57,543 bases of DNA from Thauera phenolivorans (GTDB lineage: Bacteria > Pseudomonadota > Gammaproteobacteria > Burkholderiales > Rhodocyclaceae). Within the stretch, counting starts at the first letter, position 1, and the number at the start of each line of letters is the position of its first letter. The notes under the pieces are model-generated. The model saw nothing but the letters and a program-made list of their open reading frames with translations. It had not been told where the DNA came from and did not search any database. The DNA is taken from contig NZ_MBFM01000001.1 of NCBI RefSeq assembly GCF_001696715.1, forward strand, positions 533,809-591,351. Direction: 5' to 3'. Both the position numbers and the translations under genes were made by a program. Of the stretch, positions 1-57,543 are shown one piece after another.

Positions 1-958
1 TCGAAAGGATGCCGGTCAGGCGAGCGACGTCGAGCTCGCGCTGGGGCAGCAGGTAGGCGGCGCCGCGCTCGGCGAGAAAACGCGCGTTACCGGTCTGGTG
101 ATCGTCGACCGCATGCGGAAAGGGCACCAGCAGGCTGGCCACCCCGACTGCGGCGAGTTCGGCGACGGTGAGCGCCCCGGCGCGGCAGATCACCAGATCG
201 GCCTCCGCGTAGGCGCCCGCCATGTCCTCGATGAAGGGGCGCAGCTCGCCCTCGACGCCGGCTGCAGCATAGGCCTCGCGCAGCGCGGCGATCTGCTTCT
301 CGCCCGCCTGGTGCAGCACCTGCGGCCTCACTGCGGCGGGGATGCGGGCGAGCGCGAGCGGGACGTTCTCGTTGAGCACCGCGGCGCCCAGGCTGCCGCC
401 CACCACCAGCAGCTTGAGCGGACCGCTGCGTGCAGCGAAACGCGCCTCGGGCGGCGCCACCGCGGCGATCTCGGCGCGCACCGGGTTGCCTACCCATTCG
501 GCGCCGTCGAGCACGCCGGGGAAGCCGGAGAGCACCTTGTCGGCGACCCGCGCCAGCACCCGGTTGGACAGCCCGGCGACCGAGTTCTGTTCGTGCAGCG
601 CCAGCGGCCGCCCGAGCAGCGCCGCCATCATGCCGCCGGGAAAGGTGATGTAGCCGCCCATGCCGAGCACGACGTCGGGCTTCACCCGGCGAAGGCCGCG
701 CAGCGCCTGCCAGAAGCCCGCCAACAGGTTCACCGGTAGCAGCAGCTTGCGCACCAGGCCCTTGCCGCGCAGCGCGCCGAATCGCACCCAGGCGGTCTCG
801 TAACCGCGCGCCGGCACGAGCCGCGCTTCCATGCCGTCCGGGTTGCCCATCCAGACGACGCGCCAGCCCTTCGCACGCAGCGTCTCCGCCACCGCGATGC
901 CGGGGAAGATGTGGCCGCCGGTGCCCCCGGCCATGACGAGCAGGGTCTTCGCCGTCAC
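1..958 (-). CDS. murG: UDP-GlcNAc:lipid I N-acetylglucosaminyltransferase MurG (3' end outside window)
   Basis: MurG adds GlcNAc to lipid I at the inner face of the membrane to make lipid II. The GTG start at 958 forms a GTGA overlap with the ftsW stop. The first residues read [20 protein letters not shown], which carries the GGTGGH glycine-rich loop of MurG. About 319 of the usual ~355 residues are present, and the last visible part (AYLLPQREL) matches the family's C-terminal region. The frame is open to base 1, so the gene continues outside the window. It is the last visible gene of the dcw operon; murC would be expected next. Confidence 0.95.
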
Positions 959-2157
959 GCCCCGACCCTCCGCTTCATCTGACGCACTTCCCAGTCGGCC
1001 CGCAGCAGGATGCCGAGCGCGATGCAGTTGGCCACCAGACCGGAGCCGCCGAAGCTCATCAGCGGCAGGGTCAGACCCTTGGTCGGCAGCAGGCCCATGT
1101 TGACGCCGATGTTGATGAAGGACTGCACGCCGATCCACAGGCCGATACCCTGGGCGACGAGGCCGGTGAAGTAGCGCTCCAGCCGGATCGCCTCGCGCCC
1201 GATCACGAAGGCCCGCTGCACCACCACCGCGAACATCACGATCACCGCCAGCACGCCGACGAAGCCGAGCTCCTCGGCGATCACCGCGAGCAGGAAGTCG
1301 GTGTGTGCCTCCGGCAGATAGAACAGCTTCTCCACGCTGGCGCCGAGGCCGACCCCGAACAGCTCGCCGCGACCGAAGGCGATCAATGCGTGCGACAGCT
1401 GGTAGCCCGAGCCGAAGGCGTCCTGCCACGGGTCCATGAAGCCGAGCAGGCGCTCGAGGCGGTAGGGCGAGATAACGATCAGGCCGACGAAGCCGATCAC
1501 CGCCAGCAACGCCAGCGGCACGAACACCTTCACGTTGACGCCGCCGAGGAAGAGCACGCCGAATGCGATCACGGTGATGACGACGAAGGCGCCGAAGTCG
1601 GGCTCGCGCAGCAGCAGGAAGCCGACGAACAGGATCACCATCAGCATCGGCATGAAGCCGCGCCGGAAGCTGCCCATCAGTTCGAGCTTGCGCACCGTGT
1701 AGTCGGCCGTGTAGAGCACCGCGAAAACCTTCATCAGCTCGGACGGCTGCAGGTTGACCGGGCCGAGCGAGAGCCAGCGCTGGGCGCCGTTGACCTCGCG
1801 CCCGACGCCCGGGATCAGGACCACGACGAGCAATACCACCCCGGCCACGAAAAGCGCCGGCGCCAGCCGCTGCCACTGGCTCATCGACAGCTGGAAGGCC
1901 CCCACCCCGAACGCCGTGCCGACCGCGAGGAAGAGCGCGTGACGCAGCACGAAGAAATAGGGTTGATGGCCGGTGAAGCGACTGCCCTCGGCGATCGCGA
2001 TCGAGGACGAATACACCATCACCAGGCCGAGCAGCAGCAGGCCTGCGGCCGCCCAGATCAGCGACTGGTCGAGTTCGTGCGCGGGCGCCGCGCCACGCAC
2101 CGCGGGCCCGGGCTTGCGACCGGAGAACAGGCGACCGAGGGTTCCCGTGAGCTTCAC
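955..2157 (-). CDS. ftsW: Lipid II polymerase / cell-division protein FtsW
   Basis: A SEDS-family glycosyltransferase that polymerises septal peptidoglycan together with FtsI. The 400-residue protein has about ten hydrophobic segments and the SEDS signatures [25 protein letters not shown] (centre of the protein) and the C-terminal [11 protein letters not shown]. The GTG at 2157 was chosen because it overlaps the murD stop (GTGA) and gives the normal N-terminus with a short cytoplasmic tail before the first membrane segment at about residue 32. Its own stop overlaps the murG start. The frame stays open upstream, but that stretch is only the murD shadow. Confidence 0.95.
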
Positions 2158-3554
2158 CGTTCCTCCTCCGCCAGCAGGCGGCGCACCGCGGCGACGAAGA
2201 CCTCGGCCCGGTGCGCGTAGTTGCGGAACATGTCGAGGCTCGCGCAGGCAGGCGAAAGCAGGACGGCGTCCCCCGCCTGCGCCAGTGCCCAGGCCCGCGC
2301 CACCGCCTCGTCGAGGTCGGCCGCGTGCTCGAGCGGCACGTCGCAGCCGGCCACCGCGTCGGCAATGAGGCGCGCGTCGCGACCGATCAGCACCAGCGCG
2401 CGCGCGCGACGCGCGACGGCGTCGGCCAGCGGGGCGAAGTCCTGACCCTTGCCGTCGCCCCCTGCGATCAGCACGACCCGCCGCTCGAAGCCCGCGAGCG
2501 CGGCGACCGTCGCGCCGACGTTGGTGCCCTTGGAATCGTCGTAGAAGCGCACGCCGTCGGCGCGCTCGGCGACCAGCTCGACCCGGTGCGGCAGGCCGCG
2601 GAAGGCGCGCAGGCCCGGCAGCAGGGACTCGGGCGGCAGGCTCAGGCCCGCCTCGCACAGCGCGAGCGCGGCGAGCGCGTTGGTGGCATTGTGGCGGCCG
2701 GCCAGCGCAAGCTCGTCGGCTCCGATCAGCCGGTTGGCGCCGCGCACGAGCCAGGTGCGCCCAGCGTGCTCGATCAGGCCGTAGTCCCCGGCGCGCGCGG
2801 GTGCGCCGAGGCCGAAGCCAACCCGCACGCGCTCGGGCAGGGCCATCGCCATCACGCGGGTGTCGTCGCGGTTCAGCACCTGTGCGCCCTCGCCCTCGAA
2901 GATCCCGGCCTTGGTGCGCGCGTAATGATCGAGGTCGAGGTAGCGGTCGAGGTGATCGTCGGTGACGTTAAGCACCGTCGCCGCATCCGCGGCGAGGCCG
3001 TGCATGGTCTCGATCTGGAAGCTCGACAGCTCGAGCACCCAGCATTCGGGCAGCTCGACGCCGATCTCGAGACGGTCCATCAGCACCCCGAGCGCGGTCT
3101 GACCGATGTTCCCCGCCGCCACCGCGTCCAGTCCCGCGGATTGAGCGAGCGCCGCGGTGAGGGCGGTGGTGGTGGTCTTGCCGTTGGTACCGGTGATGGC
3201 GAGGATGCGGGTGCGCTCGCGCACGCCGAGTTCGTCGAGGGCCTGGGCGAGCAGGCTCATCTCGCCGGTCAGCGGCAGGCCGCGGCGCGCTGCTTCGGCG
3301 CACACGCCGGTGCGCGGGTCGAGGCCCGGGCTGATCGCCACCAGCTCGATGCCGTCGAGCACCTCGGCGCCGAAGCTGCCGGTGACGATCTCGGCGAGCG
3401 GCGCCTCCTCGCGCAGCACGGCCAGGCCGGGCGGCTCCGCGCGGTCGTCGGCCACGCGCAGGCGGGCGCCGCGCAGCGCGCACCAGCGCGCCATCGCGAG
3501 ACCGGACTCGCCGAGCCCGAGGACCAGTACGGATTTGCCGGTAAGTGAGCTCAT
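2154..3554 (-). CDS. murD: UDP-N-acetylmuramoyl-L-alanine--D-glutamate ligase MurD
   Basis: Cytoplasmic ATP-dependent ligase adding D-Glu to UDP-MurNAc-L-Ala. The protein has 466 residues. The N-terminal Rossmann-like domain begins [16 protein letters not shown]. The ATP-binding loop [11 protein letters not shown] follows near residue 120, and the C-terminal Mur ligase domain contains [12 protein letters not shown]. The ATG at 3554 overlaps the mraY stop (ATGA) and fits the family N-terminus. The stop overlaps the ftsW GTG. Such coupling suggests fixed stoichiometry with its neighbours. Confidence 0.96.
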
Positions 3555-4639
3555 CTCAGTTTCAGCGAGGACAGGCCGAACAGCACCAGCATGATGGTGA
3601 TGATCCAGAAGCGGACGACGACCTGGGTTTCCTTCCAGCCGCCGAGCTCGTAATGGTGGTGCAGCGGCGCCATGCGGAAGATCCGCTTGCCGCCGGAGGC
3701 GCGGAAGTAGAGGACCTGCAGCATCACCGACAGGGTCTCGGCGACGAACAGGCCGCCCATGATGAAGAGCACGATCTCCTGGCGCACGATCACCGCGATG
3801 GTGCCGAGCGCGGCGCCGAGCGCGAGCGCGCCGACGTCGCCCATGAACACTTCGGCGGGATAGGCGTTGAACCAGAGGAAGCCGAGTCCGGCGCCGCAGA
3901 TCGCACCGCAGAACACCGCGAGCTCGCCGGCGCCGGCGATGTAGGGCACGCCGAGGTAGCTGGAGAAACCGGAGTGACCGGCGACGTAGGCGAAGATCGC
4001 GAGTGCGCCGGCGACCATCACGGTGGGCATGATCGCCAGGCCGTCGAGACCGTCGGTGAGGTTGACCGCATGGCTGGTGCCGTTGATCACGAAGTAGCTC
4101 AGCGCGATGAAACCGAGCACGCCGAGCGGCAGCACCACGTCCTTGAAGAAGGGCACGATCATGTCGGTGTGGGCCGGCGTGTCGGCGGTCAGGCCGAGGA
4201 AGAGCGCCGCGCCGAGCGCGATCGCCGAGGTCCACAGGTACTTCCAGCGGCTGGCGAGCCCCTTCGGATCGCGATGGACGACCTTGCGCCAGTCGTCGAC
4301 CCAGCCCACCGCGCCGAAGCCGAGGGTCACGATCAGGGTCACCCAGACATAGGCGTTGCGCAGGTCGCCCCACAGCAGGATGGTGATCGCGATCGAGATC
4401 AGGATCAGCGCTCCGCCCATCGTCGGCGTGCCCGCCTTCGTGAGGTGGGACTTGGGACCGTCGTCACGCACCGCCTGTCCGATCTTCTTCGCCGCCAGCC
4501 AGCGGATCACCGCCGGCCCGGCCACGAGCGAGATCGCGAGCGCGGTCAGCGCGGCGAGCACGGTGCGCAGCGTGATGTATCCGAAAACGTTGAAGCCGCG
4601 GGTTTCCTGGCCGAGCCAGAGGGCGAGTTCGAGCAGCAT
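3551..4639 (-). CDS. mraY: Phospho-N-acetylmuramoyl-pentapeptide transferase MraY
   Basis: Integral membrane enzyme that moves phospho-MurNAc-pentapeptide from UDP to undecaprenyl phosphate, making lipid I. The 362-residue product has about ten membrane helices and the family motifs: VGWVDDWRK (Asp-Asp pair), [21 protein letters not shown], and the HHHYE segment near the C-terminus. The ATG at 4639 gives the typical [10 protein letters not shown] start. It is the only gene of the cluster whose start does not overlap the preceding stop: one base separates it from the murF stop at 4641. Confidence 0.96.
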
Positions 4640-4640
4640 T

Positions 4641-6044
4641 TTACAGACCGGTATTCTCTTCGGGGGACGGATTGTGCACTGCAACCAACGCGTCCGCCAC
4701 TCTTTCCATCCGCATGAAGCGCGAGCCTTTCACAAGCACCACGCTGTCGCGGTCGAGCCGCGGCGCGAGCGCGGCGACGAGCGCCTCGACCGAATCGAAA
4801 TGCCGCCCGCCCTCGCCGAAATTGCGTGCCGCGAGGGCGCTCAATTCGCCCAGCGCATAGAGCCCGTCGATGCCCTTGCTGCGGGCGTAACCACCGATCT
4901 CGTCGTGCGCCTGCGCGCTGCGCTCGCCGATCTCGCCCATGTCGCCGAAGACGAGGAAGGTGCGGCCCGGCATCGCCGCGAGCACATCGATGCCGGCGCG
5001 GACCGAATCGGGGTTGGCGTTGTAGCTGTCGTCGAGGAGCAGCGAGCCCTGCGGGCCGACGCGGCGCTGCAGCCTGCCGCGGGTGCCGGTATAGGCACCG
5101 AGCCCTTCGGCCACGGCCTCCGGCGACACTCCGGCCGCGAGGCAGGCGGCGGCGGCGGCGGCGGCATTGCTCACGTTGTGCAGGCCGGCGACCTGCAGGT
5201 CGACACCGATCGGTCCCTGCGGGGTATCGAGCTCAAGGCGGGCGCCGAGGCCGCGCAGCTCGTGGCGCGCGCGCACGTCGGCCTCCGCCTCGGCACCGAA
5301 GCTCAGCACCCGGCGACCGGCGTTGAGGTCCCGCCACAGTGCGGCGTGCGGATCGTCGGCATTGATCACCGCCACCCCGGCCTCGCCCAGCCCCTCGTAG
5401 ATCGCGCCTTTCTCCCGCGCGACCTCGAGCAGCGAGCCGAGGCCCTGCAGATGGGCACGCTGGGCATTGGTGACCACCGCCACCGTCGGGCGCGCAATCC
5501 CGGTAAGGTCGGCGATCTCGCCGGGATGGTTCATGCCCATCTCGATCACCGCGGCACGATGGTAGTCGCGCAGCCCGAGCAGGCTCAGCGGCAGGCCGAT
5601 GTCGTTGTTCAGGTTGCCATGGGTGGCGAGCACCGACTCCTCGCCGAAGCCATGACGACGCGCCTGCGCCCGCAGGATCGCAGCGCACATCTCCTTCACC
5701 GTGGTCTTGCCGTTGCTGCCGGTGATGCCGATCAGCGGCAGCGCGAAATGCGCGCGCCATGCGGAGGCGAGGCTGCCGAGCGCAAGCCGGGTGTCTTCAA
5801 CCACCAGCAGCGGCAGCGGAGGCGTCCCCAACCAGCGCGTATCGACCATCGCTGCCGCCGCGCCGGCCGCCGCCGCGGCGGCAAGGAAGTCGTGTCCATC
5901 GAAACGCTCGCCGCGCAGGGCGACGAACAGCTGTCCCGGCTCGATCGCCCGGCTGTCGGTGCCGACCGAGCCGAAGCGCGCCTCGCCCACCGCACGCGCA
6001 TCGTGCGCGCCGAGACCGCGCACCGCGTCGAGCAAAGTCATCAT
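4641..6044 (-). CDS. murF: UDP-MurNAc-tripeptide--D-Ala-D-Ala ligase MurF
   Basis: Adds D-Ala-D-Ala to UDP-MurNAc-tripeptide in the cytoplasm. The 467-residue product carries the P-loop [14 protein letters not shown] and the downstream Mur ligase motifs [11 protein letters not shown] and [12 protein letters not shown]. Two adjacent ATGs (6044 and 6041) are possible starts; both lie at the murE stop, so coupling holds either way. The 6044 start is given because it overlaps the stop by four bases like the other junctions. Confidence 0.95.
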
Positions 6045-7549
6045 CCCTGCGCCCTCCCCCTGTGCCATGCTGCCAGTGCGAACCGCGCCTGCTCGACGTC
6101 GGAGAACGGCAATCGCTGACCGAGAATTTCCTGATAGGGCTCGTGCCCCTTGCCCGCCAGCACGACGACGTCGTCCACGCCGGCCTCGCCGATCGCGACG
6201 CTGATCGCCTGGCCACGGTCGACGACGCATTCGGCGCTGGCGCCGGCACCGGCGGCGACCGCCTCGATGATCTTCATCGGATCCTCTGTGCGCGGGTTGT
6301 CGGTGGTGACCAGCACGCGATCGGCGCGCATGCGCGCCACCTCGCCCATCACCGGGCGCTTGCCCGGGTCGCGGTCGCCGCCGCAGCCGAACACGCACAC
6401 GAGCCGCCCGCCGCGCGCACGCACGGTATCGCGCACCGCATCGAGCACCTTCGCGAGCGCGTCGGGCGTGTGCGCATAGTCGACCAGCACCAGCGGCTCG
6501 CCGACGCCGCCCACGAGTTGCATCCTTCCCTCCGGCGGCACCAGTCGGGCGGCAACGGTCAAGACGTTGTCGAAGGGCTCCTCGCGCAGCAGCAGCGCGC
6601 CGATCACCGCGAGCAGGTTGGACACGTTGAAGGGCGCGACCATGCGCACCCGAAGCTCGGCCTGCCGCCCCTCGAAGTGAAGTACGAAGCGCAATCCGGC
6701 CGGCGCCACCTGCAGGCGGTCGGCCAGCAGCACGCGCGCGCCCGGCAACAGGCCCGCATTGGCAGCGGAGCCGGTGTAGCCGATCACCTCGTCGCCACGC
6801 GCTGACAGTCGGCGCGCGAGGGCGAGCCCGAAGGCGTCGTCGAGGTTGATGACGGCGCGGGCGACGCCCGGCAGCTCGAACAGCCGGGCCTTCGCCGCGG
6901 CATAGGCCTCCATCGAGCCGTGATAGTCGAGATGATCGCGGCTCAGATTGGTGAAGATGCCGACATCGAAGCGCGCACCGTTGACTCGCCCTTGGTCGAG
7001 GCCGATCGAGGATACTTCCATCGCCGCCGCGCCCGCGCCCGCGCCGAGAAAAGCGGCGAGGTGGCGGTGCAGGTCGAGCGCATCCGGCGTGGTGTTGAGG
7101 GCGTCGGCGAGCCGGCCCGGAAAGCCGCAGCCAAGCGTGCCGATGATGCCGCAACCGGTACCCAGCTCCTGCAGGGCCTGAGCGATCCACTGGCTCACCG
7201 TGGTCTTGCCGTTGGTGCCGGTGACCCCGGCGAGCCAGAGTCGCTCGGAGGGACGGCCATGAAGCTCGTCGGCGAGATGGCCGCCGAGCTCACGCAGGCC
7301 GGCGACCGGCAGCGAGGGCCGCGGCAGCGGGCCCGGATTGAAGCCGTCGGCACTTTCCCACAGCACCGCGGCGGCGCCACGCTCGATCGCGCCGGCGATG
7401 TGGCGCCGCCCGTCGGTGGCGAAACCCGGCCATGCAGCGAACAGGTCGCCCGCCCCGACGCGACGCGAGTCGGCGGTGATGCCCGCGGGCCTCACCCCGG
7501 CGGTGCGCAGGGCTTCGAGCAGTTCGGCGACGCGCGGATCCGGACTCAC
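6041..7549 (-). CDS. murE: UDP-MurNAc-L-Ala-D-Glu--meso-diaminopimelate ligase MurE
   Basis: Adds the third residue of the stem peptide. The 502-residue product has the N-terminal UDP-binding domain (ITADSRRVGAGDLFAAWPG), the ATP loop [14 protein letters not shown], and the C-terminal motif TTDNPRTEDP. The DNPR tetrad is the known specificity marker for meso-diaminopimelate rather than lysine, so this peptidoglycan is the Gram-negative mDAP type. The GTG start at 7549 overlaps the ftsI stop. The next gene, murF, starts on its TGA. Confidence 0.95.
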   Translation of the reverse strand: MSPDPRVAELLEALRTAGVRPAGITADSRRVGAGDLFAAWPGFATDGRRHIAGAIERGAAAVLWESADGFNPGPLPRPSLPVAGLRELGGHLADELHGRPSERLWLAGVTGTNGKTTVSQWIAQALQELGTGCGIIGTLGCGFPGRLADALNTTPDALDLHRHLAAFLGAGAGAAAMEVSSIGLDQGRVNGARFDVGIFTNLSRDHLDYHGSMEAYAAAKARLFELPGVARAVINLDDAFGLALARRLSARGDEVIGYTGSAANAGLLPGARVLLADRLQVAPAGLRFVLHFEGRQAELRVRMVAPFNVSNLLAVIGALLLREEPFDNVLTVAARLVPPEGRMQLVGGVGEPLVLVDYAHTPDALAKVLDAVRDTVRARGGRLVCVFGCGGDRDPGKRPVMGEVARMRADRVLVTTDNPRTEDPMKIIEAVAAGAGASAECVVDRGQAISVAIGEAGVDDVVVLAGKGHEPYQEILGQRLPFSDVEQARFALAAWHRGRAQG

Positions 7550-9315
7550 ATTCCCCTCCGCGCGGGTGCGGCGCCCGCTTCTGCCGCCTCCTCCGCCGGC
7601 TTGCGCGCCACGGTGAGCGGTACCAGCGGCGCATCGGGCGCCACGCCGAGGGTGCGCAAGGCGCCTTCGGTGATGCGGGCGAATACCGGCGCCGCCACCG
7701 TGCCGCCGTAGAAGGTGCGCCCGCGCGGCTCGTCGACCATCACTGCAACCACCAGGCGCGGGTTCGACAGCGGCGCGATGCCGACGAAGGAAGCGACGTA
7801 CTTGCGAGTGTAGCGCCCGCCCTCCAGCTTGTTCGCGGTACCGGTCTTGCCGCCCACCCGATAGCCGGGCACCTGAGCGCGGGTCGCGGTGCCACCGGTC
7901 GCGGCGGTACCCTCGAGCATCGCACGCATCTCGCGTGCGACCTGCGGCGAGAAAATGCGACGTCCGGCCGAAGGCGGCGTTTCGATCTTGGTCAGCGACA
8001 GCGGCAGCAGGTCGCCGTCACGCGCGATGGCGAAGTAGGCACGCGCCATCTGCATCAGATTGACCGAGATGCCATGCCCATAGGACATCGTCGCCTGCTC
8101 GATCGGCTTCCAGGTCCTGGCCGGGCGCAGCCGCCCGCCCGCCTCGCCGGGAAAACCGAGATTGAGCGGCGTGCCGAAACCGAGCTGCTCGAACAGATGG
8201 TGCAACTCATCGGGGGTGAACATCATCGCCATCTTGACGGTGCCGATGTTCGAGGACTTCTGGATGATCTCGGCAACGGTGAGCACGTCGTGGCGGCTGG
8301 AGTCGGAAATCGTCGCGCGCCCGATGGTCATGCGGCCCGGACTGGTGTCGAACTTGGTCGTCGGCTTCACCTTGCCACGCTCGAGCGCGAGGCCGGCAAT
8401 GAAGGGCTTCATGATCGAACCCGGCTCGAAGGTGTCGGTGAACACCCGGTTGCGCAGTTGCTCGCCCGTCAGGTTGCTGCGATTGTTGGGGTTGTAGGTG
8501 GGCGCATTGACCAGCGCGAGCACCTCGCCGGTGCGCACGTCGAGGACCACCGCGGCGCCGGCCTTGGCATTGTGCGTTTCGACCGCCTCGCGCAGCGCGG
8601 ACCAGGCGAGGTACTGGATCTTGCCGTCGATCGACAGCGACAGATCGGCGCCGTCACGCGGCGGACGGATCGACTCCACGTCCTCGACGATGCTGCCGCG
8701 ACGGTCCTTGATCACCCGCCGCGCGCCCGGCACACCGGCGAGCTGCTTCTCGTAGGCGAGCTCGATGCCTTCCTGGCCACGATCCTCGACGCTGGTGAAG
8801 CCGATCATGTGGGCGTTGACCTCGCCGCCGGGATAGAAGCGACGGTATTCCTGCTGCTGGTGGACGCCGGGCAGCTTGAGCTCGGCGACCTGCTCCGCGA
8901 CCTCGGGCGCCACCTGGCGCTTCAGATAGACGAAGTCGCGGCCGTTGGCGAGCCGCTCGTTGAGCTCGCGCACGTCCATCTCGAGCAGGCCGGCCAGCTT
9001 GCGCGCATCGGCCGGCTGCAGGCGGGCATCCGCAGGGATCGCCCACACCGACTTCACCGGAGTACTCACCGCGAGCATCTCGCCATGACGGTCGGTGATC
9101 CGCCCGCGCGTGGCCGGCACCTCGATCGTGCGTGCGTAGCGCGATTCGCCTTTCTGCTGCAGGAAACCGTCGTTCACCGCCTGCAGGTAAAAGGCGCGTC
9201 CGGCAAGCACCGCCGAACCGGCAAGCAGCGCCAGCAGCAACAGACGCGGCCGCCACACCGGCAGCTCGCGCTCGAGCAGCGGATTGTCCTTGAAGGTGAC
9301 GCCCGCCTTCCTCAT
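7546..9315 (-). CDS. ftsI: Septal peptidoglycan transpeptidase FtsI (PBP3)
   Basis: Class B penicillin-binding protein that crosslinks septal peptidoglycan with FtsW. The 589-residue product has one N-terminal membrane anchor at about residues 23-43, a PBP dimerisation domain, and a transpeptidase domain with all three catalytic motifs: SIMK with the nucleophile Ser300, SSN at 354-356, and KTGT at 490-493. The ATG at 9315 overlaps the ftsL stop. An upstream in-frame extension would only read back through ftsL and is rejected. Confidence 0.96.
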   Translation of the reverse strand: MRKAGVTFKDNPLLERELPVWRPRLLLLALLAGSAVLAGRAFYLQAVNDGFLQQKGESRYARTIEVPATRGRITDRHGEMLAVSTPVKSVWAIPADARLQPADARKLAGLLEMDVRELNERLANGRDFVYLKRQVAPEVAEQVAELKLPGVHQQQEYRRFYPGGEVNAHMIGFTSVEDRGQEGIELAYEKQLAGVPGARRVIKDRRGSIVEDVESIRPPRDGADLSLSIDGKIQYLAWSALREAVETHNAKAGAAVVLDVRTGEVLALVNAPTYNPNNRSNLTGEQLRNRVFTDTFEPGSIMKPFIAGLALERGKVKPTTKFDTSPGRMTIGRATISDSSRHDVLTVAEIIQKSSNIGTVKMAMMFTPDELHHLFEQLGFGTPLNLGFPGEAGGRLRPARTWKPIEQATMSYGHGISVNLMQMARAYFAIARDGDLLPLSLTKIETPPSAGRRIFSPQVAREMRAMLEGTAATGGTATRAQVPGYRVGGKTGTANKLEGGRYTRKYVASFVGIAPLSNPRLVVAVMVDEPRGRTFYGGTVAAPVFARITEGALRTLGVAPDAPLVPLTVARKPAEEAAEAGAAPARRGM

Positions 9316-9587
9316 GGCTGCGACTCCATCACCAGCACCTGCCCCGGCGCCGGGACCGCCATGTCGAGGCGAGCGCGGGCGAAGCGCTCGACGCGGGCGT
9401 GCGCCGCCCAGGTACTCTGCTCGAGCTGCAGCTGCCCCCACTCGACCTCGAGGTCGTGGGCGCGGGCCTGTTCACGCTCCAGCTCGGAGAACAGCTTGCG
9501 TGCCTGATGCTGTGCCGACACTACGCCGAAGGCGCTCGAGACGACGAGGGCGACGAGGATCGCGTCCAGACGGACCGTACGGATCAT
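9312..9587 (-). CDS. ftsL: Cell-division protein FtsL
   Basis: Small bitopic protein of the FtsQLB complex. It has 91 residues: a short cytoplasmic start, one membrane helix at about residues 8-25, then a heptad-rich periplasmic coiled coil ([20 protein letters not shown]). Sequence conservation of FtsL is low, so the call rests on size, topology and its place between rsmH and ftsI. Both ends overlap the neighbouring genes by four bases (ATGA). Confidence 0.9.
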
Positions 9588-10528
9588 GCGGCCTCCGTCC
9601 GTTCGGCAACGCGCATCACTGCGCTGCGCGAACGCGGATTCGCCGCGACCTCGTCTGCGCCCGGCCGCAGCGCCTTGCCGACCAGACGCAGGCGTGGCGG
9701 CGGCAGTTCGGCAGCACGCAGCGGCAGCCGCGCGGGCAGGGCCGGGGGGCGCGAGGCGTCGCGCATGAAGCGCTTGACGATGCGATCCTCGAGCGAATGA
9801 AAGCTGATCACCGCAAGTCGGCCGCCCGGCCGCAGGCGATCGACACAGACCGGCAGCACGCGCGTCAGCTCCTCGAGTTCCTGATTGACGAAAATCCGTA
9901 AAGCCTGGAAGGAGCGAGTCGCCGGGTGCTGCCCCGGCTCGCGCGTACGGACCGCTTTTTCCACGATCGCGGCAAGTTGTCCAGTGGTTGCGACAGCCCC
10001 CCCTGCCCGAGCAGCAGCAATCGCCTTTGCAATCGCATGAGCAAACCGTTCTTCGCCATAGTCTCTCAGCACCTCAGTAATCTCACCGACCGACGCCGTC
10101 GCCAGCCATTGCGCCGCGGTCTGGCCGCGGCTCGTATCCATGCGCATGTCCAGGGGCGCATCGAAGCGGAAACTCATGCCGCGCGCGCCATCGTCGATCT
10201 GCGGCGAGGACACGCCCAGATCGAGCAGCACGCCATCGACCTGGCCCACGCCCAGCCGCTCGAGTTCCTCGTCCAGCGCGCTGAAGGGCGCATGCACGAG
10301 CGTCAGGCGCCCATCCTCGATCGTCCGTCCGGCGGCGATCGCCGCGGGATCGCGGTCGAACGCAATCAGCCTGCCGGCGGGCCCCAGACGGGCGAGCAGC
10401 GCACGACTGTGCCCGCCGCGCCCGAAGGTGCCATCGACATACACGCCGTCGGTGCGCGGGACGAGGGCATCCACGGCCTCGGCCAGCAGCACGGTGACGT
10501 GCGCGTTCGGAACCTCCGCCGGGATCAC
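9584..10528 (-). CDS. rsmH: 16S rRNA (cytosine1402-N4)-methyltransferase RsmH
   Basis: SAM-dependent methyltransferase acting on C1402 of 16S rRNA; formerly MraW. The 314-residue product starts at the GTG at 10528, giving [22 protein letters not shown]. The conserved [17 protein letters not shown]-binding motif and the [20 protein letters not shown] block follow, with [17 protein letters not shown] near the C-terminus. The start overlaps the mraZ stop (GTGA), and the reading frame upstream of it is mraZ antiframe only. Confidence 0.95.
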
Positions 10529-10968
10529 AGCGCGAGACTCTCGAAACCGCCCGGCAGATCGGACTTGGCCAGCGCGAACATCGCTTCCTGCTGCTGCTGC
10601 CAGCCGGCATCCGACCACAGTTCGAAATGGCTGCCCTGACCCACCAGCCAGACCTGCTTCTCGAGCTCGGCGAAGCGGCGCAGCGAAGGAGCGATCAGCA
10701 CACGCCCGGCGGCGTCGAGCGTCTCTTCCTGGGCGAAGCCGACGAGCAGGCGCTTGAGCTGCGCCGACTGGATGTCGAAGCTGGACTTCGAGAGCACCAG
10801 GTCGCGGATGGGAATCCAGGCGGGGACGGGATAGACGAGCAGGCAGCCGTGAGGATGCGCGGTCAGCACGACCAGTCCATCCTCGATGGCGAGCGCATCC
10901 CGATGGCGAGCGGGAATCGCGAGACGCCCCTTCGCATCGAGATTGAGCGCTGCGGCTCCCTGGAACAT
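10525..10968 (-). CDS. mraZ: Transcriptional regulator MraZ
   Basis: AbrB-like fold protein that binds tandem GTGGG-type boxes upstream of its own operon. The 147 residues comprise two SpoVT/AbrB-like repeats: [23 protein letters not shown] at the N-terminus and [19 protein letters not shown] in the second half, the typical DxxGR pattern in each. It is the first gene of the dcw operon. The putative target boxes lie at 11008-11040, immediately upstream, which supports autoregulation. Confidence 0.95.
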
Positions 10969-11007
10969 TTACCCCCCTCAGGCATGCCGGCAAAGCGTCG
11001 CAAATGA

Positions 11008-11040
11008 CACTTCACCCCACTTTTTTCCACTTGCCCCCAC
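11008..11040 (-). promoter_or_regulatory. Tandem MraZ-type binding boxes
   Basis: Read on the minus strand, GTGG begins at exactly 10-base steps: GTGGGGGCAA, GTGGAAAAAA, GTGGGGTGAA, then GTG. Known MraZ sites are direct TGGGN or GTGGG repeats with 5-base spacers, which is the same 10-base period. The boxes overlap the -10 element and presumed start of the mraZ promoter, as expected for a repressor. Confidence 0.8.
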
Positions 11041-11067
11041 TTTATTGGAAAGGCTTTTTAGGGTCAA
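11039..11067 (-). promoter_or_regulatory. mraZ (dcw operon) promoter
   Basis: On the minus strand, TTGACC (11067-11062) is separated by exactly 17 bases from TAAAGT (11044-11039). This is a good -35 and a fair -10 for the housekeeping sigma factor. The first MraZ box begins inside the -10 region. The leader to the mraZ ATG at 10968 would be about 65 bases. Confidence 0.65.
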
Positions 11068-11203
11068 GGCGGGTTCAGGGGGATTTTCTTTGTTACACAA
11101 TGACTTATGCGCACCTTACGAACCCGCATAAACCCTGAAAAATCAAGGACGATAGCGAACTCGGCTGAGGTAAGGGACGAACTCGAACACTCCCCCCCGA
11201 CAT

Positions 11204-11219
11204 GTGGGGGAAAGTGGGG
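11204..11219 (+). repeat. Second pair of GTGGGG boxes at 10-base spacing, opposite strand
   Basis: GTGGGGGAAA is followed directly by GTGGGG, the same 10-base period as the MraZ boxes of the mraZ promoter but on the plus strand and about 170 bases away. No plus-strand gene follows, because rnpB converges from the right. The rest of 11068-11339 shows no gene. Confidence 0.4.
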
Positions 11220-11339
11220 AGAAATGCACGAATGGAGGTCGATTCGATGACGCTCGCAAGGGCCGGGGGCCTCGTCGGAATAAATCTGCGTCGCGGCCCG
11301 TGCGTATGGACCGTCGCGCGCCGGCGGTCCGGAGAAAAC

Positions 11340-11351
11340 GGGGGGGGGGGG
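11340..11351. repeat. Run of twelve G residues at the rnpB 3' boundary
   Basis: Twelve consecutive G on the plus strand (C on the rnpB strand), the longest homopolymer noticed in the window. It begins at the last paired base of RNase P RNA helix P1 and runs into the downstream flank. It could vary in length or be a sequencing or assembly uncertainty. Confidence 0.9.
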
Positions 11352-11727
11352 AAGTTCGCCGATAAGCCGGGTTCTGTCGAGCGGCAGTGGCGCGAACCAC
11401 GACCGCCGGGCAGTCATTCCTCTGGGCGACGCGTTGCCGCGCCGCTCTAGCAGCCTACCCGGGAGCGACGCGAGCCACGCCGATGCTCCCCTATTTGGCC
11501 TTGCCCCGAATGGGGTTTACCGTGCCAGTCCTGTCACCAGTCCTGCGGTGGGCTCTTACCCCACCCTTTCACCCTTGCCTGATCCCCTCGCGAGGCCATC
11601 GGCGGTCTGCTCTCTGTTGCACTTTCCGTCGCCTCACGGCGCCCGGCCGTTAGCCGGCATTCTGCTCTGCGGGGCCCGGACTTTCCTCCACACGCGAAAC
11701 ACGTGCAGCGACTGCCTGGCGAACTTC
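11351..11727 (-). ncRNA. rnpB: RNase P RNA (class A)
   Basis: Catalytic RNA of RNase P, which removes tRNA 5' leaders. The minus strand contains the universally conserved GAGGAAAGTCCGGGC block near the 5' end and ACAGAACCCGGCTTATCGG near the 3' end. The ends pair perfectly: GAAGTTCGCC at 11727-11718 with GGCGAACTTC at 11360-11351 forms a 10-bp P1 helix, which fixes the mature boundaries and a length of 377 nt, normal for a bacterial type A RNA. Transcription is from the TATAAT-type element just upstream. Confidence 0.97.
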
Positions 11728-11736
11728 CCGCCTACG

Positions 11737-11742
11737 ATTATA
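11737..11742 (-). promoter_or_regulatory. rnpB -10 element
   Basis: A perfect TATAAT on the minus strand ends nine bases before the first base of the P1 helix, consistent with a start a base or two upstream of the mature 5' end. No strong -35 hexamer is visible at the expected distance. Confidence 0.65.
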
Positions 11743-11781
11743 CGCGGACGTAGCCACAAACGCGGTGCGGCGGCGACGGAC

Positions 11782-12813
11782 TCAGACCATGCGCCAGGCG
11801 ACCGCCTCGCCCGCGCGCAGCGGCACCAGCGGATCGTTCTCCAGGTAATCGTAAGCGTCCGGCACGGTCCATGCATCGCGCGCCAGCGTGATGCGATCCG
11901 TATTGGGCGGGAGGCCGTAGAAAGCCGGGCCGTTGAGACTGGCGAAGGCCTCCAGCTTATCGAGCGCGCCCGCCGCGTGGAATGCTTCGGCATACAGTTC
12001 GATCCCTGCGTGCGCGGTGTAGCAGCCGGCGCAGCCGCACGCGTTCTCCTTCGTGCTGCGTGCATGGGGCGCGGAGTCGGTGCCGAGGAAGAAGCGCGCA
12101 TGCCCCGACGTCACCGCTTCCACCAGCGCCTGGCGGTGGGTCTCGCGCTTGAGCACCGGCAGGCAGTAGTGGTGCGGACGGATGCCGCCGGCGAAGATCG
12201 CGTTGCGGTTGAGCAGGAGGTGATGGGCGGTGACGGTCGCGCCGACGTTGGCACCCGCGGCACGCACGAATTGCGCCGCCTCGGCGGTGGTGATGTGCTC
12301 GAACACCACGCGCAGACCAGGGAAGCGCCGCACCAGCGGCGACAGGACGCGTTCGATGAAGGCCCGCTCGCGGTCGAACACGTCCACATCAGCGGCGGTG
12401 ACCTCGCCATGAACGCACAGCACCATGCCGCGGGCCTCCATGCGCTCGAGGACCGGATGGACGCGGTCGATCGCGGTCACGCCGGCGTCGGAGTTGGTGG
12501 TGGCGCCGGCCGGGTAGAGCTTGGCGGCGACGATCCTGCCGCTCGCCTTCGCGCGGTCGATCTCGTCCGGATCGGTGTTGTCGGTCAGGTAGAGACTCAT
12601 CAGCGGCTCGAAGCTGCTGCCCGGCACCGCGGCCAGGATGCGCTCGCGATAGGCGAGTGCCTGCTCGGTGGTGGTCACCGGCGGTCTCAGGTTGGGCATG
12701 ATCAACGCACGGCCGAAACGCGCGGCGGTATGCGGCACCACTGCGGTCAGCGCCGCGTCGTCCCGCACGTGCAGATGCCAGTCGTCCGGGCGGATCAGGG
12801 TAATCGATTGCAT
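11782..12813 (-). CDS. pyrC: Dihydroorotase PyrC
   Basis: Zinc amidohydrolase closing carbamoyl-aspartate to dihydroorotate in pyrimidine synthesis. The 343-residue product matches the short class II (E. coli PyrC-like) form. It shows the metal motif H13-L-H15, the carboxylated lysine in [12 protein letters not shown] (Lys98), LCVHGE, and FLGTDSAPH near the C-terminus. The ATG at 12813 gives the typical start [23 protein letters not shown] at 12848-12843 gives it its own promoter, separate from rsmI upstream. Confidence 0.96.
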
Positions 12814-12842
12814 GGAGGAGCCATCCCTAAGCGGAAGCCTTC

Positions 12843-12848
12843 ATTATA
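12843..12848 (-). promoter_or_regulatory. pyrC -10 element
   Basis: Perfect TATAAT on the minus strand in the 89-base gap between rsmI and pyrC, about 30 bases before the ATG. The hexamer 17 bases upstream is GC-rich and not a recognisable -35. Confidence 0.5.
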
Positions 12849-12902
12849 GGCATTCGCGTGCGCGCGGGCTGCGGCGCGGCGCTCGCCGGAAGGCCCCGGC
12901 GG

Positions 12903-13775
12903 CTAGTCCTGCTTCAGCTCGAGGGCGCGTGCGTAGAGCGCGTTCTTCGGCGCCCCGGTGATCTCGGCCGCCAGCCTGGCGGCGCGCTTGAGCGGCAGCT
13001 CGGCGAGCAACAGGCCGAGGACGCGCTCCGCCTCGGCATCGAGCCCCACCGCCGCCGGTACGCCGTCGACCACCAGGACGAACTCGCCCCGGCCGCGGTT
13101 CGGGTCGGCGGCGAACCAGGCGGCCGCATCCCCCAGGCTGAGGCGGACGATCTGCTCGTGCAGCTTGGTCATCTCGCGCGCGACCAGGATGCCGCGCGAG
13201 GGGCCGAAGACCTCGGCCATGTCGACCACGCACTCGACCACCCGGTGCGGCGCCTCGTAGAACACGAGCGCCTCGGCCGCATCGGCCAGAGCGGCGAGCC
13301 GGCTGCGGCGCGCGCCCGACTTCGGCGACAGGAAGCCGACGAAGCGGAACCCGCCATCCGCCCAGCCCGACACCGACAGCGCGGCGATCGCCGCACAGGC
13401 ACCCGGCACCGGCACCACCGGATGGCCGGCCTCACGTACGCGCGCCACCGCGCGCGCGCCCGGGTCGGACACCGCCGGCGTGCCCGCATCCGATATCAGT
13501 GCCACCTGCCGGCCTTCGGCCAGGCGCTCGATCAGCTTGCCGGCAGCCTCCTGCTCGTTGTGCTCGTGCAGCGCCAGCATCGGCGCGCGGATCCCGCAGG
13601 CATCGAGCAGGCGCTGGCTGTGGCGGGTGTCCTCCGCCGCTATCAGGTCGACCGCGCCGAGCACGGCGAGCGCACGCAGGCTGACATCCTGCAGGTTCCC
13701 GAGCGGCGTGGCCACCACATATAATGACGGTGTGCTAGAAAGCGGCGAACCCGAGGGAGCAGGAGGAAGGATCAT
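12903..13775 (-). CDS. rsmI: 16S rRNA (cytidine1402-2'-O)-methyltransferase RsmI
   Basis: Tetrapyrrole-methylase-fold enzyme adding the 2'-O-methyl group to C1402, the same nucleotide RsmH modifies. The 290 residues contain the SAM-binding landmarks SLYVVATPLGNLQDVSLRA, AAEDTRHSQRLL, ALISDAGTPAVSDPG and VVPVPGACAAIAAL, with FYEAPHRV in the second half. The ATG at 13775 places the conserved LYVVATPLGN at residue 18. Divergent from yraN, as in many proteobacteria. Confidence 0.95.
   Translation of the reverse strand: MILPPAPSGSPLSSTPSLYVVATPLGNLQDVSLRALAVLGAVDLIAAEDTRHSQRLLDACGIRAPMLALHEHNEQEAAGKLIERLAEGRQVALISDAGTPAVSDPGARAVARVREAGHPVVPVPGACAAIAALSVSGWADGGFRFVGFLSPKSGARRSRLAALADAAEALVFYEAPHRVVECVVDMAEVFGPSRGILVAREMTKLHEQIVRLSLGDAAAWFAADPNRGRGEFVLVVDGVPAAVGLDAEAERVLGLLLAELPLKRAARLAAEITGAPKNALYARALELKQD
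13720..13725 (+). promoter_or_regulatory. Putative yraN-diaA-dolP promoter -10 inside rsmI
   Basis: A perfect TATAAT on the plus strand lies within the first codons of rsmI, read antisense. It would give a leader of roughly 90 bases for yraN. The -35 region is weak (TTCCCG near 13697). Confidence 0.4.
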
Positions 13776-13820
13776 GAGAACAGCCCAGGTGATGGATGAA
13801 GCACTGCCCGGAGACGGGAC

Positions 13821-14219
13821 TTGAGCAGGGCGCAAGGCATTGTCGGCGCTCCCCCGACGCCGGCGCAAGCGCGTGGTCGGGCCGCGGAGGATCTCGCCGC
13901 CCGCCATCTCGTCTCGCATGGACTGCGCATCCTGGAACGCAACGTGCGGTGCCGCGGCGGCGAGGTCGATCTGATCTGCCTCGATTGCGGCGCCATCGTC
14001 TTCGTCGAGGTGCGCCTGCGCACCAACCCCCGCTTCGGCGGCGCCGCGGAAAGCATCACCGCCGCCAAGCGCCGCCGCATCCTGCTGGCCGCGCAGTGGT
14101 GGCTCGGAGGCCGGGGCCGCCGCTTCGCCGCCGCGGCCTGCCGCTTCGATGCGGTCGTGCTCGACCAGCTCGACGAAGCCGCGGTGTCTTGGCTGCGCGG
14201 CGCGTTCGATGCCGGATGA
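13821..14219 (+). CDS. yraN: UPF0102 family protein YraN
   Basis: Small protein of the UPF0102 family with a restriction-endonuclease-like fold; its cellular role is not established. It has 132 residues, with the family pattern [38 protein letters not shown] and IVFVEVRLR, which supply the E, D and E-x-R residues of the nuclease-like core. A TTG at 13821 is the only reasonable start close to the conserved region. First gene of yraN-diaA-dolP. Confidence 0.88.
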
Positions 14220-14261
14220 AACCCCATGCTAGACTGCGCCATCCGTATGGATGAGGACACC

Positions 14262-14819
14262 ATGGACCTGATCGACCGCATCTCGCGGCAGTTCGAGGAC
14301 AGCGCCCGTGCCACGCTGGATGCGCTCGACGCACTCGCGGCACCCATCGCTGGCGCGGTCGAGATCATCACCGGCAGCCTGCTCGACAACGGCAAGGTGT
14401 TCGCGTGCGGCAGCGGGCGCGGCGTCGACGACGCCATGCGCTTCGCGGCAGCGATGGCCGACGGCTTCGAGATGGAGCGCCCGCCGCTGGCGGCGATCGC
14501 GCTCCCGGGTGGCGACGAGGATCCTTTCTCGCGCCGGATCGGCGCCCTCGGCCAGCCGGGCGACGTCCTGCTCGCGATCGCCACCGAGTCCGGCGGCGAA
14601 GGCATCGGCGCGGCGATCGCCGCCGCCCATGAGCGCGACATGCGCGTCATCGCCCTCACCGCCTGCGATGCCGACATGATCGAGGCCCAGCTCGCGCCGG
14701 GCGACGTCCCCATCCGCATTTCCGCCGAGCGCACCGGGCATGTGCTGCAGCTCCAGCAGCTCGTTCTCCACTGCCTGTGCGACGGCATCGACTGTCTCTT
14801 GCTTGGAGTAGAAGACTGA
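14262..14819 (+). CDS. diaA: SIS-domain protein, DiaA-like
   Basis: A 185-residue sugar-isomerase-domain protein. In E. coli the yraN-diaA-dolP order is the same, and DiaA is a DnaA-binding initiation factor related to phosphoheptose isomerase GmhA. The glycine loop reads FACGSGRGVDDAMRF and the phosphate loop ATESGGEGI, where GmhA has GNGGS and TSGNS, so isomerase activity is doubtful and a structural role is more likely. The ATG at 14262 was chosen for the AGGA at 14254-14257; in-frame ATGs at 14226 and 14247 would add a poorly supported extension. The stop overlaps the next ATG. Confidence 0.75.
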   Translation: MDLIDRISRQFEDSARATLDALDALAAPIAGAVEIITGSLLDNGKVFACGSGRGVDDAMRFAAAMADGFEMERPPLAAIALPGGDEDPFSRRIGALGQPGDVLLAIATESGGEGIGAAIAAAHERDMRVIALTACDADMIEAQLAPGDVPIRISAERTGHVLQLQQLVLHCLCDGIDCLLLGVED

Positions 14820-15463
14820 TGACGACCCCCGCCCTTCCCCAACGGCGCACCCTCCTGCTCGGCTTGCTCGCCACCGGCAGTCTCCCGCTCCTGCAGGGCT
14901 GCTTCCCGATCGTTGCCACCGGCGTCGGTGCCGGCGCCGCGATGGTATCCGACCGCCGCACGAGTGGCGCCTACGTCGAGGACGAAGCGATCGAGTGGAA
15001 GATCAAATCGCGCATCGCCGAGCGCTTCGGCGACTCGGCTCACGTGAACGTGACCTCCTACAACCGCATCGTGCTGCTTACGGGCGAAGCGCCGAACGAG
15101 GCCTCCCGCAGTGCGCTCGACGGCATCGCATCGGGGGTAGAGAACGTCACCGGGCTGGTGAACGAGGTCGCCGTGGGACCGAACTCGTCGCTGAGCGCGC
15201 GTGCGAACGACACGCTGATCACCTCCAACGTCAAGGCTCGATTCGTAGACGCGCAGCGCTTCTCGGCGCACAACGTGAAAGTCGTCACCGAGGCGAACGT
15301 GGTTTTCCTGCTCGGCCTCGTGACCCGCGCGGAGGCCGACGCCGCCGCCGAGATCGCCAGCACCAGCAAGGGGGTGCGCAAGGTGGTGCGCGTGTTCGAG
15401 TACATCAGCGACGATGAAGCGCGCCGGCTCGACAACCGCCTCGGAACGGCCGAGCGCAAGTAA
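14819..15463 (+). CDS. dolP: BON-domain outer-membrane lipoprotein, DolP/YraP-like
   Basis: A 214-residue lipoprotein with signal peptide and lipobox LLQGC (Cys28), then two BON domains (about residues 55-125 and 135-205), the architecture of DolP, which supports outer-membrane integrity and binds anionic phospholipid. The N-terminus has consecutive arginines (PQRRTLLLG), but this is not a full Tat motif. The start ATG overlaps the diaA stop (ATGA). A hairpin terminator follows the stop. Confidence 0.87.
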   Translation: MTTPALPQRRTLLLGLLATGSLPLLQGCFPIVATGVGAGAAMVSDRRTSGAYVEDEAIEWKIKSRIAERFGDSAHVNVTSYNRIVLLTGEAPNEASRSALDGIASGVENVTGLVNEVAVGPNSSLSARANDTLITSNVKARFVDAQRFSAHNVKVVTEANVVFLLGLVTRAEADAAAEIASTSKGVRKVVRVFEYISDDEARRLDNRLGTAERK

Positions 15464-15466
15464 GCC

Positions 15467-15500
15467 AAAGGGCGGCGCCAGCGCCGGCGCCGCCCCCTTT
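15467..15500. terminator. Bidirectional terminator between dolP and mpl
   Basis: GGCGGCGCC (15471-15479) pairs with GGCGCCGCC (15486-15494) around a six-base loop. AAAG precedes and CCCTTT follows, so each strand ends in a short T run. It lies between two convergent genes. Confidence 0.7.
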
Positions 15501-15514
15501 CGTCTGCGCAGCGC

Positions 15515-16864
15515 TCAGCGCGCCGCGAGCGCGTCGAGCAGCTTCTGATGGATCCCGCCGAAGCCGCCGTTGCTCATCACCAGCACGTGATCGCCGGCCC
15601 GCGCCTGCGCCGCCACCTCGGCCACCACGTCCTCGAGCGAATCGGAGCAGTACGCCTTGCCGCCGAGGGGCGCAAGCGCCTCCGCTGCATCCCATTCCAG
15701 CCCGCCGGTGAAACAGCACACGGCATCGGCGCTCGCCAGGCTGGCCGGCAGCTGGGCCTTCATCACCCCGAGCTTCATCGTGTTCGAGCGCGGCTCGAGC
15801 ACCGCCAGGATCCGCCCCTGCGGCTCGCGCCGACGCAGGCCATCGACGGTGAGCGCGATCGCCGTCGGATGGTGGGCGAAGTCGTCGTACACCCGCACCC
15901 CGCCCTCGGTCCCGCGCAACTCCAGCCGACGCTTGATGCCACGGAAGCGGCCCAGGCTCTCGATCGCCTGCACCGGCGTGACGCCGACGTGCCGGGCGGC
16001 GGCGATCGCGGCCAGCGCGTTGCTGCGGTTGTGGCTGCCCGCCAGCGGCAGTGCCACCCTGCCCTGCTCCACCCCGTCCAGACTGAACACCGCCTCCGCC
16101 TCGCTCGCCCCGACCTCGACCTGCCAGCGGCCCTCGCCGCCGAACCACTCGAGCTCCGACCAGCAGCCTCGTTCGATCACCCGCTGCAGGCTGGACTCTG
16201 CGCCGTTGGCGATGATCCTGCCGGTCGACGGCATCACACGCACGAGATGGTGAAATTGCGTCTCGATCGCCGCAAGATCGGCAAAGATATCGGCGTGGTC
16301 GAACTCGAGATTGTTGAGGATCGCGGTGCGGGGCCGGTAATGGACGAACTTCGAGCGTTTGTCGCAGAAGGCGGTGTCGTACTCGTCGGCCTCGATGACG
16401 AAGAAGGGCGCTTCGGTCAGGCGCGCGGAGACTCCGAAATCGTTCGGCACCCCCCCCACCAGGAAGCCTGGATTCAGCCCCGCATCCTCGAGGATCCATG
16501 CCAGCATCGAGGTGGTCGTGGTCTTGCCGTGCGTGCCAGCCACGCCGAGCACCCAACGCCCGGCGAGCACATGTTCGGCGAGCCACTGCGGCCCCGACAC
16601 ATAGGGCAGGCCGCGGTCGAGGATGGCCTCGAGCAGCGGGTTGCCGCGCGAGACCGCATTGCCGACCACGAACAGGTCGGGGGCGAGCGCGACCTGGGCC
16701 GGATCGTAGCCCTCGGTCAACGCGATGCCCTGCTCCTCGAGCTGGCTGCTCATCGGCGGATAGACGTTGGCGTCGCAGCCGGTCACGGTGTGGCCCGCGG
16801 CGCGCGCGAGGAGCGCCACGCCACCCATGAAGGTGCCGCAGATGCCGAGAATATGGATATGCAT
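15515..16864 (-). CDS. mpl: UDP-MurNAc:L-Ala-gamma-D-Glu-meso-DAP ligase Mpl
   Basis: Murein-recycling ligase that attaches recovered tripeptide directly to UDP-MurNAc. The 449-residue product is a MurC relative starting MHIHILGICGTFMGG, with the ATP loop VAGTHGKTTTTSML and the substrate region EADEYDTAFCDKRSKFVHY. The C-terminal domain carries YDDFAHHPTAI. The DEYDTAFFDKRSKF-type block distinguishes Mpl from MurC. It stands alone, away from the murein cluster at the left end. Confidence 0.94.
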   Translation of the reverse strand: MHIHILGICGTFMGGVALLARAAGHTVTGCDANVYPPMSSQLEEQGIALTEGYDPAQVALAPDLFVVGNAVSRGNPLLEAILDRGLPYVSGPQWLAEHVLAGRWVLGVAGTHGKTTTTSMLAWILEDAGLNPGFLVGGVPNDFGVSARLTEAPFFVIEADEYDTAFCDKRSKFVHYRPRTAILNNLEFDHADIFADLAAIETQFHHLVRVMPSTGRIIANGAESSLQRVIERGCWSELEWFGGEGRWQVEVGASEAEAVFSLDGVEQGRVALPLAGSHNRSNALAAIAAARHVGVTPVQAIESLGRFRGIKRRLELRGTEGGVRVYDDFAHHPTAIALTVDGLRRREPQGRILAVLEPRSNTMKLGVMKAQLPASLASADAVCCFTGGLEWDAAEALAPLGGKAYCSDSLEDVVAEVAAQARAGDHVLVMSNGGFGGIHQKLLDALAAR

Positions 16865-16903
16865 GAAGGCTCCGGGGGCGGGCCGTCATCCCGATGAAAC
16901 CGG

Positions 16904-16918
16904 CCCATGTACAATGGG
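16904..16918. promoter_or_regulatory. Palindrome in the mpl / 17000-gene divergent spacer
   Basis: CCCAT and ATGGG flank GTACA. The plus strand contains TACAAT (16910-16915), a plausible -10 for the rightward gene; the minus strand has TAGAAT at 16928-16923, a plausible -10 for mpl. The palindrome therefore sits between two candidate promoters. Neither has a strong -35. Confidence 0.35.
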
Positions 16919-16999
16919 CGCGATTCTACCTGATGGCGGCGATGCCACTTCAGCCGGCGCCGCTCCCGAACCGATCGCCGGACCCTGCCCGGACAGCCC

Positions 17000-17626
17000 A
17001 TGCCCACATCTGCTCACGCCTCCCGCGTCGCCGCAGTGCGCCGGGAAATCGCTTCGCTTGCCGCGCGCATGATGGCCGAGGACGGCATCAGCGATTTCGG
17101 CTTCGCCAAGCGCAAGGCCGCGCGCCAGCTCGGCGTCGGCGACACGGTCGCCCTCCCCAACAATGCGGAGATCGAGGCCGAACTGCGCGCCTGGCAGGCG
17201 CTCTACCAGGACGACGAACAGGCCGAGCGCCTGCGCGAGATGCGCCTGGCGGCGGCGGGCCTGATGCGTCTGCTCGCCGACTTCCGCCCCTATCTCACCG
17301 GCGGCGCGCTCGACGGCACCGCCGGGCGCTACTCCGAGTTGGAGATCGAGGTGTTCCCGGAAAGCGCGAAAGAGGTGGAGATCTTCTTTCTCAACCAGGA
17401 CTTCCCCTATGAGCACCGCGAGCCGCGCCGCCCCGCACCGCATGCGCCAGAGGCAGTTCTCGCCTTCGACTGGGAAGACGTTCCGGTACGCCTGTCGATC
17501 TACCACACGGGTGCCGAACGCGCCGGCAAGCGCGGCCAGGAACGTGCCCGCCTCGCCCAGGTCGAAGCCCTCCTCAACGCGCCTGCCTCCAGCGGCGCGC
17601 CAAGCGACACGGATGAACAGTCATGA
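17000..17626 (+). CDS. Conserved-looking hypothetical protein upstream of tlpA
   Basis: I do not recognise this family. It is a 208-residue soluble protein, rich in charged residues, with no signal peptide or membrane segment. The N-terminal ~90 residues are helical (REIASLAARMMAEDGISDFGFAKRKAARQLG; then an Asp/Glu-rich helix with many Arg). A middle segment, LEIEVFPESAKEVEIFFLNQDFPYEHRE, looks like beta strands. The ATG at 17000 follows a GGACAG sequence. The stop overlaps the ATG of the TlpA-like gene (ATGA), so the two are probably translated together. Confidence 0.8.
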   Translation: MPTSAHASRVAAVRREIASLAARMMAEDGISDFGFAKRKAARQLGVGDTVALPNNAEIEAELRAWQALYQDDEQAERLREMRLAAAGLMRLLADFRPYLTGGALDGTAGRYSELEIEVFPESAKEVEIFFLNQDFPYEHREPRRPAPHAPEAVLAFDWEDVPVRLSIYHTGAERAGKRGQERARLAQVEALLNAPASSGAPSDTDEQS

Positions 17627-18174
17627 ACAAGACGACCCGCTTCGCCCTCGTTGCCGGCATCGCACTGATCGCCGGCGTTGCCGGCTTCCTCACCCGCCAG
17701 CATTTTCCGACCGGCGACAGCGACGCCACACACGAGGTCCCGTCCGCCGCGATGGACGCTCTGTTCGCCCTCGAACTGCCGGACACCGAAGGCAGGCCAC
17801 AGCCGATGTCGCAATGGAAGGGCAAGGTCGTGGTGGCCAACTTCTGGGCCACCTGGTGTCCGCCCTGCCGCAAGGAAATCCCCGAGTTCGCCGAGGTCAG
17901 CGAGGCCCTCGCCGGCGAGCCGGTGCAGTTCGTGGGCATCAGCATCGATTCGGCGGAGAAGGTGCGTGCCTTCGACGACGAGATGGACGTCCCGTACCCG
18001 CTGCTGATCGCCTCTCACGAGGTGCTGGCACTCGCCGCGCAGTTCGGCAACACCGCCCAGGCCCTGCCCTTCACCGTGATCATCGACCGCGAGGGCAAGC
18101 CGGCCCACATCAAGCTCGGCACCTTGAACAAGGCCGAACTGGAGCGCAGAATCCACCCGCTGCTCGGGTCCTGA
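17623..18174 (+). CDS. TlpA-like membrane-anchored thioredoxin
   Basis: Periplasmic thiol-disulfide oxidoreductase of the TlpA/ResA class. The 183-residue product has an uncleaved signal anchor at about residues 7-23, then a thioredoxin fold with the active site NFWATWCPPC (Cys79 and Cys82), the WxxxK start of the fold (QWKGKVVVANFW), and the cis-proline in ALPFTVIID. Members reduce periplasmic thiols, for example in cytochrome c maturation; the exact partner here is unknown. Translationally coupled to the preceding hypothetical gene. Confidence 0.88.
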   Translation: MNKTTRFALVAGIALIAGVAGFLTRQHFPTGDSDATHEVPSAAMDALFALELPDTEGRPQPMSQWKGKVVVANFWATWCPPCRKEIPEFAEVSEALAGEPVQFVGISIDSAEKVRAFDDEMDVPYPLLIASHEVLALAAQFGNTAQALPFTVIIDREGKPAHIKLGTLNKAELERRIHPLLGS

Positions 18175-18527
18175 ACACCCCACGAGCCGTCCGCCGACCG
18201 ACCGCGGCACGGACCGCAACGAAGGCGGCCACGCTGGACAACGTGCTGCCATTTACGGCAAACTTGCCGCTATGACGCGTTCAAAACGCACGCATGAATT
18301 CAACGCCGACGAGTCGGAACCGGCCGGACGGCGGGCTTTGAATGCCCGTCGGCACGATCACGAGCACCAACGCGAGTCAGCGCAGGACACGGAACGACCT
18401 TTCCCAGGCGGCGGGTCCTGCGAACACGGCAAGCGGCCACGCCCTGCCGGCCACCGGCCAAGCACACACTGATCACCCATGACGACGACCGCCCGCGGAG
18501 GGCGGTGTCGTGTCCGGAGAAAAAAGC
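18175..18527 (+). promoter_or_regulatory. accB leader with two palindromes and a proximal hairpin
   Basis: No gene fits these 353 bases. Three structures are visible. A perfect palindrome CGGCAA-AC-TTGCCG lies at 18256-18269. A second, GCGTT-CAA-AACGC, lies at 18277-18289. A hairpin lies at about 18484-18510, in which ACCGCCC pairs with GGGCGGT and CGAC pairs with GTCG around a bulged G; it ends just before the accB ribosome-binding site (GGAGA, 18516-18520). The first two look like operators; the hairpin could affect accB translation. A 3-dehydroquinase gene often found before accB in relatives is absent. Confidence 0.5.
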
Positions 18528-18983
18528 ATGGATCTGCGCAAGCTGAAGAAATTGATCGACCTCGTCCAGGAATCGGGCATTTCCGAACTCGAGATCACGG
18601 AGGGCGAGGAGAAGGTGCGCATCGCCAAGCAGCTCGCACCCGCTGCGGCGGCGAACTACCTCAGCCAGCCGGCCGGCCTGCCTGCCGCCGTCCCGGTAGC
18701 CGTCGCGGCGCCCGCTGCGGGCGAAGCCGTAGCCGAGGCACTGCCCGCCGGCCATGTCGTCAAGTCGCCGATGGTCGGCACCTTCTATCGCGCGTCGGCG
18801 CCCGGCGCCAAACCCTTCGTCGATGTCGGCGACAGCGTCGCCGAAGGCGACCGCCTGTGCCTCATCGAGGCGATGAAGCTGATGAACGACATCGAGTCCG
18901 AGGTCACCGGCACGGTGAAGGCGATCCTGGTCGAGAACGGCCAGCCGGTCGAGTACGGTCAGCCCCTGTTCGTCATCGGCTGA
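18528..18983 (+). CDS. accB: Biotin carboxyl carrier protein of acetyl-CoA carboxylase
   Basis: Carries biotin between the carboxylase and transferase halves of acetyl-CoA carboxylase, the first step of fatty acid synthesis. The 151 residues comprise an N-terminal helix [23 protein letters not shown], a Pro/Ala-rich linker (about 38-75) and the biotinyl domain with EAMKLMN (biotinylated Lys117) and the thumb segment [14 protein letters not shown]. The ATG at 18528 has a GGAGA eight bases upstream; an in-frame GTG at 18510 lies inside the leader hairpin and is less likely. Confidence 0.96.
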
Positions 18984-18988
18984 TCGCC

Positions 18989-20347
18989 ATGTTCGAGAAG
19001 ATCCTCATCGCCAATCGCGGAGAGATCGCGCTGCGCGTCCTGCGCGCCTGCCGCGAACTCGGCATCAAGACCGTCGCCGTCCATTCCGAAGCCGATATCG
19101 AGGCGAAGTACGTCAAGCTCGCCGACGAGTCGGTGTGCATCGGACCGGCGTCCTCCACCCTGAGCTACCTCAACGTGCCGGCGATCATCTCGGCAGCGGA
19201 GGTCACCGACTCCGAAGCGATCCACCCCGGCTATGGCTTCCTCTCGGAGAACGCCGATTTCGCCGAGCGCGTCGAGCAATCGGGCTTCGTCTTCATCGGT
19301 CCGCGTGCCGACACCATCCGCCTGATGGGCGACAAGGTGTCGGCCAAGGAAGCGATGAAGCTCGCCGGCGTGCCCTGCGTGCCCGGCTCGGAAGGCGCAC
19401 TGCCGGAGGACCCGAAGGAGATCGTGAAGATCGCGCGCGCCGTCGGCTACCCGGTGATCATCAAGGCCGCCGGCGGCGGCGGCGGCCGCGGGATGCGGGT
19501 GGTGCACACCGAGGCCGCCCTGCTCAATGCGGTGACCACGACCCGCTCCGAGGCCCAGGCCGCCTTCGGCAACCCGGTCGTATACATGGAGAAGTTTCTC
19601 GAGAACCCGCGCCACATCGAAATTCAGGTGCTGGCCGACCAGCATGGCAACGCGGTGTATCTCGGCGAGCGGGACTGCTCCATGCAGCGCCGCCACCAGA
19701 AGGTCATCGAGGAGGCGCCGGCGCCCGGCATCGACCGCAAGCTGATCGCCAAGATCGGCGAACGCTGCGCCGAGGCCTGCCGCACGATCGGTTATCGCGG
19801 TGCCGGCACCTTCGAGTTTCTGTACGAGAACGGCGAGTTCTACTTCATCGAGATGAACACGCGCGTGCAGGTCGAACACCCGGTCACCGAGCTGATCACC
19901 GGCATCGACATCGTGCAGGCGCAGATCCGCATCGCCGCGGGCGAGAAGCTGTGGTTCCGCCAGCGCGACATCGAGTTCCGTGGGCACGCGATCGAATGCC
20001 GCATCAACGCCGAGGATCCGTTCAAGTTCACCCCCTCGCCGGGCAAGATCACCAACTGGCACATGCCGGGCGGCCCCGGCATCCGGGTCGACTCGCACGT
20101 CTATGGCGGCTACACCGTACCGTCGCACTACGACTCGATGATCGGCAAGATCATCTCCTACGGCGATACGCGCGACCAGGCGATCCGGCGCATGCGGATC
20201 GCACTTTCCGAGATGGCGGTCGCCGGCATCAAGACGAACGTGCCGCTGCACCAGACGCTGATGCTCGATCCGCGCTTCAACGAGGGCGGCACCAGCATCC
20301 ACTATCTCGAGCACAAGCTTGCGAATCGGAACGAAGTACAGAGCTGA
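18989..20347 (+). CDS. accC: Biotin carboxylase subunit of acetyl-CoA carboxylase
   Basis: ATP-grasp enzyme that carboxylates the biotin of AccB. The 452 residues show the family start [17 protein letters not shown], the ATP-binding glycine loop [14 protein letters not shown], the catalytic region [38 protein letters not shown], and [16 protein letters not shown]. It starts five bases after the accB stop, which is the usual accBC arrangement. Confidence 0.97.
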
Positions 20348-20354
20348 GCGCGCG

Positions 20355-21263
20355 ATGTGGATTTCGGTCACCCTGCAGGCCGACGCCGACAAGGCGGAGG
20401 CACTGTCCGACGCACTGATGGAGGCCGGTGCGCTGTCGGTCTCGATCGAGGACGCCGACGCCGGTACCGAAGCGGAGACCCCGCAGTTCGGTGAACCGGG
20501 CCACCTGCCGACCGCGCTGTGGGACCACAGCCGCGTCATCGCCCTGTTCGATGCCGCGGCGGGCGAAGAGGCATTCCGTACGATCCTGCTCGAGGCCGCG
20601 CGAGCGGCCGGCTTCGACGAGGTGCCGCCTTTCAGCTCCGAGGCGGTCGCCGAGCAGAACTGGGTGCAGCTCACGCAAAGCCAGTTCGACCCGATCCGCA
20701 TCACCGAGCGGCTCTGGATCGTGCCCTCGTGGCACGAAGCACCGGATCCCGACGCGATCAACATCGAGCTCGACCCGGGCATGGCCTTCGGCACCGGCTC
20801 CCACCCCACCACCCGACTCTGCCTCGAGTGGCTGTGCGAGGTCGTCGAACCCGGTCTGAGTGTGCTCGACTACGGATGCGGCTCGGGCATCCTCGGGATC
20901 GCCGCGGGGCTGCTCGGCGCGAGTGACATCCTCGGGGTCGACATCGACGACAAGGCCGTCGAGGCCGCGCGCGACAACGCTGCCCGCAATCGGGTGACGA
21001 TGCGGGTGCAGCACTCCGCGGAGCCGCTCGCCGAGACCTTCGACCTGGTGGTCGCCAACATCCTCACCAACCCCCTGTGCGTGCTCGCGCCCGCGATCGC
21101 CGCGCGCGTCGCCCCCGCGGGTCGGATTGCGCTCTCGGGGGTGCTGGAGAGCCAGGCCGGGCAGGTCATCGAAGCCTGGGCGCCCCACCTCTCGCTGCGG
21201 GTCGGCGCCACCTCCGAAGGATGGGTGCGGCTGGAAGGCGAGCGCCGCGCCGCCGTCCGCTGA
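20355..21263 (+). CDS. prmA: Ribosomal protein L11 methyltransferase PrmA
   Basis: SAM-dependent enzyme trimethylating ribosomal protein L11. The 302-residue product has the N-terminal L11-recognition domain (MWISVTLQADADKAEALSDAL), a linker with LDPGMAFGTGSHPTTRLCLEWL, and the Rossmann domain with VLDYGCGSGILGIAA and VVANILTNPL. It starts seven bases after accC, and its stop overlaps the next start (TGATG), so it belongs to the acc operon. Confidence 0.95.
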   Translation: MWISVTLQADADKAEALSDALMEAGALSVSIEDADAGTEAETPQFGEPGHLPTALWDHSRVIALFDAAAGEEAFRTILLEAARAAGFDEVPPFSSEAVAEQNWVQLTQSQFDPIRITERLWIVPSWHEAPDPDAINIELDPGMAFGTGSHPTTRLCLEWLCEVVEPGLSVLDYGCGSGILGIAAGLLGASDILGVDIDDKAVEAARDNAARNRVTMRVQHSAEPLAETFDLVVANILTNPLCVLAPAIAARVAPAGRIALSGVLESQAGQVIEAWAPHLSLRVGATSEGWVRLEGERRAAVR

Positions 21264-22309
21264 TGCAGACCCGTTGCCCAGCCTGCCGTACGGTCTTCCG
21301 GCTGCGGCCGGATCAGGTGCAGGCCCGAGAGGGCTTGGTCCGGTGCGGTTTCTGTTACCAGGCCTTCAACGCGCTCGAGCATCGCATCGCCCTCGACGAG
21401 GCGGTCGACGGGAACGACGAGGAAACGCTCACGCTGCCACCCGCTGCCGCCACGCCTCGGGCGGAAGGCGAGTTGCGGATACCGGCCCAGGCCACGCGGC
21501 CGATGCAGGACAGCACGGCAGGCGAGGCGCCGACCACGATGCGCGAATCGCTGATCGCACGCGCCGCTGCCGCGGCCACGCCGCCGTCCGACGGCCCTGC
21601 AGTGCTGCGCAAGCCCAGGGTCGCCGCGGCACAGGCGGCGGATACCGCGCGCCTGCTGGCGAGGCCCGACAACGCAGCGAGGGCGGAGCGCACGCACGAG
21701 CCCCCCCGCCTGCGCCCGCAGGACATCGAGAATGCACCACCCCGGCCGACGCCGCAGGCACAGCCCGTCAACACCCGGATGGACTCCGCACGCCTGGACG
21801 CCGCCTACGGCCGCCCGTCGAGCGAGCCGAATCCCTTGCAGCGCACCCTCGGCGGCCTCGCCGCAGGGCTTCTCGCCGGGATCCTCGCAGTCCAGGCGAT
21901 CTACCTGTTCCGCACCGAGATCGCACGCGAACTGCCCGGACTGCGCCCGCTTCTGGTCGACGCCTGCGCGGCCTTCGGCTGCACGGTGCCGCTACCGCGC
22001 GAACTGGGACGGATCAGCCTCGAGTCGTCAGACCTCCAGTCCGAGCCGAACCGATCAGGTCAGTACGTGCTGCTGGCCACGCTGCGCAACCAGGCGGAAT
22101 ATCCGCTGGCCTTGCCGCACCTGGAACTCACGCTCACCGACGCCGCCGACCGTCCGATAGCCCGGCGCGTGATGCCGCCCGCCGACTGGCTGCCTGCGCA
22201 CCATGCCGACACCGCCCTCGAGGCACGCTCCAGCAAGGCGATACGCGTCGACTTCGAAATCCGCGAGCTCATGCCCACCGGTTACCGCATCCATGTCTTC
22301 TACCCCTGA
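21263..22309 (+). CDS. Zinc-ribbon, single-pass membrane protein (DUF3426 type)
   Basis: A 348-residue protein of unknown function found next to prmA in many betaproteobacteria. The N-terminus is an MJ0042-type zinc ribbon: Cys5 and Cys8 (CPAC), then Cys28 and Cys31 (CGFC). A disordered Pro/Ala-rich region covers about 45-190, a membrane helix about 198-218 (LGGLAAGLLAGILAVQAIYLF), and a periplasmic beta-rich domain ends in GYRIHVFYP. Domain order implies a cytoplasmic zinc ribbon linked through the membrane to an outside domain. Confidence 0.85.
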   Translation: MQTRCPACRTVFRLRPDQVQAREGLVRCGFCYQAFNALEHRIALDEAVDGNDEETLTLPPAAATPRAEGELRIPAQATRPMQDSTAGEAPTTMRESLIARAAAAATPPSDGPAVLRKPRVAAAQAADTARLLARPDNAARAERTHEPPRLRPQDIENAPPRPTPQAQPVNTRMDSARLDAAYGRPSSEPNPLQRTLGGLAAGLLAGILAVQAIYLFRTEIARELPGLRPLLVDACAAFGCTVPLPRELGRISLESSDLQSEPNRSGQYVLLATLRNQAEYPLALPHLELTLTDAADRPIARRVMPPADWLPAHHADTALEARSSKAIRVDFEIRELMPTGYRIHVFYP

Positions 22310-22730
22310 GCGCCCCGACCCGGCCGCCGACGCCGATCCGCGCACGACGGCCGAGCCGAACCCGGAGAGTCCCTTCAAGGGCAAGAGCGGCCTCACGCGC
22401 ATCCTCAACGCCTTCGGCTACTCGCTCGCCGGTCTGCGCGCAGCGTTCCGCCACGAGGACGCCTTTCGCCAGGAATGCCTGCTCGCGGCGGTACTGATTC
22501 CCCTCGCCCTGCTGCTGCCGGTGGGCAGCGTCGGCAAGGCGATGCTGGTGGGCAGCGTGTTTTTCGTGCTGGTGGTGGAACTGCTGAATTCGGCGATCGA
22601 GGCCACGGTGGATCGCGTCTCGCTTGAACGTCACCGACTCGCCAAGCGCGCCAAGGACATCGGCAGCGCAGCGGTGATGCTTTCGCTGCTGAACCTGGCG
22701 CTGGTGTGGAGCCTGGTGGTATTCGGCTGA
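22293..22730 (+). CDS. dgkA: Diacylglycerol kinase DgkA
   Basis: Small membrane kinase that recycles diacylglycerol to phosphatidic acid. The 145 residues start at the ATG at 22293, which lies within the end of the preceding gene (17-base overlap). After a ~35-residue cytoplasmic extension the DgkA core begins: GLTRILNAFGYSLAGLRAAFRHEDAFRQE, three membrane helices, and the catalytic signature VELLNSAIEATVDRVSLERHRLAKRAKDIGSAAV. Last gene of the accB operon. Confidence 0.92.
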   Translation: MSSTPERPDPAADADPRTTAEPNPESPFKGKSGLTRILNAFGYSLAGLRAAFRHEDAFRQECLLAAVLIPLALLLPVGSVGKAMLVGSVFFVLVVELLNSAIEATVDRVSLERHRLAKRAKDIGSAAVMLSLLNLALVWSLVVFG

Positions 22731-22733
22731 AAA

Positions 22734-22758
22734 CCGGCGAGCCCAGGCGCTCCGCCGG
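22734..22758. terminator. Imperfect hairpin between convergent dgkA and lipoprotein gene
   Basis: CCGGCG (22734-22739) pairs with CGCCGG (22753-22758), with inner AGC/GCT pairing and bulges. It lies in the 34-base gap between two convergent stops. AAAA precedes it, giving a weak T run for the leftward transcript only. Confidence 0.4.
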
Positions 22759-22764
22759 CCGCGC

Positions 22765-23229
22765 TCAGCGGGTCACGCGAGTCGTGCCGCCGTCGCGCAG
22801 GATGCGCACCCGCTCGCCGACGCGGAAGCGTTCGCCCGCATCCTCCTGCACCACCGCGAGAAACTGGCCGTTGTCGAGCCTCACGGTGACTTCGACGCCG
22901 GGCTTGCGGGTCGCCCCCTCCTCGATCGCGGAACCCGCGACACCGCCGACGACTGCGCCGAGCACCGCGGCCACCGCCGAGCCGCGGCCGCCGCCGACCG
23001 TGCTGCCCGCGATGCCACCGACCGCCGCCCCCGCAACCGAACCGATCGGTGTCTTCGTTCCTTCGACCTGCACCCCGCGTACCGACTCGATGGTGCCGAA
23101 CTGCACGACCATCGCTCGCCGCGCCTCGCTCCGCGCGTAATCGCTGCCGCCCAAGCCGCCCGCACAGCCGCCGAGCATCAGGCCGGCCAGCAGCGCGCCG
23201 AGCACGACGCGTGCCCGAATTCCCCGCAT
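22765..23229 (-). CDS. Glycine-zipper outer-membrane lipoprotein (SlyB/Pcp-like)
   Basis: A 154-residue lipoprotein with signal peptide and lipobox LMLGGC (Cys22). A glycine-zipper 2TM segment follows (GSVAGAAVGGIAGSTVGGGRGSAVAAVLGAVVGGVAGSAIEEG, about 65-110). A C-terminal beta-rich part, VEVTVRLDNGQFLAVVQ...GERVRIL, resembles the SlyB/PcP family, which sits in the outer membrane. The ATG at 23229 gives a clean signal peptide; a GTG at 23235 overlapping the kinase stop is a possible alternative. Lies directly behind the PfkB-family kinase. Confidence 0.82.
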   Translation of the reverse strand: MRGIRARVVLGALLAGLMLGGCAGGLGGSDYARSEARRAMVVQFGTIESVRGVQVEGTKTPIGSVAGAAVGGIAGSTVGGGRGSAVAAVLGAVVGGVAGSAIEEGATRKPGVEVTVRLDNGQFLAVVQEDAGERFRVGERVRILRDGGTTRVTR

Positions 23230-23231
23230 CT

Positions 23232-24167
23232 TCACCACAGTTGCTCTCCAAAGGCCGACGCATAGCGTTCGGCGATCTGTGCGCGTGAGGGGCGATGGTT
23301 CTGGCCGCCGCGCGTCGCGATCTTGATCGCGCCCATCACCGCCGCCAGCTGCCCCGTCTTGCGCCATTCCCAGTTGCGGGAGATGCCGTACAACAAACCC
23401 GCTCGATAAGCGTCGCCGCAACCGGTCGGATCGACCATCGCATCCGGCCGCGCCACGCCGATCTCGAGCACTTCCCCGCCGACGTGAATCGCCGAGCCCT
23501 GGCCCCCGCGGGTCACCACGAGTGCATCGAGCTTGGCGGCGATCTCCTCGAGGCGATAGCCGGTCTTGTCGCACAGCAACTTCGCTTCGTAGTCATTGAC
23601 CGCGCACCAGCTCGCCCGTTCCAGGCAGTCGCGAAGTTCCTCGCCGCTGAGGATCGGGAGCGCCTGCGCGGGATCGAACATGAAGGGCGTGCCCAGTTCG
23701 GACAGGCCCTGCACATGGCGCAGCATGCCCTGGCGGCCGTCGGGCGACACGATCGCCAGCGCGATGCCCTCGGCATCGCGCACCCGGTTGAGATGCGAAT
23801 GCTGCATCGCCCCCGGATGGAAGGCCGTGATCTGATTGTCGTCGAGGTCGGTAGTGATGAAGGCCTGCGCGGTGAAGGTCCCCGGCACCTCGCGCACGTG
23901 CTCGCGGCTGATGCCCAGATTGTCGAGCCGACGGCGGTACGGATCGGCGTCCTCGCCGAGGGTGGCCATGATCAGCGGATCGGCGCCGAGCAGCTTGAGG
24001 TTGTAGGCGATGTTGCCCGCCACCCCGCCGAACTCACGGCGCATGTCGGGCACCAGGAAGGAGACGTTCAGGATGTGGATCTGGTCGGGCAGGATGTGAT
24101 TCCTGAAGCGATCCTCGAACACCATGATGTGGTCATAGGCCATCGAGCCACAGACGAGAATGGACAT
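23232..24167 (-). CDS. PfkB-family carbohydrate/nucleoside kinase, adenosine-kinase-like
   Basis: A 311-residue ribokinase-fold enzyme. The substrate-lid region FGGVAGNIAYNLKLLG contains the conserved Gly-Gly-x-x-x-N, and the C-terminal signature is DPTGCGDAYRAGLLYG, with the catalytic Asp in GCGD (usual form GAGD). The overall sequence resembles bacterial adenosine kinase-like members more than ribokinase or fructokinase. The substrate cannot be fixed from sequence. A perfect TATAAT lies at 24203-24198. Confidence 0.85.
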   Translation of the reverse strand: MSILVCGSMAYDHIMVFEDRFRNHILPDQIHILNVSFLVPDMRREFGGVAGNIAYNLKLLGADPLIMATLGEDADPYRRRLDNLGISREHVREVPGTFTAQAFITTDLDDNQITAFHPGAMQHSHLNRVRDAEGIALAIVSPDGRQGMLRHVQGLSELGTPFMFDPAQALPILSGEELRDCLERASWCAVNDYEAKLLCDKTGYRLEEIAAKLDALVVTRGGQGSAIHVGGEVLEIGVARPDAMVDPTGCGDAYRAGLLYGISRNWEWRKTGQLAAVMGAIKIATRGGQNHRPSRAQIAERYASAFGEQLW

Positions 24168-24197
24168 GTCGCCCCCAAGCGGTTGTCGAATCCTTCG

Positions 24198-24203
24198 ATT
24201 ATA
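24198..24203 (-). promoter_or_regulatory. -10 element for the PfkB-family kinase
   Basis: TATAAT on the minus strand, 31 bases before the kinase ATG at 24167. No good -35 is visible 17 bases upstream. The upstream HIT gene ends at 24249, so the kinase and lipoprotein probably have their own promoter. Confidence 0.45.
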
Positions 24204-24248
24204 CGGGCGACCGCAGCCGCCCTGCGCCCGCGTGCGGCGAGCGCCGCC

Positions 24249-24659
24249 TCAGAGCACGGCGCGCAGCTTCTCCGCCATTTCCGCCAGCGCCTCGCGCGAC
24301 GGGTTCTTCGCCGGCCAAGCCAGTTCCATGCCATCCCCATGCCAGCGCGGCAACACATGGATGTGGAAGTGGAACACGGTCTGCGCGCCGGCCGGCTCGT
24401 TGGCCTGCAGCAGGGTCACACCCTCGCAGCCGAAGGCCGCCTTCGCCGCACGCGCCATGCGCGCGGCGGTCTTCATCGCCGCCCCGGCGAGCTCGTCGTC
24501 GAGCGTATAGACGTTGTCGCGGTGCGGCTTGACCAGCACCAGCATGTGCCCGGGATTCACCGACTGGATGTCCATGATCGCGAGCGTGTGCTCGTCCTCG
24601 TACACCTTCGATGCCGGCAGTTCACCGCGGGCGATCCGGCAAAAAACGCAGTTCTCCAT
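24249..24659 (-). CDS. HIT-family nucleotide-binding hydrolase
   Basis: A 136-residue histidine-triad protein. The active site is HFHIHVLPR, with His97, His99 and His101. The N-terminus MENCVFCRIARGELPASKVYEDEHTLAIMDI is typical of the HinT/Fhit-like branch that hydrolyses nucleotide phosphoramidates or dinucleoside polyphosphates. Two N-terminal cysteines (C4 and C7) suggest the zinc-binding variant. The ATG at 24659 has a good AGGAAGG upstream. It is divergent from olsB. Confidence 0.9.
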   Translation of the reverse strand: MENCVFCRIARGELPASKVYEDEHTLAIMDIQSVNPGHMLVLVKPHRDNVYTLDDELAGAAMKTAARMARAAKAAFGCEGVTLLQANEPAGAQTVFHFHIHVLPRWHGDGMELAWPAKNPSREALAEMAEKLRAVL

Positions 24660-24770
24660 CGTCGCCTTCCTCTTGTCATGGGCTACGTCACCGCATCGTA
24701 ACCAGCACATCACCGCACTGCAACACGACCTTTCGAGAATGTTCGCACCAGACAAGGAAGAGGCCATCCC

Positions 24771-25529
24771 ATGCTAGAGAAAAGCCAGCAGCGCAAGGCC
24801 CGCCCCGGCCGCAACATCCATGTCGGCCTCGCCACCTGCGAGACCGAGATCCTCGAGGCGCAGAAGCTGCGTTACCGCGTCTTCGCCGAGGAGATGGGCG
24901 CCCGCCTGTGCAGCCGCACGCCGGGTGTGGACCGCGATCTCTACGATCCCTGGTGCGAACACCTGATCGTGCGTGACGAAGATGCGGGCCGAATCGTGGG
25001 CACGTACCGCATCCTCTCGCCCGCGGCCGCGCGCAAGGTCGGCGGCTACTATACGGAGAACGAGTTCGATCTCACCCGCCTGCAGCACCTGCGCAGCCGC
25101 ATCGTCGAGATCGGCCGTTCGTGCATCGACGCGGAGTACCGCAGCGGCGCGGTGATCGCCATGCTGTGGTCAGGCCTCGCGCGCTACATGCGCGACAACG
25201 ACTACGACTACCTGATCGGCTGCGCCTCGGTGAGCATGGCCGACGGCGGCCACAATGCGGCCAGCCTGTACAATCGCCTGCGCGAAACCCACCTGGCGCC
25301 GCTCGAGTACCACGTATTTCCGCGCTGCCCGCTGCCACTCGACCAGCTGCGCACCGACCTCGAAGCCGAAGCGCCGCCGTTGATCAAGGGTTACCTGCGC
25401 GCCGGCGCCTGGATCTGCGGCGAACCGGCCTGGGATCCCGACTTCAACACCGCCGACCTGCCGATCCTGATGCCGATGGGCAAGATCGAGGGTCGCTACG
25501 CCCGCCACTTCCTGGAACGCGAAAACTGA
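24771..25529 (+). CDS. olsB: Ornithine-acyl-ACP N-acyltransferase, OlsB-type
   Basis: GNAT-fold acyltransferase of the OlsB family, which attaches a 3-hydroxyacyl chain to ornithine to make lyso-ornithine lipid. The 252 residues contain ETEILEAQKLRYRVFAEEMG near the N-terminus, DEDAGRIVGTYRIL, and VEIGRSCIDAEYRSGAVIAMLWSGLARYM, all typical of this family. The following gene is an OlsA-type acyltransferase, which supports the assignment. A few relatives have been named hemolysin-like; that label is less likely here. Confidence 0.83.
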   Translation: MLEKSQQRKARPGRNIHVGLATCETEILEAQKLRYRVFAEEMGARLCSRTPGVDRDLYDPWCEHLIVRDEDAGRIVGTYRILSPAAARKVGGYYTENEFDLTRLQHLRSRIVEIGRSCIDAEYRSGAVIAMLWSGLARYMRDNDYDYLIGCASVSMADGGHNAASLYNRLRETHLAPLEYHVFPRCPLPLDQLRTDLEAEAPPLIKGYLRAGAWICGEPAWDPDFNTADLPILMPMGKIEGRYARHFLEREN

Positions 25530-25588
25530 ACACGCTGACCGAATCCACGCCCCGCGCCCGCACCGCCACCCCGGCACGCGCGCCGCTC

Positions 25589-26425
25589 GTGCTGCGTGCC
25601 TGGCGCTACGCACGGCTCGGGCTGCATCTGCTCGAGGGCAGCCTCACCCTCGCCTGCGTCTTTCCCCTGGTCCGCCCCGCCACCCGCCTGCGCCTGCGCC
25701 AGCGGTGGTCGACGCACCTGCTGGGGGTGCTCGGCATCGATTTGCGGACGGGCGGTCAGGCGGTGCAGCCGGGCAGTCTCCTGGTGGCGAACCATATCTC
25801 GTGGGTCGACATCTTCGTCATCAACGCGCTCGCCCCGACCGCCTTCATCTCGAAGGCGGAGGTACGCGCGTGGCCGCTGATCGGCTGGCTCGCGGCCCGC
25901 CACGAGACCGTCTTCCTGCGTCGCGGCAGCCGCGGCCACGTCCGCCAGGTCAACGCCGAGATCGCCGCGCTGCTCGAGGCCGGACGCAACGTGGCGGTCT
26001 TTCCCGAAGGCACCACCACCGACGGCAGCAAGGTGCTCGGCTTCCATGCGGCGCTGCTGCAGCCAGCGCTCTCCGCCGGCCACCCGGTGCAGCCGGTCGC
26101 ACTTTCCTACCGCGGGCCCGACGGCAGCTTCAGTCGCGCCCCGGCCTACGATGGAGACATCAGCCTGGGGGCCTGCCTGGCGGCGATCGTCGCCGAACGC
26201 GGCCTGGTCGCGCACGCGCAGCCGTCCGCACCGATCCCCGCCGGTGCACAGGCGGATCGACGCAGCGTGGCGCAAGCCGCGCGCGAGATCATCCTGCGTC
26301 TCACGCTCGACCTCGAACCTCAGGCCGAGACCTGGAAGACTTCGCCGTCCTCCACCCGCAGCGCGGTCAGCTTGCCGCCCCAGACGCAGCCCGAGTCGAG
26401 CGCGATCAGCCCCGGCGCACGGTAG
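25589..26425 (+). CDS. olsA: 1-acyl-glycerol-3-phosphate-type acyltransferase, OlsA-like
   Basis: PlsC-family acyltransferase, probably completing ornithine lipid by adding the second chain. Motifs: NHISWVD (H-x4-D, His69 to Asp74), FLRRGSRGHV, and VAVFPEGTTTDG. The start is uncertain. The GTG at 25589 puts the protein in its usual register; a CTG at 25526 would overlap the olsB stop (CTGA). The frame has no stop until 26425, so the last ~35 codons overlap apaH on the opposite strand; the C-terminal tail (TWKTSPSSTRSAVS...) is not typical PlsC sequence. Confidence 0.8.
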   Translation: MLRAWRYARLGLHLLEGSLTLACVFPLVRPATRLRLRQRWSTHLLGVLGIDLRTGGQAVQPGSLLVANHISWVDIFVINALAPTAFISKAEVRAWPLIGWLAARHETVFLRRGSRGHVRQVNAEIAALLEAGRNVAVFPEGTTTDGSKVLGFHAALLQPALSAGHPVQPVALSYRGPDGSFSRAPAYDGDISLGACLAAIVAERGLVAHAQPSAPIPAGAQADRRSVAQAAREIILRLTLDLEPQAETWKTSPSSTRSAVSLPPQTQPESSAISPGAR

Positions 26426-27117
26426 AAACCCAATGCCGACCAGTGGCCGCACAGCACGGTATGCGTGCGGCTGAGGCGATCGGGCACCATGAACCACGGC
26501 ATCGTGCCGCGCGGAGCCTGGTCGGGCGAGCCCTTGGCCTGCAGCACCATGCGGCCGTCGGCGGTACAGAATCGCATCCGGGTGCAGGCATTGACGATGG
26601 TGCGCAGCCTGTCCCAGCCGCGCAGCGATTCAGACCAGCGCTCGGGTTTGTTGCCTGCGAGATTGAGGAGGAACTGCCTCGCCTCCGGCCCCGCGAGCGC
26701 TGCAGCGACCTCGTCCGACAGCGCCTTCGCGCGCGCCACCGTCCAGCCCGGCAGGAGCCCGGCGTGCACAAGCACATGCTCGGCCTCGACGTAGACCAGC
26801 GGCCGCGAGGCGAGCCAGCCGAGCAGCGCCTGACGATCTTCCGCCTCGAGGACCTGGTACAGCGTGTCGTCGTTGTCACGCCGCTTGTAGCCCGCCGCGA
26901 CCATCAGCAGGTAGAGATCGTGATTGCCGAGCACCACCGTCGCCGCGGAGCCGAAATCGCGCAGCAGGCGCAGGACCTTCAGCGACTCGGGACCGCGGTT
27001 GACCAGATCGCCGACCACCCACAGGCGATCCGACGCCGGGTCGAATTCGATCCTCGCCAGCAGCCGCTGCAGCGCGCCAAAACAGCCCTGAATGTCGCCA
27101 ATTGCGTAGGTCGCCAT
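26320..27117 (-). CDS. apaH: Symmetrical diadenosine tetraphosphatase ApaH
   Basis: Metallophosphoesterase splitting Ap4A into two ADP; it also removes Np4 caps from RNA in E. coli. The 265 residues carry the metal-binding motifs YAIGDIQGC, VGDLVNRGP and LGNHDLYLL, then LVHAGLLPGW and CGHWSALG. The ATG at 27117 gives the standard start MATYAIGDIQG; a TTG three codons upstream is possible but unneeded. Its 3' 106 bases overlap the end of olsA head-on. TAGAAT at 27156-27151 may be its -10. Confidence 0.95.
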   Translation of the reverse strand: MATYAIGDIQGCFGALQRLLARIEFDPASDRLWVVGDLVNRGPESLKVLRLLRDFGSAATVVLGNHDLYLLMVAAGYKRRDNDDTLYQVLEAEDRQALLGWLASRPLVYVEAEHVLVHAGLLPGWTVARAKALSDEVAAALAGPEARQFLLNLAGNKPERWSESLRGWDRLRTIVNACTRMRFCTADGRMVLQAKGSPDQAPRGTMPWFMVPDRLSRTHTVLCGHWSALGFYRAPGLIALDSGCVWGGKLTALRVEDGEVFQVSA

Positions 27118-27211
27118 CGATGCCAAGTGAAAAACCGTGATTGCGCGAGAATTCTAACCTGCGCGGCGTTGGCTCACCGTTACCGGATTTGCCCGCGGAC
27201 AGGCCGAGCGC

Positions 27212-27838
27212 TCACCGGCTCGACGCCGCCAGCATCGCGCCGGCACCGATGAACAGACCGCCGAACAAGCGGTTCTGCAGCCGGATCGCGCGCGCGTCGC
27301 GCAACAGCGGCCGGAAGCGGGCGGCGAGCAGCGCGTAGCAGGACATCACCGCGACGTCGACCACGACCATGGTCAGCGCGATGACGAGGAACTGCGGCAG
27401 CTGCGGCCGACCGGGCACGACGAACTGGGGCACGAGGGCGGCGATGAAGACGATCGCCTTCGGGTTGGTGAGATTCACCAGCAGGCCCTGGCGAAACAGC
27501 CGTCGGCGCACCCTCCCCCCCTCCGCCGCACCGACCTCCGCCTCGAAACCCTCTGCCGGGGCGCGCCACTTCACGATTCCAAGCCACACCAGGTAGGCGG
27601 CCCCCGACAGCTTCACCACCAGGAAGGCGGTCGCCGACGTCGCCAGCAGGGCCCCCAGGCCCAAAGCCACCACACCGAGCTGGAGCAGCAGCGCGGTTTC
27701 CAGGCCGGCGATGCCGCGCAGGGCGGCGAGATAGCCGTGGCGCAGGCCATTCGACACCGACAAGACGGCGCCCGGCCCGGGCGACACCGCGATCACCGTA
27801 GAAGCCATCACGAATGCGAGCCACATGCTCCAGCTCAA
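27212..27838 (-). CDS. LysE/RhtB-family amino-acid exporter
   Basis: A 208-residue inner-membrane protein with about six helices. The N-terminal signature AVSPGPGAVLSVSNGLRHG and the VNLTNPKAIVFIAALVPQFV segment are characteristic of the RhtB/LysE exporters of amino acids or homoserine lactones. The TTG at 27838 is preferred over the ATG at 27826 because an AGGAGG sits five bases upstream of the TTG. It follows the TauE gene by ten bases, so the two are co-transcribed. Confidence 0.87.
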   Translation of the reverse strand: MSWSMWLAFVMASTVIAVSPGPGAVLSVSNGLRHGYLAALRGIAGLETALLLQLGVVALGLGALLATSATAFLVVKLSGAAYLVWLGIVKWRAPAEGFEAEVGAAEGGRVRRRLFRQGLLVNLTNPKAIVFIAALVPQFVVPGRPQLPQFLVIALTMVVVDVAVMSCYALLAARFRPLLRDARAIRLQNRLFGGLFIGAGAMLAASSR

Positions 27839-27848
27839 GCCGCCCTCC

Positions 27849-28655
27849 TCAAGCGAAGATGCTGTGCAACATCTTCGCGCACAGCAGCATCAGCACGCCT
27901 GCGAAGACCTTCTTCAGGGTCGCCACCGGAAGCCGATGCGCGAGCCGTGCGCCGTACGGTGCCGTCGCCATGCTGACGAGCGACACGAACACCAGCGCCG
28001 GAAGGTAGACGTAGCCGAGCGTCAGCGGCGGCGTGCCCGCCGCATTCCAGCCATTGACCAGATAACCGACCGTACCCGCGAGCGCGATCGGCAGACCGAT
28101 CGCCGCCGAGGTGCCGATCGCGTTCTGCACCTTGACGTTGCACCAGGTCATGAAGGGCACCGACAGCGAGCCGCCGCCGATCGCGACCAGTGCCGACACG
28201 CCGCCGATGAGCAGGCCGGCCGCGCTCATCCCGGCCGTGCCGGGCAGTTCACGCGTGGGCTTGGGCTTGATGTTGAGCAGCATCTGGATCGACACGTAGC
28301 CCATGAACACCACGAAGAACACCGCCAGGCCGGCGGTATCCACGCGGGAGGCGATGAAGGTGCCGCCGAAGGTGCCGAGCAGGATGCCCGGCGTGATCCG
28401 GCGCACCACGTCCCAGCGCACGGCGCCATGGCGATGGTGCGCCCGCAGGCTGGAGACGGAGGTCATCACGATCGCCGCCATCGAGGTCCCGAGCGCCATG
28501 TGCACCACCTGCGCGAGAGGGAAGCCCTGGGCCAGAAAGAGCGTTGTGAGCATCGGCACCATGATGCCGCCGCCGCCCACACCAAGCAGGCCGGCAAAGA
28601 AACCCACCACGGCCCCAAGGACCGGATAGGCGAGCCACCAGATATCGAATGTCAT
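27849..28655 (-). CDS. TauE/SafE-family membrane transporter
   Basis: A 268-residue inner-membrane protein with about eight helices and the duplicated glycine-rich motif: GFFAGLLGVGGGGIMVPML at the N-terminus and GLLIGGVSALVAIGGGSLSVPFM in the middle. Members export or import sulfoacetate, sulfite, taurine-derived anions or other organic anions. Nothing nearby shows which substrate is used. The ATG at 28655 is clear, and the RhtB-like gene follows immediately. Confidence 0.88.
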   Translation of the reverse strand: MTFDIWWLAYPVLGAVVGFFAGLLGVGGGGIMVPMLTTLFLAQGFPLAQVVHMALGTSMAAIVMTSVSSLRAHHRHGAVRWDVVRRITPGILLGTFGGTFIASRVDTAGLAVFFVVFMGYVSIQMLLNIKPKPTRELPGTAGMSAAGLLIGGVSALVAIGGGSLSVPFMTWCNVKVQNAIGTSAAIGLPIALAGTVGYLVNGWNAAGTPPLTLGYVYLPALVFVSLVSMATAPYGARLAHRLPVATLKKVFAGVLMLLCAKMLHSIFA

Positions 28656-28724
28656 CTTCGTTGCGCTTGTCGTCCTTCCTGCCTGGCGCCGCCGGCTCGC
28701 GTGTCGCGACAGGCGCACAAGCGC

Positions 28725-28754
28725 GGAAGGGCGCGGCTTGCACCGCGCCCTTCC
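28725..28754. terminator. Strong hairpin downstream of 6S RNA
   Basis: A perfect 12-bp stem, GGAAGGGCGCGG (28725-28736) with CCGCGCCCTTCC (28743-28754), around a six-base loop. It lies just beyond the 3' end of ssrS and before the TauE gene. There is no T run, so it may be a processing or pausing structure rather than a simple intrinsic terminator. Confidence 0.55.
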
Positions 28755-28762
28755 GCAATTGG

Positions 28763-28945
28763 CCCCCCGCCTGTGCCGTCTCCGCCGATCATCCTGAACC
28801 TAGGGTTCAGGGGGGTCGCATTCCGTCCGCTTTCAGGCTCGCTCGCGAGGAGCATGCACACCAGCGGGTTCAAAGGGCCGCGACCGAGTCTCTCGACTAT
28901 TGGTTCAAGGAATCTACGACTTCGTCGAACACTGCAGGGGATTGA
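28763..28945 (-). ncRNA. ssrS: 6S RNA
   Basis: RNA that sequesters sigma70 RNA polymerase by mimicking an open promoter. The call rests on position (immediately after zapA, as in E. coli zapA-ssrS) and on hallmark sequences on the minus strand: CTGCAGTGTTCG near the 5' end, GTGCATGCTC in the middle, and the 3' hairpin CCTGAACC-CTA-GGTTCAGG, which resembles the E. coli pair around CCUUGAACCAAGGGUUCAAGG. Ends are estimated to a few bases from the closing stem and give about 183 nt. Confidence 0.8.
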
Positions 28946-28966
28946 TCTGGCGGGAAAAACCCGCTT

Positions 28967-29269
28967 CTAGAACCGCTTTTCCTGCTGCGCCAGAACACCG
29001 TCCAGGCGCGCTTTCATGAGTCCGATTCTACGCCTCGCGCCCGGCATGTCAAACCCGCCGCCGCGCTGCACCTGGAGCGATTCGTGCGCGATGTTGAGCG
29101 CGGTCATCACCGCCAGGCGCTCGCCCGACGCCTGAGTCTTGGCGCCGAGCTCGGCGAACTTCTCGTCGAGGAGCGTGACCGCCTCGAGCAGCGCCGCCCG
29201 GTTCTCCGGGGTGCAGCCGACGCGGTATTCCCTGCCGAGCAGGACGATGTCGAGAAAGTCTCCAGCCAT
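28967..29269 (-). CDS. zapA: Cell-division protein ZapA
   Basis: Cytoplasmic FtsZ-bundling protein. It has 100 residues: an N-terminal domain FLDIVLLGREYRVGCTPENRAALLEAVTLLDEKFAELG, followed by a helix (SGERLAVMTALNIAHESLQVQ) and a C-terminal helical tail. The ATG at 29269 was chosen because the family start is about nine residues before LLGREYRV. It begins four bases after the ZapB-like gene stop and is followed by 6S RNA. Confidence 0.93.
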   Translation of the reverse strand: MAGDFLDIVLLGREYRVGCTPENRAALLEAVTLLDEKFAELGAKTQASGERLAVMTALNIAHESLQVQRGGGFDMPGARRRIGLMKARLDGVLAQQEKRF

Positions 29270-29273
29270 GTCT

Positions 29274-29468
29274 TCAGGCCTCCGGCAGTTTGTCGAGGAC
29301 CGCCTCGAAGCGGTCGGCGGCGCGCTTGAGCTTGTCCGCCAGTGCGCGGTTTTCCGCCTCCACGCGCACCACGCGTGCATGCAGCTCGACGTTTTCCGAT
29401 TTGAGCTTGCCGTAAAGGGCGATCAGTTGCTCGATGCGTGTCTCGAGCTGGGTCAGTTCGTTTTCCAT
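29274..29468 (-). CDS. Small coiled-coil protein upstream of zapA (ZapB-like)
   Basis: A 64-residue, almost fully helical protein with heptad repeats (LTQLETRIEQLIALYGKLKSENVELHARVVRVEAENRALADKLKRAADRFEAVL). Small coiled-coil proteins in this position match the family often annotated as ZapB-like or TIGR02449. The ATG at 29468 starts right at the coiled coil; an upstream extension would be rich in unrelated residues. Partnership with ZapA is inferred from the tight operon only. Confidence 0.8.
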   Translation of the reverse strand: MENELTQLETRIEQLIALYGKLKSENVELHARVVRVEAENRALADKLKRAADRFEAVLDKLPEA

Positions 29469-29514
29469 GGCGCGATCGTAGTGAGGGCTGCAGTCGGGGT
29501 CAATCGGGCCGCGC

Positions 29515-31365
29515 TCAGCGTTGCACCTGGCTGACGTCGCGCACCGCACCGGTATCGGCCGAGGTGGTGAGCGCCGCGTAGGCCTGGAGCGCCGCCGACA
29601 CCACGCGCTCGCGCTTGACCGGCTTCCACGCCGCGCCGCCCTTCGCCTCCATCGCCGCGCGCCGGCGGGTCAGTTCCTCTTCGGAGATCGCGAGGTGGAT
29701 GCGGCGGTTCGGAATGTCGATCTCGATCGTGTCGCCGTCCTCGACCAGCGCGATCGCGCCGCCCATCGCCGCCTCGGGCGAGGCGTGGCCGATCGACAGG
29801 CCGGAGGTGCCACCGGAGAAGCGGCCGTCGGTGAGCAGCGCGCACTCCGCGCCGAGGCCGCGGCTCTTCAGGTAGGAGGTCGGGTACAGCATCTCCTGCA
29901 TGCCGGGACCGCCCTTGGGGCCTTCGTAGCGGATCACCACCACGTCGCCGGCCTGCACCTGCTCGCCGAGGATGCCCTCGACCGCGTATTCCTGACTCTC
30001 GTACACGCGGGCCTTGCCGGTGAACGTCCAGATCGATTCGTCCACGCCCGCCGTCTTCACGATGCAGCCCTTCTCGGCGATGTTGCCGTAGAGCACCGCG
30101 AGGCCGCCGTCGGCGGTGAAGGCGTGCGCCTTGTCGCGGATGATGCCGTGCTGGCGGTCGCTGTCGAGCGCCTTCCAGCGCCGGTCCTGGCTGAAGGCGA
30201 CCTGGGTCGGCACCCCGCCGGGCGCCGCGCGATAGAAGGTGTGCACCGACTCGTCGCTCGTGCGCTTGATGTCCCACTTGTCCAGCGCCTCGGCCATCGA
30301 GGCGCTGTGAACGGTGGGCACTGCGGTGTGCAGCAGCCCGGCGCGGTCGAGCTCCCCAAGGATGCTCATGATGCCGCCGGCACGATGCACGTCCTCGACG
30401 TGAACGTCGGCGATCGCAGGCGCGACCTTGCACAGGCAGGGCACGCGACGGCTGATGCGGTCGATGTCCTTCATGGTGAAATCCACCCCCGCCTCCTTCG
30501 CCGCCGCGAGCAGGTGCAGCACGGTGTTGGTCGAGCCGCCCATCGCCACGTCCAGGCTCATCGCGTTCTCGAAAGCCTCGAAGCTGGCGATCGAGCGCGG
30601 CAGCGCCGAGGCGTCGTCCTGTTCGTAATAGCGGCGGGCGAGTTCGACGATGCGACGGCCCGCCTCCTTGAACAGGCGCTCGCGGTCGGCGTGGGTGGCG
30701 AGCGTGGTGCCGTTGCCCGGCAGCGAGAGGCCGAGCGCCTCGGTGAGGCAGTTCATCGAGTTGGCGGTGAACATGCCCGAGCAGGAGCCACAGGTCGGGC
30801 AGGCGGAGCGCTCGATGGCGTCGACCTCCTCGTCCGAGCAGCTCTTGTCGGCGGCCTTGACCATGGCATCGACGAGGTCGAGCGAGATGACCTTGGCCTC
30901 CCACTTCACCTTGCCCGCCTCCATCGGCCCGCCCGAGACGAAGATCGCCGGGATGTTCAGGCGCAACGCGGCCATCAGCATGCCCGGGGTGATCTTGTCG
31001 CAGTTCGAGATGCACACCAGGGCGTCGGCGGTGTGGGCGTTGCACATGTACTCGACGCTGTCGGCGATGAGGTCGCGCGAGGGCAGCGAGTACAGCATGC
31101 CGCCATGGCCCATGGCGATGCCGTCGTCCACCGCGATGGTGTTGAACTCCTTGGCGACGCCGCCGGCGGCCTCGATCTCGCGCGCGACCAGCTGGCCGAG
31201 GTCCTTGAGGTGCACATGGCCGGGCACGAACTGGGTGAAGCTGTTGGCGATCGCGATGATCGGCTTCTCGAAGTCGCCGTCCTTCATGCCGGTGGCGCGC
31301 CATAGCGCGCGGGCGCCCGCCATGTTGCGGCCGGCGGTGGAGGTGCGGGAACGATACTGAGGCAT
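29515..31365 (-). CDS. ilvD: Dihydroxy-acid dehydratase IlvD
   Basis: Iron-sulfur dehydratase of valine, leucine and isoleucine synthesis. The 616-residue protein starts [27 protein letters not shown]. It contains the cluster cysteine in [11 protein letters not shown], the second in [19 protein letters not shown], and [23 protein letters not shown] near the C-terminus, the standard [4Fe-4S] E. coli-type arrangement. GGAG sits seven bases before the ATG. Divergent from yceH. Confidence 0.97.
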
Positions 31366-31521
31366 GGGGGCGCTCCGGAAGACTGTGCGGGAAAGTCCTC
31401 GAGTTTAACGCCGCGCCTTCTCCCGGTCACCCGTTCCGCGGCGACAGAGACCCGTGCGCGGTGGCCGCGGGCCTGCAAGCATGCGTATCATCGTGCAACG
31501 CCACCGCCCGCCGGAGTCCGC

Positions 31522-32226
31522 ATGTCCGCCCAGCCCACCTCCTCCGCCCCCGCCACCGACGGCATCACCGAGGGCTTCGACCTCGACCCGGTCGAGATCC
31601 GCGTGCTCGGCGTCCTCATCGAGAAGGCCTTCGTCACGCCGGACGCCTACCCCCTGTCGCTGAACGCGATCCTCACCGGCTGCAACCAGCTCACCGCACG
31701 CGAGCCGGTGATGAGCGTGTCCGAAGCCCAGGCGCAGGCGGCGATCGATAGCCTGATCGCGCGCCGCCTGGTGTCGCGGCGCGACCAGGCGAGCTCGCGC
31801 GTGGCGAAGTACGAGCACCAGGTGCGCCTGCGCCACTCGCTGCCGCCGCCGGAACAGGCGGTGCTGGCGGTGCTGCTGCTGCGCGGCGCGCAGACCGCGG
31901 GCGAGTTGCGGCAACGCTGCGAGCGCCTGCACCGCTTCGACGAGATCTCCGCGGTGGAAGCCGTACTCGAACATCTCGCCGACAAGTTCCCGCCGATGGC
32001 CACCACCCTGCCGCGTGCGCCGGGCACCAAGGAAACGCGCTACGCCCACCTGCTCGGGGGCGAGGCGGCGGTGCAGGAAATGGCCGAAGCCCAGGCCGCG
32101 GGCCCGGGCGCGCCGGGCGCCGGACGCGGCCGGATCGCCGAACTCGAGCTCGAGGTCGCGCGCCTCGCTGCGGCGCTCGAAACCCTGCGTCGCGAGTTCG
32201 ACGCCTTCCGCCAGCAATTCGACTGA
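31522..32226 (+). CDS. yceH: DUF480 family protein YceH
   Basis: A 234-residue protein of unknown function with two winged-helix domains. The family pattern [44 protein letters not shown] opens the protein, and ARVAKYEHQ-like plus [12 protein letters not shown] segments follow. A C-terminal helix contains Glu/Leu heptads ([22 protein letters not shown]). CGGAG lies upstream of the ATG. lgt begins 25 bases after the stop. Confidence 0.9.
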
Positions 32227-32251
32227 CCCCCCGACCACCTGCCTGCGGCCC

Positions 32252-33037
32252 ATGCTGACTCATCCCCAGTTCGACCCCATCGCCTTCTCGCTCGGCCCCC
32301 TTTCGGTGCGCTGGTACGGCCTGATGTACCTGATCGCCTTTCTCCTCTTCATCGTGCTCGGCCGCATCCACGCCCGCCGGCGCCCGGAGCTCGGCTGGGA
32401 TGCGCAGGCGATCGACGATCTGCTGATGTACGGCGTGCTCGGCGTGATCATCGGCGGCAGGCTGGGCGAGGTGCTGTTCTTCCAGCCCGGCTACTACCTG
32501 AGCCACCCGCTCGAGATCTTCGCCGTGTGGAAGGGTGGCATGAGCTTTCACGGCGGCTTCCTCGGCGTGCTCGCGGCGATGTGGCTTTACGGACGCCGGC
32601 ACGGCAAGGGCTTCTGGCAGGTCACCGATTTCATCGCTCCGCTGGTGCCCACCGGGCTCGCCGCCGGGCGTATCGGCAACTTCATCAATGGCGAACTGTG
32701 GGGCCGGCCGGTGGAGACGGAGCTGCCCTGGGCGATGGTCTTCCCGTGGGTGGACGCGCTGCCGCGCCACCCCTCCCAGCTCTACCAGGCCGCCGGCGAG
32801 GGCCTGCTCCTGTTCGCGATCCTGTGGCTCTACTCGGCCAACCCCCGCCCGCTGCGTGCGGTGTCGGCAATGTTCCTGATCGGCTACGGCCTGCTGCGCT
32901 TCGCCGCCGAGTTCTTCCGCACGCCGGATCCCGGGATCTTCGGCACGCTCGCGCTGGGGCTGTCGACCGCGCAATGGCTGTGCGTGCCGATGGTGGCGGC
33001 GGGCGCCCTGCTCCTGCTGCGGACCCGCGCCCGCTGA
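32252..33037 (+). CDS. lgt: Prolipoprotein diacylglyceryl transferase Lgt
   Basis: Inner-membrane enzyme adding diacylglyceryl to the lipobox cysteine of prelipoproteins. The 261 residues form seven helices. Diagnostic motifs are [12 protein letters not shown], the HGGFLG segment with the essential His (SFHGGFLGV), the Lgt signature [15 protein letters not shown], and the C-terminal [13 protein letters not shown]. The ATG at 32252 gives the normal N-terminal helix. It would process the several lipoproteins encoded in this window. Confidence 0.96.
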
Positions 33038-33038
33038 G

Positions 33039-33067
33039 CGTCGCCGGCCGACGTCATGCCGGCGACG
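33039..33067 (+). terminator. Hairpin after lgt
   Basis: CGTCGCCGGC (33039-33048) pairs with GCCGGCGACG (33058-33067) around a nine-base loop, directly after the lgt stop. Only two T follow, so termination may be weak. TATGAT at 33079-33084 could be a -10 for the next gene. Confidence 0.5.
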
Positions 33068-33115
33068 TTGGTGCGCGCTATGATCGCAGGCGACGACGAT
33101 CGGGAGTGAGATGCC

Positions 33116-34498
33116 ATGTCCGCCAGCGACCTTGTTTCACGGAGCCTTTCGAAGATGCGCGAGATGGTCGCGAACGCGACCACGCGCAAGCGCGAGCCCA
33201 CCGAGCGCGAGATCGAGCGCGTGCGCGGCCAGCTGCAGGAATGCGCGGAAGGCCGCGGCGGCGAGGTATCGACCCGGCAACGCGCCGCCCGCCTCGCGGA
33301 AACCTATCTGCGCCTGGACGATGCCGGCCGGCACGCCTTCCTGCGCATGATCGCCCTCGAGTTCGGACCCGATCCGGCAGCGGTCGCCGCAGCGCACGAG
33401 GACTATCAGGCGGCGATCGGCACCGACACCCAGTGGGATGCGGAAGCCCGCCTGCGGGCGGCGATGCGCTCGCGCCGGCTGCGCATCCTGACCCAGTTCA
33501 ACGCGATCCCGCAGGGCGTGAAGTTCCTCGTCGACCTGCGCGCCGACCTGCTGCGCTTCGTCGCCGAGGATCCGTTGCTGAAGCCGCTCGACCGCGAGCT
33601 CGAGGCCAGGCTCAGCGCCTGGTTCGACGTCGGCTTCCTCGAGTTGCAGCGCATCACGTGGAATTCGCCTGCCGCCCTCCTCGAGCGGCTGGTGGAATAC
33701 GAGGCGGTGCACGAGATCCGGTCCTGGGCCGACCTCAAGAACCGGCTCGACTCCGACCGTCGCTGCTACGCGTTCTTCCACCCGCGGATGCCGCTCGAGC
33801 CGCTGATCTTCGTGCAGGTCGCGCTCGTCGAGGAGCTTGCCGACGACGTCCAGCGGCTACTCGACATCGATGCCCCGCTGGCGAACGCGGCCAAGTCCAC
33901 GACGGCCATCTTCTACTCGATCAGCGCGACGCAGAAGGGTCTGCGCGGGGTGTCCTTCGGCAACTTCCTGCTCAAGCGCGTGATCGACGACCTCAAGCGC
34001 GACTTTCCCAAGCTCAGGACCTTCGCCACGCTGTCGCCGATTCCGGGCCTGGTGCGCTGGGCCGCGCAGAACCCGGAGGCCCTCACCGCCGCGATCACCG
34101 ACGCCGACTGGAAGCACCTCGCGGCCGCCGGAGCCGACGCCCCCGAGTCCCCGCTGCTGCGCGGCCTGCTCGAGGGCAGCAGCGACTGGATGGAGGACGA
34201 GGCGCTCGCCACCGCGCTCCGCGCCCCGCTCCTGCGCGTGGCCGCCTACTACCTGACCCAGGCGAGCCGCAACGACCGGCCGGTGGATTCGGTTGCCCGC
34301 TTCCACCTCGGCAACGGCGCCCGCGTCGAACGCCTGAACTGGCTAGCGGACACCTCCGCGCGCGGCCTGTCGCAGTCCTGGGGCATCATGGTCAACTACC
34401 TCTACGATCCCGACCGCATCGAGCAGAACCTCGAGGCCTACGAGGACGAAGGCAGGGTCGACGCCTCGCCCGCGGTGCGCCGCATGGCGCGCCAATGA
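33116..34498 (+). CDS. Malonyl-CoA decarboxylase
   Basis: Converts malonyl-CoA to acetyl-CoA. The 460-residue protein has an N-terminal helical domain and a C-terminal GNAT-like catalytic domain containing FHPRMPLEPLIFVQVALVEELADDVQRLLD, IFYSISATQKGLRGVSFGNFLLKRVI, and the catalytic-site block VARFHLGNGARVERLNWLAD. In rhizobia (matA) it sits with malonate transport and malonyl-CoA synthetase genes; those are absent here, so a role in balancing malonyl-CoA seems more likely than malonate growth. GGGAGTGAG precedes the ATG. Confidence 0.92.
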   Translation: MSASDLVSRSLSKMREMVANATTRKREPTEREIERVRGQLQECAEGRGGEVSTRQRAARLAETYLRLDDAGRHAFLRMIALEFGPDPAAVAAAHEDYQAAIGTDTQWDAEARLRAAMRSRRLRILTQFNAIPQGVKFLVDLRADLLRFVAEDPLLKPLDRELEARLSAWFDVGFLELQRITWNSPAALLERLVEYEAVHEIRSWADLKNRLDSDRRCYAFFHPRMPLEPLIFVQVALVEELADDVQRLLDIDAPLANAAKSTTAIFYSISATQKGLRGVSFGNFLLKRVIDDLKRDFPKLRTFATLSPIPGLVRWAAQNPEALTAAITDADWKHLAAAGADAPESPLLRGLLEGSSDWMEDEALATALRAPLLRVAAYYLTQASRNDRPVDSVARFHLGNGARVERLNWLADTSARGLSQSWGIMVNYLYDPDRIEQNLEAYEDEGRVDASPAVRRMARQ

Positions 34499-34625
34499 CC
34501 GGCCGGTGAGCGGGAGGCGCCCCTCGCCGGCGCACGGACATATTGCACAGCACACGGATGGCCGATCGTCTAACCTTGCCCATGTCGGGCATCGCCCGAT
34601 TCGGAAATCTCCCAGGGAGAGACGT

Positions 34626-37073
34626 GTGCGCCTACCTTTTAGGCATTCTTCGATCCGCGTCCGCCTGCTGCTGGCAAGCACGGTCGTCCAGGTGGTGTTG
34701 CTGACCCTGCTGCTCGCCAACAGCGTGCGGCTGATGAACAATGCCGCCTCGGCCAGCTTCGACACCCTCGTCGTGCAGAACGCCAGCATGCTGCACGCGA
34801 TGGCGGTCGCCTATGGCGACCAGCAGCGCTATGGCGAGCTTCAGGACGTCCTCGGCGAACTGCTGGCGGACTCGGGCGAGGGGCTGATCTATGTGCGCGT
34901 GGTGAGCCCGGACGATCGCCTGCTGGTCAGCGCCGGCCTGCCCGAAATGCGCCAGCTGCCGCCGCCCACCGGCGAACTGACCGACTCGCTCGACGGCGTG
35001 CTGGGCAAGCCGCTGATCCATGTGCGCAAACCGCTGCTGCTGCCGCGCAACGAAGTCGGCTTCCTCCAGTTCGGGGTCGCGGTCTCGGTGCTCGCCGCCG
35101 CCCGCCAGGCGATCGTCGAGCAGGGCACGATCATCGCGCTCTCCGAGATCGCGCTCACCGCGCTGCTGCTGTCGGTGATCGGCTACCTGCTCACCCACAA
35201 CCTCGGCCGTCTGCTCGCCGGCAGCAAGGCGATCGCCGAGGGCCACCTCGATCACCGCCTGCCGGCCGAGGGCGAGGACGAGCTCGCGGTGCTCGCCCGC
35301 CACTTCAACATCATGGCCTCCAACCTGCAGCAGCGCATCACCGAACTGCAGCACACGGCCTCCAGGCTGAGCGCGAGCGAGGAGCGCTATGCGCTCGCGA
35401 TCGGCGGCGCCAACGACGGCCTGTGGGACTGGGACATCGAGGGCGGCAGCGCCTACTATTCGGATCGCTATTGCGAAATCCTCGGGCTCGCGCCCGGCAG
35501 CCTGCCGTCGCGTCCGGACGTGATCTTCGCCTACATGCACCCGGACGACATCGAGAACTACCGCGATCGCATGATCGCCCACCTCAAGGGCGAGAGTGCG
35601 CAGTTCATGGTCGAGCACCGCGTGCGCCTGCCCGACCACCGCTATCGCTGGGTGCTGACGCGCGGCGTCGCTCGCCGCAACGAGCGATCGCGCGCAGTGC
35701 GGATGGCGGGTTCGATCGGCGATGTGGACCTGCGCAAGCGGGCCGAGCAACAGCTGCTGCACGACGCCCTGCACGACAGCCTCACCGGCCTGCCCAACCG
35801 CGCGATGTTCCTCGAACACGCGCTGCGCGCGATCGGGCAGCAGCGCCGCGACCGCAGGTATCGCTTCGCCGTGCTGGCGATCAACATCGAACGCTTCAGC
35901 CTGGTCAACGACAGCTACGGCCACGCGGTGGGCGACGAACTGCTGCGCCGGGTGGCCCGCCACATCAGCAACTCGATGCGCGAGGGCGACGTCGCCGCAC
36001 GCGTCGGCGGCGACCAGTTCGCCCTGCTGCTGAACGGCATCGGCGATTCGACCGACGCGCTGCGCATCGCCGAGTCCCTCGTCGAGCTGCCGGGGATCGA
36101 CATCGCCGGCGCCGGCTGCAGCTTCGACCTCCACTGCCGCATCGGCGTCGTCGTCAGCGACCCGCAGCGCGAGGATCCGGAATCGCTGCTGCGCGATGCG
36201 GACAACGCCCTGCACCGCGCGCGTCGAAGCTCGACCAGCGCGATCGAGTTCTTCCACGATTCGATGCACACCCAGGCGGTGCGTACGCTGCAGCTCGAGG
36301 CCGACCTGCGCGAGGCGCTCCGTACCCGCAGCCTGACCGTCCACTACCAGGCGATCGTCGCCCTCGCCGATGGCCAGCCGACCAGTTTCGAGGCCCTGGT
36401 CCGCTGGCCGCACCCGGTGCACGGCATGATGCCGCCGAGCGAGTTCGTCCCGCTGGCCGAGACCCTCGACCTGATCCACGAGCTCGGCATGCAGGTGCTG
36501 GAGACCGCCTGCACCGACATCCGCGAACACCTCAGCCTTCATCCCGCAGCGCCGGCGCTGCGGGTCGGCGTCAATCTGTCCGCCCGCCAGCTCGCCCGGC
36601 CGCGCCTCGCCGAGGAGCTGCTGGAGGTGATCGACCGCAACAAGGTCTCGCGCAAGTGCCTGCGCTTCGAGGTGACCGAAAGCCTGCTCACGCAGCCCGA
36701 CGGCCCCGCCTCGCGTACGCTGCAGGCGCTGCGCAGCGCCGGCTGCAGCGTACTGATCGACGACTTCGGCACCGGCTACTCGACCCTGAGCTATCTCCAC
36801 ACCATCCCCTGCGACGTGGTCAAGCTCGACGGCTCCTTCGTCCATTCCATCACCGAGGATCCGCGCCTGCGCGCCATCGTCCGCCGCAGCATCCAGCTCG
36901 CCCACGATCTGGGGATGACGGTGGTGGCGGAGTGCATCGAGACCGAAGCGCAACACCGGATCCTTCGCGAGGTCGGCTGCGACTACGGCCAGGGATACCT
37001 GTTCGCCCGCCCCATGCCGCGCGAGAGAGCGTGGAGTCGGCTCCAAACCAAGGTCACGGAAGTCCATTCATGA
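34626..37073 (+). CDS. Membrane HAMP-PAS-GGDEF-EAL cyclic-di-GMP protein
   Basis: An 815-residue inner-membrane protein. Order: helix 1 (about 13-34), periplasmic sensor (35-165), helix 2 (168-190), HAMP (191-243), PAS (255-370), GGDEF (375-540), EAL (555-805). The GGDEF site reads GGDQF (461-465), and the metal residues of the usual D-x-D-R-F are N420 and E422, so cyclase activity is unlikely. The EAL half keeps E589-A-L, VNLSARQL, FEVTES, IDDFGTGYS, VKLDGSF, AECIETE and YGQGYLF, all needed for phosphodiesterase activity. GTG at 34626 has an AGGGAGA upstream. Its stop overlaps the porin ATG. Confidence 0.92.
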   Translation: MRLPFRHSSIRVRLLLASTVVQVVLLTLLLANSVRLMNNAASASFDTLVVQNASMLHAMAVAYGDQQRYGELQDVLGELLADSGEGLIYVRVVSPDDRLLVSAGLPEMRQLPPPTGELTDSLDGVLGKPLIHVRKPLLLPRNEVGFLQFGVAVSVLAAARQAIVEQGTIIALSEIALTALLLSVIGYLLTHNLGRLLAGSKAIAEGHLDHRLPAEGEDELAVLARHFNIMASNLQQRITELQHTASRLSASEERYALAIGGANDGLWDWDIEGGSAYYSDRYCEILGLAPGSLPSRPDVIFAYMHPDDIENYRDRMIAHLKGESAQFMVEHRVRLPDHRYRWVLTRGVARRNERSRAVRMAGSIGDVDLRKRAEQQLLHDALHDSLTGLPNRAMFLEHALRAIGQQRRDRRYRFAVLAINIERFSLVNDSYGHAVGDELLRRVARHISNSMREGDVAARVGGDQFALLLNGIGDSTDALRIAESLVELPGIDIAGAGCSFDLHCRIGVVVSDPQREDPESLLRDADNALHRARRSSTSAIEFFHDSMHTQAVRTLQLEADLREALRTRSLTVHYQAIVALADGQPTSFEALVRWPHPVHGMMPPSEFVPLAETLDLIHELGMQVLETACTDIREHLSLHPAAPALRVGVNLSARQLARPRLAEELLEVIDRNKVSRKCLRFEVTESLLTQPDGPASRTLQALRSAGCSVLIDDFGTGYSTLSYLHTIPCDVVKLDGSFVHSITEDPRLRAIVRRSIQLAHDLGMTVVAECIETEAQHRILREVGCDYGQGYLFARPMPRERAWSRLQTKVTEVHS

Positions 37074-38263
37074 AGACGTTACTGCTCGCGCTGATGAGCC
37101 TCTGGGCGCTCGAGGTCCACGCAACGCAGTCCGACATGCTCGACCTGTCCGGCTTCGCCACCCTCGGCGTGGCGGTCACCGATCGCAACGACACCCGTTT
37201 CAGCCGCGTCGGCTTCGATCACCCCGGCGATCAGAATCCCGACTTCGGTCCCGACTCGGTGCTCGGCATCCAGGCAAACTGGCGCTTCTCGCCGCAGGCG
37301 GCCGCGGTGCTGCAGGTCCTGAGTCGCGAGAGCCCGCGCGGCAGCTACATGCCGCGCCCGACGCTCGCATTCTTCAGCTACCAGCTCGATCCGGCACTGA
37401 CCGTTCGGCTCGGACGGATGCGCGGGCCCTTCTTCATGTTTTCGGACACGATCGACATCAACTACGCGCAACCCTGGATTCGGTCGCCGATCGAGGTCTA
37501 CGGCCTCAACCCCTACGTCGATCTGGACGGCGTCGATCTGCTCTACCGGACTCGCATCCGGAACGTCGACATCGAAGTTCATCCCTACTTCGGCAGCAGC
37601 CGGATCGACGTCTTCGAGGACGGCGAAAGCCGCCTGAAAGGGATCATCGGCATGAACCTGGCCCTGTCGAGCGGCGATCTGTCGATTCACGCGGGCTACA
37701 GCAGCGCCGACCAGAAGCTGCAGTGGAGTGACCCGCTCCACGACTGGCTCCAGGGCGCGCTGAGACGCACGGAAGGCGGGGTGCCGTTTGCCGAGCAGAT
37801 GTCCGGCAGCGACGGCCGTGCCCGCTTCGCATCCGCCGGCTTCCAGTGGGATAACGGGCGCTGGCTCCTGATCGGCGAATATGCGCGGCGCAAGGTTTCG
37901 CAAAATGCCAACAGCGCCCACGGCTGGTACCTGACGGCCGGGCGTCGTTTCGGCACGGTCATCCCGTACCTGACGTACGCGCGCCAGATTCAGGATGAAG
38001 CGATCGTGGACATCCCCCCCGCGTCCGAACTCAGCGCGGCCGTCGAATACTTCAACGCTTCGCGCAATCTCGCCCAACGGAGCGTGACGGCCGGGGTTCG
38101 CTGGGATTTCGCGGACAACGCAGCACTCAAGGCCGAGCTCATGCGGGCAGAGACCGCCGACGGCGCCAGCGGCTCATTCTACTCTTTCGACACTTCCACT
38201 TCAGCCCTCGTCCGCGGGCGCACCGTGAACGTGCTGAGCGTATCGATCGATGTCACCTTCTGA
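37070..38263 (+). CDS. Outer-membrane beta-barrel (porin-like) protein
   Basis: A 397-residue secreted protein with signal peptide MKTLLLALMSLWALEVHA and cleavage near residue 18. The mature part has many alternating-hydrophobicity strands (ANWRFSPQAAAVLQVLSRES, LTVRLGRMRGPFFMFSD, LSIHAGYSSADQ, WLLIGEYARRKVS) and a C-terminal Phe (VSIDVTF), the outer-membrane insertion signal. It has no recognisable TonB plug. Translationally coupled to the EAL protein before it (ATGA) and overlapping the next gene by 14 bases, so it is part of one functional cassette. Confidence 0.85.
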   Translation: MKTLLLALMSLWALEVHATQSDMLDLSGFATLGVAVTDRNDTRFSRVGFDHPGDQNPDFGPDSVLGIQANWRFSPQAAAVLQVLSRESPRGSYMPRPTLAFFSYQLDPALTVRLGRMRGPFFMFSDTIDINYAQPWIRSPIEVYGLNPYVDLDGVDLLYRTRIRNVDIEVHPYFGSSRIDVFEDGESRLKGIIGMNLALSSGDLSIHAGYSSADQKLQWSDPLHDWLQGALRRTEGGVPFAEQMSGSDGRARFASAGFQWDNGRWLLIGEYARRKVSQNANSAHGWYLTAGRRFGTVIPYLTYARQIQDEAIVDIPPASELSAAVEYFNASRNLAQRSVTAGVRWDFADNAALKAELMRAETADGASGSFYSFDTSTSALVRGRTVNVLSVSIDVTF

Positions 38264-38693
38264 GCAAAATCCGGCGTCCTGGCTGCGACTGCTGGTGCTC
38301 GCCGCACTGATGGCGGGGGCACTGCCGGTGAACGCCCAGGTGGTGATGGTGACCGCCGCCGCAGGCCCGGTGGAGACCCTGAGCCGGAGCGAAGCCGAGC
38401 AGCTCTATCTCGGACGGCGGACGACCCTCGACAATGGTCGGGCGGTGAGTCTGCTCGATCTTCCCATCGGCGCCGTGCGCAATGCGTTCTACCAGCAACT
38501 CACCGGAAAGAACCCCATTCAGATTCGCGCCTACTGGTCGCGCCAGGTCTTCACCGGCCGCGCGCTGCCGCCGCGCGAGGCGCGCGGCATCGAGGAAGCG
38601 CGCGAGATCCTCGTGGCCGAACCGAACACCATCGGCTATCTGCCCGAAGCCGAGATCGACTCGCGCCTGCGCATCCTGCTTCGCCTCCCTTGA
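38250..38693 (+). CDS. Small periplasmic phosphate-binding-like (PBP) protein
   Basis: A 147-residue protein with signal peptide (LRLLVLAALMAGALPVNAQ, cleavage near residue 29). The mature part, VVMVTAAAGPVETLSRSEAEQLYLGRRTTLDNGRAVSLLDLP, resembles one lobe of PstS-like periplasmic binding proteins and ends with EPNTIGYLPEAEIDSRLRIL. At about 118 mature residues it is far too short to be a normal two-lobed transport protein, and no permease is nearby. It probably acts as a ligand or signal partner for the membrane c-di-GMP protein or the barrel. Confidence 0.78.
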   Translation: MSPSEQNPASWLRLLVLAALMAGALPVNAQVVMVTAAAGPVETLSRSEAEQLYLGRRTTLDNGRAVSLLDLPIGAVRNAFYQQLTGKNPIQIRAYWSRQVFTGRALPPREARGIEEAREILVAEPNTIGYLPEAEIDSRLRILLRLP

Positions 38694-38715
38694 ACCATGC
38701 AGGGCGCCGATCCTA

Positions 38716-38757
38716 TTGACCTCGGTCTGCCTCGGTGTTGTAATGCGAATCGTTCTT
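38716..38757 (+). promoter_or_regulatory. hemP promoter with overlapping Fur box
   Basis: TTGACC (38716-38721), a 17-base spacer, and TGTAAT (38739-38744) form a near-consensus promoter. The 19 bases 38739-38757 match 13 of 19 positions of the classical Fur box (core TAATGCGAATCGTT) and cover the -10. Iron-bound Fur would therefore block the promoter of hemP-bfd-tonB-exbB-exbD. Confidence 0.78.
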
Positions 38758-38767
38758 GTTCCTAGTG

Positions 38768-38974
38768 ATGATTTCCGTGACGACTCCGCCCCACCGCGCC
38801 GAGCCCGGCGGCAGCGCAGCGCATGCCACCGAAAGCGAGCCACGGCCCACACTCGGAACGGCGATCCCGAGCGCGATGCTGCTCGGCGGCAGGGATACGG
38901 TCGCCATCGAACATCGCGGAGTCATCTATGTCCTGCGCGCGACCCGCGCCGGGAAATTGATCCTGACCAAATGA
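38768..38974 (+). CDS. hemP: Hemin uptake protein HemP
   Basis: A 68-residue HemP family protein. The diagnostic C-terminal part is SAMLLGGRDTVAIEHRGVIYVLRATRAGKLILTK, ending at the stop. HemP is a short, iron-repressed protein that in other betaproteobacteria is needed for hemin utilisation, acting through an unresolved regulatory mechanism. The ATG at 38768 is one of several closely spaced in-frame starts (TTG 38756, GTG 38765, GTG 38777) and cannot be distinguished from the others by sequence. The Fur box ends just upstream. Confidence 0.85.
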   Translation: MISVTTPPHRAEPGGSAAHATESEPRPTLGTAIPSAMLLGGRDTVAIEHRGVIYVLRATRAGKLILTK

Positions 38975-39023
38975 CGGCGGCCCTCGAGGCCGCAGAATAC
39001 GAATCCAGTTTCGAGGGCGAAAC

Positions 39024-39260
39024 ATGTACGTTTGCGTCTGCAACGCGATAACCGAACGCCACATCGGCCAAGCCGTCGACGAAGGCATGTGCAGTCTGCG
39101 CGAGCTGCGCGAGCAGCTCGGGGTCGGTGCCGAATGCGGCCGTTGCGCCCGCCATGCGCGGGAGTGCATGCACGCCGCCCTCGGGGGCGGCAGCTCGCTT
39201 GCCCCTGCCGCGGCGGCGGTCGGCCTGTGCGCGGCTGTGCCGGCGATGGAGGCCGCGTGA
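39024..39260 (+). CDS. bfd: Bacterioferritin-associated ferredoxin Bfd
   Basis: A 78-residue [2Fe-2S] protein that reduces bacterioferritin iron and releases it into the cytoplasm. The four ligands are Cys4, Cys6, Cys38 and Cys41 (MYVCVCN and ECGRCARH), with the family pattern ITERHIGQAVDEGMCSLRELREQLG between them. An Ala/Gly-rich tail follows. Position after hemP and before tonB suggests induction under iron starvation, when stored iron is mobilised. Confidence 0.92.
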   Translation: MYVCVCNAITERHIGQAVDEGMCSLRELREQLGVGAECGRCARHARECMHAALGGGSSLAPAAAAVGLCAAVPAMEAA

Positions 39261-39450
39261 TCGAGTCGCCCTGGTCCGCCCCCGGGATCGTCCGCACCGC
39301 CTCGCCTGCGGGGCGTGGCCTGCGGCCGCGCGCGGGCGCCACGAGATGAGACCCGCGTTGCAGCACGTTCGGTTCATTCCATCCGGCAGCGTAAGCCTGC
39401 CTGGCTCGGCAGTGCTTCGACCGGCGCCGCGCGCCGACGCCAGCAGTCCG

Positions 39451-40221
39451 ATGCGCCTCACCCCGGCGCGTGCGGGCCTCGGCCTGCTGGTCCTGGCCGC
39501 CCATCTGGGCGGCTTCGCAGCGCTCGCCCAACTCGCGCGACAGACGGAGAGGCCGCCCCAGGTGGTGCCGATCCAGGTCGCATTGGTACAGGCACCGGAG
39601 CCGCAGCTCGCGGCAGGCGCGCCGGAAACCCCCGCCCCCCTGCCGGCGGCGCAGCCGCCCGAACCGCCGAAGCCTGCGCCGCCGAAGCCCGCGCCGCCGA
39701 AGCCTGCGCCGCCGAAGCCCGCCCCGCCGAAGCCCGCGCCGCCGAAGCCCGCGCCGCCGAAGCCCGCGCCGCCCAAACCGGCGCCCGCCGATCCCGCGCC
39801 GCCCGCTCCAGCCGTCCAGCCCGCGCCGGCGAGTCCCGTGGGCGAGGCGCCAGTCGCACCCGCGTCGAGCACCGGTGCGCCCCCGCCCCCCACCCCGGAC
39901 CGGGTGGGCGCCTCCGCCGCGGCCGGGCCCACGGTCACCGCCGCCCGCTTCGATGCAGCCTACCTCAGGAACCCCGCGCCGGCTTATCCTCCGCTGTCCC
40001 GCCGCCTGCGCGAGGAAGGCAAGGTCCTGCTCAAGGTGCGGGTGTCCGCCGACGGCAGCGCACGCACGGTCGAGGTGGACCAGAGCTCCGGCAGCGAGCG
40101 CCTGGACCGTGCCGCACGCGAGGCGGTCGCACGCTGGCGCTTCGTCCCCGCCCGCCGCGGCGAGCAGCCGGTCGAGGCCACCGTGCTCGTGCCGATCATC
40201 TTCAAACTCCAGGGAAACTGA
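39451..40221 (+). CDS. tonB: Energy transducer TonB
   Basis: Links the ExbBD motor to outer-membrane receptors. The 256 residues have a membrane anchor at about 9-27 containing His18 (TonB anchors carry a conserved His), a rigid Pro-rich rod with eight PKPAP units, and a C-terminal domain (FDAAYLRNPAPAYPPLSRRLREEGKVLLKVRVSADGSARTVEVDQSSGSERLDRAAREAVARWRFVPA). An in-frame ATG at 39346 would add 35 residues before the anchor; the ATG at 39451 fits the family better. Confidence 0.92.
   Translation: MRLTPARAGLGLLVLAAHLGGFAALAQLARQTERPPQVVPIQVALVQAPEPQLAAGAPETPAPLPAAQPPEPPKPAPPKPAPPKPAPPKPAPPKPAPPKPAPPKPAPPKPAPADPAPPAPAVQPAPASPVGEAPVAPASSTGAPPPPTPDRVGASAAAGPTVTAARFDAAYLRNPAPAYPPLSRRLREEGKVLLKVRVSADGSARTVEVDQSSGSERLDRAAREAVARWRFVPARRGEQPVEATVLVPIIFKLQGN
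39667..39786 (+). repeat. 15-bp tandem repeat encoding PKPAP in tonB
   Basis: Eight consecutive 15-base units encode Pro-Lys-Pro-Ala-Pro. Seven are near-identical (CCGAAGCCYGCSCCG) and the eighth is diverged at DNA level (AAACCG). Unit length is a multiple of three, so gain or loss would change only rod length. Confidence 0.95.
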
Positions 40222-40223
40222 AC

Positions 40224-40985
40224 ATGAATTCCATCCAGGCCTTCGGCCTCGCCCACCTGTGGGCCCAATCGGATTTCGTCATCCGCGCGGTCGCCGCGCT
40301 CCTGCTGCTGATGTCGGTCACCAGCTGGTACCTGATCCTGCTGCGCGGGTTGCGCCAGCTGAAGGCGCGCCGCTTCGATCTGGCGGTGGAGGCGTTCTGG
40401 GCCGCGCCCAGCCTCGACCACGGCCTGCGCCGCCTGCATGAGCAGGCGCCCGATTCGCCCTTCGAGGCGCTTGCACGCCAGGGCGCGGCCGCCGCCGAAC
40501 ATGTGCGCCGCCACGAACACCAGGAAACCCTCGGTGGCCGGCTCGACGCTGACGAGGTGCTGACCCGCGCGCTGCGCAAGTCGATCGCCCTGTCGACCGC
40601 CCAGCTCGAGGCGGGCATGACGATGCTCGCCTCGATCGGCTCTACCGCCCCCTTCGTCGGCCTGTTCGGCACGGTGTGGGGCATCTATCACGCCCTGGTG
40701 AACATCAGCGCCTCCGGCATGGCGACCCTCGACAAGGTGGCAGGCCCGGTGGGAGAGGCGCTGATCATGACCGCCTTCGGCCTATTCGTCGCCATCCCGG
40801 CGGTGCTCGCCTACAACGCGGTCACCCGCGCCAACCGGGTCGAACTCTCCGAACTCGACGCCTTCGCCCACGACCTGCACGCCTGGTTCTCGACCGGCGC
40901 CCGCATCGTACCGGCGCCCGCCGTCCAGCCTGCGAACCAGGCACCGTCCGCCAAGCCCGGCCTCGCCGGCAGGGGAGCGGCGTAA
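40224..40985 (+). CDS. exbB: Biopolymer transport protein ExbB
   Basis: Inner-membrane stator of the TonB motor (MotA/TolQ/ExbB family). The 253-residue protein has three helices: about 19-41, then the conserved pair around STAPFVGLFGTVWGIYHALVNI and GPVGEALIMTAFGLFVAIPAVLAYNAV, with the conserved Thr and Gly residues of the pore. A cytoplasmic loop of ~90 residues separates helix 1 from helix 2. It starts two bases after tonB, and its stop shares an A with the exbD ATG. Confidence 0.95.
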   Translation: MNSIQAFGLAHLWAQSDFVIRAVAALLLLMSVTSWYLILLRGLRQLKARRFDLAVEAFWAAPSLDHGLRRLHEQAPDSPFEALARQGAAAAEHVRRHEHQETLGGRLDADEVLTRALRKSIALSTAQLEAGMTMLASIGSTAPFVGLFGTVWGIYHALVNISASGMATLDKVAGPVGEALIMTAFGLFVAIPAVLAYNAVTRANRVELSELDAFAHDLHAWFSTGARIVPAPAVQPANQAPSAKPGLAGRGAA

Positions 40986-41416
40986 TGGCATTCGGCGGCT
41001 TCAGCCAGGGCGACAACCGCCCGCCGCAGAGCGACATCAACATGGTGCCGCTGATCGACGTAATGCTCGTGCTGCTGATCGTGTTCATGATCACCGCGCC
41101 GCTGCTGACCCATTCGGTGAAAATCGACCTTCCGCAAGCAAGCAGCGAGCCGACCACGGAGAAGCCCGAGACGGTCACCCTCGCGCTCGATGGCAGCGGA
41201 CGACTGTTCTGGAACGACCAGCCGCTCGAGGACGCGGCCCTGCCCGAGCGGCTGGCGCGCGCCGCCGAGGCCACGCCGCAGCCGGAACTCCATCTGCGCG
41301 CCGACCGCGACACCCGTTACCAGAAGCTGGCCGAGGTGATGGCGCTCGCGCGCGAGGCCGGGATCGAGAAGATGGGCTTCATCACCGTGCCCCAGGCTTC
41401 GCCCGCCGCGCGGTAA
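40985..41416 (+). CDS. exbD: Biopolymer transport protein ExbD
   Basis: Second subunit of the TonB motor. The 143-residue protein has the signature INMVPLIDVMLVLLIVFMITAP, with the proton-carrying Asp25 in the single membrane helix, followed by a periplasmic domain. The overlap with exbB (TAATG) indicates coupled translation. The operon ends here; the convergent Fur-family gene lies 28 bases further on. Confidence 0.95.
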   Translation: MAFGGFSQGDNRPPQSDINMVPLIDVMLVLLIVFMITAPLLTHSVKIDLPQASSEPTTEKPETVTLALDGSGRLFWNDQPLEDAALPERLARAAEATPQPELHLRADRDTRYQKLAEVMALAREAGIEKMGFITVPQASPAAR

Positions 41417-41444
41417 GCCGAGCACACCGCAGCGCGCCGGGACG

Positions 41445-41840
41445 TCAGCGCCGGCGCACGCGGACGATCACCTCGACACCGGCGAGCTCGAAGCCGGGCG
41501 GCAGCTGGGCGGGGTCGATCGCCGGCCACGGCCCGGCGGGCAGATCGCGCACCTCGCCGCTGTCGATGTCGATCAGATGATGGTGAGGATGCAGGCCGGA
41601 GTCGTACACGACTCGGTCGCGGTCCACCGCGAGTTCGCGCAGCAGCCCCTTCGCGCAGAACAGGGCGAGAGTGTTATAGACGGTGGCGCGGGAAATCTCG
41701 GGCGCGCGCACGCGCGCCGCGTTCAGCACCTGCTCGGCCGTCATGTGTACCGGCCGGGCAAGGAGTGCGCGCGCGATCTCGCGGCGCTGCCGGGTGGGTG
41801 AAATGCCCGCGCCGCGCAGGCGTTCCGTCAGCGGGTTCAT
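41445..41840 (-). CDS. Fur-family regulator without structural-zinc cysteines (Irr/PerR-like)
   Basis: A 131-residue Fur-superfamily repressor: a winged helix with ISPTRQRREIARALLARPVHMTAEQVLNAAR and ISRATVYNTLALFCAKGLL, followed by the metal-binding dimerisation region SGLHPHHHLIDIDSGEVRDLP. The CxxC pairs that hold structural zinc in Fur, Zur and PerR are absent (the only Cys is in the DNA-binding half), as in Irr-type members. It follows the di-haem peroxidase gene by 71 bases on the same strand, which suggests peroxide- or haem-linked control rather than classic Fur. ATG at 41840. Confidence 0.85.
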   Translation of the reverse strand: MNPLTERLRGAGISPTRQRREIARALLARPVHMTAEQVLNAARVRAPEISRATVYNTLALFCAKGLLRELAVDRDRVVYDSGLHPHHHLIDIDSGEVRDLPAGPWPAIDPAQLPPGFELAGVEVIVRVRRR

Positions 41841-41911
41841 GGAGTCAGGCGCGCGTGGCGTGGGCGAGCATGGCGCCGGGCGCGAATGCGCCCGGCCAGG
41901 ACGACAGCCCA

Positions 41912-42907
41912 TCAGTCGAAGGGCTTCGGACGCGGCGTCGCATCCGCCGACGGCGGCAGGATGGGCAGCCGGAAGAGCGGCTGATCACCGGTCAGCGTCT
42001 TCAGGAAGGCGACGATCCTTGCGTTCTCGTCGTCGGTGAACTTCCTGCCGAGCTGCAGGCGGCCCATGATGTCGACCGCCTCGGTGAGGGTGTTCGCCGC
42101 GCCGTCGTGGAAGTAGGGATAGGTCAGTTCCACGTTGCGCAGGGTCGGCACCTTGAAGTTGAAGCGATCGGCGTCGTTGCCGGTGACCGCGGCACGGCCC
42201 TCCACGCCCTCGTTGCCCTTGTAGGGCTCGACGACGCCCATCTTCTGGAAGGAGTTGCCGCCGGCGGCCTCGCCGTTGTGGCAGGCGACGCAGCCGCTGT
42301 CACGGAACAGCTCGTAGCCGGCGAGCTCGGTCGGGCTCAGCGCGTCGCCCTTGCCGAGCAACCACTGGTCGAAGCGCGAGTTCGGCGTCACCAGGGTCTT
42401 CTCGAACTCGGCGATCGCCTCCGTGACCTGATCGATGTCGATCTTGTCCTTGTCGAATACCTGACGGAATTCGCGCACGTAGGCTGGAATCGACTCGATC
42501 ACCCCCACCGCCAGGGTGTGGGTGAAGCCCATCTCGGCCGGGTTCGCGATCGGGCCGCCGGCCTGCTCCTTGAGGTCGGCCGCGCGACCGTCCCAGAACT
42601 GGGCGACGTTGAGGCTCGAGTTGAGCACGGTCGGCGAGTTGATCGAGCCTTGCTGCCATCTGTCACCGATCGAGGTCGGAAGGTTGTCGCTGCCGCCCAT
42701 CGACAGATTGTGGCAGGAGTTGCAGGAGATGAAACCGGAGTTCGACAGGCGCGGGTCGAAGTAGAGCTTCTTGCCCAGCTCGGCCTTGCCGATGTTGATG
42801 TTCTGCGGCGGACGGATCGGGGTGATCGGCTCGTCACGCACGCCAGCCGCCCAGGCCGACCCGGCGACCGCGAGTCCGACCGCAATACCCAGCAGCTTCA
42901 TCTTCAT
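41912..42907 (-). CDS. Di-haem cytochrome c peroxidase
   Basis: Periplasmic enzyme reducing hydrogen peroxide with electrons from cytochrome c. The 331-residue precursor has a signal peptide cleaved near AWA-AG (residue 21), haem site 1 at C62-NS-C65-H66, and haem site 2 at C206-VA-C209-H210. The [20 protein letters not shown] and [16 protein letters not shown] motifs are typical of the bacterial CCP/MauG branch. The ATG at 42907 has AAGGAGA upstream; longer in-frame starts lack a signal peptide. Promoter elements consistent with FNR control lie upstream. Confidence 0.94.
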
Positions 42908-42976
42908 GGTGGCGTTCTCCTTGCTCGAAATGCGCCCGGAATGGGCAGATTGGACCGTGTCTAAATGTTTCACGAA

Positions 42977-43019
42977 AGGATAGCCCGCCCGCGACGGCGC
43001 GTTTCTTGATCCAGATCAT
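42977..43019 (-). promoter_or_regulatory. FNR-type box and -10 for the cytochrome c peroxidase gene
   Basis: TTGAT-CCAG-ATCAT at 43006-43019 matches 9 of 10 consensus positions of the FNR/ANR box. On the minus strand, TATCCT at 42982-42977 is a possible -10, giving a start near 42971 and placing the box centre at about -41.5, the class II activation position. CCP genes are oxygen-limitation-induced in several bacteria. Confidence 0.65.
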
Positions 43020-43153
43020 CAAATGCGCCTTTCGGGCCCGACCCGCGGAGCTCGCGCCGACGCTGCAAATCGATACACAGGCCGCCGGAGCGAACATTTA
43101 CAGTGCATCCATTGTCTGTCCTCCCGCCAATCCCCTCACCACGACCCGACAAC

Positions 43154-44404
43154 ATGAAGCCAGCATCGCCTCCCCGCCCCGCCCCAAGATGGAAACGCCC
43201 CCTCCTCGGCCTCGCTGCCCTGTGCGTGCTCGCCGCCCTCGTCTGGACCGGCTGGCGCGCCATGCAGCAGCGCGAGGACGGCCTCGCCGCCTACCAGCTC
43301 GCCACCGTCGCCCGCGGCGACATCGAGGACGTCGTCACCGCGACCGGCACCCTGCAGCCACGCAACTACGTCGATGTCGGCGCCCAAGTGTCCGGTCAGC
43401 TCGAGAGAATCCATGTCGAGGTCGGCAGCGAGGTCGAGCAGGGCCAGCTGCTGGCCGAGATCGATCCCACCGTCTATCGCGCCCGGGTGGACGCATCGCG
43501 CGCGCAGCTGCGCAACCTGCGCGCCCAGCTCAAGGACCGCGAGGCCCAGCTCGCCCTCGCCCGCATCCAGTTCCGCCGCCAGACCGCGCTGATGGCCGAG
43601 GACGCCACCACCAGGGAAAGCGTGCAGAGCGCCGAAGCGACGCAGAAGTCGGCCGCGGCCCAGCTCGAGGCGCTGCGCGCCCAGATCGAGCAGATCGAAT
43701 CCACCCTGCGTGCCGACGAGGCCAACCTCGAGTACGCCGACATCCTGTCGCCGATGAGCGGCACGGTGGTGTCGATCACCGCCCGCCAGGGCCAGACGCT
43801 CAACACCAACCAGCAGGCACCGGTGATCCTGCGCGTGGCCGATCTCAGCACGATGACGGTGCAGACCGAGGTCTCGGAAGCCGACGTCGGCCGCCTGCGG
43901 CTCGGCATGGAAGCCTACTTCACCACCCTCGGTGGGGGCAGCGAGCGCTGGCGCGGCAAGCTCGAGAAGATCGAGCCCACGCCGACGGTGACCAACAACG
44001 TCGTGCTCTACAACGCGCTGTTCGACGTCCCCAACCCGGACGGCCGACTGATGACGCAGATGACCGCCCAGGTCTTCTTCGTCGTCGCCCAGGCCGAGAA
44101 CGCGCTGGTGGTGCCGATGGCGGCGCTCGCGCAGGGCGCGCCGCGCGCCCGCGGCGCGCAGGCCGCGGCACGGGCGGTGTCGGCGACGCCCGCCGACGAG
44201 TCCCGTCCCGCCGTCCGCCGCGGCACGGTCAGGGTGGTCGGCGCCAGGGGCGCGCTCGAGGAGCGCGCGGTCGAGATCGGCGTCGCCAACCGGGTGCAGG
44301 CGGAAATCCGCTCGGGGCTTGCCGAAGGCGATCAGGTCGTCGCCGGCCTGGCGCGCGCCGCCAACGGCGCCGGTGGCGCGGCTGGCAGGACGCCCCGCCT
44401 GTGA
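43154..44404 (+). CDS. macA: Periplasmic adaptor protein MacA
   Basis: Membrane-fusion subunit of a MacAB-type tripartite exporter. The 416-residue protein has an N-terminal membrane anchor (about 18-33), a barrel-sandwich lipoyl half ([34 protein letters not shown]), a long helical hairpin (about 115-200), the second lipoyl half ([28 protein letters not shown]), and beta-barrel and membrane-proximal domains. An in-frame GTG at 43103 is possible; the ATG at 43154 gives a better N-terminus. The stop overlaps the macB GTG. Confidence 0.92.
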
Positions 44405-46374
44405 AGGCCGAACGCCTCCCGCTGCCCGCCGCGACGTCAGCCGCCGCCCGCCAGCCGCTGATCGAACTCGCCGGCATCACCCGCACCTTCGTCAATGGCG
44501 AGGTCGAGACGCGCGTCCTGCACGGCATCGACCTCACCATCTACGCGGGCGAGTTCGTCGCCATCATGGGCGCCTCGGGCTCGGGCAAGTCGACCCTGAT
44601 GAACATCATCGGCTGCCTCGACCGCGCCAGCAGCGGCAGCTACCGCTTCATGGGCGAGGACGTCGCCGGCTTCGACCGGGATGAGCTCGCTCGCCTGCGC
44701 CGCGAGGCCTTCGGCTTCGTGTTCCAGAGCTACAACCTGATCGGCGGCGCGACCGCGCGCGAGAACGTCGAGGTGCCGGCGATCTACTCGGGCATGCCGC
44801 GCGAGGAGCGCCACGCGCGCGCCGAAGCCCTGCTCACGACGCTCGGCCTCGGCGAGCGCACCCACCACCGCCCCAACCAGCTCTCCGGCGGACAGCAGCA
44901 GCGGGTGTCGATCGCGCGCGCGCTGATGAACGGCGGGCGCATCATCCTCGCCGACGAACCCACCGGCGCGCTCGACAGCCGCAGCGGCGAGGAGGTCATG
45001 AAGCTGCTGCGCCGGCTCTCGGAAGACGGCCACACGGTGATCCTGATCACCCACGAGCGCGAGGTCGCCGAGATGGCGCACCGGCTGATCGAGATCCGCG
45101 ACGGCCGCGTCGTCGGCGACCCCGGCCCGCAGCCGCCGGTCAATCCGGAGCCCGATTTCAGCCCCCATGTCGATCGCACCTCACCGATGTCGGACCTGAC
45201 GGAGGCCACCCGCACCGCGCTGCGCGCAATACGCGCCAACCTGTTCCGCTCGATCCTGACCCTGCTCGGCATCGTCATCGGCGTCGCCTCGGTAATCGCG
45301 ATGCTGGCGATCGGCGACGGCGCCAAGCAGAAGGTGATCGACCAGATCAGCGCGATGGGCACCAACCTGCTCACGGTCCGCCCCGGTGCGCCCAACACCC
45401 GCGGCCGCGACGCCCCCGCGACCCTGGTGATCGAGGACGTGCGCGCAATCGCCGAGTTGCCCAACGTGCTCGCCTCGGTGCCCGAGCAGGGCGGCACGAT
45501 CACCGTGCGTTTCGGCAACACCGACCACCGCACCAGCGTCAACGGCACCTCCGCCGACTATGTGCTCGCGCGCAGCTGGGAGGTCGCCAGCGGCACCTTC
45601 TTCTCCGTCGAGGACGAGGCGCGCTACGCCACGGTGGCGGTGCTCGGCCAGACCGTAGCCGACGCGCTCTTCCCCACCGGCGACGCCGTGGGCCAGTTCA
45701 TCCTGGTCAACAACATCCCCTTCCAGGTCACCGGCACGATGACGCCCAAGGGCGCCACGCCCTGGGGCCAGGACCAGGACGACATCGTCTTCGTCCCCTA
45801 CACCACCGGCAGCCTGCGCATCACCGGCCAGCGCTTCCTGCGCAACGCCACCGTCGCGGTCGATGACGTCGGCGCGATCGACGACACCCAGGCCGCGGTG
45901 CAGAGCCTGCTGCTTGCACGCCACGGCGTCGAGGACTTCCAGATCCGCAACATGGCCTCGGTGCTCGACACCGTCTCCGAAACCCAGAACACGCTCACCG
46001 TGCTGCTCGGCACGGTAGCGGCGATCTCGCTGCTGGTGGGCGGCATCGGCGTCATGAACATCATGCTGGTGTCGGTCACCGAACGCACCCGCGAGATCGG
46101 CATCCGCATGGCGACCGGCGCACGCACCCGCAACATCCTCCAGCAGTTCCTGATCGAGGCCCTGGTGGTATCGGCGGTCGGCGGCCTCATCGGCGTCGCC
46201 GCCGGCTTGGGCAGCGCCGCGCTGATCGCCTGGTTCGGCACCGCGATCGAGTACTCGGTCGCGCCGGTGCTGCTCGCCTTCGGCTGCGCCTTCGCCACCG
46301 GCCTCGTGTTCGGCTACCTGCCCGCGCGCAAGGCCGCCCGCCTCGACCCGGTGACCGCCCTCGCTTCGGAGTGA
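44401..46374 (+). CDS. macB: ABC exporter MacB (ATPase fused to permease)
   Basis: A 657-residue inner-membrane ABC transporter with the ATPase at the N-terminus: Walker [10 protein letters not shown] (57-65), the [15 protein letters not shown] signature, and Walker [14 protein letters not shown] FtsX-like permease follows with one membrane helix at about 275-295, a periplasmic domain, and three C-terminal helices ([40 protein letters not shown]). In E. coli MacAB exports macrolides and enterotoxin; the homologous PvdRT recycles pyoverdine. The GTG overlaps the macA stop. Confidence 0.94.
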
Positions 46375-46378
46375 ATCC

Positions 46379-47794
46379 ATGACCCCGTCTCGCACGCGCC
46401 CCTCGCTCTCCGCCCCGATTTCAGGCCTGTTCGCCGCGCTGCTGCTCGCCGGCTGCGCGATCGGCGAACCGGTGCGGAAACCCGCGCTCGACCTGCCGGT
46501 GAACTGGCATGAGACCGCCGCCACCGACGCCCCGGCCGCGGACATCGACCCCGCGTGGTGGCAGTCCTTCGCCTCGCCGCGGCTGGACGCGCTGATCCGC
46601 GAGGCGGTCGCCGCCAGCCCCGACCTGCGCAGCCAGGCCGAACGCGTGGTGCAGGCCGAACTGGCGCTGCGCAGCGTAGGCGCCTCGCTCTTCCCCACCC
46701 TCGAGCTCGGCGGCAGCAGCGCCAGCCGGCGTGTGGACGGCGACGGCTCGGAGTCGACCGCGCTCAACCTGTCGGCCGGCTACGAGCTCGACCTGTGGGG
46801 CCGCATCGCAGCCACGGTCGACAGCGCCGAGGCCAGCCTCGCCGCCACCCGCTTCGACCACGACGCCGCCCGCCTCAGCCTGGCCGCCGGCGTCGCCACC
46901 AGCTGGTTCCAGATCCTCGCCCTGGAGGAGCGGCTGACGATCGCCCGCCGCAACCTCGAGATCGCCGAGCGCGTGCTTCGCGTCGCCGAAGCCCGTTACC
47001 GGCACGGCGCCGCCTCGGCGCTCGACGTCAGCCGCCAGCGGACCGAGGTGCTCGCCCAGCGCGCCGCGATCGAGCCGCTCGAGGTCCAGGAGCGGCAGAC
47101 GCGCTCGGCGCTCGCGATCCTGCTCGGCCGCGCGCCGCAGACGCTGGCCGCAGCCGACGAGCGGCTCGTCGAACTGGCCGTGCCCGCGGTCTCCCCCGGC
47201 CTGCCCTCGCAGCTCCTGCTGCGCCGGCCGGACATCGCCGCCAGCGAGGCCGGGCTCGCCGCCGCCGCCGCCGACGTGGCCGCGGCGCGCGCCGCACTGC
47301 TGCCGTCGCTGAACCTGTCGGCCACCGGCGGGGTCGCGAGCGGCGCCCTGCTCTCGCTCGCCGACCCCACCGAAAGCCTGTCGCTGTCCGCCGCGCTGCT
47401 GCAGCGCATCTTCGACGGCGGCCGCCTGCGCTCCCAGGTCGCGATCGAGCGTTCGCGTCAGCGCGCGCTGCTCGAAGACCATCGACGCATCGTTCTCGCC
47501 GCCCTCAAGGAGGTGGAGGACGCCCTCGGCAACACCTCGCGCGACGCCAACCGCGAGGCGGCCCAGCACGCGATCATCGCCGAGGCCGAGCGCAGCCTGC
47601 GCCTCGCCGAGCTGCGCTACCGCGAAGGGGCCGACGATCTGCTCGCGGTGCTCGACGCCCAGCGCACCCTGTTCTCCGCCGAGGAACAACTCGCCCTGCT
47701 GCGCCTGGCGCGGCTGACCGACGCGGTCGACCTGTACAAGGCACTCGGCGGCGGATGGACGCCGGCCGAGGCCGGCGTCCCGCCCTCGAGCTGA
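46379..47794 (+). CDS. Outer-membrane efflux factor lipoprotein (NodT/OprM type)
   Basis: Outer-membrane channel of the tripartite pump, 471 residues. The signal peptide ends in the lipobox LLLAGC (Cys26). Two repeated TolC-like domains follow, with the markers [90 protein letters not shown] and [17 protein letters not shown]. It begins four bases after macB, so the operon encodes a complete pump and need not borrow TolC. Confidence 0.93.
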
Positions 47795-47803
47795 GGCTTG
47801 GTG

Positions 47804-47828
47804 GCCACGCTCGCTCGCGCGGCGTGGC
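47804..47828 (+). terminator. Hairpin after the efflux operon
   Basis: GCCACGC (47804-47810) pairs with GCGTGGC (47822-47828) around an 11-base GC-rich loop, ten bases after the stop of the outer-membrane factor. There is no T run, so termination efficiency is uncertain. Confidence 0.35.
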
Positions 47829-47847
47829 ATGAATGCAAGATTGCGAA

Positions 47848-47897
47848 TGCGAACTGTTCGCAGTTGCATTGACATTCATCAAATCCTCTGTGACAAT
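47848..47897 (+). promoter_or_regulatory. Receptor gene promoter with upstream 7-1-7 Fur-like palindrome
   Basis: TGCGAAC-T-GTTCGCA at 47848-47862 is a perfect 7-1-7 inverted repeat and shares AATGCGAA-NN-GTTC with the hemP Fur box. TTGACA (47869-47874) and GACAAT (47892-47897, with TG before it as an extended -10) are 17 bases apart. The operator lies just upstream of the -35. The leader to the ATG at 48155 is about 250 bases. Confidence 0.65.
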
Positions 47898-47998
47898 CCC
47901 GTCCGTCTGCAGATGCAGATCGCGTGGCACCGCGCCCACCTGAAGGCGCGTCGGCGCGCGACCCGCGCTCGCAACACCCACCCAGCCAGCCACTCCGC

Positions 47999-48053
47999 CG
48001 CGTGCGGATCAGCCAGCCAAGCCAGCCCTGCTTGACCCGGAGATCCGCACGCG
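47999..48053 (+). other. Long inverted repeat in the receptor mRNA leader
   Basis: CGCGTGCGGATC (47999-48010) pairs perfectly with GATCCGCACGCG (48042-48053), a 12-bp stem with a 31-base loop rich in AGCC repeats. It lies between the promoter and the receptor gene. No known riboswitch sequence is recognised. The remaining leader (47898-47998, 48054-48154) shows no gene. Confidence 0.6.
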
Positions 48054-48154
48054 CGCCCGCCCTCGCGGCGAGCGTGGAACGCCGCCGCGAAGCTCCGGGC
48101 CGGGGCCGGCCACACCCTTCGTGACCGCCAACCCGTGCTCAGGAAAACAATCAG

Positions 48155-50449
48155 ATGTCGCTGAACAAGCCCAACGTGAAGCAGCCCGCCACGCTCCGCC
48201 GCCGCCCCGCCCTCACCCGCACCGGCCTCGCGCTCGGCCTGTCCACCGCCATGCTGGCCCCCGCCGGTGCGCTCGGCGCCGAGGAGCAGACCGAGATGAC
48301 GGCGGTCGAGGTGGTCGACACGGTGATCGACCCCAACCCCAACGCCGAACCCGGCGTGCCCTACAAGGCCAGGACCTCGGGCGACAAGCGGCACGTCAAG
48401 CCGCTCGCCGAGACGCCGCAGACCATCCAGGTAATCACCGCCAAGCAGCTCGAGGACAGCGGCCGCAGCGACCTGCGCGATATCCTGCAGGCGCAGCCGG
48501 GCATCACCCTGGGCACCGGCGAGAACGGCAACGCCTTCGGCGACCGCTACGTCATCCGCGGCCAGGAGGCACGCAGCGACGTCTTCGTCGATGGCCTGCG
48601 CGACCCCGGCATGACGGTGCGCGAGAGCTTCGCCACCGAGCAGGTGGAGATCACCAAGGGCCCGAGCTCGACCTTCGCCGGCCGCGGCGCCACCGGCGGC
48701 GCGGTCAACTCGGTGACCAAGCAGGCCACCACCGACCTCGACTTCGCCAGGCTCTCGGCCGGCTTCGGCAGCGATGACTACCGCCGCTACACCTTCGACG
48801 GCAACCGTGTCCTCACCGACACCCTGGCTGTGCGGGTCAACCTGCTCGACGCCTACCAGGAAGTGCCCGATCGCGGCCCCGCCGATCGCGACCGCGAGGG
48901 CGCGGCGGTGTCCCTGCTGTGGAAGCCGACCGACAAGCTCGACGTCACCGCCGACTACTACTTCGCCCAGGCGGAGGACAAGCCGGACATGGGCGCCTAC
49001 ATCGACCGCAGCACCGGCAGGGTCGTCAAGGACGTACCGGTCTATCTGCAGGCCGAGGACTTCCTCGAGTCGAAGATCGACACCTGGACGCTACGCCTCG
49101 GCTACCAGTTCAGTGCCGACCTCCGCCTCGAGAACCTGACCCGCTACGGCACCACCGAGAACGGCTACCTGACCACCGGCTACCGCGGCACTTCGCTCAG
49201 CACCCATCAGGGCTGGCAGGATGTCGACTACTTCGCCAACGCGCTGAACCTCTACCTCGACAAGCGGATCGCCGGCATGAAGCACCAGTTCGTGTTCGGC
49301 CTCGAGTATTCCGACCACAGCGTGAAGAACGGCGTCTACGACTACCGGGCGAACTCGCCCACCAACTGCGTGGCGAACGGCCGCGGCGGTCCGCAGCCGG
49401 GCCACTGCCCGATCGTCGACGGCCGTCAGGTCGTGCCGGACATCGGCCGCATGATGAACCGCAGCTTCAGCAAGGGCGACTGGGACACCGACTGGAAGGT
49501 GAAGACGGTGTCGCTGTCGGCGATGGACACGGTCGACCTGAACGACGAGTGGAGCGTTTTCGGCGGCCTGCGCTACGACCGCTTCGAGTACGACAACACG
49601 GTCATCGACCGCAGCGCCGGCGCGCTCGACTACGCGCTCGAGGACGGCCTGTGGAACGGCCACGCCGGGATCAGCTACACGTTCCGCCCCGACGCCAACG
49701 TCTACTTCAACTACAGCACCGCGAGCGACTTCAACGGCGGCGAGTCCGACGTCGGTGCCAGCTGCGGCTACGGCGGCATCTGCGTGCCGAGCGGCACCAC
49801 CGCCGAGGAGCGGCTGCGCATGTTCGCCAACAGCAAGCCGGAGAAGTCGCAGAACTTCGAGCTCGGCACCAAGTGGAACCTGATGGACGGCCGCCTGCTC
49901 GCCAGCGGCGCGGTGTTCCGCACCGTCAAGACCGACGTCATGGAGAACGCCACCGACGACGCCTACTCGAGCATCGGCAGCATCAACACCGGCGAATACC
50001 GGGTCGAAGGCGCCGAGCTCGGCCTGAGCGGCAAGCTCACCGACAAGCTGATGGTGCAGGCCGGCGTGGCGGTGATGAACTCCGAGATCCGCGAGTCGCA
50101 GGATCCCGACAACGTCGGCAAGGGCCTGAGCAACTTCCCCGAGAAGACCGCCTCGCTGCTGCTGAGCTACGAGCTCACGCCGAAATTCACCTTCGGCGGC
50201 GGCCTCACCCACTCGAGCGAGAAGTACTCGGGCGAGCCGGAGTCGGCCGCGGCGACCGACCTCAAGGTGCCCGCCTACACCGTCTATGACCTGTTCGCGA
50301 GCTATCGCGTCAGCAAGGACCTGACCGCGCGCCTGAACATCGGCAACCTCACCGACGAGGACTACTACACCGCGGCCTACCGCTCGGGCGCCTTCGCCTA
50401 CATCGGCGACGCCCGCAACGTGCGCCTGACCCTCGACTACAACTTCTGA
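48155..50449 (+). CDS. TonB-dependent siderophore receptor (Fiu-like)
   Basis: A 764-residue outer-membrane receptor. The signal peptide is long ([18 protein letters not shown], cleavage near residue 42). The plug domain contains KPLAETPQTIQVITAKQLEDSGRSDLRDILQAQPGITLGTGENGNAFGDRYVIRGQEARSDVFVDGLRD and ITKGPSSTFAGRGATGGAVN. A 22-strand barrel ends in the insertion signal LTLDYNF. The plug and the adjacent piuC gene resemble Fiu/PiuA receptors for catecholate siderophores or their breakdown products; the exact ligand is not known. Confidence 0.93.
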   Translation: MSLNKPNVKQPATLRRRPALTRTGLALGLSTAMLAPAGALGAEEQTEMTAVEVVDTVIDPNPNAEPGVPYKARTSGDKRHVKPLAETPQTIQVITAKQLEDSGRSDLRDILQAQPGITLGTGENGNAFGDRYVIRGQEARSDVFVDGLRDPGMTVRESFATEQVEITKGPSSTFAGRGATGGAVNSVTKQATTDLDFARLSAGFGSDDYRRYTFDGNRVLTDTLAVRVNLLDAYQEVPDRGPADRDREGAAVSLLWKPTDKLDVTADYYFAQAEDKPDMGAYIDRSTGRVVKDVPVYLQAEDFLESKIDTWTLRLGYQFSADLRLENLTRYGTTENGYLTTGYRGTSLSTHQGWQDVDYFANALNLYLDKRIAGMKHQFVFGLEYSDHSVKNGVYDYRANSPTNCVANGRGGPQPGHCPIVDGRQVVPDIGRMMNRSFSKGDWDTDWKVKTVSLSAMDTVDLNDEWSVFGGLRYDRFEYDNTVIDRSAGALDYALEDGLWNGHAGISYTFRPDANVYFNYSTASDFNGGESDVGASCGYGGICVPSGTTAEERLRMFANSKPEKSQNFELGTKWNLMDGRLLASGAVFRTVKTDVMENATDDAYSSIGSINTGEYRVEGAELGLSGKLTDKLMVQAGVAVMNSEIRESQDPDNVGKGLSNFPEKTASLLLSYELTPKFTFGGGLTHSSEKYSGEPESAAATDLKVPAYTVYDLFASYRVSKDLTARLNIGNLTDEDYYTAAYRSGAFAYIGDARNVRLTLDYNF

Positions 50450-50461
50450 GCCCGACCTCGC

Positions 50462-50497
50462 GGGAGGGCGCCGGACGCGCATGTCCGGCGCCCTCCC
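50462..50497 (+). terminator. Strong hairpin after the receptor gene
   Basis: A perfect 15-bp stem: the arm at 50462-50476 (GGGAGGGCGCCGGAC) pairs with 50483-50497, loop GCGCAT. It starts 13 bases after the receptor stop. No clear T tract follows. It also covers an ATG at 50481 that would otherwise be read as an upstream start of the next gene. Confidence 0.7.
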
Positions 50498-50510
50498 CGC
50501 TTCGATTCTC

Positions 50511-51647
50511 ATGACGCCAATAGAACCGCCGTCTTCGCCGCTCGATCGCATCCCGCCCGACATCCTGTGCGCGCAGGACTACGAGGCCCTCGCGCCCCGT
50601 TTCATCGCGCCCGGGGCACACGCCTACATCGCCGGCGGCAGCGGTGACGAGGCCACGCTGCGCGCCAACCTCAGCGCCTTCGCCTCCGTCCGCATCCTGC
50701 CCCGCCTGCTGCGCGACGTAACCGCCGGCCACACCCGGGTCGAGCTCTTCGGCCGCAGCCTGCGCCACCCGATCCTGCTCGCGCCGCTCGCCTTCCAGAC
50801 CCTGGCCCATCCGCACGGCGAGCTCGACACCGCGCGCGCCGCGCAGGCCACCGACACCTGCCTGGTGGCGAGCACGCTGTCCGCCTTTGCGCTGGAAGAG
50901 ATCGCGCGCCACAACCGCGGCGAGAACTGGTTCCAGCTCTACTTCCAGCCGCTGCGCGCAGCCACCCTCGACCTCGTGCGCCGGGCGGAAGCCGCGGGGT
51001 ATGCGGCGCTCGTCGTCACCCTCGACGCCGCGGTACAGAGCCCGAGCCGGCGCGCCCTGCGCGCGGGCTTCCGCCTGCCGCCCGACCTCGCACCGGCCAA
51101 TCTCCGCGCCCACCCCCGCCCCGGCCAGGTCAGCCTCGCGCCGGAGCAGAGCCGGATCTTCCAGGGCCTGATGCGCGAGGCGCCGACCCGGGCAGACCTC
51201 GACTGGCTGCTCGCGCAGACCCGGCTGCCGGTGCTGGTGAAGGGCGTGCTGCGCGCCGACGACGCGGGTGCGCTCAAGGCGCGCGGCGTGGCCGGCCTGA
51301 TCGTGTCCAACCACGGCGGCCGCGGCCTCGACGGCGTCCCCGCCAGCCTGGCCGCGCTGCCGCACATCCGCGGCGCGGTCGGCGCCGATTACCCGTTGCT
51401 GCTCGACAGCGGCATCCGCTCCGGCACCGACGTGTTCCGCGCGCTCGCGCTCGGCGCCGACGCCGTTCTGGTCGGCCGTCTGCAGGCCTATGCGCTGGCG
51501 GTGGCCGGCGCACTCGGCGTCGCCCACATGCTCAAGCTGCTGCGCGAGGAGCTGGAGCTGTGCATGGCGCTGGCCGGCTGCGCCACCCTCGCCGACATCG
51601 ACGCCGACGCCGTCGCCTTTCCCGCCTCCCTGGAGTCGCCATGCTGA
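50511..51647 (+). CDS. FMN-dependent alpha-hydroxy-acid oxidase/dehydrogenase
   Basis: A 378-residue TIM-barrel flavoprotein of the lactate/glycolate oxidase family. Family residues are present: Y39 in YIAGG, Q142 and Y144 in QLYFQP, T170 and D172 in VVTLDAA, Lys244 in VLVKGVL, and the catalytic His268 and Arg271 in [10 protein letters not shown] (usually RQLDG). It oxidises an alpha-hydroxy acid, giving either hydrogen peroxide or electrons to the respiratory chain. It lacks a membrane-binding loop that I can recognise. Its stop overlaps piuC by seven bases. Substrate unknown. Confidence 0.88.
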
Positions 51648-52324
51648 TCTCGATTCAGAACGTCCTCAGCGGGGACGAAGTTCGCCAGTTCCGCCGACAC
51701 CTCGACCACGCGGAATGGGAAGACGGGCGGACGACCGCCGGCACGCTGGCCGCCGGCATCAAGCGCAATCTGCAGCTGGCCGACGGGTCCGAAGTCGGCG
51801 TGAGCCTTGGTCACCACATTCTGCGAACGCTCGGCAGCCACCCTGAGTTCATCTCCGCCGCCCTGCCCCAGCGCATCTACCCACCCAAGTTCAACTGCTA
51901 CCGCGGCGGCGGCAGCTATGGCGCTCACGTCGATAGCGCGCTGATGGCGGTGCCGGGCACCGACATCACCCTCCGCACCGACGTCTCGGCGACGCTCTTC
52001 CTTGCCGAGCCCGAGGAGTACGATGGCGGCGAGCTGCAGATCGAAGGCCCGTTCGGCGTGCAGTCGGTGAAGCTCGCGGCGGGCGACATGGTGCTCTACC
52101 CTTCGACCAGCCTGCACCGGGTCACGCCGGTCACCCGCGGCGCCCGCATCGCCAGCTTCTTCTGGATCCAGAGCCTGGTGCAGGACGATGGCGCCCGCAC
52201 CCTGCTCTACGACCTCGATCAGTCGATCCAGGGGCTGAGCGCGGCGGGACGCGCGGACGACCCCGACCTGCTGCGCCTGACCGGCGTGTATCACAACCTG
52301 CTGCGCCGCTGGACCCGACCGTAG
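51641..52324 (+). CDS. piuC: PKHD-type Fe(II)/2-oxoglutarate hydroxylase (PiuC/YbiX)
   Basis: A 227-residue cytoplasmic dioxygenase that accompanies Fiu/PiuA receptors. The iron triad is H96-V-D98 (AHVDSAL) and His159 (LHRVTPV), and Arg169 would bind 2-oxoglutarate, the same spacing as E. coli YbiX. The reaction is not settled; a role in processing catechol siderophore products is proposed in the literature for this family. Overlap with the preceding oxidase suggests the two enzymes work together. Confidence 0.93.
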
Positions 52325-52379
52325 CGCCCCTCGCTGCGGGCCGGACACGAGCACGAGACTTGAGATGGATCAGGAATCC

Positions 52380-52398
52380 CTTTAATGCGATCCATTAT
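52380..52398 (+). promoter_or_regulatory. Fur-like box upstream of feoB
   Basis: The 19 bases match 13 of 19 positions of the classical Fur box; the right half CATTATC is perfect and the left half reads TTTAATG. It lies 38 bases before the feoB ATG, a position suited to blocking a promoter there, though no clear -35/-10 pair is seen. Confidence 0.55.
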
Positions 52399-52436
52399 CA
52401 TTCCCGACAAGACCGACCTCACCCGCATCCGAAACC

Positions 52437-54398
52437 ATGGCCCACGCTGCCCCGCTCGCCCCCGCCCCCGTCCCATTGTGCACGCTGGCCCTGGTCGGTC
52501 ACCCCAACGTCGGCAAGTCGGTGCTCTTCCACCGCCTCACCGGCACCTATGTGACCGTGTCGAACTATCCCGGCACCACGGTGGAGGTGGCGCGCGCCGC
52601 GCCGCGCTTCGATCGCGAGGCCTCGCTGCTCGACACCCCGGGCGTACTCGCCCTGCCGTCGCGCAGCGACGACGAGCGCGCCACCGTGCGTGCGCTGCTC
52701 GAAGAGGACATGCGGCTGATCATCCAGGTCGGTGACGCCAAGAACCTGCGCCGCACCCTCAATCTGAGCGCGCTGCTGGCCGAGCTTGGGGTGCCGATGG
52801 TGATGGCGCTCAACATGTGCGACGAGGCGAAGGCGCGCGGCGTCAGCGTGGACGGCACGCGCCTCGCCGAAGCGCTCGGCGTGCCGGTAGTGGAGACGGT
52901 CGCCACCGGCGGCGAGGGCGTCGGCGCGCTCACCGACGCGCTCGCCCGCGCCGCCCTGCCTGCACCGCTGCTGCAGTACGACCCGGTCCTCGAGCGCGCG
53001 ATCGCGCGCGTCGCCACCGCGATCGCCACCCACTGCCCGCATCCGCGCCTGGCCGCTCGCGGGCTGGCGATCCTGCTGATCGGACGCGACCCCGAGGTCG
53101 AGGCCTGGCTCGCGCGTCAGGCCGGCGGCGACGCGGTGCGCGAGGCGCTGGTCGAGCTCACCGCCGCGGTCGGCCGCGACTCGGTACCGGCCCGGCTCGC
53201 GCGCGAGCGCAGCGGCGCCGCCGAGGCGCTCGCGCGCACCGTCAGCCACCAGGCGGAGCTGCACGACCGCACCCTGTCCCAGTTCGCCGCCCGCCTCGCG
53301 GTTCATCCGCTGTGGGGCTGGCCGATGCTGCTCGGCGTGCTCTACCTCGTCTATCTCTTCGTCGGCGACTTCGGCGCCGGCGTGCTGGTCGGCCTGCTCG
53401 AGGAAGACCTGTTCGGCGCTGTGCTCAACCCGGCGGTCAGCGGCTTCGTAAACACCCACGTCTCGCCACCCTGGCTCGCCGACCTGCTGGTGGGCGAATA
53501 CGGCCTGTGGACGATGGGCATGACCTACGCCCTGGCATTGATCCTGCCGATCGTCACCACCTTCTTCATCGCCTTCGGCGTGCTCGAGGATTCGGGCTAC
53601 TTCGCCCGCCTGTCGGTGATCGCCAACCGCCTGTTCGCGGCAATCGGTCTCAACGGCCGCGCGGTGCTGCCGATGGTGCTCGGCCTCGGCTGCGTCACCA
53701 TGGCGACGCTCACCACCCGCATCCTGCACACCCCGCGCGAGCGCCTGATCACCACCTTCCTGATGGCGCTGGCGATTCCCTGCTCGGCCCAGCTCGGGGT
53801 CGTGCTCGGCATGCTCGGCGGCATCTCCTTCGCTGCCACCCTGATCTGGGTGGTGAGCATGGTCGGCGTGCTGCTCGCCACCGGCTGGCTCGCGAGCAAG
53901 GTGGTCCCCGGCCGGCGGGTCCCGCTGGTCACCGAGCTGCCGCCGATGCGCCGACCGGTGCTCGGCAACGTGCTGAAGAAGACCGGCGGCCGGCTGAAGT
54001 GGTACCTGATCGAGGTGATCCCGATCTTTCTCGTCGGCACCCTGCTCATGTTCGTGATGGACCGCACCGGCGTGCTGCCCTGGATCATCGAGGCCGGCAA
54101 GCCGCTGGTGTCGGGCTGGCTCGGCCTGCCGCCGGAGGCGAGCGCCGCCTTCGTGATGGGCTTCCTGCGCCGCGACTTCGGCGCCAGCGGGCTGTTCGCG
54201 CTGCAGGACCAGCTCGACATGATCCAGGCGGTGGTCGGCATGGTCACGCTGACCCTGTTCATTCCGTGTATCGCCAGCCTGATGATGATCGTCAAGGAGC
54301 AGGGCCTGCGCACCGCCGCCGCCATGGTGGCGCTGATCGTGCCCACCGCCTTCCTCGTCGGCGGCCTGCTCAACCACCTGCTGCGCCTGTTCGCCTGA
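52437..54398 (+). CDS. feoB: Ferrous iron transporter FeoB
   Basis: A 653-residue inner-membrane transporter with an N-terminal GTPase domain: G1 GHPNVGKS (21-28), G2 in YPGTTVE, G3 DTPG (66-69), G4 N126-x-x-D129 (NMCD). A helical spacer follows, then two Gate repeats (GYFARLSVIANRLFAAIGLNGRAVLPMVLGLGCVTMATLTTR and CSAQLGVVLGML). It is shorter than the ~770-residue E. coli protein, and the C-terminus ends soon after the last helices. The N-terminal 14 residues are Ala/Pro-rich. The feoA gene follows rather than precedes it. Confidence 0.94.
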   Translation: MAHAAPLAPAPVPLCTLALVGHPNVGKSVLFHRLTGTYVTVSNYPGTTVEVARAAPRFDREASLLDTPGVLALPSRSDDERATVRALLEEDMRLIIQVGDAKNLRRTLNLSALLAELGVPMVMALNMCDEAKARGVSVDGTRLAEALGVPVVETVATGGEGVGALTDALARAALPAPLLQYDPVLERAIARVATAIATHCPHPRLAARGLAILLIGRDPEVEAWLARQAGGDAVREALVELTAAVGRDSVPARLARERSGAAEALARTVSHQAELHDRTLSQFAARLAVHPLWGWPMLLGVLYLVYLFVGDFGAGVLVGLLEEDLFGAVLNPAVSGFVNTHVSPPWLADLLVGEYGLWTMGMTYALALILPIVTTFFIAFGVLEDSGYFARLSVIANRLFAAIGLNGRAVLPMVLGLGCVTMATLTTRILHTPRERLITTFLMALAIPCSAQLGVVLGMLGGISFAATLIWVVSMVGVLLATGWLASKVVPGRRVPLVTELPPMRRPVLGNVLKKTGGRLKWYLIEVIPIFLVGTLLMFVMDRTGVLPWIIEAGKPLVSGWLGLPPEASAAFVMGFLRRDFGASGLFALQDQLDMIQAVVGMVTLTLFIPCIASLMMIVKEQGLRTAAAMVALIVPTAFLVGGLLNHLLRLFA

Positions 54399-54406
54399 GG
54401 TCCCCG

Positions 54407-54658
54407 ATGAACGCCGCGCCCCATCCGCATGAACGCATCCGCCTCACCGGCACCCCGGTCGGGCGCATGGTGCACATCGCCGAATTCGGCGACGAGATCG
54501 ACCCGCTGCAGCGCGAGCAGCTGCACGCCTACGGCCTGTCGGCGCCGCACCCGGTGAAGGTCCTGCAGCAGCAGCCGATGACGGTGATCCTGTGCGACCA
54601 CGTGGAGCTCGCGCTCGAACACGAGGTCGCCCGCCACATCTGGGTCGTAGCCGGCTGA
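54407..54658 (+). CDS. feoA: Ferrous iron transport protein A
   Basis: An 83-residue SH3-like protein of the FeoA family, which binds FeoB and supports ferrous uptake. The pattern RIRLTGTPVGRMVHIAEFGDEIDPLQREQLHAYGLSAPHPVKVLQQQPMTVILCDHVELALEHEVARHIWV matches the FeoA beta-barrel in length and glycine placement. It starts eight bases after the feoB stop. Convergent with the response regulator gene seven bases away. Confidence 0.86.
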   Translation: MNAAPHPHERIRLTGTPVGRMVHIAEFGDEIDPLQREQLHAYGLSAPHPVKVLQQQPMTVILCDHVELALEHEVARHIWVVAG

Positions 54659-54665
54659 GGCGGGA

Positions 54666-55382
54666 TCAGCCCCAGCTCACCGTGGTCGCGAGCAGGTAGC
54701 CGGCGCCGTACACCGTCTTGATGAACTTGCCGTTGCACTCGCCGTGCTCGAAGCGCCGGCGCAGGCGGGAGACGCGCAGATCGATGCTGCGGTCGAGCGC
54801 GCTGACGTCCATGCCGTTGAGCAGTTGCTCGCGCGAAAGGATCTGGTTGGGCCGCTCGAGCAGCGCGGTGAGCAGCCGCGCCTCGGCCACGCCGAGCGTG
54901 TCCTCGCTGCCGTCGGGGGCGATCAGGCGGTGGGTGGCGAGCTCGAAGCGCCAGCCCGCGAAGCTCGCCACCCGCGGCGCCCCGCTGTCCGGGCCCGGCG
55001 GCGGCGGCTGGTAGCGGCGCAGGATGCTGCGCATGCGCGCGATCAATTCGCGCGGCTCGAAGGGCTTGAGCAGGTAGTCGTCGGCGCCGAGCTCCAGCCC
55101 CAGGACGCGGTCGTGGGTGTCGGTGCGCCCGCTGACGATGAGCAGGCCGAAGCGGTGGCGTGCGCGCACCTGCTGCAGCAGCTCGATACCATCCATGTCG
55201 GGCAGGCCGAGGTCGAGGATCGCGAGGTCGGGCGGCTGCAGCCGCAGCTGGCGCAGGAATTCGCCGCCGCTCGAGAAAACCGCCTGCCGGTAGCCGAAGC
55301 GTTCCAGGGTCGCCGCGATCAGCCGCGCCATGCCCGGATCGTCCTCGACCACATGAATCAGTTCAGCGGGCCTGTCCCCCAT
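54666..55382 (-). CDS. OmpR/PhoB-family response regulator
   Basis: A 238-residue regulator: receiver domain 1-115 with phosphoacceptor Asp57 (AILDLGLPDMDG) and Lys106 (LLKPFEP), a linker with a PPPPG run, and a C-terminal winged-helix DNA-binding domain (LSREQLLNGMDVSALDRSIDLRVSRLRRRF...FIKTVYGAGYLL). Its start lies inside the end of the hybrid kinase gene (20-base overlap), so it is translated from the same mRNA and is the likely partner. Confidence 0.92.
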   Translation of the reverse strand: MGDRPAELIHVVEDDPGMARLIAATLERFGYRQAVFSSGGEFLRQLRLQPPDLAILDLGLPDMDGIELLQQVRARHRFGLLIVSGRTDTHDRVLGLELGADDYLLKPFEPRELIARMRSILRRYQPPPPGPDSGAPRVASFAGWRFELATHRLIAPDGSEDTLGVAEARLLTALLERPNQILSREQLLNGMDVSALDRSIDLRVSRLRRRFEHGECNGKFIKTVYGAGYLLATTVSWG

Positions 55383-57012
55383 CCATCCCCCTCGTTCGCC
55401 ATTCGCCCAGCGCCGCCGTCAGCACCTCGACCAGGCGGTCGTGGCCGAAGGGCTTGTCGAGCACCGGCACCGACGCATCCTCCCGGCCGCCAGCCGCCTC
55501 CTCGGCATAGCCGGTCATCAGCACCAGCGGCAGCTCGGGCCGGAAGCGGCGGACGAAGCGTGCCAGCGCGCGCCCGTCCATGCCGCCGGGCATGACGATG
55601 TCGGACAGCACCAGTGCGATCTGGGGGATATTCTCGACCATGTCGGCCGCCTCGTGGCCACTTTCCGCCTCGAGCACCGCACAACCCAGCGCTGCGAGCT
55701 GCTTTCGCACCACGTCGCGGACCTTGTCGTCGTCCTCCACCAGCAGCACCAGCCGCCCGGCCAGCGCCTGGCCGGCAGCGCCTGCGCCGACCGGCTCGCC
55801 CGCCCCCTCGTCCGCCCGCGCCGGCGCGCTCAGGCGGGGCAGCAGCATCGCCACCGTGGTGCCCACGGCCTGCCGGCTCCGGATGCGAACCCCGCCGCCG
55901 CTCTGCTTGAGGAAGCCGTACACCATGGCGAGGCCGAGGCCGCTGCCGCGGCCGAACTTCTTGGTGGTGAAGAAAGGTTCGAACACCCTCGCCAGGGTGG
56001 CGGAATCCATGCCGGCACCGTTGTCGCACACCGCGATCTGCACATAGTCGCCGGCGGCGAGGTCGAGCTCGGCCGCACTCGCCGCGCCGAGGTGCTCGAG
56101 CGAGCACTCGATGCGCAGCTCGCCGCCATTGGGCATCGCATCACGCGCGTTGAACACCAGGTTCAGCAGCGCATTCTCGAGCTGGTGCGGGTCGGTCAGG
56201 GCAAGCAGGTCGGGCGCACGCGAGGCGGTGGCGATCGCGATCGCCGCCGGGATCGAGCGCCGGATCATGCGCGCCATGCCGAGCACGAGCTCGTTGACCT
56301 CCACCGGGCGGGGCGCGATCGGCTGCTGGCGCGCGAAGGCGAGCAGGCGCCGGATCAGTTCGGTGCCGCCGGTGGCGGCGTCGAGCGCGGGACGGACGAA
56401 CTCGTCGACCGCCGGATGGGCGCCGAGCGTTTCCTGCAGGCCCTCGAGGTTGCCGATTACCACCGCGAGCATGTTGTTGAAGTCGTGCGCGAGGCCGCCG
56501 GCGAGCTGGCCGATCGCCTCCATCTTCTGCGCCTGGGCGAGCGCTCGGTAGGCGCGCCGCTGCTCGGTGATGTCGACCGCATGGACGAAGCAGCCCTGCA
56601 CCCGGCCGTCGGCATCGAGGTCGGGAACCAGGGTGCTGCGCGCATGTACGACGGCGCCGTCGGGCGTCTCCACCGCGTACTCGTAGCTGACCTCCTCCCC
56701 CGCCAGGGCACGCCGCACGTGCGGCTCCACCTCGGCGAACAGCTTCTCGCCGATCACCTCGCGGATCGCACGGCCCGCCATCGCGGCGCTCGTGGTGTCG
56801 AACCATTCCGCATAGCGTCGGTTGCCGTAGCGGAACACCCAGTCGCCGTCGAAATAAGCGATGCGCGCCGGCAGGGCGTCGGTGATCTGGCGCAGCCGCG
56901 CCTCGCTGTGGCGCAGCGCGGCGGTCATCTCGACGTACTCCGCGCAGTCGCCCGCCGCCGCCCGCTCGCGGCCTTCGCTGTCCATGCCGGACGAATCCAG
57001 CGTTCCCGCCAT
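55363..57012 (-). CDS. Soluble PAS hybrid histidine kinase
   Basis: A 549-residue cytoplasmic kinase without membrane segments. PAS domain at about 40-150, then the dimerisation/phosphoacceptor segment QLAGGLAHDFNNML with His176, the ATPase domain (NLVFNARDAM, VCDNGAGMD, FEPFFTTKKFGRGSGLGLAMVYG), and a C-terminal receiver at about 420-540 with Asp471 (LSDIVMPGGMDG). HDFNN is characteristic of the HisKA group often found in hybrid kinases. The ATG at 57012 has GGAGGGAG upstream; longer in-frame extensions are rejected. Divergent from the acyl-CoA synthetase gene. Confidence 0.9.
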   Translation of the reverse strand: MAGTLDSSGMDSEGRERAAAGDCAEYVEMTAALRHSEARLRQITDALPARIAYFDGDWVFRYGNRRYAEWFDTTSAAMAGRAIREVIGEKLFAEVEPHVRRALAGEEVSYEYAVETPDGAVVHARSTLVPDLDADGRVQGCFVHAVDITEQRRAYRALAQAQKMEAIGQLAGGLAHDFNNMLAVVIGNLEGLQETLGAHPAVDEFVRPALDAATGGTELIRRLLAFARQQPIAPRPVEVNELVLGMARMIRRSIPAAIAIATASRAPDLLALTDPHQLENALLNLVFNARDAMPNGGELRIECSLEHLGAASAAELDLAAGDYVQIAVCDNGAGMDSATLARVFEPFFTTKKFGRGSGLGLAMVYGFLKQSGGGVRIRSRQAVGTTVAMLLPRLSAPARADEGAGEPVGAGAAGQALAGRLVLLVEDDDKVRDVVRKQLAALGCAVLEAESGHEAADMVENIPQIALVLSDIVMPGGMDGRALARFVRRFRPELPLVLMTGYAEEAAGGREDASVPVLDKPFGHDRLVEVLTAALGEWRTRGMDGGQAR

Positions 57013-57146
57013 CGGCTTCCGCTCCCTCCTGCGCCCGGCAACGGCCGGGTTCGCGGCGAACAATTCTAGAGGTCCGTGCCGGCGACGTGAGCGCCCGACA
57101 AGATTCAGTACATTCCGACGAAATTCCAGACAAGCTTTTTTGCGAA

Positions 57147-57165
57147 CCTTGCCGGGTTGGCAAGG
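57147..57165. promoter_or_regulatory. Palindrome in the kinase / acyl-CoA synthetase spacer
   Basis: CCTTGCC and GGCAAGG separated by five bases (GGGTT), preceded by a T-rich stretch. It sits in the 223-base divergent region between the kinase gene and the acyl-CoA synthetase gene and could be an operator for either. No clear promoter elements were found on either strand. Confidence 0.5.
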
Positions 57166-57235
57166 CGGGCGGGCACGAAGGCGTGCGCCGGCCGCGCCCC
57201 GTCGATCACAGAGATTTCCACCAGGAGTTGCACGG

Positions 57236-57543
57236 ATGACGACCACAATCTACGAACAAGGCCTCGGCAAGAACGCCGCCAACTACGTGCCGCTGTCGCC
57301 GCTGAGCTTCATCGAGCGCACCGCGATGGTGTACCCGACGCGCACCAGCGTGATCCACGGCGTGCGCCGCTTCACCTGGAGCGAGACCTACGACCGCTGC
57401 CGCCGTCTCGCGAGCGCGCTCGTCGCGCAAGGCATCGAGCGCGGCGACACCGTGGCGGTGATGCTGCCCAACGTTCCGGCGATGGTCGAGGCCCACTTCG
57501 GCGTGCCGATGACCGGCGCGGTGCTGAACACGCTCAACACCCG
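57236..57543 (+). CDS. Acyl-CoA synthetase, AMP-binding family (5' part only)
   Basis: The first 102 residues of an ANL-superfamily ligase: MTTTIYEQGLGKNAANYVPLSPLSFIERTAMVYPTRTSVIHGVRRFTWSETYDRCRRLASALVAQGIERGDTVAVMLPNVPAMVEAHFGVPMTGAVLNTLNT. The family marker VAVMLPN is visible; the catalytic core lies beyond the window. The sequence looks like medium- or long-chain acyl-CoA synthetases. AGGAG lies nine bases before the ATG at 57236. The gene runs off the window end. Confidence 0.9.
   Translation, partial: MTTTIYEQGLGKNAANYVPLSPLSFIERTAMVYPTRTSVIHGVRRFTWSETYDRCRRLASALVAQGIERGDTVAVMLPNVPAMVEAHFGVPMTGAVLNTLNT

Follow-up and report, generated by a model that had tools for sequence, protein, structure and literature searches.

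A three-gene cassette of Thauera phenolivorans as a possible cross-envelope input unit for c-di-GMP breakdown

We analysed a 57,543-nucleotide stretch of the Thauera phenolivorans genome (the window), in which three genes on the forward strand occupy positions 34626 to 38693:

34626..37073, + strand: gene 1, likely inner-membrane c-di-GMP phosphodiesterase (Pfam, hydrophobic segments, motif check)
34701..35165, + strand: periplasmic sensor domain with its membrane edges, inside gene 1 (profile A4, profile search)
37070..38263, + strand: gene 2, predicted 16-stranded outer-membrane barrel of the general-porin type with C-terminal Phe (model, Foldseek)
38250..38693, + strand: gene 3, secreted small PstS-like protein (mini-PBP), called SM below (model, profile)

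Gene 1 starts at a GTG after AGGGAGAG, and its open frame extends back to 34506. Genes 1 and 2 overlap by the four bases ATGA and genes 2 and 3 by 14 bases. When the first start codon was taken, the porin–SM overlap was exactly 14 bases in all 26 genus loci that contain the porin, while in six related loci outside the genus the two genes lie 3–10 bases apart with no overlap. We conclude that the constant overlap within the genus is more than chance.

The product of gene 1 is a two-transmembrane receptor with a periplasmic domain and an EAL output. Hydrophobic segments at about residues 12–30 and 146–185 enclose roughly 115–130 residues, and the order of parts is a transmembrane segment, the periplasmic sensor domain (about residues 31–165), a second transmembrane segment, and the Pfam domains HAMP, PAS_3, GGDEF and EAL. 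We judged the catalytic domains by their GGDEF and EAL motifs. The EAL signature motifs were kept in all 15 sequences compared (the window protein and 14 orthologues), and in the same 15 the GGDEF motif was degenerate (GGDQF in 14, GGDLF in one), a point absent from the initial annotation. Because the EAL motifs are kept and the GGDEF site is degenerate, gene 1 most likely encodes a c-di-GMP phosphodiesterase whose GGDEF domain is non-catalytic and probably serves only in regulation. For the periplasmic domain, Pfam gave a sub-threshold match alone (2CSK_N, E 0.0027), and a structure search found no solved relative.

Although the gene 2 protein of the window had no Pfam match of its own, Porin_4 was matched in 24 of the 46 sequences of its family, and all 46 end in Phe. 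The AlphaFold model (mean pLDDT 92) has 16 long strands, and its best PDB matches in Foldseek were general porins such as OmpT and OmpF. Gene 2 therefore resembles the general porins (OmpT, OmpF, Omp32) in its predicted 16-stranded barrel and C-terminal Phe, but differs from them in sequence, with 8–15% identity among the 50 matches listed.

SM consists of 147 amino acids, about 118 of which follow a signal peptide judged by eye. The window protein had no Pfam match at E 1, and among 50 SM sequences Pfam found PBP_like_2 in four and otherwise single weak matches to other families; PF12974 was never above its cut-off, with one of the 50 at E 0.039. The predicted model (pLDDT 93) gave a clearer result, in that its 13 best PDB matches were phosphate-binding proteins (PstS), aligned over 120–126 columns (TM 0.51–0.60 by query length), and the SM profile alone found PstS chains from E 2.9e-7. 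The PstS chains matched by the model are 241–321 residues long, and from the size of SM and the aligned range we infer that SM corresponds to one lobe of PstS. SM differs from PstS in having about half its length and no adjoining permease. It also lacks SG[TS], which we take to be the anion-binding signature of PstS, anywhere in 48 of the 50 sequences (present in two), and the SGT stretch of the genome's own PstS falls opposite a gap in a weak alignment with SM. The best SM matches in named genomes were mostly from Aromatoleum, Azoarcus and Thauera.

The immediate neighbours scanned were lgt, a malonyl-CoA decarboxylase gene, hemP and one frame without a Pfam match, and Pfam found no ABC family (permease or ATPase) among them. 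These analyses agree with the initial annotation on the parts of the cassette. Its three overlapping genes were reproduced in coordinates and in both overlaps, its intact EAL domain was borne out by the motifs, its barrel ending in Phe by the porin model and the family alignment, and its PstS-like half protein of some 118 mature residues by the PDB matches over about 120 columns; its remark that no permease is present held for the neighbours scanned. The tie to an adjacent iron island that it had raised as a possibility was not supported. Across 14 loci compared, hemP turned up after the cassette in just eight (of the other six, L050 has a short flank), and the upstream malonyl-CoA decarboxylase gene in 13. 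The iron genes adjoin the cassette but are not a fixed component of it. In the window itself, 38756–41416 holds hemP (by Pfam) followed by frames that by eye resemble TonB, ExbB and ExbD; within that stretch, Pfam gave no match in 39458–40221.

Within the genus the cassette is strongly conserved. SM was matched in 35 of 61 relatives, and a close SM was present in 28 of the 29 genus genomes; the remaining one (G027, 77% complete) has a distant SM alone. The sensor domain likewise had one match per genome in 28 of the 29 and none in G027, so that sensor domain and close SM travel together, both in 28 genomes and neither in G027. Wherever a close SM was found in the genus (28 loci), the EAL gene adjoins SM or the porin, and at 26 of these loci the porin lies between the EAL gene and SM. 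The two porin-less cassettes have SM almost directly after the EAL gene, and their genomes carry elsewhere an orphan porin of another clade (L184:6046-7320 and L185:5780-7219) with no SM within 13 kb around it. The 28 cassette porin sequences group in a single clade (support 100/99). Fourteen loci in named records, six of which appear identical to genus loci, had the EAL gene in 14 cases and the porin in 13; the six loci outside the genus with the 3–10-base gap are among them.

A mirror-tree comparison of 13 loci gave correlations of 0.80–0.91 for all pairs. SM correlated with the sensor domain at r 0.82 (partial 0.44), with the porin at r 0.81 (partial 0.43) and with the cytoplasmic part of gene 1 at r 0.81 (partial 0.37). 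SM tracks the sensor domain hardly more than it tracks the porin or the cytoplasmic part.

Of the 370 genomes sampled from the class, 115 have a relative of SM and 91 a member of the porin family; both are present in 83, SM only in 32, porin only in eight and neither in 247. These counts refer to the matches listed, leave out SM sequences beyond the listed table and porin sequences weaker than E 2.1e-23, and ignore kinship. We examined 118 SM loci outside the cassette, comprising 20 paralogue loci from relatives, 80 that mostly represent each genome's best match, and another 18 from the matches listed. In total these loci contain 128 SM copies, counted after removal of L159 and L160, two flank pieces that lack an SM target. 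Genes were detected with home-made profiles on open reading frames, and for this reason misses and some wrong frames are likely. A family porin lay within 300 bp on the same strand of 111 of the 128 copies, before SM in 74 and after it in 37. Conversely, SM lay within 700 bp of 77 of the 95 strongest porin matches listed, and three more porin matches sit in cassettes where SM is one gene away, in the order SM–EAL–porin (L074, L075), or split over two frames (L187). We found no description of a porin–SM module in our searches of openly licensed PMC papers.

Signalling genes are common beside these copies, with varied outputs. On either strand, 79 of the 128 copies had a signalling gene within 1.5 kb; it was on the same strand in 64 cases (59 of these within 200 bp) and on the other strand only in 15. 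The nearest such gene encoded a GGDEF-EAL protein (24 copies), a chemoreceptor (22), a histidine kinase (17), a GGDEF protein (15) or an EAL protein (one, L089, where SM is also overlapped by a kinase frame on its own strand). The density of signalling genes was 0.105 per kb within 3.5 kb of SM versus 0.031 per kb at 3.5–6.5 kb, a 3.4-fold difference. The remaining 49 copies had no signalling gene within 1.5 kb, and among the 48 of 81 listed neighbours of such copies that were scanned no common partner emerged beyond Sel1 repeats, the commonest family there (five of 48; alignment A6). Counted by output, the 128 copies comprise 25 with an EAL-type protein, 54 with other signalling proteins and 49 with none.

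The co-occurrence and gene order proposed as a check in the initial annotation were thus confirmed in part. The EAL gene was present at all 28 genus loci and the porin at 26, and in the wider family most copies have another output or none. Likewise, orthologues of the small protein or the barrel that usually occur without the EAL gene, named there as grounds for rejecting the idea, are what we found if orthologue is read loosely (EAL-type output at 25 of 128 copies), whereas all 28 close copies of the genus have the EAL gene beside them.

Several other arrangements were noted among the SM loci. On plasmids, a porin-size protein, SM and an EAL protein stand side by side in Caballeronia, and chemoreceptor, porin and SM occur together in Pseudoalteromonas and Pseudomonas, the latter including a chemoreceptor–porin–SM row in Pseudomonas aeruginosa (L177:1108-4333). 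An Alteromonas plasmid (L176:3902-5479) has SM and a hypothetical porin-size protein near type IV CRISPR genes. Tandem SM genes are present at L082:6003-6940 and at L115:5975-6995, the second without a family porin. An SM domain forms the C-terminal end of long proteins at L145:4631-6337, L155:5967-7697, L156:5983-7674 and L154:6240-8264; three of these four have a DnaJ domain (Pfam), and at L145 DnaJ is followed by a hydrophobic segment and a linker (by eye), with a porin gene after the long gene. By eye, the paralogous genus SM loci L052, L064, L067, L068 and L069 lie near a branched-chain/urea-type ABC operon.

Most receptors beside SM share a general layout: of the 79 signalling proteins nearest to it, 74 have a stretch of more than 60 residues between two hydrophobic segments. 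The sensor domains can be sorted into a few classes, and one class occurs with different outputs: A5 is found beside SM with GGDEF, GGDEF-EAL and kinase outputs. Of 12 strong A5 matches in the 370 genomes, nine adjoin SM and three do not, a count in which four of the nine are sequences of the profile itself and from which six weak matches are left out. A single-linkage cluster of 36 was rejected as one sensor class, having joined classes of ∼120 and ∼160 residues, and two sensor classes were kept because the alignment between chemoreceptor and non-chemoreceptor profiles was poor (probability 97, 7% identity). No relation in sequence was detected between the sensor domain of gene 1 and the sensor classes that accompany SM elsewhere.

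The best clue to the function of the cassette is the relatives of its sensor domain. We inspected 17 such relatives outside the genus (5 + 12, from two profile searches). A full binding protein of the PhnD type (PF12974) lay within 300 bp on the same strand of 13 of them, in each case above the Pfam cut-off. In comparison, only one of 101 signalling frames of the SM loci had a PF12974 neighbour (Fisher p 4.6e-13, kinship ignored), a rough control in that these frames were chosen for closeness to SM and are not random receptors. Three of the other relatives (L192, L201 and L208, the last a weak match) have neither a PF12974 protein nor a porin nearby. The fourth (L193) has a family porin and a secreted protein before a kinase, and no PF12974 neighbour; the 310-residue protein encoded between this porin and the kinase looks by eye like a binding protein, but Pfam and PDB searches gave that reading no support and it was left out of the count. 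From these neighbourhoods, the sensor class of the window appears to be served mostly by a binding protein, and because 13 of the 17 relatives stand beside one, SM would stand where a binding protein usually stands. SM, together with the porin, is the only candidate in the cassette for that place. Outside the cassette, the window-type sensor domain turned up at none of the 118 SM loci examined, and so just one lineage shows SM where a PhnD-type protein would otherwise stand.

On this basis we favor, with some confidence, the idea that the cassette is a cross-envelope input unit for c-di-GMP breakdown. The outer-membrane porin would admit or report a small solute, and single-lobe SM, docking in the periplasm on the sensor domain of the gene 1 product, would pass on a state that depends on the solute or the porin. 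The change would travel through HAMP and PAS to the EAL domain, which would then hydrolyse c-di-GMP to a greater or lesser extent. SM is taken as the periplasmic relay because its sensor class appears mostly served by a binding protein and SM is the sole candidate. As a single lobe, SM could not clamp a ligand in the way PstS does; it may form dimers, bind a ligand jointly with the sensor, or respond to the porin. The cross-envelope sensing put forward in the initial annotation is thus upheld by the company of EAL gene and SM at 28 of 28 genus loci and by the binding proteins beside 13 of 17 sensor relatives, and is weakened by the absence of the porin from two of 28 loci and by the varied outputs of the wider family.

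Three other explanations deserve consideration. The main one is that SM is a dedicated partner of the porin (an assembly factor, plug or retention factor) and that the signalling genes simply lie nearby often or make use of the solute as well. It is kept alive by the tighter pairing of SM with the porin (111 of 128 copies, against 79 of 128 with a receptor), which the genome co-occurrence counts parallel, and by the 49 copies that have no receptor close by. We nevertheless judge it unlikely, as two genus genomes keep EAL gene and SM without a local porin, their porins of another clade elsewhere having no SM near them; in the SM–EAL–porin order of L074 and L075 the porin stands apart from SM; and a periplasmic loop is likely in 74 of the 79 signalling proteins closest to SM.

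Still less probable is a solute uptake set, in which porin and binding protein feed a transporter encoded elsewhere and the phosphodiesterase only tracks transport. SM relatives are indeed labelled phosphate ABC transporter substrate-binding protein in 10 of 20 listed plasmid records, and the porin has the predicted general-porin fold, but no ABC family was found among the immediate neighbours scanned and SM, besides being small, has no SGT signature. We give equally little credence to the view that three unrelated genes stay together as part of an inherited conserved block running from lgt through malonyl-CoA decarboxylase to the cassette. Such inheritance would account for the conserved upstream decarboxylase gene (13 of 14 loci) and for the single clade of 28 cassette porins (100/99); however, like parts have been assembled separately in other orders and with other outputs, the coding overlap is constant within the genus, and the downstream genes do change.

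Returning to the cross-envelope reading, a broader version of it, toward which we lean rather less than not, is that porin and single-lobe binding protein form a portable cross-envelope input module for phosphodiesterases, cyclases, histidine kinases and chemoreceptors, in which a general-porin fold would be part of a signalling receptor and not a transporter. If SM relatives are signal relays, the common phosphate-transport label hides a family of cross-envelope sensors, which would feed c-di-GMP, chemotaxis and two-component outputs.

Known systems offer partial parallels. In the polyamine sensor NspS–MbaA of Vibrio cholerae, c-di-GMP is set through a GGDEF-EAL protein of the membrane, on which a periplasmic binding protein acts; NspS, which binds polyamines, can be open or closed, and MbaA is bifunctional (PMC8967002). 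The cassette is alike in its two-transmembrane receptor, periplasmic domain and EAL output, but its GGDEF motif is degenerate, an overlapping porin gene is present (the available text of PMC8967002 names no porin), and in place of a two-lobed binding protein it has the far smaller SM, 147 amino acids with about 120 columns of PstS. In arsenite sensing by AioX–AioS, a PhnD-like binding protein is the first component of the sensor operon (PMC5908839), and the relatives of the window's sensor domain likewise adjoin PF12974 proteins. AioS is a kinase, whereas the cassette ends in EAL, and SM is small and PstS-like with no PF12974 match above the cut-off. YfiBNR of Pseudomonas aeruginosa is a c-di-GMP unit spanning inner membrane, periplasm and outer membrane, with the Pal-like lipoprotein YfiB and the cyclase YfiN; its distant relatives vary in output, which may be GGDEF, GGDEF-EAL or a kinase (PMC3375315). 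The cassette shares this three-part layout across the envelope. In contrast to YfiBNR, SM matches PstS and not a YfiR model (there was no YfiR-family match), the outer part is a predicted 16-stranded porin instead of a Pal-like lipoprotein, and GGDQF or GGDLF with EAL points away from a diguanylate cyclase output. With its small, PstS-like SM, a porin as outer part and a likely phosphodiesterase as output, the cassette belongs to none of these three systems; by analogy, it would work like NspS–MbaA and AioX–AioS.
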